DNA of 64,000 nucleotides from Eubacteriales bacterium (lineage in GTDB: Bacteria > Bacillota > Clostridia > Oscillospirales > CAG-382). Below, in pieces: positions 1 through 64,000 of this stretch. Position 1 is the first letter of the stretch, and the number at the start of each line of letters is the position of its first letter. The translations under genes were made by a program, and so were the position numbers. Below the pieces are notes generated by a model. It was not told where the DNA came from and did not search any database. It saw only the letters and a list, made by a program, of their open reading frames with translations. The DNA lies in contig JAQVPJ010000004.1 of assembly GCA_028702135.1 (NCBI GenBank), positions 1-64,000 on the forward strand. The letters are read 5' to 3'.

Positions 1-290
1 TGAATCATAAATCCGCTTATTGCCCTGTGGAAAATGAGACCGTCATAAAAGCCCTCCGATACCAGCTTCTTAAAGTTCCTGACCGTAATCGGCGCTATAT
101 CCGGATATAACTCTACGATAATCCTGCCACCGTCCTCCATCTCAATCTGAACGATATTGGGCATGTTGTCATATGCTCCCTCCGCCGCATCCGATTCCGC
201 ATTACTGCTTATCTCGCCGCTTTCCTTACAGGAGGCTATAAAAGGAAAGACAAGCATTAATGCAAGTAAAAATATAAATATTTTTTTCAT
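1..290 (-). CDS. Cyclophilin-type peptidyl-prolyl isomerase lipoprotein (3' end outside window)
   Basis: The minus strand from the ATG at 290 reads a lipoprotein signal (KK, hydrophobic run, lipobox IASC with Cys21) and a short Ser/Ala/Glu-rich linker. A cyclophilin N-terminus follows: a strand ending in IVELYPDIAP, then VRNFKKLV and FYDGLIFHR, the usual start of the bacterial single-domain fold. It should be a membrane-anchored proline isomerase acting on exported proteins. A GAAGG ribosome site lies about 10 bases before the ATG. The gene runs off the left edge after about 96 codons, so the catalytic core is not seen. It lies downstream of tRNA-Lys on the same strand. Confidence 0.88.
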   Translation of the reverse strand, partial: MKKIFIFLLALMLVFPFIASCKESGEISSNAESDAAEGAYDNMPNIVQIEMEDGGRIIVELYPDIAPITVRNFKKLVSEGFYDGLIFHRAISGFMI

Positions 291-324
291 ATCGGTATTA
301 CCCTTCCGTTTTTTTAGATATTTT

Positions 325-380
325 ATAAAAAAAGCCGAGCACATTTCTTTATTACATCAAAAGATGCAAACTGTGTTCGG
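325..380 (-). terminator. Probable terminator downstream of tRNA-Lys
   Basis: On the minus strand, CCGAACACA (372-380) can pair with TGTGCTCGG (335-343) with one mismatch. A CATC/GATG helix lies inside, and a run of seven T follows (327-333). It would end the tRNA transcript before the cyclophilin gene. The large loop makes it less certain than a simple hairpin, and it may also form part of the cyclophilin leader. Confidence 0.5.
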
Positions 381-393
381 ATTCAGTGCATTT

Positions 394-469
394 TGGTGAT
401 CCATCGGAGAATCGAACTCCGGACACCATGATTAAAAGTCATGTGCTCTACCGGCTGAGCTAATGGATC
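394..469 (-). tRNA. tRNA-Lys (anticodon TTT)
   Basis: A 76-base cloverleaf reads on the minus strand. The acceptor stem is GATCCAT/ATGGATC, the D-loop contains AGCTCAGCCGGTAGAGC, the anticodon stem is CATGA/TCATG with loop CTTTTAA (anticodon TTT), and the T-arm contains GTTCGATTC. The discriminator is A and CCA is encoded (394-396). There is no variable-arm insertion. It has its own promoter just upstream. Confidence 0.97.
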
Positions 470-488
470 GTTTTTTGACCGCCCGTCA

Positions 489-517
489 AGAATACCATAT
501 TTTAAATGGCTTGTCAA
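489..517 (-). promoter_or_regulatory. Promoter of tRNA-Lys
   Basis: On the minus strand TTGACA (complement of 512-517) is followed after exactly 17 bases by TATTCT (489-494). The -10 box ends 20 bases before the mature tRNA 5' end. This is a near-consensus housekeeping-sigma promoter, as expected for a stable RNA. Confidence 0.8.
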
Positions 518-596
518 GGCTTTTTTATGATTTGCTCAGCGATTCGTTTTTCAATTAAATCCTTACACAAAGCTATGGTTTTTCTTATGATATTTA

Positions 597-1208
597 TTAA
601 TAAAATCTAAAATTTGCAATAACTTTACCGAGTATCGTCGCTTTTCTGACAATGAACGGCTTCATATCCGGGTTTGCCGGCTGAAGGCGGATCATCCCGT
701 TATCCTCCCGGAAAAAACGTTTTACGGTCGCTTCGTCCTCTATCATCGCGACTACAATCTCCCCGTTATCCGCGTACTGCCTGCTCTCCACAACAACAAT
801 ATCTCCGTCAAGGATACCCGCCTCTATCATGCTCTCACCCAAAACGCGCAGTGCGAAAAGGTTGGAACGCCCCCTTGACATGGCACAGGGAAAGTCAACA
901 TAACCGTCATAATTCTGCACCGCAAGAATCGGTACACCCGCTGTTACTCTGCCTATAAGAGGAACCCTCATCATCCTTTCGCCGTCTGTGTCGCCGTCAA
1001 ATTCGAGCTTTAACGCTCTGCTCTTGCCCTGCCCCTTGGTAAGATAACCCTTTTGCTCAAGACGTGACAGATAGGAATGCACGGTTGAGGTTGATTTTAT
1101 ACCCACGGCGGCGCAAATATCCCTTACCGAAGGAGCATATCCGTCCCTATCGATACATTCCCGTATGTACTTGTAAACACTCTTCTCAAGTTGGGTGAGC
1201 TCTATCAT
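597..1208 (-). CDS. lexA: LexA, SOS transcriptional repressor
   Basis: A 203-residue protein of full family length. A winged-helix N-terminus (about 1-65; APSVRDICAAVG and the recognition helix region STSTVHSYLSRL) precedes an S24 self-cleaving domain. The scissile Ala90-Gly91 bond (VTAG) and the catalytic pair Ser126 (GESM) and Lys163 (TVKRFF) are present, so RecA-stimulated autocleavage is expected. It is the last protein gene of a minus-strand run that begins with recA. No GAAC-N4-GTTC operator is visible in the 80 bases upstream, so its expression may rely on the mrnC side or on the recA promoter. The ATG at 1208 gives the usual length. Confidence 0.97.
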   Translation of the reverse strand: MIELTQLEKSVYKYIRECIDRDGYAPSVRDICAAVGIKSTSTVHSYLSRLEQKGYLTKGQGKSRALKLEFDGDTDGERMMRVPLIGRVTAGVPILAVQNYDGYVDFPCAMSRGRSNLFALRVLGESMIEAGILDGDIVVVESRQYADNGEIVVAMIEDEATVKRFFREDNGMIRLQPANPDMKPFIVRKATILGKVIANFRFY

Positions 1209-1288
1209 AAAAAACCCCGTTTCTCCGCGGCGTTAACGAAATACCGAATATCCGCCCGCCGCCGGTAAGGTGGATATATATTATCTAC

Positions 1289-1687
1289 TCAAACCTGTCT
1301 GTTCTGCAGAAAACCTATAAAAAAGAGTTCCGCCGCACGCTCTGTCCTTCCGGCAAAAAACAGGTAGCCGAATAGACATTCAAGCCCTGTAGCCCGCCGG
1401 TAATCGAGTGCAGCGGCGTTTTTGGGTGAATGGTTGCTCTTGGCGTTTCTCCCCTGCTTGTAAACGGATGTCTCCTCCTCGGTAAGATGCGGGATCATCC
1501 TTTCCACCGCTTCACTCTGGCTGTTCGCCGTTACAAAGTCCTTTGCAAGCGTATTCAGCGTGGCGGGATTACAGTCCCCGTTGCCGATTATATAAGCTCT
1601 TGTCAAAAGCTCTATATACGCATCACCCATATAAGCGAGCACCAGCGGGCTGTAATTTTCAGGTTTAAAAGTTATGCCCTTTTCCAT
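1289..1687 (-). CDS. mrnC: Mini-ribonuclease III (23S rRNA maturation)
   Basis: A 132-residue RNase III-fold catalytic domain without a dsRNA-binding domain, as expected for Mini-III. It has the family block LAYMGDAYIELL near the N-terminus and an RNAKSNHSPKN-type segment in the middle. In Bacillus subtilis this enzyme trims the ends of 23S precursor rRNA. The start overlaps the 3' end of cysS by 16 bases, the cysS-mrnC arrangement common in Bacillota, which suggests coupled translation. Confidence 0.93.
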   Translation of the reverse strand: MEKGITFKPENYSPLVLAYMGDAYIELLTRAYIIGNGDCNPATLNTLAKDFVTANSQSEAVERMIPHLTEEETSVYKQGRNAKSNHSPKNAAALDYRRATGLECLFGYLFFAGRTERAAELFFIGFLQNRQV

Positions 1688-3072
1688 TTTACCCCCTGCG
1701 GTGTATCCTCAAGAATAATTCCCTTTTCCTTAAGCTCGTCTCTTATGGCATCCGCTGCCGCAAAATCCCTCGATTTCTTGGCGGCGGCACGTTTTTCTAT
1801 CATCTGCTCAATATACGTCGCATCGGCGTCCTCTTTGCCATCAGATGTAAAACCGAGAAGCGAACAAAGAGCGTTAAAAATCGTGTTTGACTTTTCAATG
1901 TATTGTTTTGATATCTCCATATTATTAAGCCGGATATTTATTTCTTTTACTATTTCAAACAAAGAACCGATCGCATCCGCAGTGTTAAAATCGTCCTCAA
2001 GAGCGTCGAAAAAATGCCGCTGCTTATCTTCCAATAGAGCTAAGCTACTGATTTCCTCGTCACATAAATAATCTCGTACATTGCTGTTATTAATGCGGAA
2101 TCGCAGGTTTTCCGCACAGTTTATAAGCCTTTCAACCGCTGCGGCTGACTGTTCGAGTATTTCTCCCGAAAAATTCACCGGGCTCCTGTAATGTGACGAG
2201 AGCAGGAAATACCTTATGGGTAGGTAACCGAATTGCTTTACAGCCTCTCTGACCGTAAAAAAGTTGCCGAGTGATTTTGACATTTTGCGGTTGTCCACAT
2301 TAATAAAACCGATATGACACCAGAAGCGGCTCATCGGCTCGCCGGTGGCGCACTCGCTCTGGGAAATCTCATTTTCATGATGGGGAAAAATCAGATCCGG
2401 TCCGCCGCCATGTATATCGATATTTGTTCCGAGATATTTGTTTACCATGGCGGAGCACTCTATGTGCCAGCCGGGTCTGCCCTCACCCCACGGGGAGTTC
2501 CAGCTTATCTCGTCCCCCTTTTTCGCCTTCCACAAAGCGAAATCATAAGGGTTCTTTTTTTCCTCGTTTACATCGATTCTCACTCCGGCTTCAAGGTCAT
2601 CAAGATTGTAATGCGATAGCTTGCCGTAACTCGGATTGCTTTTCTGATCAAAATAAACGTCCCCGCCCGATACATAAGCGTGGCCTTTCTCGATCAGAGT
2701 CTTTATCATTTCGATTATCCGGTCGATATTCTGCGTCGCCCTCGGATTAAACGTTGCCGGACGTATCCCAAGCCCCTTGGCATCGGTTAAATATTCTGCG
2801 ATGTATTTATCGGCCACCTCGTTAACCGTGATGCCCTCCTCAGTGGCTCTCTTTATCAGTTTATCGTCGACATCGGTAAAGTTCTGAACATATATTACCT
2901 CGTAACCTTTGTATTCAAGGTATCGCCTTAGCATATCAAAAACGACAAAGCAGCGCGCATTTCCGACATGTATATAATTATATACAGTCGGACCGCATAC
3001 ATACATCCGTACTTTATTTTGGAAAACAGTAAATTCCTCTTTTTTTCTTGTTAGCGTGTTGTATAGCCTCAT
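1672..3072 (-). CDS. cysS: Cysteinyl-tRNA synthetase
   Basis: A 466-residue class I aminoacyl-tRNA synthetase. The HIGH-type signature is YNYIHVGNAR near residue 34 and the KMSKS loop is present (RKMSKSLGNF). Zinc ligands fit CGPTVYNY, ECSAMV and HHENEISQSE. The C-terminal helical domain is complete, and the length matches bacterial CysRS. It charges tRNA-Cys in the cytoplasm. The ATG at 3072 has only a weak ribosome site. pgsA ends 18 bases upstream. Confidence 0.97.
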   Translation of the reverse strand: MRLYNTLTRKKEEFTVFQNKVRMYVCGPTVYNYIHVGNARCFVVFDMLRRYLEYKGYEVIYVQNFTDVDDKLIKRATEEGITVNEVADKYIAEYLTDAKGLGIRPATFNPRATQNIDRIIEMIKTLIEKGHAYVSGGDVYFDQKSNPSYGKLSHYNLDDLEAGVRIDVNEEKKNPYDFALWKAKKGDEISWNSPWGEGRPGWHIECSAMVNKYLGTNIDIHGGGPDLIFPHHENEISQSECATGEPMSRFWCHIGFINVDNRKMSKSLGNFFTVREAVKQFGYLPIRYFLLSSHYRSPVNFSGEILEQSAAAVERLINCAENLRFRINNSNVRDYLCDEEISSLALLEDKQRHFFDALEDDFNTADAIGSLFEIVKEINIRLNNMEISKQYIEKSNTIFNALCSLLGFTSDGKEDADATYIEQMIEKRAAAKKSRDFAAADAIRDELKEKGIILEDTPQGVKWKRA

Positions 3073-3090
3073 ATGGGGTAAAAAGCCTTT

Positions 3091-3705
3091 CTATTTATTT
3101 GTATCGAGATGATTCCAGTATGTAACGATATAATTTGCTCCCGACCAGACGGTAAAAATCAGCATTGCAGCCATTGTTATAAGAGAAAGAATTCCGTTTG
3201 CCCAAGGGAACAGGACAGGCTCGAGTATTATCATAGAAACGCATATAATCTGCGTGTTTGTCTTTATTTTGCCCAACTTGCTCGCGGCAACAACAGTGCC
3301 GGCGGCTCTTACCACGACAAGTCGCATCGAGGTAACCGCAAGCTCACGGAAAATAACTATTATCGAAATCCAGAAAAATATCTGACGCATAACATTGTCA
3401 GAAAAAACCAAATCGTCGGGAAACATAAAATCAGATACGCATATCGCGAATAATGCGCCGAAAATAAGAAATTTATCAGCAAGCGGGTCCATAAACTTAC
3501 CGAAATCGGTTATTATATGGCGCTTTCTCGCGATATAACCGTCAAAAAAATCGGTAACCGCCGCAGTGATAAACAGCACACCCGCAACAATTCTACTGAT
3601 GTCAATATTCTCTTCTCCAAAAAAAGGATAAACGATAAACAGCATGAAAAACGGAATCAATATTATTCTTAATAGAGTAAGTCTGTTCGGTATATTAAGA
3701 CTCAT
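3091..3705 (-). CDS. pgsA: CDP-diacylglycerol-glycerol-3-phosphate 3-phosphatidyltransferase
   Basis: A 204-residue membrane enzyme that makes phosphatidylglycerol phosphate, the committed step to PG and cardiolipin. The CDP-alcohol phosphotransferase motif is intact: DFFDGYIAR, then G and two Asp (DFGKFMDPLAD). About five or six hydrophobic segments follow. I chose the ATG at 3705 (MSLNIPNRLTLLRI, the typical PgsA beginning) because GGAG lies about 13 bases upstream. An in-frame extension to 3756 would add 17 hydrophilic residues with no ribosome site. Neighbours are rimO upstream and cysS downstream, as in many Clostridia. Confidence 0.95.
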   Translation of the reverse strand: MSLNIPNRLTLLRIILIPFFMLFIVYPFFGEENIDISRIVAGVLFITAAVTDFFDGYIARKRHIITDFGKFMDPLADKFLIFGALFAICVSDFMFPDDLVFSDNVMRQIFFWISIIVIFRELAVTSMRLVVVRAAGTVVAASKLGKIKTNTQIICVSMIILEPVLFPWANGILSLITMAAMLIFTVWSGANYIVTYWNHLDTNK

Positions 3706-3748
3706 AAATTTACCATTTCTCCGTCGACAATGAAAATTTTTATACATT

Positions 3749-3783
3749 CCGGTCATGGTCTGTCGTCGGTAAATGATGACCGG
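3749..3783 (-). repeat. Inverted repeat between rimO and pgsA
   Basis: CCGGTCAT (3749-3756) and ATGACCGG (3776-3783) form a perfect 8-bp stem in the 96-base gap between the rimO stop and pgsA. No T-run follows on the minus strand, so it is not a standard terminator. It could be an mRNA-processing or stability hairpin. Confidence 0.4.
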
Positions 3784-3801
3784 TGCTTTATTATTCCAGT
3801 A

Positions 3802-5139
3802 TTACTCCGAAACCCTGCCTACAAGGTCATAATCGAGCAGTTCGGTTATTTTGACTTCGACAAACTCACCGTCACGAATACGTCTGTGGGATGAGAAGTA
3901 GATTTTTCCGTCTATATCGGGAGCGTCCGCATAGGAACGGCCGTAAAAGCTCTCTGACACCGTATCATAACCCTCGCAGATAACTTTTAAGGTTTTCCCC
4001 AAAAAGCTCTTGTTGAATTCGTTGTGATTCCTTCGCTGATCTGCCATAAGAGCCTCGAATCGATTACGCTTGGTCGTCTCGCTGACTTGGTCGGGCATAT
4101 CATAAGCAGGCGTGTTTTCCTCACGCGAATAGGTAAAAACACCGAGACGCTCGAATTTTACGGCTTTGAGGTACTCCCTCAATTGATTGAAATCCTCTTT
4201 CGTCTCTCCCGGGAAACCAACGATGACTGTTGAGCGAAGGACTATTCCGGGCACTCTTTCACGCAGCTTTTTTATCACCGCGTCAATGCTCTTTCTTGTG
4301 TCGCGGCGGTTCATCGCTCCTAAAATCCTGTCGCTTATATGTTGAATCGGCATGTCGATATATTTTACAACCTTATCATTTTGTGCGATAACATCGATAA
4401 GACTGTCTGTAATCCTGTCGGGATAACAATACAAAAGACGGATCCATTCGATCCCTTTTATTTCGGATATTTCCGTAATAAGGCTGTCAAGCGCGTAAGT
4501 CCCGTAAATATCCTCACCATAGCGGGTCGTGTCCTGCGCAACAAGGCATAACTCCTTTACGCCAAGCTCCGCAAGCTGCCTTGCTTCCTCAAGCACCTCA
4601 GACATCTGCCTGCTCCTGAATCTGCCCCTAATCTGCGGTATTACGCAATAACTGCAGCAGTTGTCGCAGCCCTCAGCGATCTGCAGGTAAGCGAAATAAT
4701 CAGGCGTTGTTATCACCCTTTCGCCACCTAATTCTATTGAATCCACGGGCTTAAAGCTCTTGTAACGCTTTTTATTATATGCCGCTTCTACAGCCTCGCA
4801 AATATCGTTATAACTCCCTGTTCCGAGAATGCAGTCCACCTCCGGCATCTCTGTAAAAATCTCCTCGCGAACCCTCTCGGGGAGACAGCCGGTAACTACA
4901 ATACCCTTTAGGGTATGATTATCTTTCAGCCACGCAATATCGAGTATATTTTCGATAGCCTCCTGTTTTGCGCTCTCGACAAAAGCACAGGTATTGATGA
5001 CGATAACCTGTGCGTCGACATCCTCAGCTACAATCTCATAACCGTTGTTGACGAGCAGAGAAATCATTTTTTCTGTATTAATCTGATTTTTGGGACATCC
5101 AAGCGATACAAATCCAACCTTTATTGCCAAAGTAACCAC
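3802..5139 (-). CDS. rimO: Ribosomal protein S12 methylthiotransferase RimO
   Basis: About 442-445 residues in the order UPF0004 domain (VGFVSLGCPKNQ), radical-SAM domain and C-terminal TRAM-like domain. The SAM-cluster cysteines are in GCDNCCSYCVIPQIRG (Cx3Cx2C). It methylthiolates an Asp of S12; MiaB is excluded by the SLGCPKN form and the short length. The first possible codon is GTG at 5139. The GGGAG site lies only 2 bases before it but 11 bases before an in-frame TTG at 5130, so the true start may be 5130. It sits between recX and pgsA. Confidence 0.93.
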   Translation of the reverse strand: MVTLAIKVGFVSLGCPKNQINTEKMISLLVNNGYEIVAEDVDAQVIVINTCAFVESAKQEAIENILDIAWLKDNHTLKGIVVTGCLPERVREEIFTEMPEVDCILGTGSYNDICEAVEAAYNKKRYKSFKPVDSIELGGERVITTPDYFAYLQIAEGCDNCCSYCVIPQIRGRFRSRQMSEVLEEARQLAELGVKELCLVAQDTTRYGEDIYGTYALDSLITEISEIKGIEWIRLLYCYPDRITDSLIDVIAQNDKVVKYIDMPIQHISDRILGAMNRRDTRKSIDAVIKKLRERVPGIVLRSTVIVGFPGETKEDFNQLREYLKAVKFERLGVFTYSREENTPAYDMPDQVSETTKRNRFEALMADQRRNHNEFNKSFLGKTLKVICEGYDTVSESFYGRSYADAPDIDGKIYFSSHRRIRDGEFVEVKITELLDYDLVGRVSE

Positions 5140-5165
5140 TACTCCCGTTGTTCCAGTGTAAAAAA

Positions 5166-5786
5166 CTATTTATCGGTATCCGACATAGAGTTGACAGTAT
5201 CGCAAATATCTTCGTACAAATATCCCATCCTGTATAGATAGGCACAGATTTTTTGTTTTTGCATACCGAGGCGCTCCCCGTCCGTTCCGTACTTCTTTTC
5301 GACTAAATGCCTAATATTTTCCCTGTGATCGGTCTGATCCAAAAACGAACAGGCCTCAGCGATATCCTCCTGCTTAAAGCCCCTTGAATAAAGGTCGCTT
5401 TTTATCCTTATCGGTCCCCAATGCTTAAACTCGTAAAAACTTCTCGCATACCTTTCCGCAAGCGAAACATCGTTAAGGTATCCCCGTTCCTTCAAAAGCT
5501 CGGTAACATCCATAATGATTTCTTTATCAAACCTTGAGCGCAGCTTGTCGGAAAGCTTCTTTGCAGACATATCGCTGTATGAAAGATACTCAAACGCTTT
5601 TTTTATGCAGGCAAGCCTGCTTACAGCCTCGCACAGATGCTGATAAGTATCCTCGTCTATATCGTCACCCTCGGCGATATTCAAAGCTTCTATATCCTTC
5701 AAAGTTATAAGAAAGCTTTCTCCGGTACAGGTAACAGACGCCTCGTGATTATTCTCGTCTATAAGAATACGCTCTATTATATACAT
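5166..5786 (-). CDS. recX: RecX, modulator of RecA
   Basis: A 206-residue helical protein with three-helix repeats characteristic of RecX: YLSYSDMSAKKLSDKL, then LLKERGYLNDVSLAERYARSF and GPIRIKSDLYSRGF. It begins 21 bases after the recA stop. RecX binds RecA filaments and modulates strand exchange. The N-terminal 60 residues (strands and an ESFLITLKD segment) match the longer Bacillota form. Co-transcription with recA from the SOS-controlled promoter is likely. Confidence 0.93.
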   Translation of the reverse strand: MYIIERILIDENNHEASVTCTGESFLITLKDIEALNIAEGDDIDEDTYQHLCEAVSRLACIKKAFEYLSYSDMSAKKLSDKLRSRFDKEIIMDVTELLKERGYLNDVSLAERYARSFYEFKHWGPIRIKSDLYSRGFKQEDIAEACSFLDQTDHRENIRHLVEKKYGTDGERLGMQKQKICAYLYRMGYLYEDICDTVNSMSDTDK

Positions 5787-5807
5787 TTTTACAGTATTTT
5801 ACGGTGA

Positions 5808-6887
5808 TTATTCATCGTCTGACGATGTATCATCCGCATTATCCTGAAAAACATCTACATTATTTATTTTAACAAAATCGCGTATCTTGTTTTCAATCTC
5901 CTGCGCAAGCTCCTTGTTTTCGGATAAAATCAATCGGCAATTATCCTTTCCCTGTGCCATCCTGTCACCGTTGTAGGAGAACCATGAACCGCTTTTCTCA
6001 ATAATTCCGAACTTGCTGCCGAGCTCGACAAGCTCGCTCTCCTTTGAAATCCCATGCCCGTACATAATATCAAATTCCGCGACCTTGAACGGAGGGGCGA
6101 CCTTGTTCTTTACAACCTTTACTTTAACATGATTGCCCACTATATCGGTTCCGGATTTTATCTGCTCTGATTTTCTGACATCAAGCCTGACAGAAGAATA
6201 GAATTTAAGCGCTCTGCCTCCGGTGGTAACCTCGGGATTTCCGTAGATTACTCCGACCTTTTCACGCAGCTGATTTATGAATATGACTATACAGTTCGAT
6301 TTCGAAATTGCTCCGGACAGCTTACGAAGTGCCTGTGACATAAGTCTTGCATGCAGGCCGACATGCGACGCACCCATGTCGCCGTCGATTTCGCTTCTCG
6401 GAACAAGTGCCGCCACTGAGTCTATTACAACAACCTCGATCGCACCCGAGCGGACCAGAGCCTCCGTAATCTCAAGCGCCTGCTCGCCGTCATCCGGCTG
6501 AGATACGAGCAGATTATCGATATTTACACCGAGAGCTCTTGCATATATAGGGTCGAGCGCATGCTCAGCATCTATGAACGCGGCTTCTCCGCCGTTTTTT
6601 TGAACCTCGGCGACTATATGCAGAGCAAGTGTCGTTTTTCCCGATGATTCCGGTCCGAAAATCTCTATAATTCTGCCCCTCGGAACACCGCCGATTCCCA
6701 GCGCGATGTCAAGTGAAAGCGAGCCTGTCGGAACGCTTTTGACCTCCATACGCATATCCTGCCCCAAACGCATGATCGAGCCCTTTCCGCATTGTTTTTC
6801 TATCTGTGCGAGCGCAGTCTCAAGCGCTGTCCTTTTGCTGTCGTTTTTTATATCGGTTTTGCTGACCTTTGTGTTGTTAGTAGCCAA
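5808..6887 (-). CDS. recA: Recombinase RecA
   Basis: A 359-residue complete RecA with Walker A GPESSGKT (about 78-85), Walker B VVVIDS, loop regions with [18 protein letters not shown], and an acidic C-terminal tail ([11 protein letters not shown]). It performs homologous strand exchange and stimulates LexA cleavage. The start is a TTG (6885-6887) with AAAGGG ten bases upstream; no ATG lies nearby. The promoter and a LexA box directly upstream indicate SOS control. It heads the minus-strand run down to lexA. Confidence 0.98.
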
Positions 6888-6903
6888 TATTTACACGCCC
6901 TTT

Positions 6904-6917
6904 CGAACTTTTGTTCT
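6904..6917 (-). promoter_or_regulatory. LexA operator (SOS box) of recA
   Basis: CGAACTTTTGTTCT contains GAAC-N4-GTTC, the core of the Bacillota LexA box. It lies 6 bases downstream of the -10 box, over the expected transcription start, and 17 bases before the recA start codon, so bound LexA would block initiation. Confidence 0.85.
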
Positions 6918-6923
6918 CTATTT

Positions 6924-6952
6924 AGAATATCATATTTTTCCTGATTTGTCAA
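6924..6952 (-). promoter_or_regulatory. recA promoter
   Basis: On the minus strand TTGACA (complement of 6947-6952), a 17-base spacer and TATTCT (complement of 6924-6929). This is a strong core promoter placed just upstream of the SOS box. Confidence 0.82.
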
Positions 6953-7117
6953 CTGAAAGAGCTGTTCTTTTTTACGTTTGACGTATTTTTATGTTTTTCT
7001 TCATTTTTACTGAAAAATATGCTGCATTTTGTATAATAATACTATATACAAAAAGCTTAAAATAAGATAAAATATAAGTACAAGAAGTATGATGATGAAA
7101 GGATGTTGTGATCTATT

Positions 7118-8236
7118 ATGGTTGGTTTAACAAATCACGGGAAACTTGGGATTATTGTGCTGCGCAGCTGCAGCAAGCTTGGAGACATGGTAGAAAACAG
7201 AATTAAACAGCTCAGAGGCGAGGAAAACACTGATGTCAAGTACATCATACCTATCGAGGAGGTACGCTTTTCTAACGGCGAGGGCAAGATTAAAATTCTT
7301 GATTCCGTAAGGGGCAAGGATATTTTTATTCTTGTGGATGTCGGTAACTACAGCTGCACCTATAAGATGTTCGGCAGCGAAAACAGAATGGGTCCCGATG
7401 AACACTATCAGGATGTAAAGCGTTGTCTTTCCGCTATCGGCGGCAAGGCTAACAGAATAACCGTAATTATGCCGCTTTTATATTCATCAAGGCAGCATAA
7501 GCGTAAGGGCAGGGAATCTCTTGACTGTGCGGTCGCACTTGAAGAGCTTGAAAACCTCGGTGTTGATGCCATAATATCTTTTGATGTACACGATCCCACG
7601 ATTCACAATGCGATACCGAACTCATCCTTTGAAAACATCTTCCCCACCTATTCGTTACTGAAAAACTTTATAAACAAAGAGGGCGATGACATTTTCAAGG
7701 ACAACATGACGGTAATAAGTCCGGATACCGGTGCTATGGACAGGGCAATTTATTACGCCAACGTTCTCGGACTCGACGTGGGAATGTTTTATAAAAGAAG
7801 AGATCACACGAGAATCGTCAACGGCAAAAACCCAATCGTACAGCATGAGTATATCGGCGGCTCCCTTGAGGGGAAACGTGTTCTCATTATCGACGATATG
7901 ATCGCATCCGGCGAATCGGTAATCGACATTATAAACGAACTGTCAAAAAAGAAAGTATCTGATATTTATGTTATCGCCACCTTTGCGTTCTTCACAGAGG
8001 GGGCTGAAAAGTTCGATAAGCTCTATGAAGAAGGCAAGCTCAAGAAGCTCTATTCCACCAACCTTTCATATATACCGGATGAAATAAAAAATCGTCCCTG
8101 GTTTGTAGAAACCGACCTGTCAAAATTTATTGCGAAAATCGTAAACACACTGAGTAAGGACGAATCCATCTCCCCGCTGCTTGATTGCACTTCCCGTATA
8201 AAAAAGCTGTTAAAGCAGAATAACCAGAACACATAA
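7118..8236 (+). CDS. prs: Ribose-phosphate pyrophosphokinase (PRPP synthetase), long divergent form
   Basis: A 372-residue enzyme, longer than the usual ~315 residues. It has the PRPP-binding loop VLIIDDMIASGES and the ISFDVHDPTIHNAI segment that corresponds to the divalent-metal HDLH region. It should make PRPP from ribose-5-phosphate and ATP for nucleotide, His and Trp synthesis. The N-terminal 40 residues and C-terminal tail are longer than in B. subtilis Prs, a form I believe is common in Clostridia. It is divergent from recA; TATAAT at 7032-7037 is a candidate -10 with a poor -35. AAAGGA lies 14 bases before the ATG. Confidence 0.88.
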   Translation: MVGLTNHGKLGIIVLRSCSKLGDMVENRIKQLRGEENTDVKYIIPIEEVRFSNGEGKIKILDSVRGKDIFILVDVGNYSCTYKMFGSENRMGPDEHYQDVKRCLSAIGGKANRITVIMPLLYSSRQHKRKGRESLDCAVALEELENLGVDAIISFDVHDPTIHNAIPNSSFENIFPTYSLLKNFINKEGDDIFKDNMTVISPDTGAMDRAIYYANVLGLDVGMFYKRRDHTRIVNGKNPIVQHEYIGGSLEGKRVLIIDDMIASGESVIDIINELSKKKVSDIYVIATFAFFTEGAEKFDKLYEEGKLKKLYSTNLSYIPDEIKNRPWFVETDLSKFIAKIVNTLSKDESISPLLDCTSRIKKLLKQNNQNT

Positions 8237-8396
8237 TATCCTGATGAGTGTTTTTGTTTTTCGGTGATGCCGTCGATTTTATTCGCTTAATCTTGTGAAA
8301 AAAGTATCTGCGTTTTATAACCGGGTGTTATGAAACGTTAACGGTACTTATTTCAATTTATAAAACCATTATTCCAAGACTTTTTGCTGTTTGCTA
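8237..8396 (+). other. Non-coding stretch before the aro promoter
   Basis: About 160 bases between the prs stop and the aro promoter. I see no gene, no clear terminator for prs and no T-box motif. The rest of the 425-base gap (8397-8662) holds the aro control region listed separately. Confidence 0.5.
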
Positions 8397-8425
8397 TTGA
8401 CAAACGCTTTTATATGTGTTAATAT
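8397..8425 (+). promoter_or_regulatory. Promoter of the aromatic amino acid operon
   Basis: Perfect -35 TTGACA (8397-8402), a 17-base spacer and -10 TAATAT (8420-8425). Transcription would start near 8432, giving a leader of about 230 nt before aroF that contains the leader peptide and terminator. Confidence 0.85.
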
Positions 8426-8459
8426 TTAGAAAATCTTTTTTCAAAAGGAATATAACAAC

Positions 8460-8558
8460 ATGGCTTCTATGCTGCTTTCTGCTATATACTTTTACTTTTA
8501 TTTTTTCTTTTGCGGGAACAAAATAAAAGTGAATTCGCTTGCAGCAATAACAGAGTAA
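8460..8558 (+). CDS. Leader peptide of the aro operon (Tyr/Phe attenuator)
   Basis: A 32-codon reading frame with AAAAGGAA nine bases before the ATG. Codons 10-17 (8487-8510) read YFYFYFFF: three Tyr and five Phe in a row. Nothing in it suggests a working protein. The position between promoter and terminator is that of attenuation leaders such as E. coli pheL. When charged tRNA-Phe or tRNA-Tyr is scarce, a ribosome should stall on these codons. That would free 8539-8548 to pair with 8588-8596 and block the terminator. It is too short for ordinary gene calling. Confidence 0.88.
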   Translation: MASMLLSAIYFYFYFFFCGNKIKVNSLAAITE

Positions 8559-8596
8559 TCGTATAAATTACATGGGGTAATTTAAGGGTTCTGCGG
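8539..8596 (+). promoter_or_regulatory. Proposed antiterminator pairing and pre-terminator hairpin
   Basis: TTGCAG-c-AAT (8539-8548) can pair with the 5' arm of the terminator (8588-8596) as nine pairs, including G-U, with one bulged C. In between, AAATTAC (8565-8571) and GTAATTT (8577-8583) form a 7-bp hairpin next to the terminator. A ribosome finishing the leader at 8558 would cover 8539-8548 and let the terminator fold; a ribosome stalled at 8487-8510 would not. The pairing was found by eye, not by computed folding. Confidence 0.55.
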
Positions 8597-8621
8597 TGAT
8601 TTCACCAGCGGAACCCTTTTT
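8584..8621 (+). terminator. Attenuator terminator upstream of aroF
   Basis: AAGGGTTC (8584-8591) pairs perfectly with GAACCCTT (8611-8618). The helix continues inward through TGC/GCG and GGTG/CACC with one bulged A, and the hairpin is followed by TTTTT (8617-8621). It lies 42 bases before the aroF ATG and after the leader peptide, so it is a conditional terminator rather than the end of prs. Confidence 0.88.
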
Positions 8622-8662
8622 GATATATTTCTTTTAATCTTCTACGGAAAGAGTGATTATTT

Positions 8663-9664
8663 ATGATTGTCGTATTGCAGAACAACTGTGAACCCGAAAA
8701 AGTCGATCATCTCGAAAACTGGTTAGAAAACCTCGGTATCAAGGTCCACGTTTTTAAGGGAGAATTTCAGACTGTATTCGGTCTTATCGGAGATACCAGC
8801 GGAATAGATATCGGAATGCTTGAGGGTCTCGATGTAGTAAAAAGCGTAAAACGAATAAGCGAGCCCTATAAGAAAGCGAACAGACAGTTCCACCCAGAGG
8901 ATTCGGTAATAACAGCGGGCGGAGTTGAAATCGGCGGCGGGGAATTCCACTTTATCGCAGGTCCCTGCTCGATAGAGTCGGAAGCACAGATAATCGAAAT
9001 CGCAAAAAAGGTAAAGGCGGCAGGCGCATCATTTTTAAGGGGAGGAGCATACAAGCCGAGAACCTCTCCGTATGATTTTCAGGGGCTTAAGGATTTGGGC
9101 ATCTCGCTTCTTGTCGAAGCAAAAAGGGAGACAGGGCTGCCTATTGTGACCGAAATTATGAATGCAAATCACCTTCGCTATTTTGAGGAAGTAGATATTA
9201 TACAGGTAGGCGCACGGAATATGCAGAACTTTGAGCTTTTAAAGGAGCTTGGTCATACAAACAAAACCATTCTTTTAAAAAGAGGATTGTCAAGCACGAT
9301 AAAGGAGTTGTTAATGAGCGCCGAGTATATCATGGCAGGCGGGAACGAGGATATTATTTTATGCGAAAGAGGCATACGAACCTTTGAGACTCAAACGAGA
9401 AACACGCTTGATATTTCAGCGATTCCGGTTTTGAGGGAATACACTCATCTTCCGATAATAATCGATCCGAGCCATGCCTGCGGTGTTGCGAGATATGTTA
9501 AGCCTCTTGCCCTTGCCGCTGTCGCCGCTGGAGCACACGGGGTGATGATAGAGGTTCACAACGATCCAGCTCGCGCATTATGCGACGGTGCCCAGTCACT
9601 CACACCTGAACAGTTTCTGGACGTTAAAAACACTGCGGATAAAATTCTTGCAGCATTAAGATAA
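8663..9664 (+). CDS. aroF: 3-deoxy-7-phosphoheptulonate (DAHP) synthase, AroA-I-beta type
   Basis: A 333-residue enzyme that joins phosphoenolpyruvate and erythrose-4-phosphate, the first step of the shikimate pathway. An N-terminal ferredoxin-like regulatory domain (about 1-70, ending GLDVVKSVKRI) precedes the TIM-barrel with GPCSIESEAQI, RGGAYKPRTSPY and IDPSHACG. The added N-terminal domain is the type that confers aromatic feedback inhibition in Thermotoga-like enzymes. It is the first structural gene after the attenuator. The ATG at 8663 follows GGAAAGAG. Confidence 0.95.
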   Translation: MIVVLQNNCEPEKVDHLENWLENLGIKVHVFKGEFQTVFGLIGDTSGIDIGMLEGLDVVKSVKRISEPYKKANRQFHPEDSVITAGGVEIGGGEFHFIAGPCSIESEAQIIEIAKKVKAAGASFLRGGAYKPRTSPYDFQGLKDLGISLLVEAKRETGLPIVTEIMNANHLRYFEEVDIIQVGARNMQNFELLKELGHTNKTILLKRGLSSTIKELLMSAEYIMAGGNEDIILCERGIRTFETQTRNTLDISAIPVLREYTHLPIIIDPSHACGVARYVKPLALAAVAAGAHGVMIEVHNDPARALCDGAQSLTPEQFLDVKNTADKILAALR

Positions 9665-9674
9665 GGAGTTTTTT

Positions 9675-10730
9675 ATGATAACGGTAACCGTTCACGCTTC
9701 AAAGGAATATGATGTTTTAATCGGTCCGAAGCTACTGGAGCAATCCGGCGAACGTGCCCTGCAGCTTTTTAAAGCGGGAAAAACCGCTGTGATAACCGAT
9801 GATAAGGTTGATACACTGTATGCGAAAACGCTTTGCGATTCTCTTGAAAAAAGCGGTTTTTACGTCTGCAAAAAGGTTTTTCCAAATGGCGAAAAAATTA
9901 AAACGCCCGAAAATGCGATAGAAATCGTCGATTTTCTTGCTGAAAACAGGTTTACCCGCAGTGATGTCGTTTTCGCGCTCGGAGGAGGTACGGTGGGAGA
10001 TCTTTCCGGTTTTGCAGCTTCAATTTATCTGCGCGGGATAAAGCTTGTGCAGGTTCCTACAACACTCCTTGCGGCGGTGGATTCTTCTGTCGGCGGAAAA
10101 ACAGCCGTCAATCTCAAAGCGGGGAAAAATCTTGCGGGGAGCTTTTACCAGCCCGACTTGGTGCTGTGCGACACAAACACCCTGCAATCTCTGCCGGAGG
10201 GAGTTTTCCGCGACGGCTGTTCGGAGGTTATAAAATACGGTGTGATAAAGAGCAGGTCCCTGTTCGACGAATTAAAAAAAGACATAAAATGCAACCTTGA
10301 AGAAATCATTGGGGAATGCGTGAGGATAAAAAGCGATATAGTTGCGGTTGACGAGCAGGACAGAGGCGTAAGGCAGCTACTCAACTTCGGTCACACCATA
10401 GGTCATGCGATAGAACGGTTTTCGAATTTCTCGGTCCCGCACGGGGAGGCGGTAGCGATTGGTATGGTCGCCTCAGCGAGAGCGGCATATAAAAAGGGTT
10501 ACTGCAGTAGGGATGTATATGAAGAGATTTACGAACTGATAAAGCGTTACCGGCTTCCGGTTTCCACCGATATAAAAGCTGAGCAACTGCTCGACCCGGC
10601 ATTGTCTGATAAAAAGCGCGAGGAAGCGTATATATCGCTTGTCGTGCCGGAATATATAGGCGAAGCGGTGACAAAAAAGGTCTCTGTGGACGGTCTTTCG
10701 GAATTCATCAGGCTCGGTTTGAATGAATAA
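9675..10730 (+). CDS. aroB: 3-dehydroquinate synthase
   Basis: A 351-residue NAD- and metal-dependent cyclase, the second shikimate step. Seen are the NAD-binding GGGTVGDLSGFAAS, the VQVPTTLLAAVDSSVGGKT block and metal-ligand His in NFGHTIGHAIE and VPHGEAVAIGM. Full family length. It starts 10 bases after aroF behind AAGGAG. Confidence 0.97.
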   Translation: MITVTVHASKEYDVLIGPKLLEQSGERALQLFKAGKTAVITDDKVDTLYAKTLCDSLEKSGFYVCKKVFPNGEKIKTPENAIEIVDFLAENRFTRSDVVFALGGGTVGDLSGFAASIYLRGIKLVQVPTTLLAAVDSSVGGKTAVNLKAGKNLAGSFYQPDLVLCDTNTLQSLPEGVFRDGCSEVIKYGVIKSRSLFDELKKDIKCNLEEIIGECVRIKSDIVAVDEQDRGVRQLLNFGHTIGHAIERFSNFSVPHGEAVAIGMVASARAAYKKGYCSRDVYEEIYELIKRYRLPVSTDIKAEQLLDPALSDKKREEAYISLVVPEYIGEAVTKKVSVDGLSEFIRLGLNE

Positions 10731-10742
10731 GGAGTGCAGGTA

Positions 10743-12008
10743 ATGATTGTAAAAATAATCCCCTCCCCTCTCACGGGTAAAATCAATGCGATAAGCTCGA
10801 AATCACAAGCGCATCGTGCTTTTATTTGTGCTGCTTTATCGCAAAAACCCTCTTTTATCGAGTGCTCGGAGGTTTCTTCGGACATAGAATCCACTATCGG
10901 GTGTCTTACCGCCCTCGGAGCGAAAATCAACAAAAAAAACGGTTTTTATAAAGTTTTCCCCATAGAGCCGAGTGAAAAAAAGGCTTACCTTGACAGCGGT
11001 GAGAGCGGTTCGACTCTGCGTTTTATTCTGCCTGTTGTGTCCGCACTCGGCAGGACGGCGGTTTTTTCGGGACACGGCCGGCTCCCAAACCGCCCTATAA
11101 CTCCGCTTATTGAGCAGCTCAATGCTCACGGTGCGCAAATCAGCACTAATTTTCCAATTGAATGCGGTGGAAGATTAAGGGGCGGACACTTCCGAATAGC
11201 CGGAAATATCAGCTCGCAGTTCATAAGCGGACTTCTTCTTGCCTCCCCACTTTTAAAGGAAAAAACCATTATTGAGCTTACAACACCCCTGGAATCCAAG
11301 CCTTATATAGATATGACTATGTCGGTTATGAGCTTATACGATGTAGGAGTCGAAATAAACGATAACTGTTATGTTTTAAGTGAAAATAACGGGTACTGCG
11401 CACCCGAGAGCATCAGAATTGAGGGTGACTGGTCAAATGCTGCGTTCTGGCTCGCCTGTGGTGCTCTGGAAGGCGGCGGTATCAAATGCGGAAACCTGTC
11501 GCAGAACAGTCTTCAGGGGGACAAGGCGGTAACGAGCATTCTCTCACGCTTCGGAGCGCGTGTTTTTTCCGAAAACAATGCCATAAGCGTTTTTCCGGGA
11601 GAGTTGAAAGGTATTGATATCGATGCGTCCGATATTCCCGATCTCGTTCCCGTTCTTTCTGCGGTCGCCTGCGGCGCGTCCGGACAAACAAGGATTTATA
11701 ACGCCTCAAGGCTGAGATTAAAAGAGAGCGACAGGTTGCAAGCGGTTACAGATGCGTTGAGCAGTCTCGGTGCGGATATAACGCAGACCTCCGACGGGCT
11801 TGTTATCGGTGGAACGGGTAGATTAAAGGGCGGCAGGGCAAACGCAATGGGAGATCACAGGATTGCTATGAGTATTGCGGTTGCCGCAGTCATCTGTGAC
11901 GCTCCCGTCATAATAGAAAACGCAGAGGCAGTCAACAAGTCGTATCCGGATTTTTATACGGATTATATAAAATTAGGCGCTATTATTGAACAGAAAGGAT
12001 TGATCTGA
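10743..12008 (+). CDS. aroA: 5-enolpyruvylshikimate-3-phosphate (EPSP) synthase
   Basis: A 421-residue two-domain enzyme. It has SSKSQAHRAF (binding Lys/Ser/Arg near the N-terminus), the LDSGESGSTLRFILP loop (LFLGNAGTAMRPL equivalent), and RLRLKESDRL and GDHRIAMS in the C-terminal half. A GTG at 10734 is in frame but overlaps the AAGGAG ribosome site. The ATG at 10743 is 8 bases beyond that site and is the better start. It follows aroB by 12 bases. Confidence 0.96.
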   Translation: MIVKIIPSPLTGKINAISSKSQAHRAFICAALSQKPSFIECSEVSSDIESTIGCLTALGAKINKKNGFYKVFPIEPSEKKAYLDSGESGSTLRFILPVVSALGRTAVFSGHGRLPNRPITPLIEQLNAHGAQISTNFPIECGGRLRGGHFRIAGNISSQFISGLLLASPLLKEKTIIELTTPLESKPYIDMTMSVMSLYDVGVEINDNCYVLSENNGYCAPESIRIEGDWSNAAFWLACGALEGGGIKCGNLSQNSLQGDKAVTSILSRFGARVFSENNAISVFPGELKGIDIDASDIPDLVPVLSAVACGASGQTRIYNASRLRLKESDRLQAVTDALSSLGADITQTSDGLVIGGTGRLKGGRANAMGDHRIAMSIAVAAVICDAPVIIENAEAVNKSYPDFYTDYIKLGAIIEQKGLI

Positions 12009-13094
12009 ATGTCCTCTGTATACGGAGAAACTCTGAAGGTATCCCTCTTCGGTCAGTCGCATTCCGAATTTATAGGCGTAGTAATCGACGGTATGCCGAG
12101 CGGGTTTAAGGTCGATATCCCGCGTTTGCAGCGGTTTATGCTCAGGCGTGCGGCAAGAAGCGCGCTTTCTACAAAAAGGCAGGAGCCGGATGTTCCGGAA
12201 TTTCTGTCGGGATTAACAGACGGAGTTACCTGCGGCGCACCGATATGCGCTGTAATACGGAACACTAACGTCAAAAGCGGTGATTATGATAGTTTAAGGT
12301 GCATACCCCGTCCGTCGCATGCTGATTACGCCGCGATGTGTAAGCACGGTAAAGCCGCTGATTTAAGGGGCGGCGGACATCTTTCGGGCAGGATAACCGC
12401 TGCATTATGCGTTGCTGGCGGCATCTGCTTACAATATCTCGAAAATGCGGGTATCTCTATCGGCGCGCATATCTACTCGCTCGCCGGAATCAAGGACACA
12501 CCTTTTAATCCGGTAAGTGTTTCCGCCAAAGACTTTTTGAGTATCGCCGAAAAGGATTTTCCTGTTATTAATGATTCTGCCTCCGATAAGATGATGAGCA
12601 GGATTATGCAGGCAAGGGAGGCAAAGGATTCCATAGGCGGAATCATAGAGTTCGCTGTAACGGGACTTAAGCCGGGCTTGGGTGCTCCCCATTTCGGAGG
12701 GTTAGAAAACCGTATTTCTGCGGCTGTATTCGGGATACCCGCCGTAAAGGGTATTGAATTCGGGAACGGCTTCGCCTGTGCGGATATGACCGGATCTGAG
12801 AATAACGATGCTTTTTATATAGGCGATGACGGAGTTTATACCGCTACAAACAACAGCGGCGGAATTAACGGCGGGATGAGCAACGGAATGCCGCTTATAG
12901 GCAGGGCAGCGATAAAACCCACACCCTCTGTTTCGCAGGAACAGGATAGTGTAAATATGGAGACGGGGAAAAACACAAGTATTACAATCAGCGGCAGACA
13001 TGACCCGTGTATAGTCCACAGAGCCGTTCCCTGCTTAGAAGCCGCAGTAGCGATAGCGATTACCGACACAATATTGACAGATAAACGAGGATAA
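12009..13094 (+). CDS. aroC: Chorismate synthase
   Basis: A 361-residue FMN-dependent lyase making chorismate. Signatures are the N-terminal GETLKVSLFGQSHSEFIGVV, PRPSHADYAAM and DLRGGGHLSGRITA, and the later GGLENRISAAVFGIPAVKGIEFG and NNSGGINGGMSNG. The ATG directly follows the aroA TGA, so the two are probably translationally coupled. Confidence 0.96.
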   Translation: MSSVYGETLKVSLFGQSHSEFIGVVIDGMPSGFKVDIPRLQRFMLRRAARSALSTKRQEPDVPEFLSGLTDGVTCGAPICAVIRNTNVKSGDYDSLRCIPRPSHADYAAMCKHGKAADLRGGGHLSGRITAALCVAGGICLQYLENAGISIGAHIYSLAGIKDTPFNPVSVSAKDFLSIAEKDFPVINDSASDKMMSRIMQAREAKDSIGGIIEFAVTGLKPGLGAPHFGGLENRISAAVFGIPAVKGIEFGNGFACADMTGSENNDAFYIGDDGVYTATNNSGGINGGMSNGMPLIGRAAIKPTPSVSQEQDSVNMETGKNTSITISGRHDPCIVHRAVPCLEAAVAIAITDTILTDKRG

Positions 13095-13100
13095 GCACCT

Positions 13101-14243
13101 ATGAAAATTGAAGATTTGAGAGAAGAAATAGACAGAACCGATGCTATGCTTGTGGAGCTTTTCAATCGAAGGATGGATATAGTCAAGAGTATTGCAGAGT
13201 ATAAAACCGAGAACAATATTCCGATCTATGACAGCGAGCGGGAGCGCAAGCTTTTTGATAGGGTTGCTACCCTTGCGGGGGAAAAAACCCAGGCATATGT
13301 ACGCACTCTTTATGCGGTGATTACAGATTTAAGCCGCTCTTATCAGGGCAGTATTATTCACAAAGAGAGCGGGATCGTATCAAAAATCAAGTCCGCGCTT
13401 GAAAATACCCCCAAGCTTTTTCCGCAAAAAGCGACAGTCGCCTGTCAGGGAACCGAGGGCGCATACTCTCAGCTTGCCTGCGAAAAGCTGTTTGAGCTGC
13501 CCTCCATAATGTACTTCAACAACTGGGACAATGTTTTTTCGGCAGTGGAATCAGGGCTTTGCCGATATGGAATTCTGCCTATCGAAAACAGCACCGCAGG
13601 AACAGTGAACCGCATTTATGACCTTATGACGGATAATAATTTTAGTATAGTAAGGAGCGTAAAGATAAAAACAAGCCATACTCTGCTCGTAAACAGCGGA
13701 GTAAAGCTTTCGGATGTAAAAGAGATAATCTCTCATGAGCAGGCGATACAGCAGTGCGATAACTTTTTAAGAGAGCTTAAGGGCGTAAAGGTCACCTACT
13801 GCGAAAACACCGCCGTCGCTGCAAAAACCGTTCGGGATTCTGGCAGAAAGGACCTTGCGGCAATCTCCTCACGCCCCTGCTCCGCGCTCTACGGGCTTAG
13901 CATACTTCCGAACTCTATACAGAACAACGACGTAAACTATACCCGTTTTATATGTATTTCAAAAAATACGGAGATATATCCCGGTGCAAACAAAACCAGT
14001 TTTATGCTCTCTGTTCCCAACAAGCCCGGCTCTCTTTACCGTGTAATGTCGAAGTTTTCCGCACTCGGCATAAACCTGACAAAGCTTGAGAGCCGCCCGA
14101 TACCGGGGAGCGAGTTTGAATTTTTGTTCTATCTTGATGTGGAAAGCTCCGTATATTCGCCTGCACTATTTGAGCTGATCAACGAGCTTGCTTATGGTAC
14201 AGACAGATTCCGTTATCTCGGAAGCTATTCGGAGATGACCTGA
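13101..14243 (+). CDS. pheA: Bifunctional chorismate mutase / prephenate dehydratase (P-protein)
   Basis: A 380-residue protein of three domains. An AroQ-type chorismate mutase (about 1-90; LREEIDRTDAMLVELFNRR, IPIYDSERE) is followed by a prephenate dehydratase (about 110-290; VACQGTEGAYSQLA, GILPIENSTAGTVN) and an ACT domain (SFMLSVPNKPGSLYRVM). The ESRP motif for Phe binding is present (KLESRPIPG), so Phe feedback inhibition is expected. This makes Phe the committed product of the operon and agrees with the Phe-rich leader peptide. Confidence 0.96.
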   Translation: MKIEDLREEIDRTDAMLVELFNRRMDIVKSIAEYKTENNIPIYDSERERKLFDRVATLAGEKTQAYVRTLYAVITDLSRSYQGSIIHKESGIVSKIKSALENTPKLFPQKATVACQGTEGAYSQLACEKLFELPSIMYFNNWDNVFSAVESGLCRYGILPIENSTAGTVNRIYDLMTDNNFSIVRSVKIKTSHTLLVNSGVKLSDVKEIISHEQAIQQCDNFLRELKGVKVTYCENTAVAAKTVRDSGRKDLAAISSRPCSALYGLSILPNSIQNNDVNYTRFICISKNTEIYPGANKTSFMLSVPNKPGSLYRVMSKFSALGINLTKLESRPIPGSEFEFLFYLDVESSVYSPALFELINELAYGTDRFRYLGSYSEMT

Positions 14244-15469
14244 TGAAAGTATACGGATTATTAGGCGGCAGGTTAGGACACAGCTTTTCTCCTCAGATTC
14301 ACTCTGTTTTCGGCGATTATGAGTACAGACTGTTCCCGCGTGCAAAGCATGAGATTGATGAGTTTTTTTCTAAAAGGGAATTTGCCGGGATAAATGTGAC
14401 CATTCCCTACAAACAGACGGTTATCCCCTACTGCGACGTTATTTCACCGATTGCACAGAGGCTTCACAGCATTAACACGATTACTGTACAGCCCGACGGT
14501 ACACTTCACGGGGATAATACCGATTACAGAGGTTTTTTGTATATGCTCGGCAGAGCGGGAATCTCCGTTAAGGGAAAAAACACGCTCGTACTCGGTAGCG
14601 GAGGTTCTTCCCATACTGTATGTGCGGCCTTGGAAGATGAAGGAGCAAAAAAAATCACAGTATTTAAAAGGAGTGATATTGAGAATTATGCAAACCTCAT
14701 CATTGACAAGGAAATACAGATAATCATAAACTGCACTCCTGTCGGAATGTATCCCGATAACGGAAAAAGCCCTGTAAACCTTAGTGATTTTCCAAAATGT
14801 GAAGCTGTTGCAGACCTTATTTACAATCCCGATAAAACGGAGTTGTTATTACAAGCAAAAAAGCTGGGATTAAATTATGTTAACGGGCTTACAATGCTTG
14901 TCGCGCAGGCAAAATACTCCTCGGAACTGTTTACCGGTACACAGCTTGACGAAGGTATGATCGAAAAAGCACTTAAATCCGTGAGGAACGAGATGCGGAA
15001 CATCGTCCTTATCGGGATGCCCGGCAGTGGTAAAACCAGCGTAGGAAAGCGGTTATCCGAGCTGATGAAAAGGCGGTTTTTCGATTCAGACGAGATAATC
15101 ACAAGGGTTTATGAAAAAAATCCCGCCGAAATTATCGAAAAAAAGGGAGAATCGTTTTTCCGCTTAATAGAAGCCACGGTTATCAGCGAAGCGGGAAAAG
15201 CGACCTCAGCGGTCATCTCAACGGGCGGCGGAGCCGTTATAAACGAGCAGAATATAGATTATCTGCGGCAAAACGGGATAATAATTTTTCTCGAACGCGA
15301 CCTTGGTTTGCTTGATGTTACCTGCAGACCGCTCTCAAGCGGTAAAAACGCTTTACAAGCACTTTATAATGCACGAATTCCGCTTTACAGAAAGTATGCC
15401 GATTACATTGTTGACGGAAACGGAAGCATCGAAGAGACAGCAAAAAAAATAACAGAGATACTGAAATAA
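14243..15469 (+). CDS. aroE-aroK: Fused shikimate dehydrogenase / shikimate kinase
   Basis: One 408-residue chain. Residues 1-about 248 are shikimate dehydrogenase: SFSPQIHS binding loop, catalytic Lys57 in NVTIPYK, Asp94 in DNTDY, and a Gly-rich NADP loop (LVLGSGGSSHT, slightly atypical). From about 252 it is shikimate kinase: Walker A GMPGSGKTS (258-266), DSDE, an STGGGAV loop and an adenine-lid region with RPLSSG. Two consecutive pathway steps are therefore joined. The start overlaps the pheA stop (TGATG). It ends the operon; no 3-dehydroquinate dehydratase (aroD/aroQ) or tyrA is in the window. Confidence 0.95.
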   Translation: MKVYGLLGGRLGHSFSPQIHSVFGDYEYRLFPRAKHEIDEFFSKREFAGINVTIPYKQTVIPYCDVISPIAQRLHSINTITVQPDGTLHGDNTDYRGFLYMLGRAGISVKGKNTLVLGSGGSSHTVCAALEDEGAKKITVFKRSDIENYANLIIDKEIQIIINCTPVGMYPDNGKSPVNLSDFPKCEAVADLIYNPDKTELLLQAKKLGLNYVNGLTMLVAQAKYSSELFTGTQLDEGMIEKALKSVRNEMRNIVLIGMPGSGKTSVGKRLSELMKRRFFDSDEIITRVYEKNPAEIIEKKGESFFRLIEATVISEAGKATSAVISTGGGAVINEQNIDYLRQNGIIIFLERDLGLLDVTCRPLSSGKNALQALYNARIPLYRKYADYIVDGNGSIEETAKKITEILK

Positions 15470-15479
15470 GCATATATAA

Positions 15480-15503
15480 GGGCAGTTCCGTGCGGAACTG
15501 CCC
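15480..15503. terminator. Hairpin between convergent aroE-aroK and the oxidoreductase gene
   Basis: GGGCAGTTCCG (15480-15490) and CGGAACTGCCC (15493-15503) form a perfect 11-bp stem. It starts 10 bases after the aroE-aroK stop and lies between convergent genes. No T-run follows on either strand, so it may pause or protect 3' ends rather than act as a classical intrinsic terminator. Confidence 0.65.
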
Positions 15504-15528
15504 AATTTCAAGGTATGTTAAAGGTATG

Positions 15529-16557
15529 TTATCTGTTAAGGTATACTCTCTTGTTCTCTTTGCCGCTCTCATAAATCGCACAAATCATTTCCTGTGTTTT
15601 ATAAGCGCTCTCTACGGGAATAAACGGTGTTCCGGACTCGATTGTCTCATAAAAATTCTTTATCTGCTTTGCATGATTTACACCCCAATAGGACTTTACA
15701 TTGCCGTAGTCGAATTTCTCGTTAGGATCTCTCTCGGCGATAATGGTCCTGCCGTCAAAGAATCTTATTGTCGCTTTATCAGCTACCATTTCAACAACAG
15801 CCTTCTCACAGGCAAACTCGATTTCGACATCGGCATCATAAGAATAATAATTAATAGCATGGAAGTTTGTCATAAGCCCGCTCTTGTAAACGATTATGCC
15901 TTCGGCGGTATCCTCAACCTCAATCTTTGCGTGACCTCTCTTGGCTATCGTCGCATCGATAAAATCTATATCCTCGTTGATTATATGGCGCATCATATCG
16001 AGCGTATGGATCGCTTGGTCTATAATAACGCCGCCGCCTTCTTTATCCCATGTTCCCTTCCAGTCGCTTCCGCCGTAATAGTCGTCGGATCTGTTCCATG
16101 TGACAAAGCATTTTGCGGACAGTATTTTACCGAGTGTGCCGCTTTCGTACTGTTCTTTTACGAGTAATGTGCCGGCATTATAATGGTTCTGGAAGATACA
16201 GCCCAAGCGTACACCGCACTTTTTTGCGGTATCTATCATTGCTTTTGATTCTTCGAGCTTTATCGACATAGGCTTTTCGGTCAGGACATGCTTGCCATGC
16301 TCCATACAGTAAATAGCTACTATTGAATGCAGATAGTGCGGTAAGCAGAGATGAACGGCGTCGATTTCCTCTTTTTCGAGCATTTCCTTATAATCGGTAT
16401 ACCACCTGCAGCCAAACTCGGCCGCCTTTTCCCTGGCACGGTCTTCCTTAACATCACATACTGCGACAAGCTCCGCATTTTCGCATTCCATGACGCCTAC
16501 GGCATGCATCGGAAAAATATTTCCGCAACCGATTATGGCAGCCTTGTAATTCTTCAT
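15529..16557 (-). CDS. Gfo/Idh/MocA family NAD(P)-dependent oxidoreductase
   Basis: A 342-residue protein with an N-terminal Rossmann domain (AAIIGCGNIFPMHA) and the EKP motif (LTEKPMS) that carries the conserved catalytic-region Lys. The C-terminal mixed domain has GGGVIIDQAIHTLD, where the His-Asp pair aligns with the active site of sugar and inositol dehydrogenases. The substrate cannot be told from sequence, but is probably a sugar or cyclitol. GGAGG lies 7 bases before the ATG. It is monocistronic and divergent from the deaminase gene. Confidence 0.88.
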   Translation of the reverse strand: MKNYKAAIIGCGNIFPMHAVGVMECENAELVAVCDVKEDRAREKAAEFGCRWYTDYKEMLEKEEIDAVHLCLPHYLHSIVAIYCMEHGKHVLTEKPMSIKLEESKAMIDTAKKCGVRLGCIFQNHYNAGTLLVKEQYESGTLGKILSAKCFVTWNRSDDYYGGSDWKGTWDKEGGGVIIDQAIHTLDMMRHIINEDIDFIDATIAKRGHAKIEVEDTAEGIIVYKSGLMTNFHAINYYSYDADVEIEFACEKAVVEMVADKATIRFFDGRTIIAERDPNEKFDYGNVKSYWGVNHAKQIKNFYETIESGTPFIPVESAYKTQEMICAIYESGKENKRVYLNR

Positions 16558-16590
16558 TCCCTAAACCTCCATAATTTTGTATACTACGTT

Positions 16591-16618
16591 ATTTTAGCAT
16601 ATTGTCAATCTAATTCAA
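16591..16618 (-). promoter_or_regulatory. Candidate promoter of the oxidoreductase gene
   Basis: On the minus strand TTGAAT (16613-16618), a 16-base spacer and TAAAAT (16591-16596), 34 bases before the start codon. A TTGACA nearby (16603-16608) gives a poor 19-base spacing to TATACA, so the first pair is preferred. Confidence 0.45.
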
Positions 16619-16668
16619 TAGTGTACAAGTAAAAAATCTTACAACGAAACCACATATTTTTGTATCTA

Positions 16669-16697
16669 TTGACAAATATAACTAACTCCTGTAAAAT
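16669..16697 (+). promoter_or_regulatory. Promoter of the cytidine-deaminase-like gene
   Basis: TTGACA (16669-16674), a 17-base spacer and TAAAAT (16692-16697). It rules out the upstream in-frame ATG at 16698, which would lie before the transcription start. Confidence 0.78.
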
Positions 16698-16727
16698 ATG
16701 ATTATCTTTTACAGAAAGGCTTTTAGT

Positions 16728-17147
16728 ATGAAAGTATACGAATTATCCGATAAAGATAAAGAGCTTATTGAAGCCGCGCTCGAGATGGAAAAGCAAAATC
16801 ACGATTACGGATTGCATTACCGCGTTGTAGCCTGCGCCCTGCGTTGCGGAAACGGTGAAGTTTACAGGGGCATAAATATCGGAAAAATCCACAACTCCTG
16901 CGCTGAGTATGTAGCATTCGGAGCGGCAATATCAAACGGGCAGCGTGAATTTGACACTATCGTTGCGGTGCATGCGGAGGCGAAAAACAATATTGTTACT
17001 CCCTGCGGCAACTGCAGACAGCTCATGATGGAATACTGCCCTGATATATTTGTCATTATAAACGACGAAACCGGAAAGCCGGTAAAGGTCAGAGCAAGGG
17101 AGCTTCTGCCGTATGCGTATGAGGAAATCATTATAAACGACTGTTAA
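16728..17147 (+). CDS. Cytidine deaminase-like zinc deaminase
   Basis: A 139-residue protein with the zinc site of the cytidine deaminase superfamily: SCAEYVA (Cys ligand and catalytic Glu) and PCGNCRQ (two Cys ligands). Possible roles are pyrimidine salvage (cytidine to uridine) or a blasticidin-S-deaminase-like side branch. The N-terminal half (LHYRVVACALRCGNGEVYRGINI) fits either. I chose the ATG at 16728 because AGAAAGG precedes it and a promoter lies just upstream. The last four bases overlap the convergent nitroreductase gene. Confidence 0.85.
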   Translation: MKVYELSDKDKELIEAALEMEKQNHDYGLHYRVVACALRCGNGEVYRGINIGKIHNSCAEYVAFGAAISNGQREFDTIVAVHAEAKNNIVTPCGNCRQLMMEYCPDIFVIINDETGKPVKVRARELLPYAYEEIIINDC

Positions 17148-17716
17148 GTTCCGCTTTCTATATAATTTACAGTTCCCTCCCTGCGTAAAGCACGCTCGGA
17201 GGGCTGTTCTTTTATATAACCGAGAGCAAGTGCAAAAAAAGGCTTATAGTCATCGGGTATACCGAGCTCTTTTTTCAGCTTTTCGCCCTCGGCTGTGGCA
17301 AAGGCCGGACGGAAGGAAGCGATATAACAGCTGCCGATACCTAACGAATGCGCCGCAACCGACATAATCGTAGCAGCGTTGGCACAATCGACCTCAGCGT
17401 ATTTTTTATCGTTCATTCCCGATATTATAATCGCGCAGGGTGCACCTCTGAAGTTGTCATACTCCTCGGTAACATTTGACATCCTTGCCGAATCGTTGTT
17501 GTTTGCAAAAAACTCTCTTTTATTTATCGCACTGATTTTATCGAGCATGCCCCGGTTATCAACAACCGTAAAATGCCAGGGCTGAACACCCATTCCGGTC
17601 GGTGAGAACAAACCGCATTTAACAATTAAATCCAGTTTTTCCCGCTCTATACGTTTTTCGGTATATGAGCGGATGCTCCTCCGGCTTAAAATATTGCTTA
17701 TGGTCTCGTTCATCAT
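17144..17716 (-). CDS. Nitroreductase family FMN flavoprotein
   Basis: A 190-residue protein with the nitroreductase beginning ILSRRSIRSYTEKRI (FMN phosphate-binding Arg/Ser), SPTGMGVQPWHF, and the FMN contact region AATIMSVAAHSLGIGSCYI. It should reduce nitro or quinone substrates with NAD(P)H; the physiological substrate is unknown. Two adjacent Met codons (17716, 17713) are possible starts. It lies 16 bases downstream of the phosphoesterase gene, probably in one transcript. Confidence 0.9.
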   Translation of the reverse strand: MMNETISNILSRRSIRSYTEKRIEREKLDLIVKCGLFSPTGMGVQPWHFTVVDNRGMLDKISAINKREFFANNNDSARMSNVTEEYDNFRGAPCAIIISGMNDKKYAEVDCANAATIMSVAAHSLGIGSCYIASFRPAFATAEGEKLKKELGIPDDYKPFFALALGYIKEQPSERALRREGTVNYIESGT

Positions 17717-17732
17717 TTACAATACTCTCCCC

Positions 17733-18452
17733 TTATATTTCAATTATTTTATAAAAGTTTTCGGTTCCGGTGCACATCGCTTTCAACGTGATGTATTCTA
17801 TGTTATCGATATTATTTTCTGCTCCGGGATGATAATGCCCCTGATAAACAGCGGTAATCCTACCGTCGTCCGATAGTATTTTCCGCACTTTGGCGGCGTT
17901 TTTTATCATATGTCTCGGCTCCACTGACGGATCTATATTCTGGTGTGAAAAAACCACTATTTTACTTTCGAAGCAGGTGCTCAGAGTATGCGCAAGAGCG
18001 TTAATGCCGTTTTCGGTTATATTGGAATCTGTCCAGTCATTATTTTGACTGTTGTACCTGACACCGTCCTTTGCGTAATTCGCATCAAGGAAGATCAACC
18101 TTATATCGTCCCTCGCAAGTGTAGCAGGTGCGGTTTTTATACCTGATATTCGTTCAAATTCATCATTAGTAAATAAAACAGCATCATGATTGCCCATACA
18201 GCAAATGCTTTCGACACCGCTTTCATTAATGAGTTTTCCCACTCTTTCAAGATTGAGGATATTTCTGCTCATTTCACCATCGTCGTCAATAAGGTCTCCG
18301 AGGCATACTATTAAATCAACACCGTTCAACATGAATTCCCCGACAGAATCCTTTATTTTATTGTACGAAAGCACCGGTCTTCGGTTTGTACCAAGCAGTT
18401 CCTTTGAGCAGTAATGTGAATCCGCAAATAATCCGATTTTCACGTTCGACAC
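17733..18452 (-). CDS. Calcineurin-like metallophosphoesterase
   Basis: A 239-residue protein with all metal-site blocks of the family: FADSHY (D-x-H), CLGDLID (GD), MGNHDAV (GNHD), FSHQN and GHYHP. It is probably a cytoplasmic phosphodiesterase or phosphatase of unknown substrate. The first possible start is GTG at 18452, but AGGA lies only 3 bases before it. A second in-frame GTG at 18443 is 12 bases from AGGA, so the exact start is open. It has its own promoter upstream. Confidence 0.85.
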   Translation of the reverse strand: MSNVKIGLFADSHYCSKELLGTNRRPVLSYNKIKDSVGEFMLNGVDLIVCLGDLIDDDGEMSRNILNLERVGKLINESGVESICCMGNHDAVLFTNDEFERISGIKTAPATLARDDIRLIFLDANYAKDGVRYNSQNNDWTDSNITENGINALAHTLSTCFESKIVVFSHQNIDPSVEPRHMIKNAAKVRKILSDDGRITAVYQGHYHPGAENNIDNIEYITLKAMCTGTENFYKIIEI

Positions 18453-18486
18453 CGTTCCTGTTTTAAATCTTTGATAATTCTATATC

Positions 18487-18516
18487 ATTATATAATCATT
18501 ATATAACAAAAGTCAA
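18487..18516 (-). promoter_or_regulatory. Promoter of the metallophosphoesterase gene
   Basis: On the minus strand TTGACT (18511-18516), an 18-base spacer and TATAAT (18487-18492), about 35 bases before the start codon. Confidence 0.7.
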
Positions 18517-18606
18517 TTCAATGAAGTCATGTATTAAAGTATTAGTACAATAATGAACTGTTTGGAAAATTTCAGATGTTAAAAAATTAACTTTACTTAT
18601 GCGGTA

Positions 18607-18635
18607 TTTACAAAGACTTTTTTTTATGCTACACT
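18607..18635 (+). promoter_or_regulatory. Candidate promoter of the fused ABC transporter gene
   Basis: TTTACA (18607-18612), a 17-base spacer and TACACT (18630-18635), giving a leader of about 70 bases before the ATG at 18712. Confidence 0.5.
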
Positions 18636-18711
18636 TTTTTCAGCAGATAAACAACAGTTTATATAAAAAATTTCCCGGTTTTTTAAGTCAGAAAAGTGAA
18701 AGGTTGATTTA

Positions 18712-21321
18712 ATGTTAATTTTAAAAAGAATCGTAAAGGATTATCTCACCGGAGAGACTAAGGTTGCAGCACTAAAAGGGATAGACCTCGAGTTTAGAAA
18801 AAGCGAATTCGTTTGTATTCTCGGCCCCTCCGGCTGCGGAAAAACCACGATGCTGAACATCATAGGCGGGCTCGATCAATATACGAGCGGCGATCTGATT
18901 GTAAACGGAAAATCCACAAAGCAATTCAACGACCGCGATTGGGACATTTACCGTAACAATTCGATAGGTTTTGTATTTCAAAACTACAATCTGATACCCC
19001 ACCAGACCGTGCTTTCCAACGTTGAACTCGCGCTTACTCTTTCCGGCGTGTCAAAGTCGGAACGCAGAAAGAGGGCAACCGAGGCTTTGAAAAATGTCGG
19101 GCTCGAGGACCAGCTCCACAAAAAGCCCAACCAGATGTCCGGAGGGCAGATGCAGCGTGTAGCAATAGCGCGCGCCCTTGTAAATAATCCCGATATACTG
19201 CTTGCAGACGAACCGACGGGTGCGCTCGATTCACAGACCAGCACGCAGGTTATGGATATTCTCAAGGAAATCTCAAAAGAAAAGCTTATAATCATGGTAA
19301 CCCATAACTCCGATATAGCGGAAAGGTATTCCACAAGGACAATAAATGTACTTGACGGAATGGTTACCGGCGACTCTAATCCATATCATTCCGAACCGGA
19401 ACAAGAAACAATAGCAGAGCAGAAAAAGGCAAAAAAGAAAAGGATTAAGAAAAAATCCATGTCCTTCATTACAGCGCTCTCGTTGTCGCTGAACAATCTG
19501 ATGACCAAAAAGACACGCACAATCATGACCGGTTTTGCAGGTTCTATCGGTATTATCGGCATTGCTCTAATTTTGTCGGTATCTACAGGCGTTCAGTCCT
19601 ACATAAACACGGTTGAGCGAGATACCATGTCAAGCTATCCGCTTACAATTACCGAGACTACTATGGATACCACGGCTTTGATGACCGCATTTATCGGTGA
19701 TGCAGAAACCGATACCACTTCCCAGGAGGAAAACAGGATTTATTCAAACGACATTATGTTTAAAATGATGGATTCAATGACTTCCGGTATTTCCACAAAC
19801 AACCTAACCGCTTTCAAAGCCTATATCGAGAGCGATGAATGCGATATTGACCAGTATGTCAACGATATAAAATATTCTTATGCTACGGGATTAAACGTTT
19901 ACCTTGAAAATGACGACGGTTCATACACGAAAGGCCTTATGGATTATTACGATATGTATGAATCCTTAGGGGTAAGTATGGAAATAGACTCCTCTTTACC
20001 TATGATGGGAAGCGTAGCCTCCGCATGGCAGGAGCTTATCGGAGATGACGAATATATAAAATCACAGTATTCGTTGCTCTACGGTAGTTATCCTTCGTCA
20101 TATGACGAGGTGGTCCTGATTGTAGATGAGAATAATCAGGTGACCGACTATACTCTGTACTCGCTGGGAATTCTCGATATCAATAATGTAAAGAAATACT
20201 TGGAAGCAGCAGAGGAAGCAATTAAAAACGGCACCGAGAACTCCTATAAGATTGAGCCTGTCAGCTATTCCTTTGAGGAGTTATGCGAATACAAGTTCAG
20301 GGTGCTGCTGGACTCGGACTATTATAATTACAACGCAGACAGCAATATTATCACGGAATGCAACGATATTGAAATAGCGGGAAAAATCGGCAGCGGTTTG
20401 GAGCTGAAGCTCGTCGGTATAATGCGTGCTTCTGAGGATTCCACGATAGAACATGGTATCGGTGCAATCGGATATACAGCCGAGTTGATGAAGACTGTCG
20501 TTGACAAGGTTAATAACAGTGACGTTGTAACCGCGCAGAGAAACCACCCCGATACCGATTTATTCACCGGTATTGAATTTGGTAAAATGGTTTACACACC
20601 TGATGAAATCCGCGCCTTTTTAGCGGCAAACCCCGAATATGCGAGCTATGCCGAATTGCCTGATGAAATGCTTTTGGAATATGCGAGTACCTTTATGACG
20701 GAAACCGCCACTTATGATAAGAATATGAAAAAGCTCGGCGGAGTTGATAAAAACAAGCCTTACTTAATAAACTTATATCCCAAAGATTTTGAATCAAAAG
20801 AAGCAATAACTAAAATTATATCCGATTACAATGCTAATCAGGTTGAGGAGAACAAGATAACCTACACGGATACAATAGCTCTTATGATGAGCTCTGTAAC
20901 CACCATTATCAACGCAATTTCATATGTTTTAATGGCTTTTGTGGCAATTTCACTTGTCGTATCCTCGATAATGATAGGTATAATAACTTATATTTCAGTA
21001 TTGGAAAGGACAAAGGAAATCGGTATCCTTCGTGCTATCGGTGCGTCAAAGAAGGATATTTCACGCGTGTTCAACGCCGAAACTCTTATTATCGGTTTCG
21101 TTTCGGGTACGCTCGGTATTGCTATTACGCTGCTGCTGCTGTTCCCGATTAATGCGATTCTGCACGTTTTGACCGGAATTGAAACTCTGAGCGCCACCCT
21201 GCCCGTTATCGGAGGCCTCGTGCTTGTGGTAATCAGCATGTGTCTGACCTTTATCGCGGGTCTTATTCCCTCAAGAATCGCAGCGAAAAAGGATCCGGTA
21301 ATCGCTCTGAGAACTGAATAA
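18712..21321 (+). CDS. MacB-like ABC transporter, ATPase fused to FtsX-type permease
   Basis: An 869-residue fusion. Residues 1-about 225 are an ABC ATPase of the MacB/LolD type: Walker A GPSGCGKTT (38-46), MSGGQMQR signature, ADEPTGALD Walker B. After a basic linker (KKAKKKRIKKK) one membrane segment (about 275-295) precedes a large extracellular domain rich in Asp/Tyr/Ser. Three C-terminal membrane helices with the FtsX permease block (TKEIGILRAIGASKKDISRVF) follow. Such proteins move lipids or peptides or act in mechanotransmission; no partner membrane-fusion protein is adjacent. It is flanked by its own promoter and terminator. Confidence 0.9.
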   Translation: MLILKRIVKDYLTGETKVAALKGIDLEFRKSEFVCILGPSGCGKTTMLNIIGGLDQYTSGDLIVNGKSTKQFNDRDWDIYRNNSIGFVFQNYNLIPHQTVLSNVELALTLSGVSKSERRKRATEALKNVGLEDQLHKKPNQMSGGQMQRVAIARALVNNPDILLADEPTGALDSQTSTQVMDILKEISKEKLIIMVTHNSDIAERYSTRTINVLDGMVTGDSNPYHSEPEQETIAEQKKAKKKRIKKKSMSFITALSLSLNNLMTKKTRTIMTGFAGSIGIIGIALILSVSTGVQSYINTVERDTMSSYPLTITETTMDTTALMTAFIGDAETDTTSQEENRIYSNDIMFKMMDSMTSGISTNNLTAFKAYIESDECDIDQYVNDIKYSYATGLNVYLENDDGSYTKGLMDYYDMYESLGVSMEIDSSLPMMGSVASAWQELIGDDEYIKSQYSLLYGSYPSSYDEVVLIVDENNQVTDYTLYSLGILDINNVKKYLEAAEEAIKNGTENSYKIEPVSYSFEELCEYKFRVLLDSDYYNYNADSNIITECNDIEIAGKIGSGLELKLVGIMRASEDSTIEHGIGAIGYTAELMKTVVDKVNNSDVVTAQRNHPDTDLFTGIEFGKMVYTPDEIRAFLAANPEYASYAELPDEMLLEYASTFMTETATYDKNMKKLGGVDKNKPYLINLYPKDFESKEAITKIISDYNANQVEENKITYTDTIALMMSSVTTIINAISYVLMAFVAISLVVSSIMIGIITYISVLERTKEIGILRAIGASKKDISRVFNAETLIIGFVSGTLGIAITLLLLFPINAILHVLTGIETLSATLPVIGGLVLVVISMCLTFIAGLIPSRIAAKKDPVIALRTE

Positions 21322-21349
21322 ATACAAAATATATCTCAACATAAAAAGT

Positions 21350-21388
21350 AAGCCGCACGACCGTTTTCCGGACGTGCGGCTTCTTTTT
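21350..21388. terminator. Bidirectional terminator between the ABC transporter gene and lacZ
   Basis: AAGCCGCACG (21350-21359) pairs with CGTGCGGCTT (21373-21382), with an inner CCG/CGG helix. TTCTTTTT follows on the plus strand, and a TTTTTA run follows on the minus strand. Confidence 0.88.
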
Positions 21389-21398
21389 CATACAATTA

Positions 21399-26164
<4,766 letters not shown>

Positions 26165-26382
26165 TCATACTACCCCTTTATTTTGTATTCCCATATTTTA
26201 ATTATACCGATTTATATTATCGAAAAACGCAAATAATTTGTTTTTTCACAAAAAAAACATTCAACTTTTCCGAAAAAACGCAGGAATTTCCGTATATTCA
26301 TATTATATAGGTAAAACAGATAAATTCAATAGCGGAAGCAAAAATAAAGTGTGAATGTATCCAAGTTTTACCGATAAATAAA

Positions 26383-26404
26383 TTTCGATAAAATTTTATC
26401 GAAA
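26383..26404. promoter_or_regulatory. Perfect 22-bp palindrome, candidate operator
   Basis: TTTCGATAAAA followed by TTTTATCGAAA: each half is the exact reverse complement of the other. It ends 4 bases before the proposed -35 box of the hydrogenase operon. A related half (CCGATAAAT, 26371-26379) lies next to it, and CGAT-N7-ATCG lies at 26208-26222. It does not match the Rex (TTGTTAA-type), PerR or CcpA consensus that I know. Confidence 0.6.
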
Positions 26405-26408
26405 GGTA

Positions 26409-26437
26409 TTGTTTTTTTAAAAACTCTGTGATAAGAT
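26409..26437 (+). promoter_or_regulatory. Candidate promoter of the hydrogenase operon
   Basis: TTGTTT (26409-26414), a 17-base spacer and TAAGAT (26432-26437), just downstream of the palindrome and about 100 bases before the first gene. Confidence 0.45.
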
Positions 26438-26464
26438 ACATATTTGATTGAGTATGTAAAAAAC

Positions 26465-26485
26465 CGGTCTGATTCAGTCAGACCG
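26465..26485. repeat. Hairpin in the hydrogenase leader with a T-run on the minus strand
   Basis: CGGTCTGA (26465-26472) and TCAGACCG (26478-26485) form an 8-bp stem. On the plus strand no T-run follows, but on the minus strand six T follow. It could stabilise the leader RNA or stop antisense transcripts. Confidence 0.5.
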
Positions 26486-26541
26486 TATTTAGAAAAAATC
26501 ATTTCATATATACTATTTTAACATATCAGGAGGATAAGTGT

Positions 26542-27021
26542 ATGTCACTTACAAAGGATCAAATCGATACGAATCAGGCAAAGCTCATTGAGTTTATTGC
26601 TAAGCACAAGGACACCGACGGTCCGCTTATGCCAATAATGCAAAAAGCTCAGGAGCTTTTCGGATATCTCTCTATGGACACAATGACACTGATCGCAGAT
26701 TCGCTGGATATCCCCGTTTCGGAGATATACGGCGTGGCTACCTTTTATTCGCAGTTTTCCCTGAACGCAAAGGGAGAGAAAACAATCAGCGTCTGCACCG
26801 GAACAGCTTGCTATGTCAAGGGTGCGCAGGATATTCTTGACGAAGTAAAGGCTCAGCTCGGTATAAATGTCGGAGAGACTACCGCCGACGGCAGATTCTC
26901 AATAATTGACACGCGCTGCCTCGGATGCTGCGGACTTGCACCGGTGCTCGTTGTCAACAACGATGTTTACGGCAGACTGGTACCTGCGGACGTCAAGGGA
27001 ATACTTGACAAATACCGCTGA
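26542..27021 (+). CDS. hydC: NuoE/HydC-like thioredoxin-fold [2Fe-2S] subunit
   Basis: A 159-residue protein of the 24-kDa NADH dehydrogenase subunit family. The helical N-terminus (LIEFIAKHKDTDGPLMPIMQKAQ) and PVSEIYGVATFYSQF precede the cluster ligands: CTGTAC (two Cys) and RCLGCCGLAP (two more). In bifurcating hydrogenases this subunit partners HydB in electron transfer from NADH. It starts the operon behind AGGAGG. Because a smaller [2Fe-2S] protein lies directly before hydB, this one could serve the hydrogenase or the sensory branch. Confidence 0.88.
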   Translation: MSLTKDQIDTNQAKLIEFIAKHKDTDGPLMPIMQKAQELFGYLSMDTMTLIADSLDIPVSEIYGVATFYSQFSLNAKGEKTISVCTGTACYVKGAQDILDEVKAQLGINVGETTADGRFSIIDTRCLGCCGLAPVLVVNNDVYGRLVPADVKGILDKYR

Positions 27022-27036
27022 TAAGTAAAGAAATCT

Positions 27037-27390
27037 ATGAAAATTAACGAGATAAGAGATTTATTGAACGCCAATGTAATATGCGGTGCGGATTCGTTGG
27101 ATAAGGATGTTTACAGCGCCTGCGGAAGCGATATGATGAGTGATGTTCTCGCCTTTGTAAAGGATCAGGCTGTGCTTCTGACCGGTCTTGTCAACTCTCA
27201 GGTTATCCGTACTGCGCAAATGATGGATATGCAGTGTATTGTCTTTGTTCGCAACAAAATTCCGGCTGAGGATATGATTACTCTTGCAAAAAACAGCGGG
27301 CTTGTACTGCTGGCAACGCCTCTCAGGATGTACGAGGCCTGCGGGATACTGTATTCCAAAGGTCTTACGGGCAGCAAGTGCAATGAGTGA
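27037..27390 (+). CDS. DRTGG-domain protein (1) of the hydrogenase cluster
   Basis: A 117-residue protein of the small DRTGG/CBS-associated kind found next to [FeFe] hydrogenase genes. Visible features are an N-terminal helix (INEIRDLLNANVICG), a strand-helix unit (DMMSDVLAFVKDQAVLLTGL) and a C-terminal IVFVRNKIPAEDMITLAKNSGLVLLATPL resembling a ligand-binding half. It has no catalytic motif. The stop overlaps the next gene by 8 bases. A regulatory role is inferred from context only. Confidence 0.7.
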   Translation: MKINEIRDLLNANVICGADSLDKDVYSACGSDMMSDVLAFVKDQAVLLTGLVNSQVIRTAQMMDMQCIVFVRNKIPAEDMITLAKNSGLVLLATPLRMYEACGILYSKGLTGSKCNE

Positions 27391-27811
27391 GACTATACAG
27401 TTCCATTATGACGTAGACGGAGAGAATTTCACCTCGGCGGGAGAAGCGTCGGTTCAGATAAAGCAAAAGCTCCGTCAGCTTGGCTTTACGCCCGACATAA
27501 TACGGCGGGTATCGATCGCGATGTACGAGGGCGAAATAAATATGGTCATACATGCCGGCGGTGGGGTTGCCGATGTTTTTGTGGACCCCGAATCGATTAA
27601 AATAATACTTGAGGATCACGGACCGGGAATTTCCGACATATCTCTCGCCATGCAGGAGGGTTTTTCGACTGCGACCGATACGGTGCGCTCGCTCGGATTC
27701 GGAGCGGGAATGGGGCTGCCCAACATGAAGCGTTACACGGACAGTATGGAGATCGATTCGGAGTTAGGCAAGGGTACTAAGATAACAATGGTTGTAAACG
27801 TACCCATATGA
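27383..27811 (+). CDS. Anti-sigma-factor-like HATPase (serine-kinase fold)
   Basis: A 142-residue GHKL ATPase resembling RsbW/SpoIIAB. The N-box-like segment is MYEGEINMVIHAGG, G1 is DHGPGI, and the lid has GFGAGMGLPNMKRYTD. The C-terminal GKGTKITMVV closes the fold. There is no dimerisation/phospho-His domain, so it is not a two-component kinase. It would bind or phosphorylate a partner protein. The start at 27383 (MSETIQFHY) fits the family; longer in-frame starts lie inside the preceding gene. Confidence 0.85.
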   Translation: MSETIQFHYDVDGENFTSAGEASVQIKQKLRQLGFTPDIIRRVSIAMYEGEINMVIHAGGGVADVFVDPESIKIILEDHGPGISDISLAMQEGFSTATDTVRSLGFGAGMGLPNMKRYTDSMEIDSELGKGTKITMVVNVPI

Positions 27812-27859
27812 GTTTTTTACCGTCTATGGACGGTAACAACATATATTTGGTGGTTAATC

Positions 27860-29185
27860 ATGACAGAATACAAGCACTCTGTTTCACTTGATATTGAAAA
27901 GTGCAAGGGCTGCACGAATTGTCTGAAGCGTTGCCCGACCGAAGCGATTAGGATCAGAAACGGTCATGCGGTAATCAATTCGTCACGCTGTATCGACTGC
28001 GGAGAGTGTATAAGAATCTGTCCCTACAAAGCAAAAAAAGCAATAAGCGACAAGCTCGATGCAATAAAGGATTTTAAATGGAAAATCGCACTTCCCGCCC
28101 CTTCTCTGTACGGACAGTTCGATTCGCTTGACGAAATAGATTATGTTTTACAGGGACTTTTGGATTTGGGCTTTGACGATGTTTTTGAGGTTGCGAGAGC
28201 GGCGGAGCTGGTATCCGGTTATACAAGGAGATACATAAACAGACCAAACTCAATAAAACCCGTCATTTCATCCGCTTGTCCCGTAATCGTTCGTCTTATC
28301 AGCCTTCGTTTTCCGTATCTGTGCGATAATGTTATGCCTCTGCAGCCTCCGATGGAGATCGCCGCGATGCTTGCGAAAAAGCAGGCTTTGGAGAAAAACC
28401 CCGATTTATGCGAATCCGATATAGCAACCTGCTTTATTTCCCCCTGTCCGGCGAAGGTAAGTTATGTCAAGAACGATGCTACAGATAAAAAAAGCTATGT
28501 CGACTGTGTGGTTTCGATGAGCGATATTTATTTTTCCCTACTCGGTGTTATGAAAAAAGCGAAGCCTCTGCTTCCGCTGTCCCGTTCGGGAATGATAGGT
28601 ATCGGGTGGGCTTCTACGGGTGGTGAATCCTCCGCAATATTCAACGACAAATACCTTGCCGCCGACGGTATCGAAAACGTGATGAAGGTGCTTGACCAGA
28701 TCGACAACGGCACCTTCCCGGACCTTGAGTTCATTGAGCTCAACGCCTGCAACGGCGGCTGTGTCGGAGGAACGATGGCTGTCGAGAATCCTTATATCGC
28801 AAAAGCAAGGCTACAGACGCTCAAGCGTTATCTGCCTGTTTCTCAAAACTGGAACAGAAAAACGGCGGGTGAGGATGACTTTTATATACCCGATGATTAT
28901 ATAATCCAGTCGGAGCTTGAATATAAGCCGGTCTCTCAGCTTGCAAACGACACCAACGAGGCGATTAAAAAAATGGCAGATATCCAAGCGGTACGGGAGC
29001 AGCTTCCCGACTTAGACTGCGGTTCCTGCGGTGCACCGACCTGTCAGGCGTTCGCTTACGACGTTGTAAAGGGCGAGGCAAGCGAGGATGAATGCATAGT
29101 CAAAATGCGAATGCGTATCAAGGAGCTTCTAAAATCCGACTACGCAAAACCAGAGAAGGAGTCCGCGGAAAATGACAGTAAATAA
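27860..29185 (+). CDS. Sensory-type [FeFe] hydrogenase (HydS-like)
   Basis: A 441-residue protein. Two [4Fe-4S] motifs (Cys15-25 and Cys44-54) precede an H-cluster domain with altered motifs: SSACPV (Ala139-Cys140) in place of TSCCP, SPCPAK in place of MPCxxK, and ELNACNGGCVGG in place of ExMACxxGCxxGG. The four expected cluster cysteines remain, but the proton-transfer Cys is Ala, as known for group C sensory hydrogenases. A C-terminal RnfB-like Fe-S module has CGSCGAPTC and a later Cys. No PAS domain is attached. It probably senses H2 or redox state rather than turning over H2 quickly. Confidence 0.82.
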   Translation: MTEYKHSVSLDIEKCKGCTNCLKRCPTEAIRIRNGHAVINSSRCIDCGECIRICPYKAKKAISDKLDAIKDFKWKIALPAPSLYGQFDSLDEIDYVLQGLLDLGFDDVFEVARAAELVSGYTRRYINRPNSIKPVISSACPVIVRLISLRFPYLCDNVMPLQPPMEIAAMLAKKQALEKNPDLCESDIATCFISPCPAKVSYVKNDATDKKSYVDCVVSMSDIYFSLLGVMKKAKPLLPLSRSGMIGIGWASTGGESSAIFNDKYLAADGIENVMKVLDQIDNGTFPDLEFIELNACNGGCVGGTMAVENPYIAKARLQTLKRYLPVSQNWNRKTAGEDDFYIPDDYIIQSELEYKPVSQLANDTNEAIKKMADIQAVREQLPDLDCGSCGAPTCQAFAYDVVKGEASEDECIVKMRMRIKELLKSDYAKPEKESAENDSK

Positions 29186-29498
29186 AGCGATAGAAGCACT
29201 TTCTTTAGAGGTTGTAAACCTTTCCGACGGTGATAGAAATATACAGAGCGGCTATTCTGGCGACCTTTTGAGCTGGGTTATGGCAAGAGCGACCAACGGC
29301 AGCGCATGGATAACAATAATGAGCAATGTGAATATTATCGCTGTCGCATCGCTTCTTGACCTTTCCTGTATAATATTATCCGAAAATGCTGAAATTAGCG
29401 AGGAACTGCGGAATTTAGCCATACAGAAGAATATAAATCTTCTGCGCAGTGAGAAAAACAGCTTTCAGCTGTCTTTTGAGCTGGGAAAACTATTGTAA
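29172..29498 (+). CDS. DRTGG-domain-like protein (2) of the hydrogenase cluster
   Basis: A 108-residue protein with IQSGYSGDLLSWVM, a DRTGG-type segment, then ITIMSNVNIIAVASLLDLSCIILSENAEI. It is a distant relative of the protein at 27037. It starts 14 bases inside the end of the sensory hydrogenase gene and stops 2 bases before the PHP gene, which implies tight translational coupling. Function unknown; probably a small ligand or partner-binding protein of the same signalling unit. Confidence 0.7.
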   Translation: MTVNKAIEALSLEVVNLSDGDRNIQSGYSGDLLSWVMARATNGSAWITIMSNVNIIAVASLLDLSCIILSENAEISEELRNLAIQKNINLLRSEKNSFQLSFELGKLL

Positions 29499-29500
29499 AA

Positions 29501-30241
29501 ATGAACGAATATTTTTACGACCTGCATATTCACTCATGTCTCTCCCCCTGCGCAAACAATGATATGACACCGAACAATATCGCAGGTATGGCGGAGTTGA
29601 ACGGTCTGCACATCGTGGCGCTGACGGATCACAACAGTTGTAAAAACTGCCCCGCATTTTTCGAAGCATGTCAAAAACACGGCTTAACAGCAGTTGCGGG
29701 GATGGAGCTTACAACAGCGGAGGATATTCATCTTATCTGTCTTTTTGAGTCCTTAGAAGACGCCATGTGTTTCGATACAGATGTCTCGGCAAAACGCATA
29801 ATGATAAAAAACAGAACCGATATTTTCGGAGAGCAGATAATTATGGACAGCGAGGACAACATTATCGGTTATGAGGAAAACCTGCTCCCCAACGCCACGA
29901 CGCTGACGATCGAAGCCGCATATACGCTTGCTATCGGGCATAACGCCATATGTTACCCGGCACATATAGACAGGCAGGCAAACGGCATAATTACTACCCT
30001 CGGTACTTTTCCCTCAAACCCGCCCTTTGAATGTGCTGAGTTCAACAACAGCTCTCTTTCGACAGAATATATTAAAGCTTATCCGGCTTTGAAGGAAAAA
30101 AGGTTATTAACAAGCTCCGATGCCCACTATTTATGGCATATAAGCGAGGCGGTTAATTCAGTAATGCTCGGCGACTTGTCATATAGCACCGGATCGGTAA
30201 GAAAAAGGCTGTTTGAATTTTTAAGAGGAAAAACCATATAG
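29501..30241 (+). CDS. PHP-domain phosphoesterase of the hydrogenase cluster
   Basis: A 246-residue PHP protein. Metal motifs are YDLHIHSCLSPC (HxH), ALTDHNSC (DH), GMELTT (Glu), YPAHIDR (His) and a final SSDAHYL (DxH), so all expected ligand blocks are present. It should hydrolyse a phosphate ester or cyclic nucleotide; the substrate is unknown. It is known as a steady neighbour of bifurcating/sensory hydrogenase genes. Extra cysteines near residues 15-17 and 45-50 are unusual for the family. Confidence 0.85.
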   Translation: MNEYFYDLHIHSCLSPCANNDMTPNNIAGMAELNGLHIVALTDHNSCKNCPAFFEACQKHGLTAVAGMELTTAEDIHLICLFESLEDAMCFDTDVSAKRIMIKNRTDIFGEQIIMDSEDNIIGYEENLLPNATTLTIEAAYTLAIGHNAICYPAHIDRQANGIITTLGTFPSNPPFECAEFNNSSLSTEYIKAYPALKEKRLLTSSDAHYLWHISEAVNSVMLGDLSYSTGSVRKRLFEFLRGKTI

Positions 30242-30249
30242 GATAAAAA

Positions 30250-30792
30250 ATGAAAGAACTATCTCTTAACATACTCGATATCGCCATGAACTCAGTAAAA
30301 GCGGGAGCAAAAAACATAACGATTTCAATTACAGAAAGCGGAGATGTGTTAAGTATTGCTATAACGGATGACGGCTGCGGTATGACAAAGGAACAGACAG
30401 ATAAGCTATCAGATCCGTTTTTCACCACCCGAAGCACAAGAAAGGTCGGCTTGGGAATCCCGTTTTTTAAGCTCGCAGCAGAGCAGACAGGCGGTAAACT
30501 CGAGATAAAATCAATTTCATCCGAAGATAACCAGAATAATCACGGCACAACGGTTTTTGCGTTTTTTTACAAAAACCATATTGACTTTACTCCTCTCGGT
30601 GATATACTTTCTACGGTGATTACGCTCATACAGGGAAGTCCGGATATCGACTTTCATTTTATGCATATAACAGATGACCGTAATGTCTGCTTTTCTACAA
30701 AAGAGATAAGAGAGCAACTCGGCGTTATACCTTTGAACGAACCGGAGATACTCAACTGGATTTCCGATTATATTAAGGAGCAATACGAATAA
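30250..30792 (+). CDS. HATPase-domain protein (2) of the hydrogenase cluster
   Basis: A 180-residue GHKL ATPase. It has the N-box DIAMNSVKAGAKNI, G1 DDGCGMT, an F-box-like LSDPFFTTR and G2 VGLGIPFFK, and then a C-terminal part (about 110-180) of no recognised family. It lacks a histidine phosphorylation domain. It looks like a stand-alone kinase/ATPase that needs a partner, perhaps the sensory hydrogenase. It starts 8 bases after the PHP gene. Confidence 0.83.
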   Translation: MKELSLNILDIAMNSVKAGAKNITISITESGDVLSIAITDDGCGMTKEQTDKLSDPFFTTRSTRKVGLGIPFFKLAAEQTGGKLEIKSISSEDNQNNHGTTVFAFFYKNHIDFTPLGDILSTVITLIQGSPDIDFHFMHITDDRNVCFSTKEIREQLGVIPLNEPEILNWISDYIKEQYE

Positions 30793-30830
30793 AGATATAA
30801 AATAAATTATATAAGGAAGGGCACAAAAGT

Positions 30831-31199
30831 ATGAAAACATTAGCGGAACTCGCTGCAATCAAAGCAAAAATGCAGGAGAAGGTAGCAATGCGTGAGGGTG
30901 CTGCGTCAACCCGTATAGTCGTCGGTATGGCAACCTGCGGTATTGCCGCGGGCGCAAGACCGGTGCTGAACGCCTTTGTGGAAGAAATCAACAAAGAAGG
31001 TCTTTTTGATAAGGTAACCGTTACCCAGACGGGTTGTATAGGCATTTGCCAGTTTGAACCGGTGGTGGAGGTTTACACCCCCGACAACGAGAAGGTTACT
31101 TATGTAAAAATGACTGCCGAAAAGGTAAAAAGGGTTGTTTCGGAGCATATCAAGGGCGGAAATATCGTTTCCGAATATACAATCGGGAATGCAAAATAA
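30831..31199 (+). CDS. Thioredoxin-like [2Fe-2S] ferredoxin-domain protein
   Basis: A 122-residue protein. A helical N-terminus (about 1-25) precedes a thioredoxin-fold [2Fe-2S] domain. Ligands are probably the Cys of MATCGIAAGA and the pair TGCIGICQFEP; only three Cys are obvious, fewer than the four of NuoE. It is the equivalent of the small ferredoxin-like gene in the Thermotoga maritima hydrogenase cluster. AAGGAAGG lies about 10 bases before the ATG. Confidence 0.8.
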   Translation: MKTLAELAAIKAKMQEKVAMREGAASTRIVVGMATCGIAAGARPVLNAFVEEINKEGLFDKVTVTQTGCIGICQFEPVVEVYTPDNEKVTYVKMTAEKVKRVVSEHIKGGNIVSEYTIGNAK

Positions 31200-31275
31200 T
31201 TTTGAAGGTAAAAATCATTTACGAAGAAAGGAAAAATGTTAATTGCTTTTGCAACTGACAGATATGGTCTGAAAT

Positions 31276-33075
31276 ATGATTCGTTCACATGTTTTGATTT
31301 GCGCCGGAACCGGTTGTACCTCTTCGGGCAGCAAAGCTGTAAGAGAAGCGCTTGAAAAGGAACTTGTACGCAGGGAGCTTGATTCGGAGGTTAAGGTTGT
31401 TCAAACAGGCTGCTTCGGACTCTGCGCACTCGGTCCGATAATGATAATATATCCGGAAGGAACTTTTTACAGCCGTGTTACCGAAAAGGATGTTCCCGAA
31501 ATCGTCGAGGAGCATTTATTGAAGGGAAGACTGGTTCAGCGCCTTGTTTACAACGATACCGGCGACGGCAGCGAGGATAAGAGCAATCCCGTATCACTAA
31601 ACGAAACGGGATTCTATAAGAAGCAAAGACGCGTTGCTCTGAGGAACTGCGGTGTTATCAACCCCGAGAGTATTGATGAGTACATAGCCATGGACGGCTA
31701 TTCCGCACTCGGCAAAGCGCTTACCGGGATGACACCGGATGAAGTAATTAAACTCATAAAGGACAGCGGTCTGCGCGGACGCGGCGGCGGAGGCTTCCCC
31801 ACAGGAACAAAGTGGCAGTTCGCCGCAAACAGCGTTTCCGACAAGAAATATGTCGTCTGCAATGCGGATGAGGGCGATCCCGGTGCGTTTATGGACCGTT
31901 CGGTGCTTGAGGGAGATCCTCATGCCGTGATCGAGGCTATGGCGATCGCAGGTTATGCAATAGGCGCTGATGAGGGTTATATTTATGTAAGAGCAGAATA
32001 CCCGATCGCGATAGAACGCCTTGAAATCGCCATCGCACAGGCAAGGGAATACAACCTGTTGGGAAAAGATATTTTCGGCTCGGGCTTTAATTTTGATATT
32101 CAGCTCAGGTTCGGCGCGGGCGCTTTCGTCTGCGGTGAGGAGACTGCTCTTCTTACCTCTATCGAGGGCAACAGGGGCGAGCCGCGTCCACGTCCTCCGT
32201 TCCCGGCGGTCAAGGGTTTGTTCGGACAGCCGACAATAATAAATAATGTTGAGACTTATGCCAATATAGCGCAGATCATTTTAAAAGGTCCCGAATGGTT
32301 CGCCTCGATGGGTACAGAGAAATCCAAGGGAACAAAGGTTTTCGCACTGGGCGGAAAAATCATGCATACCGGACTTGTCGAGATACCGATGGGCACAACC
32401 CTGCGCGAGATTCTATTTGAAATCGGCGGCGGAATCCCCAACGGCAAAAAGTTCAAAGCGGCACAGACAGGCGGCCCCTCCGGCGGATGTATACCCGCTT
32501 CGCTTATTGACACCCCTATCGATTATGATTCGTTAATCTCTATCGGCGCGATGATGGGTTCCGGCGGTCTTATCGTAATGGACGAGGATACCTGCATGGT
32601 CGATATAGCAAAATTCTTCCTCGAATTTACTGTTGACGAGTCCTGCGGAAAATGCGTTCCCTGCCGTATAGGTACGAGACGCATGCTTGAGATTTTAGAC
32701 CGTATCACCTCAGGCAAGGGCGAGGAAGGTGACATTGAGAAGCTTGAGGAGCTGGGTAACAATATAAAATCCACCTCTCTTTGCGCTCTCGGTCAGACCG
32801 CGCCGAATCCGGTTCTTTCGACAATACGTTATTTCAGGGATGAATACGAGGCGCATATTAAAGAAAAGCGCTGTCCGGCAGGGCGCTGCAAGGCACTCGC
32901 AAGTTATACCATTATATCCGACGCCTGCAGGGGATGCAGCCTTTGCTCCAAAAAGTGTCCCGTCGGCGCAATCAGCGGCGAGATAAAAAAACCGTATGTA
33001 ATCGACCAGAGTAAATGTATAAAATGCGGTGTTTGCATGGAAACCTGCAAATTCAGCGCAATAGAAAAGAAGTAA
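31276..33075 (+). CDS. hydB: Bifurcating [FeFe] hydrogenase, NADH-binding subunit HydB (NuoF-like)
   Basis: A 599-residue protein with four parts: N-terminal thioredoxin-like [2Fe-2S] domain (CAGTGCTSSGSKAV, QTGCFGLCALGP), FMN/NADH domain (GRGGGGFPTGTKW, CNADEGDPGAFMDR, GAGAFVCGEETAL), [4Fe-4S] site (ESCGKCVPCRIG plus SLCALG) and a C-terminal two-cluster ferredoxin domain. It passes electrons between NADH, ferredoxin and HydA. A TGA at 31270-31272 blocks any upstream in-frame start, so ATG 31276 is the first. It has almost no ribosome site, while a good one (AAAGGA, 31227-31232) serves an out-of-frame ATG at 31236. Confidence 0.95.
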   Translation: MIRSHVLICAGTGCTSSGSKAVREALEKELVRRELDSEVKVVQTGCFGLCALGPIMIIYPEGTFYSRVTEKDVPEIVEEHLLKGRLVQRLVYNDTGDGSEDKSNPVSLNETGFYKKQRRVALRNCGVINPESIDEYIAMDGYSALGKALTGMTPDEVIKLIKDSGLRGRGGGGFPTGTKWQFAANSVSDKKYVVCNADEGDPGAFMDRSVLEGDPHAVIEAMAIAGYAIGADEGYIYVRAEYPIAIERLEIAIAQAREYNLLGKDIFGSGFNFDIQLRFGAGAFVCGEETALLTSIEGNRGEPRPRPPFPAVKGLFGQPTIINNVETYANIAQIILKGPEWFASMGTEKSKGTKVFALGGKIMHTGLVEIPMGTTLREILFEIGGGIPNGKKFKAAQTGGPSGGCIPASLIDTPIDYDSLISIGAMMGSGGLIVMDEDTCMVDIAKFFLEFTVDESCGKCVPCRIGTRRMLEILDRITSGKGEEGDIEKLEELGNNIKSTSLCALGQTAPNPVLSTIRYFRDEYEAHIKEKRCPAGRCKALASYTIISDACRGCSLCSKKCPVGAISGEIKKPYVIDQSKCIKCGVCMETCKFSAIEKK

Positions 33076-33090
33076 AGGAGGAATAAGGAT

Positions 33091-34830
33091 ATGAACACAG
33101 TTAATTTAACGATAGACGGAATCAAAATAACCGTTCCCGCTGATTATACCATCTTAGAGGCGGCAAGAGCGGCAAATATAAATATTCCTACTCTTTGCTA
33201 TCTCAAGGATGTCAATCAGATCGGCTCATGCCGTCTCTGCCTTGTCGAAATCAAGGGTGCGAGAGCTCTGCAGGCGGCGTGCGTTTCACCCGTCGGCGAG
33301 GGAATGGAGATAAGGACAAACACAGAGAATCTGCGCAAGAACCGCAGGTTTGCGCTTGAGCTGATACTATCAAACCACAACAAGGAGTGTACCTCCTGTG
33401 TCAGAAGCGGAAACTGTGAGCTTCAAGCACTCTGCAACGACCTCGGTGTAAAGGAATACAGATATGAGGGCACTAAAACAAAATCTGTTGTAGACGACCT
33501 GAGCCCCTCGATTGTACGCGATAACAGCAAATGTATCGTATGCCGCAGATGTGTGTCTACCTGCAACAATATACAAAAGATAGGTGCTATCGGTGTTTCA
33601 AAGCGCGGATTCAAGACTACAATCGGCTGTATTTACGATAAAAGCCTTGCCGAATCCCCGTGTATAAACTGCGGACAGTGCATACTCGCCTGCCCCGTCG
33701 GAGCACTTCACGAAAAGAACAGCGTCGACGAGGTATGGGCAGCTCTGAACGATTCTTCAAAGCACGTTGTCGTGCAGACCGCCCCCGCTGTAAGAGCGAC
33801 TCTCGGTGAGGAATTCGGAATGAAGATGGGTGTTTCGGTAACCGGAAAAATGGTAGCCGCTTTAAAAAGATTAGGCTTTGCAAAGGTATTCGATACGGAC
33901 TTCGCTGCAGACCTCACCATCATGGAGGAGGGAACCGAGCTGATCCAAAGGTTGAATAACGGCGGAGTTCTCCCGATGATAACCTCCTGCTCACCCGGAT
34001 GGATTAAGTATGCAGAGACATTTTACCCCGAGTTTATACCGAATCTTTCCACCTGTAAGTCCCCGCATGAGATGCTCGCCGCACTTATAAAGAGCTATTA
34101 TGCCGAAAAGACCGGAATTGATCCCAAAAACATCTATACGGTATCGATCATGCCCTGTACTGCCAAAAAGTTCGAGTCAAAAAGAGAAGAGCTCGGCGAC
34201 AACGGTGTTCAGGATGTGGATGCGGTCCTTACGGTAAGGGAGCTTGCTATGATGATAAAGGCCGCAGGTATCGACTTCAACAGGCTTCCCGATGATGATT
34301 TCGACTCCCTGTTCGGGGAATCCACCGGAGCCGGCGTCATATTCGGTGCGACAGGCGGAGTTATGGAGGCTGCTCTGCGTACAGTTTATGAAATAGTTAC
34401 CGGCAAAACTTTAGAGAACGTCGAGTTTAAGGCAGTAAGAGGAATCGAGGGCGTAAAGGAAGCCGAGGTTGACCTTAACGGAACCAAAGTCCGCGTAGCC
34501 GTCGCTCACGGTACCGGAAACGCTTCAAAACTGCTCGATATGATAAAGAGCGGTGAGAAGAATTATGAATTTATAGAAATAATGGGCTGCCCGGGCGGAT
34601 GTGTTACCGGCGGCGGCACACCTATACTTCATGCCAACGTTTATGCGTACTGCGATCCCAGAAAAGAACGTGCAAAAGCACTGTATGTCGAGGATGCGGG
34701 TAAGCATAAGAGAAAATCCCACGAGAACGAAGAGGTCAAAAAGCTCTATGAGGATTATCTCGGCGAGATAGGCGGCCACAAGGCGCATCACCTTCTCCAT
34801 ACACATTACCAAAAGCGTTCAAAATATTAA
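33091..34830 (+). CDS. hydA: Bifurcating [FeFe] hydrogenase, catalytic subunit HydA
   Basis: A 579-residue protein. It carries a [2Fe-2S] domain (Cys36, 47, 50, 64), a His-ligated cluster (H96 with CTSCVRSGNC), two [4Fe-4S] motifs (CIVCRRCVSTC about 148-158, CINCGQCILAC about 191-201) and the H-cluster domain: TSCSPGW (Cys300-Ser301), MPCTAKKFE and EIMGCPGGCVTGGGTP. The C-terminus has the small-subunit-like YLGEIGGHKAHHLLHTHY. It makes or oxidises H2 together with HydB and a HydC-type subunit. The usual TSCCP motif has Ser in the second Cys position. AAAGGAGG lies about 11 bases before the ATG. Confidence 0.95.
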   Translation: MNTVNLTIDGIKITVPADYTILEAARAANINIPTLCYLKDVNQIGSCRLCLVEIKGARALQAACVSPVGEGMEIRTNTENLRKNRRFALELILSNHNKECTSCVRSGNCELQALCNDLGVKEYRYEGTKTKSVVDDLSPSIVRDNSKCIVCRRCVSTCNNIQKIGAIGVSKRGFKTTIGCIYDKSLAESPCINCGQCILACPVGALHEKNSVDEVWAALNDSSKHVVVQTAPAVRATLGEEFGMKMGVSVTGKMVAALKRLGFAKVFDTDFAADLTIMEEGTELIQRLNNGGVLPMITSCSPGWIKYAETFYPEFIPNLSTCKSPHEMLAALIKSYYAEKTGIDPKNIYTVSIMPCTAKKFESKREELGDNGVQDVDAVLTVRELAMMIKAAGIDFNRLPDDDFDSLFGESTGAGVIFGATGGVMEAALRTVYEIVTGKTLENVEFKAVRGIEGVKEAEVDLNGTKVRVAVAHGTGNASKLLDMIKSGEKNYEFIEIMGCPGGCVTGGGTPILHANVYAYCDPRKERAKALYVEDAGKHKRKSHENEEVKKLYEDYLGEIGGHKAHHLLHTHYQKRSKY

Positions 34831-34865
34831 TCAATTATAAATTTTTACAGTAATTCATTAATATT

Positions 34866-34910
34866 TCACCTGCATATGATACAATCATTATGCAGGTGAT
34901 TTTCTTTTTT
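34866..34910 (+). terminator. Terminator of the hydrogenase operon
   Basis: TCACCTGCATA (34866-34876) pairs with TATGCAGGTGA (34889-34899), with a TGAT/ATCA extension inside. TTTTCTTTTTT follows, 35 bases after the hydA stop. Confidence 0.92.
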
Positions 34911-35061
34911 CGTTTTTTTCGAGTGTTAATTTTTCATAAAGATGGTAACGCTATCCGTAAATTTTATGTTAATATAATATAATTTATATTGAAACCTGTC
35001 GAATATAGTGCTATTATTTTTATAGTTTTGCAAATTAAATTGAAACGGAGTTGTCACAGTC

Positions 35062-37179
35062 ATGAGTCTCTCATTTTTTGAAGTCGCATCGCTGATAATC
35101 GCACTCATTGCGTTCGGTTTTGCGGCTTTGCTTTACAACTGGGTCAAGAAGCGCCCATCCTCCAATGAACGTATCGCCGAGGTCGGCAAACTTATAAGAA
35201 ACGGAGCGAATACCTTTTTAAAAAAGGAGTATACCACTCTTGCAAAATTTGTCGGAGTAGCCGCCGTTATAATTTTTATATTTCTTCCCGCTCCTATCTG
35301 GAGTGAGAAAGCGGAAATATCAAAAAATCTCTTGATGGCTGTTTCATACATTTGCGGTACGATTTTCTCCGCCATCGCCGGTAAAATAGGCATAGAAATC
35401 GCTACAATAGCAAATATCAAATCCGCAGAAGCCGCAAAATCGGGAATCAGTCCTTCCTTCCTTGCCGCTTTCAGAGGCGGCGCGGTCATGGGAATGGCGG
35501 TTGTCGGCAGCAGTCTTCTCGGAGTTACGCTTGTATGGTTGTTAACAAACGACGCCACAACCCTATTGGGCTTCAGCTTCGGTGCAAGCTCGCTTGCTCT
35601 GTTTGCAAAAGCCGGCGGCGGTATTTTTACAAAGACAGCGGATGTCAGCGCAGACCTTGTAGGTAAGGTTGAGCTCGGAATCCCCGAGGACGACCCGCGC
35701 AACCCTGCTGTTATTGCTGACAACGTCGGCGATAATGTCGGCGATGTAGCCGGAATGGGCGCGGATTTGTTCGATTCCAACGTCGCTTCAATGTCCGCAG
35801 CACTTGTTATGGCAACCGCTTTGGATACAGTTGCGGAAGGCGAAATGAATACCTCCATGGTTTTCTGTTACGCTGCAATCGGTCTTCTATCCTCAATTAT
35901 AGGCGTTGCGGGTGCAAAAATGGGTAAAAAAGGTTCCCCTACCCGCGCTTTGAATAACAGCACCTATATCACAACATTGATCTTTGCCGTTTTATCTGCG
36001 GCAGCAACCTACTTCTTTGACTTCGAATGGAGAATCTGGGGAGCTTCCACAATCGGACTTGTAGTCGGTACTATAATCGGTATCGCTTCAGATTACTTTA
36101 CGGATGATTCCAAACCCCCTGTTCACAATGTGGCAAAAGCCTCGGAATCAGGCCCCGCATTTACAATTCTTTCCGGATTTTCATACGGATTGTTAAGCAC
36201 GCTCCCCTCGATGATAGGAATCGGTGTTTCCGCTTTGGCTGCATATAAGCTCTGCGCTCCGCTCGGAGAAGCTACAGGTAACGAAACAGAATACGCTCTG
36301 TTCGGTATAGCTATGGCAGCGGTCGGTATGCTCTCTATCGTCGGAATGATAATTTCCAATGACGCATACGGCCCTATTGTCGATAACGCAAGAGGACTTG
36401 CGGAGATGGGCAACCTCGGAGACGATGTGCTTGAAATAACCGATCAGCTTGACAGCGCCGGAAATACCGTCAAAGCGATCACAAAAGGCTTTGCAATAGG
36501 TGCAGCAGGACTTACGGTTATCTCCCTGCTCGGAGCGTTCATAACAGAGGTTAATTTGGCAGCAGCCGAAAAAGGACTCGGCACGATATTGACTGGATTT
36601 GATGTAATGAATCCCACGGTATTCTTCGGTCTGCTCGCAGGAGCGGCTATACCGGCAGTTTTCTCTGCTATGCTTATTCTCGGCGTCGACCGTAACGCAC
36701 AGCGTATGGTCGCTGAGATCCACAGACAATTTAAAGAAATCGTCGGTCTTAAAGAAGGCAAGCCGGGCGTAAATCCCGAATACGACAAGTGTATCTCAAT
36801 AGCAACAGTAGGCGCAATCAAGGAGCTTATTCCCGCAGGTTTGTTTGCTATCATCTCTACCGTCGTGGTCGGATTTATCGGCGGTGTTGAGGCGATAGGC
36901 GGATTTATCGCAGGTAATATAGTCAGCGGTCTGCTCCTCTCGCTTCTGATGTCCAACTCCGGCGGACTCTGGGACAACTCAAAGAAATATGTCGAGTCGG
37001 GCAATAACGGCGGCAAGGGCTCGGTAGCTCATAAAGCGGCAGTCGTAGGCGACACCGTCGGCGATCCCTTCAAGGACACAGCAGGACCCTCGATCAATAC
37101 ACAGATTACCGTTGTATCCCTTGTTTCCTCGCTTATGTCCTCGCTCTTCCTCGAGTTCAACCTGTTCAATCTTTTCTAA
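35062..37179 (+). CDS. hppA: Membrane-bound H+-translocating pyrophosphatase (K+-independent type)
   Basis: A 705-residue membrane protein with about 16 helices. The pyrophosphate site is clear: ADLVGKVELGIPEDDPRNPA, DNVGDNVGDVAGMGADLF and, near the end, GDTVGDPFKDTAGPS. At residue 471 the GNTVKAITKG block has Lys, the known mark of K+-independent pumps (K+-dependent ones have Ala). It couples PPi hydrolysis to ion pumping, saving energy in an anaerobe. GGAG lies about 13 bases before the ATG. Its terminator is shared with the convergent response regulator gene. Confidence 0.96.
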   Translation: MSLSFFEVASLIIALIAFGFAALLYNWVKKRPSSNERIAEVGKLIRNGANTFLKKEYTTLAKFVGVAAVIIFIFLPAPIWSEKAEISKNLLMAVSYICGTIFSAIAGKIGIEIATIANIKSAEAAKSGISPSFLAAFRGGAVMGMAVVGSSLLGVTLVWLLTNDATTLLGFSFGASSLALFAKAGGGIFTKTADVSADLVGKVELGIPEDDPRNPAVIADNVGDNVGDVAGMGADLFDSNVASMSAALVMATALDTVAEGEMNTSMVFCYAAIGLLSSIIGVAGAKMGKKGSPTRALNNSTYITTLIFAVLSAAATYFFDFEWRIWGASTIGLVVGTIIGIASDYFTDDSKPPVHNVAKASESGPAFTILSGFSYGLLSTLPSMIGIGVSALAAYKLCAPLGEATGNETEYALFGIAMAAVGMLSIVGMIISNDAYGPIVDNARGLAEMGNLGDDVLEITDQLDSAGNTVKAITKGFAIGAAGLTVISLLGAFITEVNLAAAEKGLGTILTGFDVMNPTVFFGLLAGAAIPAVFSAMLILGVDRNAQRMVAEIHRQFKEIVGLKEGKPGVNPEYDKCISIATVGAIKELIPAGLFAIISTVVVGFIGGVEAIGGFIAGNIVSGLLLSLLMSNSGGLWDNSKKYVESGNNGGKGSVAHKAAVVGDTVGDPFKDTAGPSINTQITVVSLVSSLMSSLFLEFNLFNLF

Positions 37180-37197
37180 ATCACAACAAAAAATTCC

Positions 37198-37236
37198 GGG
37201 CGTGCCGTAAAACTGCGGTACGCCCGTATTTTTTTC
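37198..37236. terminator. Bidirectional terminator between hppA and the response regulator
   Basis: GGGCGTGCCG (37198-37207) pairs with CGGTACGCCC (37216-37225) with one G-U pair. T-runs follow on both strands (TATTTTTTT on plus, AATTTTTTG on minus). Confidence 0.9.
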
Positions 37237-37940
37237 TAATCCCTTTCGGTCATCCTGTACCCTACCCCGACCTCAGTGTAGATATATTTCGGCTCAGCCG
37301 GGTTTTTTTCTATTTTGCGCCGGATATTCGCCATATTCACCCGCAGAATCTGGTTATCGCATTTTGCGTACGGTCCCCATATATTTTTTATGATATAATC
37401 ATATGTGAGCACCTTCCCGGAGTACCGGCATAACAGCGCGACGATTTTGTATTCGTTCTGTGTGAGATGAATGTCTTTCTCGCCCAGAAAAACCCTATGT
37501 TTATCGAAATCCAGACAAAAATCCCCGGCAACGAATTTTCCTTTTTGTATGCTGAACTCATCCTCACGGTTATTCCGGTGGCGCATTGCGGTTCTGATCC
37601 TTGCCAGCAGCTCGCTGGTTCCGAAAGGCTTTGTTATATAGTCATCGGCACCCGCGTCAAGCGCCTGTACCTTGTCACGCTCCCTGTCCCTTGCAGAGAC
37701 GACGATAATAGGCAGCAGCGACCATTCACGTACTGTTTTAATCAGCTTGTTACCGTCGGAATCCGGAAGCCCCAGATCGAGCAAAACCAAATCGGGGCAG
37801 TTGGATGTAATTGCCGAGAGCGCCTGTGCAGCGGAATCTGCGGTAAGAACATTATAATCGTTCGCGCTCAAAACCGTGCATATAAAATTTCTAATACTGC
37901 TGTCGTCCTCGACTACAAGAATACATTCGTTATTTTTCAA
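37236..37940 (-). CDS. kdpE: KdpE-like OmpR-family response regulator
   Basis: A 234-residue regulator with a receiver domain (acidic DD near the start, phospho-acceptor Asp in LVLLDLGLPD, VVSARD, KPFGTSELLARI) and a winged-helix DNA-binding domain (LTQNEYKIVALLCRYSGKVLTYDYI, YTEVGVGYRM). The start is a TTG at 37940 with GGAG nine bases upstream; it lies 11 bases inside the sensor kinase gene, so the pair is translationally coupled. The domain pattern is closest to KdpE, but no kdpFABC is in the window. Confidence 0.88.
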   Translation of the reverse strand: MKNNECILVVEDDSSIRNFICTVLSANDYNVLTADSAAQALSAITSNCPDLVLLDLGLPDSDGNKLIKTVREWSLLPIIVVSARDRERDKVQALDAGADDYITKPFGTSELLARIRTAMRHRNNREDEFSIQKGKFVAGDFCLDFDKHRVFLGEKDIHLTQNEYKIVALLCRYSGKVLTYDYIIKNIWGPYAKCDNQILRVNMANIRRKIEKNPAEPKYIYTEVGVGYRMTERD

Positions 37941-39015
37941 TCTCGTTTTCTCCTTCCATGAGTGGTAAAGTAAACCTGAACGTTGCGCCGCCCTGTTCAT
38001 TGTTATATGCGCTTATCGTACCGCCATGAGCTTCTATTATGGTTCTGCATACATAGAGCCCTATCCCCATATTGCGCTTTTTTTCTTTTTCGTTTTCCGA
38101 CCGTTGCGAAAAAACAGGCTCTTCAAACAGCTTATCTATAACTTCATCATCAATGCCGCATCCGTTGTCCGTCAGCATAAAAACCGCCTCGCCGTTTTCG
38201 GAGGATATTTTCAGGTTGATTTCATCAGCTTGACCCGAATGAATACAGGCGTTTTCGAGCAGGTTAATAAGCACCTGCTCTATCAGCACAAAATCCATCG
38301 GCACCATCAACAGTTCGTCCGGGACCGTTACGGTAATATTCTGCTCTTTGTAATGCTTTTTCAGTCTTTCAACACTCTCGGCGGCGACCTCCTCTACCGC
38401 TTCGGGCCTTTTTGATATCGGTGTTCCGTCCTCGACTTTCGCGGCGGAAAGGATATTCCCGGTCAGACAGAGCAGCCATTGTGCGTCATTCTTTGTGTCA
38501 GAGAGCAGTCGCATACGGGCTTTGTCGTCTATATCATCTCCCCGTTCGATAAGGGTGTCGGCAGCTCCCATAATACCCGTGAGCGGCGTACGCAGGTCGT
38601 GGGAGGCACCACGCAGAAGATTCAACTTTGTTTTGTATTTTTCTATGGCAGAAACAAGTTCGCCGTTCTTTGTTTTATACTCGTCAATCCTTGTGTTTTG
38701 CTCGCAGATGACCACCGAAACGATAATAAACGCTGCAAAAGAGGCGGATAAGAACTCATCAGGAAAGCGAAAAACGTAATTCGGATAGTTCACCATAACA
38801 TGAAAGCCTATGGTACTCAATAAAGAAGCGGCAAATCCGTAAATATACCCTTTTGTAAAACGGGAGACAATAACGACCGCGACAAGAAATATATGGAAAG
38901 CAAAATTGCTTCCGTCATCGATATTTCTGATAATATAACAGCAGTAAAGTGCCATAAAAAGCACAGTTAGAGTAAAACCCGAATTTTTCAGATATGTTTT
39001 CAGCTTATTTTTCAT
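37930..39015 (-). CDS. KdpD-like sensor histidine kinase lacking the N-terminal Kdp sensor domain
   Basis: A 361-residue kinase. Four closely spaced membrane helices (about 12-115, the DUF4118 region of KdpD) are followed by a coiled segment, the phospho-His motif ASHDLRTPLTG, N-box INLLENACIHS, G1 DNGCGID and G2 MGIGLYV. Classical KdpD has about 400 extra N-terminal residues (KdpD and Usp domains) that are missing here. The ATG at 39015 follows AGGGGGAAAAGA and is preferred over a TTG at 39054. The target is unknown; the neighbouring transport genes are candidates. Confidence 0.87.
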   Translation of the reverse strand: MKNKLKTYLKNSGFTLTVLFMALYCCYIIRNIDDGSNFAFHIFLVAVVIVSRFTKGYIYGFAASLLSTIGFHVMVNYPNYVFRFPDEFLSASFAAFIIVSVVICEQNTRIDEYKTKNGELVSAIEKYKTKLNLLRGASHDLRTPLTGIMGAADTLIERGDDIDDKARMRLLSDTKNDAQWLLCLTGNILSAAKVEDGTPISKRPEAVEEVAAESVERLKKHYKEQNITVTVPDELLMVPMDFVLIEQVLINLLENACIHSGQADEINLKISSENGEAVFMLTDNGCGIDDEVIDKLFEEPVFSQRSENEKEKKRNMGIGLYVCRTIIEAHGGTISAYNNEQGGATFRFTLPLMEGENEIEK

Positions 39016-39360
39016 TCTTTTCCCCCTGACGGGTATTAATATTTTATTTTTCAAAAAAATTAGAAAGGTAAATCATTCCGGCAAAATACGCATTTTTGTC
39101 TTTTTATTATACGAACGGCAATATTATATCACAAATAACGAGCATATTAAAGAGCAAATCGGTTTTTGAATCGATATATTTAATGTGTAATAAATCCATT
39201 TTTATAAAGACCGTGTTAATATTTGGCCTGTTTGTGATAATTTTTTGTAAATTGAAATATATTGAGTTGATTTTTTTCCCCTATGATGTTATATTAAAAT
39301 GAGCGAAAATGAGGATTAAAATTATATTACAGCAAAAACTGAAAGGAAAACAAAAAAAAC
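39016..39360. other. AT-rich divergent region between the kinase and oadB
   Basis: 345 bases with no convincing gene. It holds the candidate oadB promoter (39267-39295) and, presumably, the kinase promoter, which I could not place. The one longer open frame inside (39096-39302) is hydrophobic and AT-driven, has no ribosome site and is not called. Confidence 0.5.
39267..39295 (+). promoter_or_regulatory. Candidate promoter of the oadB-pit operon
   Basis: TTGATT (39267-39272), a 17-base spacer and TATATT (39290-39295), about 65 bases before the oadB ATG. Confidence 0.5.
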
Positions 39361-40467
39361 ATGGAAGCTTTATACGAAAACCTTCTTGAATTAGACTGGA
39401 AAATGGTGATTATGTGGATCATCGGCGGTCTGTTGATTTATTTAGCCATAAAAAAAGAGATGGAGCCTTCTTTGTTGTTACCTATAGGATTCGGTGCGAT
39501 TCTTGTCAATCTTCCCTTATCCGGAGCAATCACACAGGGAGAGATGGAAGGCGCTTTATCTACACTCTATGAAGCCGGAATAGCCAATGAGCTTTTCCCT
39601 CTGATACTGTTCATCGGCATCGGCGCAATGATAGACTTTGCGCCGCTGCTCTCCAATCCGAAGCTCATGATATTCGGAGCTGCCGCTCAGTTCGGAATAT
39701 TCTTTACACTCGGGCTTGCCAGCTTTTTCTTCCCCGAACTTGACGCCGCTTCAATATCCATAATCGGCGCTGCCGACGGACCTACTGCAATATTTGTCGC
39801 AAACACGCTTGGATCGGCATTCGTCGCTCAGATAACGGTGGCGGCTTATTCATATATGGCTCTCGTACCGATAATACAACCCCCAGTAATAAAGCTTCTC
39901 ACTTCAAGAAAAGAACGTCTTATCAGAATGCCCTATGTTCAAAAAGAGATTTCAAAAACCACAAAAATACTCTTCCCGATTTTTATCACCATAATCGCAG
40001 GACTCGTCGCACCTCAGTCAGTAGCTCTTATCGGATTTTTAATGTTCGGTAACCTTATAAGGGAATGCGGAGTTTTGAACTCGCTTTCAGAGACTGCTCA
40101 AAAGGTGCTTGCAAACCTTATTACAATATTCCTCGGTATAACGATCGCCTCCCAGATGACGGCGGAGAAGTTCCTCAACTGGCCTACATTACTTATTATG
40201 GGACTCGGACTTGTAGCATTTGTCGTCGACACGGCGGGCGGCGTCCTGTTCGCAAAGCTTTACAATGTTTTCGCAAGGTCAAAAATAAACCCTATGATCG
40301 GCGCATGCGGAATTTCCGCGTTCCCGATGTCGGCAAGGGTTATTCATAAGATGGGTCTCAAGGAGGACAATCAGAACTTCCTCCTTATGCACGCAACAGG
40401 AGTAAATGTATCCGGTCAGATATGTTCCGTAATCGCCGGTGGGTTGATACTCGCTTTCTTCAGTTGA
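39361..40467 (+). CDS. oadB: Na+-translocating decarboxylase beta subunit
   Basis: A 368-residue integral membrane protein of the OadB/GcdB/MmdB family with about 9-11 helices. Family blocks are MEPSLLLPIGFGAILVNLP, MIDFAPLLSNPK, IGAADGPTAIFVANTL (the Asp used for Na+ transport), and the C-terminal ARSKINPMIGACGISAFPMSARV. It couples decarboxylation of a carboxybiotin to Na+ export. The biotin carrier and carboxyltransferase subunits are not here, so the acid (oxaloacetate, methylmalonyl- or glutaconyl-CoA) is unknown. AAAGGAAAA precedes the ATG. Confidence 0.93.
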   Translation: MEALYENLLELDWKMVIMWIIGGLLIYLAIKKEMEPSLLLPIGFGAILVNLPLSGAITQGEMEGALSTLYEAGIANELFPLILFIGIGAMIDFAPLLSNPKLMIFGAAAQFGIFFTLGLASFFFPELDAASISIIGAADGPTAIFVANTLGSAFVAQITVAAYSYMALVPIIQPPVIKLLTSRKERLIRMPYVQKEISKTTKILFPIFITIIAGLVAPQSVALIGFLMFGNLIRECGVLNSLSETAQKVLANLITIFLGITIASQMTAEKFLNWPTLLIMGLGLVAFVVDTAGGVLFAKLYNVFARSKINPMIGACGISAFPMSARVIHKMGLKEDNQNFLLMHATGVNVSGQICSVIAGGLILAFFS

Positions 40468-40497
40468 ATGTAAAATAAAATAAGGAAGAGGATAAAT

Positions 40498-40638
40498 ATG
40501 ACTATAGATTTTAACCCTGAAAGGTTTCTTAATGTATTAGATGATATAGGTTTAGGAATGCTCGGTATTTTTGCCGTTACTTTCGTTATAATCGTTGTGA
40601 CAACCTTGTTCAACAATATAATGTCAAGGAAAAAATAA
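40498..40638 (+). CDS. Tiny membrane protein, probable decarboxylase gamma-subunit-like anchor
   Basis: A 46-residue frame with a good ribosome site (AAGGAAGAGG) about 6 bases before the ATG. It has an acidic amphipathic start (NPERFLNVLDDIGLGM), one membrane helix (about 21-38) and a short basic tail (SRKK). That is the shape of the N-terminal anchor of OadG/MmdD gamma subunits, without their Pro/Ala-rich tail. It lies 30 bases after oadB and 26 before pit, which supports a small partner of OadB. It is too short for ordinary gene calling. Confidence 0.72.
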   Translation: MTIDFNPERFLNVLDDIGLGMLGIFAVTFVIIVVTTLFNNIMSRKK

Positions 40639-40664
40639 AAAATTTTCAAGGGAGTTTAACTCTG

Positions 40665-41711
40665 ATGGCCTTTACCGATTTTTTAAGCCAGCTGTCTGCA
40701 AACCCGATTTTTCTGGTAACGGTACTGCTTACGCTTGGAGTTATTTTCGTGAACGGATGGACCGATGCGCCTAATGCGATAGCAACCTGTGTTTCAACAC
40801 GTGCGATGAGCCCGAGAGCGGCGATTTTAATGGCAGCGTTCTTCAACTTTTTAGGAGTGCTGTTCATGAGCATTATCGGAGCTAAGGTTACCGCCACGGT
40901 AATGAACATGGTCAACTTCAATGGCGACAATCATGATGCGATTGTTGCGTTATGCGCGGCTTTGCTCGCTATTGTGATATGGGCTGTTGCCGCTTGGTAT
41001 TTTGGGATTCCGACAAGCGAGAGCCACGCTCTTATCGCCGGAATATCCGGTGCCGCCATTGCTCTTCAGGGAAACTTCTCCGGTATTAACGGGAGCGAAT
41101 GGGTAAAGGTTTTATACGGTATCCTTGTTTCGACATTACTCGGGTTTTTCATCGGGTGGCTTTTTACAAAGCTGACGATTTTGATTTTCAGAAGAAGCGA
41201 CCGGAGAAAGACAACCCGTATCTTCAAGAAAGCGCAGGTCTTGGGCGGTGCTTCGATGGCTTTTATGCACGGAGCGCAGGATGGTCTTAAGTTTATGGGT
41301 GTAATGATGCTCGGGATGCTGCTTGTAAAAAACGAGGGTACCTCTTATACGGGGATACCGCCTATGTGGCTGATGGTTCTATGCTCTGCGGTAATGGCAA
41401 TCGGAACCTCCATAGGAGGCTACAAAATAATAAAAGCCGTTGGCATGGATATGGTTAAGCTCGAACAGTATCAGGGTTTTTCAGCGGATATGTCTGCTTC
41501 TCTGATACTTCTTCTATGCACACTTATCGGTTATCCCGTCAGCACTACTCATACAAAAACAACCGCGATAATGGGTGTAGGCGCAAGTAAAAGATTATCT
41601 TCAGTAAACTGGGGCGTGGTCAAGGAAATGGTTTTCACCTGGATATTTACCTTCCCCGGCTGCGGTCTGCTCGGATACTTGTTCGCACTGGTGTTTATGA
41701 AAATATTTTGA
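40665..41711 (+). CDS. pit: Low-affinity inorganic phosphate transporter, PiT family
   Basis: A 348-residue membrane protein. Both PiT signatures are present: VNGWTDAPNAIATCVSTRAMSPRAA near the N-terminus (GANDVANA equivalent) and PVSTTHTKTTAIMGVG near the C-terminus. About 9-10 helices. It would import metal phosphate with H+ or Na+. AAGGGAG lies about 9 bases before the ATG; the DUF47 partner follows by 16 bases. Confidence 0.92.
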   Translation: MAFTDFLSQLSANPIFLVTVLLTLGVIFVNGWTDAPNAIATCVSTRAMSPRAAILMAAFFNFLGVLFMSIIGAKVTATVMNMVNFNGDNHDAIVALCAALLAIVIWAVAAWYFGIPTSESHALIAGISGAAIALQGNFSGINGSEWVKVLYGILVSTLLGFFIGWLFTKLTILIFRRSDRRKTTRIFKKAQVLGGASMAFMHGAQDGLKFMGVMMLGMLLVKNEGTSYTGIPPMWLMVLCSAVMAIGTSIGGYKIIKAVGMDMVKLEQYQGFSADMSASLILLLCTLIGYPVSTTHTKTTAIMGVGASKRLSSVNWGVVKEMVFTWIFTFPGCGLLGYLFALVFMKIF

Positions 41712-41727
41712 TTCGAGGTAATTTGAT

Positions 41728-42351
41728 ATGGCAAAAAACAAAGACAATAAGTATTACTTAGGCTTTGTAGAGGGCGTGGGCTTCTCCTGCAAGGCGGCGG
41801 GTCTTCTGAAAGCTGCTCTTACCGACTTTGTACCGGAGGAGCTTGAAAAGCGAATGAGCGAGCTCCACGCCGTCGAGCATGAAGCTGACGCAACAAAGCA
41901 CAGATTAACAAAAGAGCTTGTAAAAGAGTTCATCACACCGATCGAACGCGAGGATATAATGGCACTCTGCGAGAAGATCGACGATGTTACCGACGCTATC
42001 GATGATGTTCTGATGCGTATTTATATGAACAATATAACCGTTCTGCGTGATGATGTCGTTCCCTTTACCGAGATAATAATCAAGTGCTGCGACACCCTCA
42101 ACTCCCTTATGATAGAGTTTCCCAATTTCAAAAAATCGGAGTCACTTATCAAGCATATTATCGACTTGAACACTCTTGAGGAGGAGGGCGATCGTATGTA
42201 TATGAGAGCCATGCGCCGCCTTCATACAGAAAACGCAAGTCCGGTCGAGATGCTTGTCTGGCGAGAGGTTTATGAGTTTTTTGAAAAATGCTGCGATGCC
42301 TGCGAGCATACCGCCGATGTAGTAGAACATGTTATAATGAAGAACACATAA
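41728..42351 (+). CDS. DUF47/PhoU-like protein, PiT accessory
   Basis: A 207-residue all-helical cytoplasmic protein of the TIGR00153/DUF47 family: HAVEHEADATKHRLTKELVKEF, ITPIEREDIMALCEKIDDVTDAIDDVL, and CCDACEHTADVVEHVIMK. The repeated E-x2-AD/DD clusters are the metal-binding PhoU-like motifs. Such proteins usually stand next to pit genes and modulate phosphate uptake. No terminator is clear after its stop. Confidence 0.9.
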   Translation: MAKNKDNKYYLGFVEGVGFSCKAAGLLKAALTDFVPEELEKRMSELHAVEHEADATKHRLTKELVKEFITPIEREDIMALCEKIDDVTDAIDDVLMRIYMNNITVLRDDVVPFTEIIIKCCDTLNSLMIEFPNFKKSESLIKHIIDLNTLEEEGDRMYMRAMRRLHTENASPVEMLVWREVYEFFEKCCDACEHTADVVEHVIMKNT

Positions 42352-42488
42352 ACAAACCTTTTTGTGATAATCGTCAAAAAAAACCCGACAAATTCGGGAT
42401 GAAATTAAATACTGCCTCCTTTATAATAAAGATACGCACCGGTATGCCTATTTGCCGGCGCGAATCAGAATTACAGGAGGTTTTTTAT

Positions 42489-43424
42489 TTGAAAGGAATC
42501 GATGTTTCAAGATGGCAGGAGAAAATCGACTGGGAGAAGGTAAAAGCGGACGGTATTGAATTTGCGTTTATCAAGGCTTCTCAGGGCGGCAGTATCTCGT
42601 CTTTGAAGATAAAGCCCTTCACCGATTCGTACTTTAAACGCAACATCACAAATGCAGACGCCGCAGGCGTGTTTTGCGGTGTATATCATTACCTGACCGG
42701 AGTAAATCAAGAGGATGTTATCGCCGAGGCGGAATACTTAGTACGTGTTCTCGCCCCGTATAAAAACATAATAAAATATCCCGTCGCTCTGGATTTTGAG
42801 GATTTCCGCTATACTGCTCATCACAAGAGCCTGAACTCCGTTTTAATACGGCTTTTCACAGGGATCATAAGGGAGGCTGGCTATACTCCGATTCTATATG
42901 CCAACAGGTCGTTTTTAAGAAAGCATATCGATTTGTCCTCTCTTTCCAACCTGGATATTTGGTATGCACTTTATTATACGCCCAGAAGAAGGATTAATCC
43001 CCCTTCCGATTTCAGTAAAATGACGGTCTGGCAATGGAGCAACAGCGGAAGTGTCAACGGGATTCGCGGCAAAGTCGATATGAATGTCGGGTTTTATAAT
43101 TATGCTGATGACACGAAGAAAGAGCCGGTAAAGGATAATGCGGAACAACAAAAAACTCTTTTTACAGTCGGCGATGTCGTGGAAATAAAAAATTCGGCAC
43201 AGCGTTATTACGAAAACGGCTCCGCAATACCAAAATGGGTCAAGGAGGATTACGACCATATAATCACAAAAACTCTGTATTACGGAAAAAAGGTTTACAA
43301 AAGCGGCAGCGAGTGCGTGCTGCTCGGTAAAAAAATAAACCGCAAAACAGACAGGACAATAGCCGGAATCAATACCTGGATAGCGGTAGAAAATATAAAA
43401 AAAACTGCGATAATCAGCTCATAA
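42489..43424 (+). CDS. GH25 family lysozyme (N-acetylmuramidase)
   Basis: A 311-residue protein. The GH25 barrel covers about 1-215: GIDVSRWQEKIDWEKVK, FAFIKASQGG, VALDFED (catalytic Asp/Glu) and MTVWQWSNSGSVNGI. A C-terminal domain of about 85 residues (VGDVVEIKNSAQRYYENG, INTWIAVENI) looks like an SH3-like wall-binding module. The start is TTG at 42489, with AGGAGG 8 bases upstream. There is no signal peptide. It could act in wall turnover or be released by lysis; no phage genes are near. Confidence 0.88.
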   Translation: MKGIDVSRWQEKIDWEKVKADGIEFAFIKASQGGSISSLKIKPFTDSYFKRNITNADAAGVFCGVYHYLTGVNQEDVIAEAEYLVRVLAPYKNIIKYPVALDFEDFRYTAHHKSLNSVLIRLFTGIIREAGYTPILYANRSFLRKHIDLSSLSNLDIWYALYYTPRRRINPPSDFSKMTVWQWSNSGSVNGIRGKVDMNVGFYNYADDTKKEPVKDNAEQQKTLFTVGDVVEIKNSAQRYYENGSAIPKWVKEDYDHIITKTLYYGKKVYKSGSECVLLGKKINRKTDRTIAGINTWIAVENIKKTAIISS

Positions 43425-43425
43425 A

Positions 43426-43454
43426 AAGCCGGGCTGCAAAATCGCTCCCGGCTT
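43426..43454 (-). terminator. Terminator of mgtC
   Basis: AAGCCGGG and CCCGGCTT (43426-43433 / 43447-43454) form an 8-bp stem. A TTTTTA run follows on the minus strand, about 90 bases after the mgtC stop. On the plus strand it sits just after the lysozyme stop without a T-run. Confidence 0.7.
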
Positions 43455-43545
43455 GCTTATGAGGTAAAAAACAAAATATCTACTTTCCCGTCTTACCATA
43501 AAATTATGCGGATATGCCCTCTTTTGGTCTGTAATCACCTTTTTT

Positions 43546-44229
43546 TCACTGATTCTCGATTGCAAACGCCACGCCGGGAATAGCGGCGATTTCCTTTAAA
43601 ACCTGCTTTTTATCTATGTTTTTTGATAATCGCATGCTCAACTCCAGACCAAGACTGTCCATCATTCCGCTGCGCGAGGGTCTTATATCGGTTTTTGTAA
43701 TCCTATATTTCGGGTTGTTAATCCTATCGATTACATTATTAACCGTTTCCGCGTCCTTGATTTCTATGTAGACTTCTAAATTGCGGTTCTTCCCGACTAC
43801 AATGTTCTCAAACCTGCTTAAATAGACGATGGTAAGCACCGAAAGAGCCGTGCATATGACGGCGGCCTCATAAAAACCTATTCCGAGAGCAAGCCCGATC
43901 GCCGCTGTCGTCCATAACCCCGCAGCGGTCGTAAGCCCTTTTACATGCGTCCGTCCGGTAATCAGAATGGTGCCGACTCCGAGAAAACCTATTCCGGAGA
44001 TAACCTGTGCGCCGATACGCAAAGGGTCAGAATCCATTTCCAGCGTACTCACGGAAAAAACACCCGTCATAACGCTCATCGCAGACCCGAGGCAGACCAG
44101 AATATGCGTCCTCATACCAGCCGCGCGCCCTCTCCTGCCCCGCTCCATGCCGATAAGACCTCCGAACAGAAGTGCCAAAAGCAGCCGTATTACCATTGTA
44201 GTAAAAGTGAGTTCCCGAAGATAATCCAT
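43546..44229 (-). CDS. MgtC/SapB family membrane protein
   Basis: A 227-residue protein. Four or five N-terminal helices carry the MgtC signature (RLLLALLFGGLIGMERGRRGRAAGMRTH and GAQVISGIGFLGVGTIL). A soluble C-terminal ACT-like domain of about 85 residues follows. MgtC proteins act in Mg2+ limitation and F-ATPase control in some pathogens; the role here is unknown. AAGGAAGG lies 7 bases before the ATG at 44229, so longer in-frame starts up to 44328 are rejected. Confidence 0.9.
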   Translation of the reverse strand: MDYLRELTFTTMVIRLLLALLFGGLIGMERGRRGRAAGMRTHILVCLGSAMSVMTGVFSVSTLEMDSDPLRIGAQVISGIGFLGVGTILITGRTHVKGLTTAAGLWTTAAIGLALGIGFYEAAVICTALSVLTIVYLSRFENIVVGKNRNLEVYIEIKDAETVNNVIDRINNPKYRITKTDIRPSRSGMMDSLGLELSMRLSKNIDKKQVLKEIAAIPGVAFAIENQ

Positions 44230-44296
44230 TATAAAACCTTCCTTACAGCCTTTTTCCACACCGTACCCGTAAAGGCACAGTATTACTCTATATGAG

Positions 44297-45577
44297 TCAA
44301 GGCTTTTTATTATTCCCGATAATGGCATATTCCAAAAACATACCCTGTGCGCGCCGGTCGCATTCAGCAGTGATAATCACTCCGTCGTCTATAAACTCGC
44401 TGCCTATTACCCTTGCGTGGCGGTAAACATCAGCGGTTTTTGCCCTTACTGCATGCGGGAAAAACAATTTCAACACCTTTTTTCCACAAGACACCATCTC
44501 ATCCAGCTCTGAGAGCAGACTGTCGATGCCGGTCCCGTTCTTTGCGGAAATCCGCAGAGAGTCATTCGGGATAAACTCCTCCTCCTGCACCTTATCAATC
44601 TTATTGTAGACCGTAATCAAACGTTTTTCCTTTGCGCCCAGCTCTTCTATCAGTTTTTCGGTAACAGCGCGCTTCTTTACCCGCTCGCTGTCAGGCTCGG
44701 ACGCATCTGTAAGGCATATTATTATATCCGCATACCTAAGTTCATCCAGCGTCGATTTAAAGGCTTTTATCAGGTGTGTGGGAAGCCTGTCAATAAAACC
44801 TACGGTGTCTGTGAGCAGAATCTCGTTTCCGCTCGGCAGCGTAAGCCTTCTCGTAGTCGGGTCGAGGGTTGCGAACAGCTTATCCTCCGCAAGTATCCCC
44901 GCATCGGTCAGATAATTCAAGAGCGTGGATTTTCCCGCATTGGTATAACCTATTATCGCCGCAGACATCGTGCCTGATTTATCACGGGCCGAACGCTTAA
45001 CCGCTCTGTTCTTTTCCAGCTCCGCAAGCTCTGACTTTAAAGCGTCAATACGCCTTTTAATATGCCTTCTGTCGCTCTCAAGTTTGCTCTCACCAGGTCC
45101 TCTCGTGCCGATGCCGCCGCCTAAACGGGACAACTTCAGTCCCTGCCCCATAAGACGGGGCGCTGTATATCTTAAGCAGGCGATTTCAACCTGCAGCTTG
45201 CCCTCGCCCGTAGTCGCATGGATGGCAAAGATATCAAGAATAAGCATGGTCCGGTCGATGACCCTTGTGTCAAGCTCCGACTCAAGGTTGGCTATCTGTG
45301 ATGGCGACAGCTCGTTGTCGAAAACGACAAGACCGATCTCCCCGTCGTATGCGGAGATGAATTCCGCAAGCTCCTTAACCTTTCCGCTACCGATATAGGT
45401 CGCCTTGTCAGGTGAAGTGCGGTTCTGCGTCACTCTTGCAACCGCCACCCCGCCGGCGGTATCCAATAGTCTTTCAAGCTCATCCAACGAGCTGATATTC
45501 TCCTGCTCAGTCATGTTCTCGTTCAGGGATACGAGCACTGCTTTGGTTTTTTCCTCTTTAAATAGTTCCAGATTCAT
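44297..45577 (-). CDS. hflX: GTPase HflX, ribosome-associated
   Basis: A 426-residue GTPase. The N-terminal HflX domain has TYIGSGKVKEL and VVFDNELSPSQIANLE; a coiled-coil region contains GPGESKLESDRRHI. The G domain has G1 GYTNAGKSTLLN, G3 DTVGFIDRLP, G4 NKID and G5 SAKNG. A short C-terminal domain follows. It splits or rescues stalled 70S ribosomes, especially in heat stress. No strong ribosome site is visible before the ATG. Confidence 0.95.
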   Translation of the reverse strand: MNLELFKEEKTKAVLVSLNENMTEQENISSLDELERLLDTAGGVAVARVTQNRTSPDKATYIGSGKVKELAEFISAYDGEIGLVVFDNELSPSQIANLESELDTRVIDRTMLILDIFAIHATTGEGKLQVEIACLRYTAPRLMGQGLKLSRLGGGIGTRGPGESKLESDRRHIKRRIDALKSELAELEKNRAVKRSARDKSGTMSAAIIGYTNAGKSTLLNYLTDAGILAEDKLFATLDPTTRRLTLPSGNEILLTDTVGFIDRLPTHLIKAFKSTLDELRYADIIICLTDASEPDSERVKKRAVTEKLIEELGAKEKRLITVYNKIDKVQEEEFIPNDSLRISAKNGTGIDSLLSELDEMVSCGKKVLKLFFPHAVRAKTADVYRHARVIGSEFIDDGVIITAECDRRAQGMFLEYAIIGNNKKP

Positions 45578-45644
45578 ATATGTGGTCTACGCCGTCTGTG
45601 ACGACTATTTTCTCCTCTTCGTTTATTCCCTGCTTTTCCGCCGA

Positions 45645-45674
45645 AACGAAAAAACAGCACATAATGTGCTGTTT
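45645..45674 (-). terminator. Terminator of rpmE
   Basis: AAACAGCACA (45652-45661) and TGTGCTGTTT (45665-45674) form a 10-bp stem with a 3-base loop. Six T follow on the minus strand. It lies 16 bases after the rpmE stop. Confidence 0.92.
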
Positions 45675-45689
45675 GATGTGAAAAAACAA

Positions 45690-45890
45690 TTACTCCAGAT
45701 TGAATCTCTTTTTAAACCTATCAACACGTCCGCCCGTATCAACAAACTTCTGTTTGCCGGTAAAAAACGGGTGACACTTTGAGCATATATCAACCTTTAT
45801 GTTGTCCTTGGTGGACATAGTAATATATTCTTCTCCGCAAGCACATTTTATAACCGTTGGTTTAAATGCCGGATGCAGTCCTTCTTTCAT
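45690..45890 (-). CDS. rpmE: Ribosomal protein L31 (zinc-binding form)
   Basis: A 66-residue protein. KEGLHPAF at the start, two zinc-site pairs (CAC and CSKC) and [21 protein letters not shown] are the standard L31 blocks; the cysteines place it in the C+ (zinc) class. I chose the ATG at 45890, since L31 starts at MKEGLHP; an upstream in-frame ATG would add a non-homologous tail. It is monocistronic with its own terminator. Confidence 0.97.
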
Positions 45891-45970
45891 TTGTATTACC
45901 TCACTTTCGTATTCACTTAAGCAGTATAACATACGAAAATGTAAAAATCAATAGTTTTTTTCTGTTTTTA

Positions 45971-45999
45971 TTGTATTTTAGACAATAATGATATATAAT
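45971..45999 (+). promoter_or_regulatory. Candidate promoter of the MBL-fold hydrolase gene
   Basis: TTGTAT (45971-45976), a 17-base spacer and a perfect TATAAT (45994-45999). It predicts a leader of about 135 nt before the ATG at 46142. Confidence 0.65.
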
Positions 46000-46000
46000 A

Positions 46001-46110
46001 TTGCCGGCATAAGTATTCATCTGACTAAAACGCTTGTTTGGCCGGCATTAGGAAAATGCTCTGGCATTTTCTGTAACTCAAATAAAAATCAACAATAGAG
46101 TATTGCCGGC
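46001..46110 (+). repeat. Three GCCGGC elements and alternative hairpins in the MBL gene leader
   Basis: GCCGGC occurs at 46003-46008, 46041-46046 and 46105-46110, each in a similar context (T-G-GCCGGC-[AG]T). Between them GAAAATGC-tctg-GCATTTTC (from about 46052) can form an 8-bp hairpin, and GCATT-aggaa-AATGC an overlapping alternative. No T-run follows. It may be a structured leader or operator array; the function is unknown. Confidence 0.4.
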
Positions 46111-46141
46111 GTTGAATAAAATCAGAAAGGTAAATCAAATC

Positions 46142-46975
46142 ATGAAGCTTAAATATCTCGGCACTGCCGCCGCAGAAGGCTGGCCTGCCGTATTCTGCAG
46201 ATGCGACCATTGTGAAAGAGCAAAATCCATAGGCGGGAGGAATATCCGTACCCGCTCCCAGGCTCTTTTAAACAACGATTTACTTATAGATTTTCCTTCC
46301 GACACAAACCATCATATGCTTATGAATAATCTCGATCTGTCGGCTGTAAAGTACCTGCTTGTAACGCACGCACACCTCGACCACTTTGCGCCGCTTGACC
46401 TGTTCTTCCGCTCCAAAAGCTATTATGCACATAATCTGACGGAGGAAAAGATGTATCTTTACGGGAACAACGAGGTGCTTGAAAAATACGATAACATATG
46501 CAGGGAATACACGGTAGAGCCCAAAGACCAGAGTATTATCCCCGCCTTTCTGCCGCTCTATACCCCTGTCCGATTAGGAAAATATACGGTTACTGCATTA
46601 AAGGCATACCATGCTCCTGAGGAGAAATATCCCTATATATACCTTATAACAGAGGGAAACTGCACGCTTCTTTATATGCACGACACCGGCAGGCTTTTCG
46701 ATGAGGTATATGATTACCTTATAAAAAACAATGTAAAAGCAGACATCATCAGTTATGACTGCACTTTCGGACTGCTTAAAAGCGGAGGCGGACATCTCGG
46801 GCTGGACTCCTGTGCACTGGAAAAAGACAAGCTGTTTGAAAACGGGATTTCCGATAAGAATACAAGGCACATTATAAACCATTTTTCACATAACGGGGGA
46901 GCTATTTATGACGAGATCGTTCCCATTGCGGCAGAGTATGGTTTTGAGACTGCCTATGACGGAATGGAGGTATAA
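46142..46975 (+). CDS. Metallo-beta-lactamase-fold hydrolase (PhnP-like)
   Basis: A 277-residue protein. It begins with LKYLGTAAAEGWPAVFCRCDHC, a beta-strand plus Cys-rich loop like that of PhnP-type phosphodiesterases. The metal motif THAHLDHF follows, then later His/Asp ligands (MHDTGRL, NHFSHNG). It is probably a phosphodiesterase of unknown substrate; no C-P lyase genes are near. AGAAAGG lies 11 bases before the ATG. The MFS gene follows after 26 bases. Confidence 0.83.
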   Translation: MKLKYLGTAAAEGWPAVFCRCDHCERAKSIGGRNIRTRSQALLNNDLLIDFPSDTNHHMLMNNLDLSAVKYLLVTHAHLDHFAPLDLFFRSKSYYAHNLTEEKMYLYGNNEVLEKYDNICREYTVEPKDQSIIPAFLPLYTPVRLGKYTVTALKAYHAPEEKYPYIYLITEGNCTLLYMHDTGRLFDEVYDYLIKNNVKADIISYDCTFGLLKSGGGHLGLDSCALEKDKLFENGISDKNTRHIINHFSHNGGAIYDEIVPIAAEYGFETAYDGMEV

Positions 46976-46988
46976 GGGATGTTCCCTT
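46974..46988 (+). repeat. Small hairpin between the MBL gene and the MFS gene
   Basis: AAGGGA (46974-46979) and TCCCTT (46983-46988) flank a 3-base loop, overlapping the MBL stop codon. It lies close before the MFS start and may limit read-through translation. No T-run follows. Confidence 0.35.
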
Positions 46989-47001
46989 TAATACATAAAA
47001 T

Positions 47002-48255
47002 ATGAATAAGCTCTGGGACAAGAATTTCACCATAATAACCCTCGGCTCGGTAATATCCATGCTCGGCAACGCGGTATCCGGTTTTGCCATCGGGTTGTTA
47101 GTGCTCGATATGACAGGCTCTACTTTTTTGTATGCTCTCTTTATGGTGATATACAATATTCCGCATATTTTCGCACCTATGATCGCCGGTCCTTATATGG
47201 ATCGCTTTTCAAGAAAAAAAACCATTTATATTCTTGATTTTATCTCTGCGGGACTATATGGCACTATATTTTTATTCTTAAACAGCGGACTGTTGTCCTA
47301 CCCTATCATGCTTTTTGTGACGCTGATTATCGGCTCTATCGACGGTGTGTACGCGGTTGCATACGAGAGTCTGTATCCGAATCTTGTTAAAAAAGGCAAT
47401 TTTACAAAAGCGTATTCAATATCGAGCATGATATTCCCGCTTGCGGCATTCATGGTACCGGTCGCCTCAGTAGTCTATAGCAAATTAGACAGTGCTGCAC
47501 CGTTGTTCTTATTCAACGCCTTAACCTTTTTTATAGCTGCCTGCTTTGAAACCCGTATCGATTATACAGAAACCCATATCCGCGAGGACAGCAAGAAATC
47601 GGCTTTGAGCTTAAAGAGGTTCAAAAAAGATTTCCGTGAGGGGATCAACTATATAATCTCCGAAAAAGGGCTTCTTGTGATAACGGCTTACTTCTGCATA
47701 ACCACCTTTTCATCAAGTGCGGTGCAGACGCTTCTACTGCCGTTTTTCAAAAATAACGCGGAACTGTTTTCCGGCATAGATATCGATGCTGTAACCCTGT
47801 TCACTCTGGTTGCCGGCGCCGGAGTGCTCGGCCGCCTTATCGGCGGAGTTATCCATTACTTCTTCAAGTATCCGGTCGATAAAAAGTTCACTATCGCTCT
47901 GTGCGTTTATGCAGTAGTGACGGTGCTCGAGGGGGTATATCTGTATTTTCCCTTTCCATTGATGACGTTAAGCTTTTTTACCGTCGGTATACTCGGCGTA
48001 ACCTCATATAACATCAGAATATCGGCAACTCAGTCCTATCTGCCGGATGAAAAGCGGGGAAGGTTCAACGGTGCTTTTCAGATGGTCTGCACCTTGGGAA
48101 GCATTGTCGGACAGCTCAGCGCGGGTATACTTGCCGAATGGATTCACGAACGATATATAATAATGGGCTATATGTTTATCAACCTTATCGCAATTCTGCT
48201 TATTATGTACCGTGGCAGATCCCATGTCAAACTGATTTATAACACCCAGTCTTAA
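47002..48255 (+). CDS. Major facilitator superfamily transporter
   Basis: A 417-residue protein with about 12 membrane helices. It begins WDKNFTIITLGSVISMLGNAVSGFAIGLLVLD and has the MFS loop motif DRFSRKKTIYILDF between helices 2 and 3. A long cytoplasmic loop (about 185-215) joins the halves, and KRGRFNGAFQM appears in the second half. It resembles the enterobactin/macrolide-exporter-like subgroup, but the substrate is unknown. The ribosome site before the ATG is poor. Confidence 0.88.
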   Translation: MNKLWDKNFTIITLGSVISMLGNAVSGFAIGLLVLDMTGSTFLYALFMVIYNIPHIFAPMIAGPYMDRFSRKKTIYILDFISAGLYGTIFLFLNSGLLSYPIMLFVTLIIGSIDGVYAVAYESLYPNLVKKGNFTKAYSISSMIFPLAAFMVPVASVVYSKLDSAAPLFLFNALTFFIAACFETRIDYTETHIREDSKKSALSLKRFKKDFREGINYIISEKGLLVITAYFCITTFSSSAVQTLLLPFFKNNAELFSGIDIDAVTLFTLVAGAGVLGRLIGGVIHYFFKYPVDKKFTIALCVYAVVTVLEGVYLYFPFPLMTLSFFTVGILGVTSYNIRISATQSYLPDEKRGRFNGAFQMVCTLGSIVGQLSAGILAEWIHERYIIMGYMFINLIAILLIMYRGRSHVKLIYNTQS

Positions 48256-48258
48256 ATT

Positions 48259-48381
48259 ATGGAAAAGACTGATACCGCAAGTTTTGCGGCATATACCGAG
48301 AATCTGTTTAACGATGACGAGCAGATTGAGTTTGCATGATTTGTAGACGATATACACCGAAAAGGCGCAAAGGTTGTCATC
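48259..48381 (+). pseudogene. Fragment of a Dam-type (GATC) adenine methyltransferase
   Basis: Translation from 48259 reads TASFAAYTENLFNDDEQIEFA, an in-frame TGA (48337-48339), then FVDDIHRKGAKVVI. This matches the part of Dam/DpnM-type N6-adenine methylases just after the DPPY motif, where homologues read (S/T)xTxSFxxYTxxxFxxxDQ, and which normally continues into SNSD. Here it ends at VVI and runs into the dpnC leader. Both ends of the enzyme are missing and a stop interrupts the rest, so it is dead. It begins just after the MFS stop and directly abuts the DpnI gene. Confidence 0.75.
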
Positions 48382-48412
48382 AGAAAGAGAAAGTGCAAAG
48401 GAGACTTCGAAT

Positions 48413-49192
48413 ATGAATTTAGACTTTGATTCGTCGCTTGGCACAAGCTATCATTCTGGGACTCAAATTGCAAGGATTCTAACTGAAGCATGGGTTGAAA
48501 GTAATATGTTCTGTCCACGATGTGGCGGTCAGAGTATTGAACATTATCCAAATAACCGCCCTGTTGCTGATTTTTATTGCCCCCGATGCAAAAGCGAGTT
48601 TGAACTGAAGAGTAAACAAGGAAACCTTGGTAAGAAAATCAATGACGGCGCTTATGATACAATGATACAGCGGATAACAAGTAATCAAAATCCAGATTTC
48701 TTTTTTATGAGATATTCTAAGGAAAAATTGCGAGTTACTAACTTTTTACTTATTCCTAAGCACTTTTTTCTTCCCGATATTGTAGAAAAACGCAAACCCC
48801 TATCAGACACTGCGAGACGAGCTGGTTGGATAGGCTGTAACATATTGATTGACAAAATACCGAAACAAGGCCGCATAGAGATTATATCGAATGGTATTAT
48901 CCGTAATCGTGATGAAGTTGTAAATAAAGTAAACCGTAGCAATGCTTTGGCAACAAATGATATAAATGCTCGTGGCTGGTTACTTGATGTTCTATACTTT
49001 GTGAACCAATTGCGAGGTGAGCTTTTTTCTTTAAGTGATATGTATTCATTCAGTGAACAGCTTTATATTAAACACCCGCAAAATCACAATATTAAACCTA
49101 AAATCCGACAGCAACTTCAAATGTTGCGCGATAGAGGATTCATTGAGTTTCTTGGAAATGGGCAGTATAGAAAGATTACAGGAGATGATTAA
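48413..49192 (+). CDS. dpnC: DpnI-like restriction endonuclease specific for methylated GATC
   Basis: A 259-residue close relative of DpnI (254 residues), recognisable along its whole length. A zinc site (Cys34, 37, 56, 59) frames the PD-(D/E)xK catalytic core Asp53, Glu64, Lys66 (VADFY and FELKSK). Next come NDGAY, NPDFFFMRY, TARRAGWIGCNI and a C-terminal winged helix (IRQQLQMLRDRGFIEF). Type IIM: it cuts G(m6A)TC, so the host must lack GATC adenine methylation. It is more AT-rich than its surroundings and lies between two broken methylase genes. AAAGGAG is 9 bases before the ATG. Confidence 0.95.
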   Translation: MNLDFDSSLGTSYHSGTQIARILTEAWVESNMFCPRCGGQSIEHYPNNRPVADFYCPRCKSEFELKSKQGNLGKKINDGAYDTMIQRITSNQNPDFFFMRYSKEKLRVTNFLLIPKHFFLPDIVEKRKPLSDTARRAGWIGCNILIDKIPKQGRIEIISNGIIRNRDEVVNKVNRSNALATNDINARGWLLDVLYFVNQLRGELFSLSDMYSFSEQLYIKHPQNHNIKPKIRQQLQMLRDRGFIEFLGNGQYRKITGDD

Positions 49193-49393
49193 ATGAAAAA
49201 ATTTGTTATTGCTATAGAAGAAATGATAGTAGAAAATTTCGAAATTGAAGTTGAAAATTCCGAAGAGGCTTTCGAGATAGCACAGAGAAAATATAAGAAT
49301 GAGGAGATTGTGTTGTCGCCAGGAGAAGTTCAATTTAAGCAGATTACCATTATAGAACCGGATGATGGAGACTGTCATTGGATAGAATTTTAA
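49193..49393 (+). CDS. dpnD: DpnD/PcfM-like small protein
   Basis: A 66-residue acidic protein: KKFVIAIEEMIVENFEIEV, then SEEAFEIAQRKYKNEEIVLSPG. This is the pattern of DpnD, the small protein encoded after DpnI in the pneumococcal DpnI cassette. Its function is not settled. It begins immediately after the dpnC stop (TAAATG). The C-terminal 12 residues (EPDDGDCHWIEF) extend past the usual length. Its presence shows that the whole two-gene cassette came together. Confidence 0.85.
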   Translation: MKKFVIAIEEMIVENFEIEVENSEEAFEIAQRKYKNEEIVLSPGEVQFKQITIIEPDDGDCHWIEF

Positions 49394-49621
49394 CGAATCA
49401 GCAACTGGTCGCCGTACATACCCCGCAACATACTGCTCCGATACTCCAAAGAGGGAGATTTTGAGGTCATGCATATCTTTGAAAATGCAGGTTTTAAACT
49501 CAAAGAATTGATTATTAAGGAACAGCATAATTGCAAAGCTACGGGATATTGGAAAACAAACAGTATAAAATATAACTTTTTACTTATTGCACACGAGTAT
49601 TTATTAGTGTTTAAAAAATAA
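49394..49621 (+). pseudogene. Internally deleted fragment of a second DNA methyltransferase
   Basis: Directly after the dpnD stop and in the same frame, 75 codons read NWSPYIPRNILLRYSKEGDF, the region just before the FxGxGTT SAM motif in N4/N6 DNA methylases. They then jump to HIFENAGFKLKELIIKEQH and YNFLLIAHEYLLVFKK, the C-terminal end of such enzymes. The SAM-binding and catalytic middle is absent and no start codon is present, so it cannot work. It seems to be a deletion remnant of a methylase that once stood beside the Dam gene. Confidence 0.72.
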
Positions 49622-49800
49622 CTTGACTCACGGTTTAATAAACAAGCAGAGAATTTGTACGGCGAATTTAAACGATTTAAGATTACCTAAAAACTTTCGT
49701 AAAAAAAGACCGACCGTTTTTCCGGTTGGCCTTTTATTATCCTTAAGAGTGCTGCTTTTAACCCGCAGCCGTTTTTTATGTACTCTTATAATTTTTCCGT
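49622..49800. other. Non-coding stretch between the restriction island and pssA
   Basis: About 180 bases without a gene. It holds the terminator at 49702-49735 and a small GCTGC/GCAGC hairpin near 49750-49770. No attachment site or direct repeat bounding the island was noticed. Confidence 0.5.
49702..49735 (-). terminator. Terminator of the yicC-to-pssA gene block
   Basis: On the minus strand GGCCAACC pairs with GGTCGGTC around a GGAAAAAC loop (one G-U, near-perfect), followed by seven T. It faces the end of pssA; on the plus strand it is followed by CTTTTATT and may also stop transcripts leaving the restriction island. Confidence 0.85.
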
Positions 49801-50454
49801 TTATAACGGCAGATGCAGCTCGTCCACAAACAGTAAAATCAAAACGCAGATTATTTCAAAAACGACGATACCGAGCTGTGTTTTCAATCCGATTTTCTTT
49901 ATCCTTATCTTTAATATAAACGAAAGACCGCCAAGCAGGAAGAACGCCCGGAAAATCCATCTCGTGATTTCCGTGTTTTTTATAAAAGCGGTTAACAACA
50001 CCAAAAACGGCAGTGCTACGCAGGAAAACGGAATAGGTACTCCTGTGAAATGCTTCATATTCATATCCGGAGTGTCCGAAAGTGCCTGAGTGTTGAAATA
50101 AGCGAGCCTGATAGCGCCGCAAACGATAAAAACAAGGTAAATCATAAGATCGGCGACTCCGCTGTATCCCATATTATATACGATAAGCGCAGGTGCTACA
50201 CCAAAGCTCACAATATCGGCAAGGCTGTCAAGCTGGATTCCGAAAATTTTCTCCCTGCGCTTTCTTACTCCCGTGCCTCTTGCGATTCTGCCGTCAAACA
50301 TATCGCATAAACCGGCAATAAGGAACATAATTATCGCAAGCTTATACATTCCGACACCATTCGATTCCTCGCTCGCACATAAAACTGCCACTATCGACGA
50401 AACAAGCCCCAAAAGCGTAACCGTATTCGCCAGATTGAAATAACCGATAAACAT
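49801..50454 (-). CDS. pssA: CDP-diacylglycerol-serine O-phosphatidyltransferase
   Basis: A 217-residue membrane enzyme making phosphatidylserine, the precursor of phosphatidylethanolamine. The CDP-alcohol transferase motif is DMFDGRIAR, then G and two Asp in GIQLDSLADIVSFGVAPA; the 12-residue gap between AR and G is longer than in PgsA and is seen in PssA. Six to eight helices. AAGGGGAG lies 9 bases before the ATG at 50454; longer in-frame starts lie inside rsgA. It follows rsgA by 37 bases. Confidence 0.92.
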   Translation of the reverse strand: MFIGYFNLANTVTLLGLVSSIVAVLCASEESNGVGMYKLAIIMFLIAGLCDMFDGRIARGTGVRKRREKIFGIQLDSLADIVSFGVAPALIVYNMGYSGVADLMIYLVFIVCGAIRLAYFNTQALSDTPDMNMKHFTGVPIPFSCVALPFLVLLTAFIKNTEITRWIFRAFFLLGGLSFILKIRIKKIGLKTQLGIVVFEIICVLILLFVDELHLPL

Positions 50455-50491
50455 AAATTTATTCTCCCCTTGTGATACCAACATTGAAAAA

Positions 50492-51367
50492 TCAATACCG
50501 AGGTATATTCTTAACCTCATTAAATAGCTTTATATAGCTCTCGTGCCTTGAAGCTGATACCAAGCCCTTTTCAACAGCTTCCGATACCGCACAGCCCTGC
50601 TCGCCGGTGTGAGTGCATTTCCTGAACCTGCAAGACACCGTATAAGGCGCGAATTCGGGAAAGCAGTCCGCCGTTTCGCCGGGTTCGAGCGTACAGCATT
50701 GCTCAATATCAAGCATAGAAAATCCGGGCGTATCGGCTATATATGTGTCTTCACCGAGTGAAAACAGCTCTGTTACCCTTGTGGTGTTGCGTCCTCTTCT
50801 GATCTTATCCGATAGTTCTCCGACATCGGTTTGAAGACTTGGGAACAGCAGGTTTATCAAAGTAGATTTTCCCACTCCGGAAGCACCCGTAAGAACCGTT
50901 GTCTTCCCTTTCAAGCATGCACGGATTTTATCAACGCTTTTACTGTCGCTGCTGCTCGTTACAGTAAGCTCAAACGGTGTCTTACGATAGATGCCTGCAA
51001 GTGTTTCGGCCTTTGCAATATCGGATTTGGTGACCACGATATAAACCTCTGCGCCGGATTTTACCGCAATAGTGCTCAGAACGTCGATGTTGTACGGCAC
51101 AGGACTCGGCTGATCCGCAGAAGCAACGATAAGGAGCATATCCACATTCGCAACCGGAGGACGCACAAAACTGTTTTTTCTTTCCTCACAGACGTTTATA
51201 AAGCCGGTCCCGTCCTTGTTGTCTATAAACGATACATAATCACCGGCCAATAGCTTTTTACCGATTTCCTTACGTATTTTGGCAGATGCGCGGCACATAT
51301 AAATCTCTTGTGCCGATTCCACCGTGTAAAGCCCGTTTTGTCCCTTTAGTATCCTGCCTTTTTTAAT
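50492..51367 (-). CDS. rsgA: Ribosome small-subunit GTPase RsgA, apparently with an AUU start
   Basis: A 291-residue circularly permuted GTPase of late 30S assembly. An N-terminal OB fold (GRILKGQNGLYTV) precedes G4 TKSD, G1 GASGVGKST and G3 DTPG; the C-terminal zinc knuckle is CRFRKCTHTGEQGC. The conserved first strand lies upstream of the first possible normal start (GTG 51322). The frame continues to AUU at 51367 with GGAGG 5 bases before it, and no in-frame ATG, GTG or TTG exists before the stop inside prkC. From AUU the protein reads (M)KKGRILKG, the usual RsgA N-terminus. Confidence 0.85.
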   Translation of the reverse strand: MKKGRILKGQNGLYTVESAQEIYMCRASAKIRKEIGKKLLAGDYVSFIDNKDGTGFINVCEERKNSFVRPPVANVDMLLIVASADQPSPVPYNIDVLSTIAVKSGAEVYIVVTKSDIAKAETLAGIYRKTPFELTVTSSSDSKSVDKIRACLKGKTTVLTGASGVGKSTLINLLFPSLQTDVGELSDKIRRGRNTTRVTELFSLGEDTYIADTPGFSMLDIEQCCTLEPGETADCFPEFAPYTVSCRFRKCTHTGEQGCAVSEAVEKGLVSASRHESYIKLFNEVKNIPRY

Positions 51368-51389
51368 GATAACCTCCGTGTAACCGAAT

Positions 51390-53537
51390 TTAATAATTCG
51401 GTTCCTCCCATTCTATTGGTACTCCGTATATAATATAAATCTCCGTATCCGGACCTATCTTCGTACCGACCGGAATGCTCTGATAAACGACGATAGTTTC
51501 ATCGGTGAGCTTGTGGGATTCCATAAACGGCGAATTGTTGACTATTTCTATCGCCTCCGCATACTCATAGCCCGAAACCAGCATCTCAAGGGTTCCGTCA
51601 CCGCTTTCGATATAATATGCCCTGAAGTCGTTTATTGTTATGCCGAGGGCATTGAGCTGATTTAACGCATCGGTCTTGTTCGACCCTGTAATATCAGGCA
51701 TTGAATTACCGTCCGGCTTTACTGAATAGGTTATTGTAACCGTAGTTCCGCTCGGACTGACCGTTCCGGGAGGTACATCCTGCGAAATAACGGTGTTGTT
51801 GCCGTCGGCGTTCTCTACCGGAACAAGCGTGTATTTATACAGCGTGTACTGAACTTTCTCTGTCGCTATGCTCACAGTGCTCCCCACAAGGTTGGGCATC
51901 GGAGCTGTGTCGTTAGATACGGGACGTGCGCATATATACACAGTTATCGGGTCCCCTGCCCTGACAAGGCTTCCCGCCTCCGGTACGGTTCTGGTAACCT
52001 GATTTTCAAAGAAGTTATTGCTGCTCTCCGTTTCCGTTATCACATCGAGTTTATACATATCTCCCTGCAGCAATACCATAGCGGCCGTTCGCGTAAGATA
52101 TGTCACATCGGGGACAGTAACGTCCTCTAACTTTCTGCAAACCGTTATTACATCGTAGTTGAAATATTTATTGCTGCTGTCGCTGGCGGATTTGCTTATA
52201 TGACCTCCCGGCGGGTCGGTTGAAATTATCCGTCCCGAAGCAAAATCATCGTTTTCGACATATTCGACTTTTTTGATTTTGAAGTTCGCCCCGAATGTGC
52301 CGTTGTTGAGCTTTGCTTTAAGCTCGGAGTTCCATTCCAGGTTTATGAGATCCGGATATGTCACGGTTTTATCTTCAGCGGGGCCGGGGAAAATTACTTT
52401 ATACAGTACAATACCGCCGAGCACGAGCGCAACTAAAAGGAGAGGAATGGCAACACCCATAATGATAGGGAAAAATGAACGGCTTTTTTTGACCTGCTTT
52501 TTATTCTTTGCTTCATTAACCTTTTTTCCCTTGACTTTTCTGTCATTTGGCTGCCTTTTTATATTCTTGCCGAGCGTCTCCGCAATTTCGTTATCACCAT
52601 AGTTCTGAATCTCGCTCGTGTCTATCATATCAATAGATACCGCCGCCGGATTGCTTTTTGCCGTTTCGTCATTGCTGCCACCGATTAAAAAGACTACATC
52701 GGGATTTCTTAACACCCATTCTATCGCCTTGCACATGGTATGTGCGGATGAAAAACGGGCGTATGGGTCCTTCTCCATCGCTTTGAGAATGATCTGGCAT
52801 ACTCCCACCGGGAGCGTTTTCACAAGATCCGCGGGGTTCCTCGGCTTTTGGTTGATCTGCTTCATCGCTATGGAAAGCGGGCTGTCCGCAGTGAACGGGA
52901 GCTGCCCGGTTACCGCCTCATACATCATCACGCCCACAGCGTATATATCGGAATAAAAATTGGTTTCTTTACCGCTCGCCTGCTCCGGGCTTATATAATA
53001 GACAGTTCCTATCGCCTTTTCCGTAAGCGTCAGCGACGGCGCATTCGGCAGTTTTGCGATGCCGAAATCAGTCACTTTTATTTCACCGTTTTTTTCCAGC
53101 ATAATATTCTGCGGCTTGATGTCCCTGTGAATAACGCTCTTACTGTGTGCGTGTTCAAGCGCACGCAGGATCTGAAGGATATAGACGCATGCCTCTTTCC
53201 AGGGAAGTGCACCCTTGTTGTCCAGATACTCACGAAGGGTTATGCCGTCAAGGAATTCCATTACGATATACTTCATATCAGGATAAATCGCAACGTCATA
53301 GATACTTACAATATTCTTATGCGAAAGCATGGCGACTGCTTTCGATTCGTTGATGAACCTTGCCTCCGCCTGTTCGTTACCATTGAACTCGTCGTTTAAA
53401 ATTTTAATGGCAACGATACGGTTCATAACAAGATCCTCAGCCTTGAGCACAAACGCCATTCCGCCCAGGCCCACAAGCTCAAGAATTTTGTATCTCCCGT
53501 CAAGCACCTTACCTATAAAATTTTCGTACTTATACAT
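51390..53537 (-). CDS. prkC: PASTA-domain serine/threonine kinase (PrkC/PknB-like)
   Basis: A 715-residue membrane kinase. The cytoplasmic kinase domain (about 10-270) has GLGGMAFVLKAED, the ATP-binding Lys in VAIKIL, HRDIKPQN and DFGIAK. A basic linker, one membrane helix (about 355-385; IPLLLVALVLGGIVLY) and three to four extracellular PASTA modules (VPDVTYLTR, MPNLVGSTVSIA and MPDITGSNKTDALNQL mark them) follow. It senses muropeptides or lipid II. The ATG at 53537 is preferred over GTG at 53546; neither has a good ribosome site. It is paired with the phosphatase gene upstream. Confidence 0.95.
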   Translation of the reverse strand: MYKYENFIGKVLDGRYKILELVGLGGMAFVLKAEDLVMNRIVAIKILNDEFNGNEQAEARFINESKAVAMLSHKNIVSIYDVAIYPDMKYIVMEFLDGITLREYLDNKGALPWKEACVYILQILRALEHAHSKSVIHRDIKPQNIMLEKNGEIKVTDFGIAKLPNAPSLTLTEKAIGTVYYISPEQASGKETNFYSDIYAVGVMMYEAVTGQLPFTADSPLSIAMKQINQKPRNPADLVKTLPVGVCQIILKAMEKDPYARFSSAHTMCKAIEWVLRNPDVVFLIGGSNDETAKSNPAAVSIDMIDTSEIQNYGDNEIAETLGKNIKRQPNDRKVKGKKVNEAKNKKQVKKSRSFFPIIMGVAIPLLLVALVLGGIVLYKVIFPGPAEDKTVTYPDLINLEWNSELKAKLNNGTFGANFKIKKVEYVENDDFASGRIISTDPPGGHISKSASDSSNKYFNYDVITVCRKLEDVTVPDVTYLTRTAAMVLLQGDMYKLDVITETESSNNFFENQVTRTVPEAGSLVRAGDPITVYICARPVSNDTAPMPNLVGSTVSIATEKVQYTLYKYTLVPVENADGNNTVISQDVPPGTVSPSGTTVTITYSVKPDGNSMPDITGSNKTDALNQLNALGITINDFRAYYIESGDGTLEMLVSGYEYAEAIEIVNNSPFMESHKLTDETIVVYQSIPVGTKIGPDTEIYIIYGVPIEWEEPNY

Positions 53538-53619
53538 CTTAAACACCGTGACTTAAATAACGATATGAGTATTTAAGTTTCCTTTCTGCCGTAAATATAT
53601 TAACGGGTACAAGTCCTGC

Positions 53620-54375
53620 TCAATTTTTACCTATCAGAACAGCGGTGATATTGTCAATACCGCCTTTTTCGTTTGTTTTTGCTATAAGAGCTTCCGCTTT
53701 CTTTTTTAAAGAACCGCTTTTTGTGTTATTTTCCGAGATGACGGTTTGAATCTCCTCGTCTGAAAGATGAGTCGTAAGACCATCGCTGCACAAAAGCAGT
53801 AATTCATAATCCTCATCCTTAAGGCAGAAAATCTCCGGTTCCACACTTTCGTTAACGCCGAGCGCTCTTAAAATAATGTTCTTATTCGGGTGGCTGGTTG
53901 CCTCCTCCCTTGTGATGCTGCCCTTGTCGAGCAGATATTGCACAAAGGAGTGGTCGTGTGTTATCTGTTTTATTTTTTTATCCCTGTAAGTATATAGTCT
54001 GCTGTCGCCGACGTTGCATGCGACTGTATTTCCGTTGCAGATAAGTACCGAAACCAATGTCGTTCCCATGCCCTCAAGCTCTGTATCGTAATTGGCTGTT
54101 TCAAAAACTATTTTGTTCGCATTACTTACAGCCTTGATAAGTATATCCTTTATCTGTTCACATGACATCTTTTCGTAATCTATATGCGACATCTCTGATT
54201 TAATAACCTGCGTATAAGCCTTTACTGCAAGATTGCTCGCGATATTTCCGCCCTTTGCGCCGCCCATTCCGTCGCAGACGACCGCGCTGAAAAAGTGCTC
54301 CTTGGAAATGACTGTGAAGCTGTCCTGATTGCTTTTTCTTTTTAGTCCTATATCGGTTTTTCCGCTATACTTCAA
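53620..54375 (-). CDS. prpC: PP2C-type serine/threonine phosphatase
   Basis: A 251-residue PPM phosphatase: TDIGLKRKSNQDS, VVCDGMGGAKGGNIAS (metal-binding Asp-Gly), GTTLVSVLICNG, NVGDSRLYTYRD, LLCSDGLTTHL and GGIDNITAVLI. It removes phosphate from PrkC and its targets. The start is TTG at 54375 with GGGAG seven bases upstream. It lies between rlmN and prkC as in B. subtilis. Confidence 0.95.
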   Translation of the reverse strand: MKYSGKTDIGLKRKSNQDSFTVISKEHFFSAVVCDGMGGAKGGNIASNLAVKAYTQVIKSEMSHIDYEKMSCEQIKDILIKAVSNANKIVFETANYDTELEGMGTTLVSVLICNGNTVACNVGDSRLYTYRDKKIKQITHDHSFVQYLLDKGSITREEATSHPNKNIILRALGVNESVEPEIFCLKDEDYELLLLCSDGLTTHLSDEEIQTVISENNTKSGSLKKKAEALIAKTNEKGGIDNITAVLIGKN

Positions 54376-54409
54376 GCACTCACTCCCTTTATTTGCAAAA
54401 AGGCAAGAA

Positions 54410-55432
54410 TTAGCTGCTATGATTCGCTCTTAATTGTCCGCAGGAAGCATTGATGTCGCTTCCCAACCTGCGGCGTACCGTTACGCTTATTCTATATTTT
54501 TCTATCGTCCGTGTAAAGACTTCTATTGAACTTTTTTCGCTTTTTTTAAAACTTTTTTCCTTAACAGGGTTTACGGGTATCAAATTTACATGGCATAACA
54601 TCCCCGAAAGCAGTTTTCCAAGCCTGTCTGCTTCCTCCCCGCTGTCGTTTACGCCTGAAATCAATGCATATTCAAACGATATTCTCCTGCCTGTTTTTTT
54701 AATATACTGCCGGCAGGACGCTAACAGCTGCTCCAAAGACCATTTTCTTGCCACAGGCATTATTTCCTCTCTCTTTTTCTGATCTGAGGCGTGCAGCGAT
54801 ACCGAGAGGGTTATAGGCAGGTTCTCTTGTGCAAGTCTGTCGATCTTATCGGCAATACCGCAGGTGGACAGCGAAATATGCCTCATACCTATATTCAAGC
54901 CCTTTTCATTGTTCACAAGACGCAGAAAACGCACCACATTGTCGTAATTGTCAAGAGGCTCGCCGATACCCATCAGAACGATGTTGGACACCTTCTCCGC
55001 AAGGTCCCGCTCACAGCACATTATCTGGAGCAGCATCTCGCTGGGAAGCAGGTTTCTTCTAAAGCCGTTTATTGTCGAAGCACAGAAATCACAGCCCATT
55101 TTACAGCCCGCCTGTGTCGACAGGCATATTGTGTTGCCGTGCTTATAACGCATAAATACAGTCTCTATCATCTCGCCGTCATCAAGACGGTACAGATATT
55201 TAACCGTGCCGTCTATTTGGGAGACAAATTTTTCCTCTATGCTGATGCTCTTTATCTGCGCGCTTTCGCTCAGCTTTGCGATAAGCTCCTTCGGGATATT
55301 CGACATATCCGAAAAACTCTTAACACCCTTATAAAGCCATGAGAACACCTGTGAGGCTCTGAAGCGCTTTTCCCCTATAGAAACGATAAGTTCTTCTATT
55401 TCTCCGGGGAACAAGGACAGAATATCAGTCAT
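54410..55432 (-). CDS. rlmN: 23S rRNA (adenine2503-C2)/tRNA (adenine37-C2) methyltransferase RlmN
   Basis: A 340-residue radical-SAM enzyme. The cluster motif is CKMGCDFCAST; other blocks are GEPLDNYDNVVRFLR, MRHISLSTCGI, SLHASDQKKR and the methyl-carrying Cys near the end (INASCGQLR). The ATG at 55432 overlaps the pepF stop as ATGA, typical coupling. A second in-frame ATG at 55450 lies within pepF and has no ribosome site. Confidence 0.95.
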   Translation of the reverse strand: MTDILSLFPGEIEELIVSIGEKRFRASQVFSWLYKGVKSFSDMSNIPKELIAKLSESAQIKSISIEEKFVSQIDGTVKYLYRLDDGEMIETVFMRYKHGNTICLSTQAGCKMGCDFCASTINGFRRNLLPSEMLLQIMCCERDLAEKVSNIVLMGIGEPLDNYDNVVRFLRLVNNEKGLNIGMRHISLSTCGIADKIDRLAQENLPITLSVSLHASDQKKREEIMPVARKWSLEQLLASCRQYIKKTGRRISFEYALISGVNDSGEEADRLGKLLSGMLCHVNLIPVNPVKEKSFKKSEKSSIEVFTRTIEKYRISVTVRRRLGSDINASCGQLRANHSS

Positions 55433-57111
55433 TGCTTTTTGTTCAGCCATTCGTTCGCTGCTTTTACCACAGCTTTAAGGCTTCCCTTCTCAAACGGTGG
55501 GATGACTCCGCCTTTTTTGCAGAGCTCGACAAATGTATATCTGCCGCCGCCCCCGACAAAGTCATTGTACTTTTTAAATGCTTCATCGTAATTTTCCTGA
55601 GACATCGCCCAATATTCAAGCGCGACTGTCTGGGCAAGACAATAATCAATATAATAGAACGGGAATTGGAAAATATGGAGCTGACGCTGCCACAGCTTCC
55701 CCTCATTGTAAAAGGAAATATCAGAAAAGTCCATATAAGGTCTGTAAATTTTTTCTAACCTGCTCCATTCTTCATGCCTCTGGGCGGGCGTGAGTTCGGG
55801 TTTATCATAAATTATATGCTGGAAGTGATCGACCATGGTTCCGTAAGGTATAAAGGTAAGGCAGCTCTCGAGGTGTGCGAACTTCGCTCTGCTTTCGTCC
55901 TCGCCGTAAAAGAGATGCAGCCATTTCCATGCAAAAAACTCCATCGACATAGAATGAACCTCACAGGATTCATAGGTCGGATTCATTTGCTCCACCAGCT
56001 CAAAATCCTTTGCCGCATACGAGGCATACGCGTGTCCCGCCTCGTGGGTGAGAACGTCCACATCACCCGCCGTGCCGTTAAAGTTGCTGAATATGAAGGG
56101 GGACTTATAATCGGGAATATAGGAACAATAGCCGCCGTTTGCCTTACCCTTTTTGGCAAGACAGTCGAACAGCTCGTTATCTAACATAAAATTAATGAAT
56201 TCTCCGGTTTCCGGACTCATCTCGTTGTACATTTGTTTTCCCGCGGCGAAAATATCCTCCGGAGTGCCCTTCGGCTTGGGATTGCCCTCCTTGTAGGTGA
56301 AGTTGTCGTCATAAAACTTCATATCCGTCACGCCAATACGAAGAGCCTGCTTTCTTTTGAGCTCGTTTACGATGGGAACGATATCCTCCACGACCTGCTT
56401 TCTGAACGAAGCTACATCCTCCGGAGTATAGCAATTTCTTGTCATACGCAGATAACCAAGCTCGGTAAAACTGTTATATCCGAGTGTTTTTGCGATCTTA
56501 GTCCTGATTTTAACGAGTTTGTCAAAATTATCGTCAAGCTGATTACCGATGGAGTTATAAAATCCCGCAAGCGCCGTGTACGCCGCTTTTCTTACCTCTC
56601 TGTTTTTGTCTATCGCATAGGGAGTCATCTGCGAGGTCGTGAGCTTCTTTCCGTCAAAATCTATCTGAGCCGACGCCATCAGCTTCTGATATTCGGAAAC
56701 AAGACGGTTTTCCTCCTGAAGCATGGGTACGATTTCCGGTGAGAAGCATTTAAGCTCCATCTCAATGTTTTTGAACAACAGACTGCCGACTCTGTCCTCA
56801 AGCTCGTTGCGGAACGGTGAGTCGAACAGTGCTTTTGCAAAACCGAACATCGATTCCTGCAGCACAGGCATATTTTCATCTACAAACTTATACTCCTCGG
56901 CATAATATTCATCGGTTGTGTCGATGGTATTGCGTATATATGCCAATACTGTCATAGACTTAATATACGAGACGGCCTTTTCGTGCTCTGCAATAATAGC
57001 GGCTATTTCATCAACGCTCTTTGCAGAATTGACATCGGAAGCAAGCCTTGCGTACAGGGCTTTATACTTTTCCAAGTCGATTCTTTCGTACTTCATTTCG
57101 GAAAACTTCAT
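55429..57111 (-). CDS. pepF: M3-family oligoendopeptidase (PepF-like)
   Basis: A 560-residue zinc peptidase. The HEAGHAYASY site (HExxH) and the downstream Glu in NPTYESCEVHSMSMEFF supply zinc ligands. All-helical fold, no signal peptide, cytosolic. It cleaves short peptides. The ATG at 57111 is behind GGGAG (8 bases), so the in-frame start at 57141 is rejected. Its position between rsmB and rlmN interrupts an otherwise conserved Bacillota gene order. Confidence 0.93.
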   Translation of the reverse strand: MKFSEMKYERIDLEKYKALYARLASDVNSAKSVDEIAAIIAEHEKAVSYIKSMTVLAYIRNTIDTTDEYYAEEYKFVDENMPVLQESMFGFAKALFDSPFRNELEDRVGSLLFKNIEMELKCFSPEIVPMLQEENRLVSEYQKLMASAQIDFDGKKLTTSQMTPYAIDKNREVRKAAYTALAGFYNSIGNQLDDNFDKLVKIRTKIAKTLGYNSFTELGYLRMTRNCYTPEDVASFRKQVVEDIVPIVNELKRKQALRIGVTDMKFYDDNFTYKEGNPKPKGTPEDIFAAGKQMYNEMSPETGEFINFMLDNELFDCLAKKGKANGGYCSYIPDYKSPFIFSNFNGTAGDVDVLTHEAGHAYASYAAKDFELVEQMNPTYESCEVHSMSMEFFAWKWLHLFYGEDESRAKFAHLESCLTFIPYGTMVDHFQHIIYDKPELTPAQRHEEWSRLEKIYRPYMDFSDISFYNEGKLWQRQLHIFQFPFYYIDYCLAQTVALEYWAMSQENYDEAFKKYNDFVGGGGRYTFVELCKKGGVIPPFEKGSLKAVVKAANEWLNKKQ

Positions 57112-57153
57112 CTTGATTTCTCCCTTTGGTTTTTCCTGCAAAAAGCAGGGTGT

Positions 57154-58419
57154 TTATACTTTGATTATCTTTGCGATATAGAAACCCTCTCCGGCTCTTT
57201 CATACGGTAAAAAGGTTTTCTCGAAAGCGATTTCAAAACCGGAGTGATCCCGTAAAAATCCCCTTACGATCTCCTCGTTTTCATATTTTTTCAAAGTACA
57301 GGTGGAATAAACCATCACTCCGCCTTTTTTCAGATATTTTGAGCCGGAAGCGATTATTTGCTTTTGAGTATCATAAAGACCCGTAAAATCGGATACATTT
57401 TTATACCTTATCTCCGGCTTTGAGGAGATTACCCCCAAACCCGAGCACGGCACGTCGCAGATAACCCTGTCCGCCGCACCGATATATTCATCGCATACCC
57501 CGCGGCTGTCAAAAGCCGATGTTTTAATAATATCTATTCCGAGAATATGCGCGCTCTTTTCTATCAAAGACAGCTTGTTTTTATGAATGTCAAAGCTTAT
57601 GACGGTACCCCTGTTTTTCATATCGATAGCTGCACCGAGGCTTTTTCCGCCCGGGCTGGCACAAACATCAATTACAGTCTGACCCCCGGTTGCGCAAAGG
57701 CTTTCCACGGCATATTGCGAGCCGAGCCCCTGTATAAAGAATTCTCCCCCGTCAATCATTCTGACGGCAGTTCCGCCGCCCTTTATAATCTCTATCGTGC
57801 CATCGGAGACCTTTACCGCTTCCGCGCCTTCCGAACCGAGCTTATCACATAGCTCTTCTGCGGTTGTTTTTAACGTATTTACACGCAGGAACAGCGTCTT
57901 TTTATCATAAAAGCTTTTTAAAATGTCCTCTGCTGTTTCGCCGTACTGCTCCTTCAATAATCCGTAAATACTTTCGCTTACGGAATATTTAATATAGCCC
58001 TCCGCTTTTTCAACCGCATCCCTGACCTTTTTTTCGTTCCTGCATATATTGCGTAAAACCGCGTTTACAAATCCCGCTCTGCTCTTATCGAGCACGTTTT
58101 TTGCGACATCGACAGTTTCGTCACAGGCTGCGCTCGGAGGCACCTCCATAAACATTATCTGCTGCAGACCGATTCTCAGCAAGAGCCGGGTTTCGATATC
58201 GGGTTTTTTGTTTACGAAAAGTGCGATTATATAGTCGAGCAGAAGCTGCCTCTCCAAAACACCGAAAACAAGAGTTTTTACAAAGCGCCTGTCATTGATA
58301 CTTAGCCCGTAATTATTATAAAGATTTGCCGATTCAAGATTTGAATAAGCTTTATCGACTGCGATTCTGCGCAAAACCTCGAAGCATACCCGCCTTGTTT
58401 TATACTTGACTTCACTCAT
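57154..58419 (-). CDS. rsmB: 16S rRNA (cytosine967-C5)-methyltransferase RsmB
   Basis: A 421-residue protein: NusB-like N-terminal RNA-binding domain (about 1-140) and a SAM methyltransferase domain with VIDVCASPGGKSLGAA, the PCSGLGVISSKPE motif (Cys of motif IV) and VYSTCTLKKYENEE (catalytic Cys of motif VI). It starts within the last 8 bases of fmt. Confidence 0.96.
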   Translation of the reverse strand: MSEVKYKTRRVCFEVLRRIAVDKAYSNLESANLYNNYGLSINDRRFVKTLVFGVLERQLLLDYIIALFVNKKPDIETRLLLRIGLQQIMFMEVPPSAACDETVDVAKNVLDKSRAGFVNAVLRNICRNEKKVRDAVEKAEGYIKYSVSESIYGLLKEQYGETAEDILKSFYDKKTLFLRVNTLKTTAEELCDKLGSEGAEAVKVSDGTIEIIKGGGTAVRMIDGGEFFIQGLGSQYAVESLCATGGQTVIDVCASPGGKSLGAAIDMKNRGTVISFDIHKNKLSLIEKSAHILGIDIIKTSAFDSRGVCDEYIGAADRVICDVPCSGLGVISSKPEIRYKNVSDFTGLYDTQKQIIASGSKYLKKGGVMVYSTCTLKKYENEEIVRGFLRDHSGFEIAFEKTFLPYERAGEGFYIAKIIKV

Positions 58420-59356
58420 TGAAGCACGTACCGATCTCCGCCTTGTTGCCGCGCAGATACTGCTCGCAGGTCATCCTGCATTTCCCCTCGGGACACAGCT
58501 CTTTTATAAAAATACTTCCCTTGGCACAGGCGACCTCAATGCCCTTGCTGCCGGCCGACAATATCCGGCCGGGTTTACCCGAACCCGTTCCTTTCTCGGC
58601 ACACCCGATTTTTATGCGCTTTCCGCAAAGAAATGCGTAAGCGCCGGGGCAGGGAGAAAGCCCGCGTATCATATTGCAGGTCTGCTCTGCGGTGAGGGAA
58701 AAATCAATTTTACACTCGCTTTTTTCTATTTTTTTCGCATAAGTTGCTTTTGAATCATCCTGTTTTGTCCTCGGAATCAAGCCCTTTTCCGCCATTTTAA
58801 GAAAGCTGATAATGGCTTTTCCGCCCAAAGCAGACATCTCGTCGTGATATTTTCCCACATTCATATCCGAAGGGATCGGCATTTTTTCCTGAAGGATAAT
58901 ATCTCCGGTATCCACCCCTTCGTCCATATACATAATCGTAATTCCGCCCTCGGTATGCCCCTCCATAATCGCACGGTTTATAGGTGCCGCTCCGCGCAGT
59001 GCAGGTAGCAGCGAAGCGTGGGTGTTTATGCATCCCATAGGCGGAATATCAAGCACCTCTTTGGGAAGAATTTTTCCGTATGCGGCAACAATGAACAGAT
59101 CCGCACCTGCGCTTTTGAGCTTGTCCTGCACCGACTGGTCTTTAAGCGTATCGGGTGTTATTACCTCTATCCCGTGCTTTAATGCAAGTTTTTTTACCTC
59201 GGACTGCTCAACCTGATATCCCCTGCCCTTGGGTTTGTCCTTCTTTGTAACGACAAGAGCTATCTCCTGCCCGTCAGAAATGAGTGGATCAAGCGCAGCG
59301 GCGGCAAAGGCGGGAGTTCCCATAAAAACAATTCTGAATTTTCCGTTTTCGCTCAA
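58412..59356 (-). CDS. fmt: Methionyl-tRNA formyltransferase
   Basis: A 314-residue enzyme formylating initiator Met-tRNA. Blocks are RIVFMGTPAFAAAALD, INTHASLLPALRGAAPINRAIM (catalytic Asn/His) and GVDTGDIILQ; the C-terminal OB domain ends near the stop. The start is TTG at 59356 with GTGAGG five bases before it. It follows def by 26 bases. Confidence 0.96.
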   Translation of the reverse strand: MSENGKFRIVFMGTPAFAAAALDPLISDGQEIALVVTKKDKPKGRGYQVEQSEVKKLALKHGIEVITPDTLKDQSVQDKLKSAGADLFIVAAYGKILPKEVLDIPPMGCINTHASLLPALRGAAPINRAIMEGHTEGGITIMYMDEGVDTGDIILQEKMPIPSDMNVGKYHDEMSALGGKAIISFLKMAEKGLIPRTKQDDSKATYAKKIEKSECKIDFSLTAEQTCNMIRGLSPCPGAYAFLCGKRIKIGCAEKGTGSGKPGRILSAGSKGIEVACAKGSIFIKELCPEGKCRMTCEQYLRGNKAEIGTCFNE

Positions 59357-59382
59357 ATTATCCTCACCCTTTCCGATAAAAA

Positions 59383-59847
59383 CTATTCGGCACCCGACTC
59401 ATCGATCATTTCACTCGCTATATCTATATATAATTTCCCGTCTAAATGATCAAGCTCGTGACAGAACGCACGCGCTGTCAGGCCCTCTCCGAAAACCGTT
59501 ATTTCACTGCCATTCCTGTCTTTGGCTTTGATTGTAACCTTCAGCGGTCTTTTTACTATGCCGCACTGTCCGGGGAGGGAAAGACAAGCCTCGTAGCCCT
59601 CCTGAACTTCCTCCTCCTTGATAATTTCGGGATTTATAAGCTCAAGAACCTCTTTGCCGTTATCGACTATAGCGATTCTTTTCAATACGCCGACCTGCGG
59701 AGCCGCAAGTCCGACTCCACTCGCAAGCGCCATTGTCTCCTTCATATCGTCCAATAGCGTACATATCCTTTTATCTATTCTTTCAACGGGACGGCATTTT
59801 TTACGCAAAACCTCGTCACCGATTTTTACAATATTCAGTATTGCCAA
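59383..59847 (-). CDS. def: Peptide deformylase
   Basis: A 154-residue metalloenzyme removing the N-formyl group. The three motifs are GVGLAAPQVG, EACLSLP (Cys ligand) and HELDHLDG (two His, catalytic Glu). The first possible start is GTG at 59856 (no room for its ribosome site). A TTG at 59847 gives (M)AILNIVKIGDEVL, the normal PDF beginning, with GAGGG upstream, so it is preferred. Confidence 0.96.
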   Translation of the reverse strand: MAILNIVKIGDEVLRKKCRPVERIDKRICTLLDDMKETMALASGVGLAAPQVGVLKRIAIVDNGKEVLELINPEIIKEEEVQEGYEACLSLPGQCGIVKRPLKVTIKAKDRNGSEITVFGEGLTARAFCHELDHLDGKLYIDIASEMIDESGAE

Positions 59848-59878
59848 ACCTTTCACCCTCTTTTAAAAATAAAACGAG

Positions 59879-62347
59879 CTATACCAATGACGGATTTATA
59901 TCAAGATCGAACTTTATCGTATTCGGGAGCTTTGAGAGTGTATCGGAATATACATCCTGCAAAAAAGCCCTCGACTGTGGATTATCGCTGTATTTTATTA
60001 TTATCCGCTGTCTGAACCTTCCGCCCATCTTATAAATCCCGTCCCTGAACGGTCCGAATCTTTTGATGAATACACCTGAATGAGCCTTCCTGTGTGTTTC
60101 GTCCAAATCGGCATCAAACCGCTTTATGTAGTCCCAGACTGCGTCCTCACTGTTCCCGGAAATACCGAAAACTGCTATCGAGCAGAAGGGCGGAAACTGT
60201 ACAGCCCTTCTCAGCTTTATCTCGCTTTCGTAAAAACTCTCGTAATCCTGCTTTGCGGCAAGCTTCAGAATCTCGTTGTCGGGGTTATATGTCTGCAGTA
60301 TTGCCCTGCCGCGTTTTTTTGCTCTGCCCGCTCTGCCTACAAGCTGAGTTATAAGCGAAAATGTTCGCTCTCCGGCACGGAAATCGTTCATATACAAAAG
60401 GGTATCCACCGAAATTACGCCCACAAGGCTCACATTCGGAAAATCCAGCCCCTTTGCCACCATCTGTGTTCCGAACAATATATCCGCTTCTTTTTCTCCA
60501 AAGCTTTTCAGTATCTTATCGTGCGAATATCGCGCCGAGGTTGTATCTGTATCCATACGGATGAATTCATGATCGGGGAATCGCTCCGTCAGCTCATCCT
60601 GCAATTTTTGCGTTCCAAATCCGAAAAAGCCGATATGCTTTCCTCCGCAGGCGACACAGAGCTTGGGAGGCACGGAGATATATCCGCAATAATGGCATAT
60701 CAGCCTTTCTCTGCGTTCCGCACCGCTATACGCATGATATGTAAGCGAAACCGAGCAGTTCGGACATGTGTAAACCGTTCCGCAGCTCCGGCAGGAAAGA
60801 TACGAATTATATCCCCGCCGATTGGCGAACAGTATTATCTGCTCTTTTTTTTCAAGGTTTATTTTAATCTCCTCTTCAAGCCTTTTTCCGATAAGCTTGT
60901 CGGGGAAAGTATTGTCATCGTTTCTCAGGTCCTCAACCTTAACCTCAGGCAGTTCAACGCCGCCATAACGTTCTGTCAGCCGTATCAGTGTATATATACC
61001 GGTTTTTGCTTTATAAAAGCTCTCTATTGAAGGAGTTGCGGACGCCAACAGCATCAGGCAATTGTTTTTTCCGCAGCGGAATCTTGAAATATCACGCGCG
61101 TGGTACTTGGGGGTAAGCTCCGATTTATAGGTAGCTTCCTGCTCCTCATCGATAACTATGATGCCGATATTTGAAAGCGGAGCGAAAATCGCACTGCGGG
61201 TTCCGAGCACCACATCGACCTTTCCGTCGGTAATGCGACGGTATGTATCTACACGCTCTCCCGCTGAAAGCATTGAGTGAATCACGGCAAGCCTGTCTCC
61301 GAAAACAGCCCTGTATGCCGACAACGCCTGCGCTGTGAGTCCTATTTCGGGTATTAGTATTATCGCCGTTTTACCTGAGTTTATAGCCGTTTTTACCGAT
61401 TCTGTAATAACTCTCGTCTTGCCGCTTCCCGTAACTCCGAAAAGCAGAGCCGCCTTAGGTTCGCCGCTTGACAGGAGCCCGTCAATAACTTCTATCGCTC
61501 TCGTCTGTTCCTCGGAAAGCGGTGTTTCGGACTGTTCCTCCTCGATGGCTTCGTCTTCATACGGCGTACGCTCCACCCTATCATCGTATCGCTCGCATAT
61601 GCCTTTTTTAATCAGTGCGGAAACGACAGATGAGGATAATCCGCTAAGCTGTTCTATCTCGGCGATGCTTATCTTCGGATAATGGAGCAAAAGCTCCAAA
61701 AGCTCCTTCTGCTTGCCGGTAAGCCCTGTTTCGCTGTCAAGTATCTGTTCCGCCTCGTCCTCGCTTATCAGAAGCCGCACATGCCTTCTGCTCTTTTCAT
61801 TAATATGCTCGGAGACCTCGCTGTGCTTCTCCAGAATACCGTTTTTGACAAGGGTTTTCAAAAGCTTTTCGCTTTCCTTTCCGTACTCTGCGAAAATATC
61901 CTTTTCCTGTGCCTTTTTTTTGGTTTTTATATACCTGAAAAGCACCTCTGAAACCGTGTTATACCCCAATGGAAGCTTCTCGAGCGCTGTGGTATAAAAA
62001 ACCGTCGTACCGAAGTTTACACCCGGAGGGAGTACGGTTTTCATCGCACTTCCGAAGCTGCAGAACAACCGCTCCTTCATAAAAACGCAGAGATCGACCA
62101 GTTCTTCTGTAATTACTATGGGATAATCCATAATCGAATTCAGCGTTTTTATAGCCGGAAAGTCAGCGGTTTCCATAAAATCGACCGCAACAGCGCTCTT
62201 TTGCTTGTTAGCGTTCCCGAAAGGTACAACGCATATCGATCCTTTTACGATTATTCCCCGCAGCTCCGGCGGAACAAAATAGACATACCGCCTGTCTATT
62301 CGGTATGAAATATCGAGTATATAGACGGCGGCATAGATTTTTTCCAT
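59879..62347 (-). CDS. priA: Primosomal protein N' (replication restart helicase PriA)
   Basis: An 822-residue helicase. An N-terminal DNA-binding domain (about 1-100) and winged helix precede the motor: Walker A FGVTGSGKT, DEEQE box, ASATPS. Eight cysteines in CRSCGTVYTCPNC, CHYCG and CVACG bind two zinc ions. FGTQMVAKGLDFPNV and QLVGRAGRA (motifs V-VI) complete it. It reloads the replisome at stalled forks. Confidence 0.96.
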   Translation of the reverse strand: MEKIYAAVYILDISYRIDRRYVYFVPPELRGIIVKGSICVVPFGNANKQKSAVAVDFMETADFPAIKTLNSIMDYPIVITEELVDLCVFMKERLFCSFGSAMKTVLPPGVNFGTTVFYTTALEKLPLGYNTVSEVLFRYIKTKKKAQEKDIFAEYGKESEKLLKTLVKNGILEKHSEVSEHINEKSRRHVRLLISEDEAEQILDSETGLTGKQKELLELLLHYPKISIAEIEQLSGLSSSVVSALIKKGICERYDDRVERTPYEDEAIEEEQSETPLSEEQTRAIEVIDGLLSSGEPKAALLFGVTGSGKTRVITESVKTAINSGKTAIILIPEIGLTAQALSAYRAVFGDRLAVIHSMLSAGERVDTYRRITDGKVDVVLGTRSAIFAPLSNIGIIVIDEEQEATYKSELTPKYHARDISRFRCGKNNCLMLLASATPSIESFYKAKTGIYTLIRLTERYGGVELPEVKVEDLRNDDNTFPDKLIGKRLEEEIKINLEKKEQIILFANRRGYNSYLSCRSCGTVYTCPNCSVSLTYHAYSGAERRERLICHYCGYISVPPKLCVACGGKHIGFFGFGTQKLQDELTERFPDHEFIRMDTDTTSARYSHDKILKSFGEKEADILFGTQMVAKGLDFPNVSLVGVISVDTLLYMNDFRAGERTFSLITQLVGRAGRAKKRGRAILQTYNPDNEILKLAAKQDYESFYESEIKLRRAVQFPPFCSIAVFGISGNSEDAVWDYIKRFDADLDETHRKAHSGVFIKRFGPFRDGIYKMGGRFRQRIIIKYSDNPQSRAFLQDVYSDTLSKLPNTIKFDLDINPSLV

Positions 62348-62352
62348 AAATA

Positions 62353-62613
62353 TCAGTCGGTTATAATTTTATACTCGCCGTTTGCAATTCGCTTTACGGC
62401 TACCGAAACAGCCTTGTCGTTGGCGTCATCGGCGGTCATCTCGTTCTTGGATTCTTTCGCAAACCTGTCAATCTCTCTCTTATGGTCTGCTGCCTCCCTT
62501 TCGTCGCAGGCTTTTTGCGTAATATACCGCGCGCATTTTGCGGTTGCGATTACAAGCCTGTATCGGTTGACCTTTTCATTGGTAAGATCCTGAAGTGTCG
62601 GATAAAGCATCAT
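62353..62613 (-). CDS. rpoZ: RNA polymerase omega subunit
   Basis: An 86-residue protein: MLYPTLQDLTNEKVNRYRLVIATAKCARYI matches the omega N-terminus (helices binding beta'), followed by an acidic/basic insert and KAVSVAVKRIANGEYKI. Two adjacent ATG codons (62613, 62610) are possible. It sits between gmk and priA, the usual Bacillota place; coaBC, often between rpoZ and priA, is absent. Confidence 0.9.
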   Translation of the reverse strand: MMLYPTLQDLTNEKVNRYRLVIATAKCARYITQKACDEREAADHKREIDRFAKESKNEMTADDANDKAVSVAVKRIANGEYKIITD

Positions 62614-62646
62614 TTTTTTCGTATCCCCTTTTATTATATGTCGTTG

Positions 62647-63273
62647 TTATTGTTTTGTAAAATCATTGATAAATTTATTGATAAAATCGGGTTCGTCGTT
62701 TTTTTTGTATTTCCCTTCGTATATTGCAATGATATCGTCGGCAGCTTTTGAAGATTCGTTAGCCCTGTTTATTATAATATAATCGTAATCCTTTGCGGCT
62801 TTTATCTCTGTCAGAGCGATTTCCAGCCTTTTCCTTATATCCTCGCTGCTCTCCGTCGCTCTTTCCTCAAGCCTCCTACAAAGCTCCGAATAGCTCGGCG
62901 GTGTTATGAAAATCGTTACCGCGTCGGGACACTTTTTCTTTATCTGCATCGCTCCGCAGACTTCTATTTCGAGAATTACGTTCATTCCCTGCTCGATTTG
63001 CGAATAAACATAGGATTTCGGCGTTCCGTAGAAGTTGCCGCAGTATTCCGCATATTCAAGCATCTCACCATTATCGATAAAAAGCTCAAACTGCTCCCGG
63101 TCAACAAAAAAATAGTCAACGCCATCCTTATCACCCGGTCTCGGCGGTCTTGTAGTCGCGGAAACCGAATAATGGAATTTATCGCTTTTTCTGAGAATTT
63201 CAGCGATAACCGTGCCCTTCCCGCTGCCGCTTGAGCCTGATATAACAAAAAGTCTGCCCTTCTTATTACTCAT
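62647..63273 (-). CDS. gmk: Guanylate kinase
   Basis: A 208-residue kinase converting GMP to GDP. P-loop [14 protein letters not shown]-binding [17 protein letters not shown], and the lid/base region with [18 protein letters not shown]. The start overlaps the remA stop by ATGA. Confidence 0.97.
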
Positions 63274-63506
63274 AATCTGTCAAATTCCTCATTTAATAGC
63301 TCCGTCGTCTGAGCTGACAGAATAATATGGTCACTATCGGTAATAATGACAGCTCTGGTCTTTTTACCGCAGCTTACATCAATCACTCTGCCTATATTTT
63401 TAGCATCCTGTATCAGTCTGCGGACAGGCAGCGATTCCGGGCTTACGATTGCAACCACACGACCGCAGGATATTAGATTTCCGTTGCCGACATCGATCAA
63501 TTTCAT
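63270..63506 (-). CDS. remA: RemA/DUF370 DNA-binding regulator
   Basis: A 78-residue protein: [60 protein letters not shown]. In B. subtilis RemA activates matrix and osmoprotection genes as a ring-shaped DNA-binding oligomer; in non-biofilm species the role is less clear. It lies before gmk as usual. Confidence 0.94.
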
Positions 63507-63560
63507 ATAACCGTCACCAATAAACTTAATTCCTAACGACTGTAAAATCGCCTTTTTACC

Positions 63561-64000
63561 TTATTCTATATTTTGAATCTGTTCCCTTATACGTTCTACA
63601 GCACATTTCGCATCTATAACATACTTTGCTATTTCATTGTCATTTGCCTTTGAACCTATGGTATTTATCTCCCTGTTAATCTCCTGTAAAAGGAAATCGA
63701 GCTTTCTACCGACCGGGGTTTCCTCGTTAAGTATTGATCTGAACTGTGAAAAATGACTGCCTAACCTCTTGAGCTCCTCATTTATATCAGTCTTATCGGC
63801 AAAAACGGCACATTCGGTGAGCAGCCGCGCCTCATCGACAGGAACGGTGCCCAGCAACTCCGCTACCCTTGCCTTCATGCGCTCATTGCTTATTCTTACC
63901 GATTCGGGCGCACGGGCGTTTATCAGCATTGCAAGTTTTTCTATCTCCTCAAGATTACCGATAAGGTCCGCCTGCAGCCTGGTTCCCTCACAGATTCGCA
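63561..64000 (-). CDS. YicC-family endoribonuclease-like protein (5' end outside window)
   Basis: The minus strand holds about 146 codons of the C-terminal part: CEGTRLQADLIGNLEEIEKL, the DINEELKRLGSHFSQF block, PVGRKLDFLLQEINREINTIGSKAND and a final AKYVIDAKCAVERIREQIQNIE. These are the C-terminal hallmarks of YicC/YloC proteins, recently linked to RNA cleavage. The N-terminus and start lie beyond 64000. It heads the remA-gmk-rpoZ block. Confidence 0.92.
   Translation of the reverse strand, partial: RICEGTRLQADLIGNLEEIEKLAMLINARAPESVRISNERMKARVAELLGTVPVDEARLLTECAVFADKTDINEELKRLGSHFSQFRSILNEETPVGRKLDFLLQEINREINTIGSKANDNEIAKYVIDAKCAVERIREQIQNIE

Follow-up and report, generated by a model that had tools for sequence, protein, structure and literature searches.

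How is the aromatic amino acid operon that begins with aroF regulated in this Eubacteriales bacterium, and what part does the small aromatic-rich reading frame ahead of it play? We examined the locus in a window of 64,000 nucleotides, which is the whole stretch of DNA that was analysed, and computed its parts, their conservation, their mutually exclusive pairings, and folds in which a ribosome masks part of the RNA. Judged from these, the locus is very probably a classical ribosome-mediated transcription attenuator, and leader-peptide attenuators at aroF are, on sequence, apparently widespread in Clostridia.

Architecture of the aroF leader

The region between the promoter and aroF contains the following elements.

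8397-8425, + strand: sigma-70 type promoter, TTGACA-17-TAATAT with TG ahead of the -10, read from sequence
8460-8558, + strand: leader peptide gene of 32 codons with its stop codon at 8556-8558, an open reading frame conserved in congeners
8470-8475, + strand: region 1 (TGCTGC), outer strand of the protector hairpin, from the fold and comparison with congeners
8487-8510, + strand: control codons 10-17, Tyr-Phe-Tyr-Phe-Tyr-Phe-Phe-Phe, from translation of the leader frame
8495-8507, + strand: 5' arm of the inner protector stem (CTTTTATTTTTTC), within the control codons, identical in congeners and present in the MFE fold
8516-8529, + strand: 3' arm of the inner protector stem (GAACAAAATAAAAG), from congener comparison and fold
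8530-8547, + strand: region 2, with its core TTGCAGCAA at 8539-8547, pairing with region 1 (protector) or region 3 (antiterminator)
8555-8571, + strand: small hairpin GTAAT-CGTATAA-ATTAC between regions 2 and 3, from the fold
8584-8621, + strand: intrinsic terminator (attenuator), hairpin score about -25
8591-8599, + strand: region 3 (CTGCGGTGA), in the 5' arm of the terminator, partner of region 2, from the fold

A first-pass annotation of the sequence had claimed the promoter, a 32-codon frame with a good ribosome site and codons 10-17 reading YFYFYFFF, a small hairpin, and a strong terminator, and all of these held up. The TTGACA box and the -10 region were found again in both congeners, the leader ribosome site is AAAAGGA at a spacing of 10 nt (duplex with the anti-Shine-Dalgarno sequence of -5.8 kcal/mol), and folding reproduced the hairpin and the terminator, which ends about 40 nt before the aroF start at 8663. 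The predicted leader peptide is MASMLLSAIYFYFYFFFCGNKIKVNSLAAITE. The antiterminator proposed earlier, 8539-8548 with 8588-8596, lies close to the pairing that we computed, 8539-8544 with 8591-8596, extended upstream.

Two congener genomes (L083, L084) have the same layout ahead of aroF, with the leader, inner stem, and terminator kept; their leader peptides are MIAVLFAAIFFYFYFFSHENKIKVISLAAKSV and MKTMLFAAIYFSFYFFFSGNKIKVVSLAAKTM. The comparison with relatives suggested in the first-pass annotation thus came out in its favor, as the aromatic run and terminator are retained in both. The control codons lie within a one-bulge stem in which CTTTTATTTTTTC is paired to GAACAAAATAAAAG, the bulged base being T in L084, and a hairpin is possible at the position of the small hairpin in both congeners, formed from different sequence. 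Throughout the genus the 5' arm of the terminator keeps GGGTTCTGCGGTGA while its 3' arm changes within pairing rules, which is expected since the 5' strand serves two partners. Region 1 of the window is degenerate relative to the TTTGCTGCAA of the congeners.

Genes of the downstream operon

The terminator is followed by six genes on the same strand.

8663-9664, + strand: aroF, DAHP synthase (NF006421, TIGR01361)
9675-10730, + strand: aroB (TIGR01357)
10734-12008, + strand: aroA (TIGR01356)
12009-13094, + strand: aroC (TIGR00033)
13101-14243, + strand: pheA, chorismate mutase-prephenate dehydratase; models for prephenate dehydratase (112-377) and chorismate mutase (4-82) match slightly under curated cut-offs
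14243-15469, + strand: aroE-aroK fusion, shikimate dehydrogenase-shikimate kinase; both families match in separate halves, under cut-offs

The operon had been described as a full aromatic amino acid operon of six genes; the six genes are there, but "full" is too much, because tyrA sits elsewhere in the genome behind a second aroF and a family-model scan found no dehydroquinate dehydratase among the six. A plus-strand open reading frame after aroE/K (15490-16167) matched no family and overlaps an inositol-dehydrogenase-like gene on the minus strand (15529-16557). We doubt that this frame is a gene and place the likely end of the operon at 15469.

Pairing regions across leaders

Comparing leaders side by side revealed three typical regions: region 1, TTTGCAGC, translated Phe-Ala-Ala directly ahead of the aromatic run; region 2, AAGTGATTTNTGCTGC, 3' of the run; and region 3, GCAGTGAA, within the terminator 5' arm. 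Region 2 is able to pair with either region 1 or region 3. In relatives the AAGTGATTTNTGCTGC element is read in varying frames (LCCK, LQKK, SAAK) or lies past the stop codon; what is conserved is therefore the RNA. In the genus of the window all three regions are flipped together (TTTGCTGC, TTGCAGCAA, CTGCGG), giving the polarity GCTGC/GCAGC/CTGC versus GCAGC/GCTGC/GCAG in other leaders.

Because leaders align poorly outside the genus, pairing was tested per region by shuffles and cross-species swaps. Treating leaders as independent (n=69), native pairs beat swapped ones for both 1:2 (mean percentile 0.27, KS 3e-9) and 2:3 (0.28, KS 3e-7), and the same swap test on 45 further leaders that were not used to notice the pattern gave 0.26 and 0.21, respectively. 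In 62 of the 69 leaders, regions 1 and 3 target overlapping sites on region 2 (p 1e-8). Shuffle z-scores, again with leaders treated as independent, were modest (means of -1.1 to -1.4); the pairing signal resides in the ensemble of leaders.

Folding with a masked ribosome

The first-pass annotation had suggested folding the leader with the ribosome footprint masked. We did so at equilibrium on a transcript truncated within the terminator loop and read out how probable the pairing of region 3 with region 2 is. In the window the mean probability was 0.75 with the ribosome at codons 10-11 and 0.05 with the ribosome at the stop codon, as the earlier reading had anticipated. Stalls at codons 12-18 gave only 0.47-0.56, below the early stalls, and free RNA without a ribosome already reached 0.70, so close to the stalled value that the window alone is not a clean stalled-versus-stop case. 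Region 1 has decayed in the window (CTTTCTGCT versus TTTGCTGCA in congeners) and the protector pairing is weaker in this species, so the antiterminator is likely even without a ribosome. Across 72 leaders, pairing of region 3 with region 2 was 0.54 when stalled, 0.32 in free RNA, and 0.25 at the stop (62/72, p~1e-10). The terminator is present in the equilibrium fold of the full-length leader without a ribosome, and the switch would thus have to be kinetic and timing-dependent.

Proposed mechanism

Starting at the promoter (8397-8425), RNA polymerase would make the leader RNA with a ribosome following behind on the 32-codon frame. With charged Tyr- and Phe-tRNA available, the ribosome would pass codons 10-17, reach the stop codon at 8556-8558, and cover region 2, allowing the terminator at 8584-8621 to form; once the ribosome is gone, the 1:2 protector hairpin would keep hold of region 2. 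If charged Tyr- or Phe-tRNA were scarce, the ribosome would halt in the run and cover region 1 plus the protector 5' arm. Region 2 could then pair with region 3 before the terminator is complete, its 5' part pairing with the start of the terminator 3' arm, and transcription would proceed into aroF-aroB-aroA-aroC-pheA-aroE/K. We infer from this arrangement of sequence elements that the leader is translated, that the ribosome stalls, and that the operon responds to Phe and Tyr.

The locus brings together what defines such attenuators: a short leader, predicted to be translatable, with tandem codons for the regulated amino acids; an intrinsic terminator between the leader and the first structural gene; an antiterminator exclusive with both the terminator and the protector pairing; equilibrium folds in which a stall favors the antiterminator and a ribosome at the stop the terminator; and genes predicted to make the amino acids that are presumably sensed. 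The earlier reading of the locus as ribosome-mediated attenuation is supported by conserved aromatic codons that coincide with the best Shine-Dalgarno sequence, the exclusive pairings, and the masked folds. Our analysis goes beyond that reading in the protector 1:2 hairpin with control codons in its inner stem, the Tyr-rich leader of a second operon, and the spread over the class.

Spread over Clostridia

About 100 aroF loci were chosen on aroF similarity alone and kept if a small upstream ORF had at least six aromatic residues in ten codons. This was true of 72, which have a similar leader plus terminator and include the cultured strains Aminicella lysinilytica, Emergencia sp., Sporobacter termitidis, Yanshouia hominis, and Angelakisella massiliensis. 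In a class-level sample, 62 of 89 aroF upstream regions carried an aromatic small ORF at this threshold, though the draw was biased toward aroF genes resembling that of the window, so this 70% is not the prevalence for the whole class. At a threshold of at least seven in ten codons, such ORFs were present in 48 of the 89 regions and in 26 of the 41 sampled families. Regions upstream of 989 other genes gave 1.2% and 0.2% at the two thresholds and Markov-resampled sequence 4.8% and 1.0%, which ruled out the chance origin of aromatic ORFs from T-rich sequence. Among the 103 regions that have an aromatic ORF, it is also the small ORF with the strongest Shine-Dalgarno sequence in 91 (45 expected, p 7e-21).

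Roughly 30% of the sampled aroF upstream regions lack such a leader. At one locus (L036), an aromatic leader (MNGRLNLNGTKAYYFYFSQSFYFSAGYF) lies roughly 1 kb ahead of aroF, before another ORF (start 5968); the leader of some loci counted as leaderless may therefore lie further upstream. Aromatic leaders also precede aroF in contigs binned to other phyla, a Treponemataceae MAG (L035) and a Lentisphaerae MAG (L056), which may reflect horizontal transfer or wrong binning.

Codon content and a second aroF operon

The window genome has a second operon, aroF2-tyrA, with a leader and terminator of its own.

G000:C26:86104-87093 (locus L107, 9241-11136), minus strand: aroF2-tyrA operon; Tyr-rich leader (YYYGSRYYY), separate terminator

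Its leader peptide is MTIKLTAVTENYYYGSRYYYAVFSSYCSLL, and a similar leader lies ahead of the second aroF of both congeners (L085, L086). Phe and Tyr codons number 5:21 in the three aroF2-tyrA leaders versus 17:7 in the three aroF-operon leaders (p 5e-4). Among relatives, the ratio is 34:14 for operons with pheA and without tyrA versus 31:32 for the reverse (p 0.03, from few operons). The leader codons, as translated from sequence, fit the genes that they are predicted to control.

The window leader has no Trp codon, and trpE was not detected in the window genome, which is 93% complete. Leaders with Trp codons were more common from genomes with trpE (11/15 versus 10/36, p 0.003, counting genomes as independent), yet one congener (G001) has trpE and a leader without a Trp codon. 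Several clostridial families share a leader peptide like FYFSWGYFYFSAGYFCC that includes a Trp codon (L171, L175, L158, L188, L165, and others), and these leaders may sense all three aromatic amino acids. We also looked for a His leader before hisG of the window genome and saw none.

T-boxes and Rfam families

The T-box covariance model (RF00230) had no match at the locus, and at the permissive threshold Rfam returned only matches far under family cut-offs there. At the gathering score, no Rfam family, including Phe_leader, matched the window element or 39 further loci. The claim that no T-box motif is present thus stands, but the accompanying contrast, that Bacillota mostly use T-boxes or protein regulators for these pathways, was too simple, because T-boxes occur elsewhere in the same genome beside this T-box-free locus.

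One T-box match, below the Rfam cut-off, lies ahead of a TrpB-like (TrpB2-type) gene (L111); this gene and the undetected trpE would fit tryptophan synthesis from indole, or an indole acid, obtained by salvage. Three further T-box matches, one above and two below the Rfam cut-off (L108, L112, and L113, on G000:C38, C35, and C27), precede AMP-forming acyl-CoA ligase-like sequence (family scan of the L108 protein only), and these genes are possibly linked to aromatic acid use.

Alternative explanations

The leader could instead encode a small functional or structural peptide, for example in the membrane, with the terminator as the ordinary end of an upstream transcript. The peptide is indeed hydrophobic, and the genus conserves the stretch NKIKVxSLAA in its C-terminal part, but RNA pairing explains that conservation; we dropped NKIKVxSLAA as a sign of a functional peptide since the RNA element behind it, AAGTGATTTNTGCTGC, changes frame or follows the stop codon in relatives. 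The promoter directly upstream of the leader also argues against an upstream transcript, and we regard this explanation as very unlikely. No more credible is an incidental aromatic ORF beside a terminator run by a T-box, riboswitch, or protein-binding attenuator. The genome does have T-boxes at other places, including before the TrpB-like gene, but at the gathering score no Rfam family matched the window element or the related loci scanned, the aromatic run recurs with the best Shine-Dalgarno sequence in most relatives, and codon choice tracks gene content.

Translational control, in which leader structure sets access to the aroF ribosome site, would suit the short distance between the terminator and aroF and the weak terminator scores of some relatives. 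Nearly all relatives have a strong hairpin with a T-run, however (-25 in the window, mean of -19 in the second set), and the paired regions lie within the terminator, away from the aroF Shine-Dalgarno sequence, leaving this possibility exceedingly slim.

Keeping to ribosome-mediated attenuation, we lean slightly toward an ancestral origin, with such attenuators before aroF regulating the shikimate pathway throughout the class Clostridia. In this view, the control codons (Phe, Tyr, sometimes Trp) are tuned to whichever branches a genome has, and T-boxes operate alongside in the same cell.

Comparison with known systems

Leader-peptide attenuators are usually taught as enterobacterial, with T-boxes as their Bacillota counterpart. 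In the enterobacterial pheA/pheST, trp, and his systems, a short leader rich in codons for the product precedes protector, antiterminator, and terminator pairings and biosynthetic genes, and Rfam Phe_leader is of this enterobacterial type. The window shares the product-codon leader, the three pairings, and the (predicted) control of biosynthetic genes, but differs in its mixed Tyr/Phe codons, its six-gene common-pathway operon, its occurrence in Clostridia, and its lack of an Rfam match; its control codons are themselves part of the protector stem.

The uORFC-13-1 motif (PMC8632094) lies upstream of aroF in Acholeplasma and environmental sequences, comprises only 24 sequences, and has been proposed to act by attenuation. 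By its published description, through which alone we liken the two, it shares with the window a uORF with Phe codon(s) and an intrinsic terminator before aroF, though it has at least one Phe codon versus the Tyr/Phe run of the window (PMC8632094). Stav et al. 2019 (PMC6429828, Fig. 6b) presented two candidate uORFs with Phe/Tyr codons at shikimate genes as figure examples from a screen of five genomes including Clostridium novyi; the main text of that paper does not give their host, pairing model, or distribution. A 2010 comparative attenuation survey (Lopatovskaya et al., Mol Biol 44:128, cited in PMC4833913 and PMC10272879) possibly includes clostridial cases. Ribosome-mediated attenuation is thus a known kind of control, and Phe/Tyr uORFs at shikimate genes have been noted before on a small scale; in the literature searched, which did not include the 2010 Lopatovskaya survey, we found no description of the breadth, pairing scheme, or codon-to-pathway fit reported here. 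Our results point to sensing of Phe and Tyr, and sometimes Trp, via translation of an aroF leader in much of the class Clostridia, many gut and rumen species among them. If true, this would account for how aromatic amino acid synthesis is controlled in a large group in which few regulators have been studied. Annotation would gain as well, as the leaders scanned matched no Rfam family, and the leaders offer a system for comparing control codons with pathway content over many genomes.

Regular amino acid attenuators are also known from Bacillota in the Bacilli, where a His leader precedes hisZ/hisS* (PMC2965389) and a Leu-rich ilv attenuator is found in Staphylococcus aureus (PMC5794164), although these concern other amino acids and other genes. 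The tyrosine operon of the B. cereus group is preceded by a T-box riboswitch (PMC2494555). In such aromatic-operon T-boxes, tRNA charging controls termination, as proposed for the window; unlike them, the window has no T-box match, and its sensing is proposed to occur by translation.
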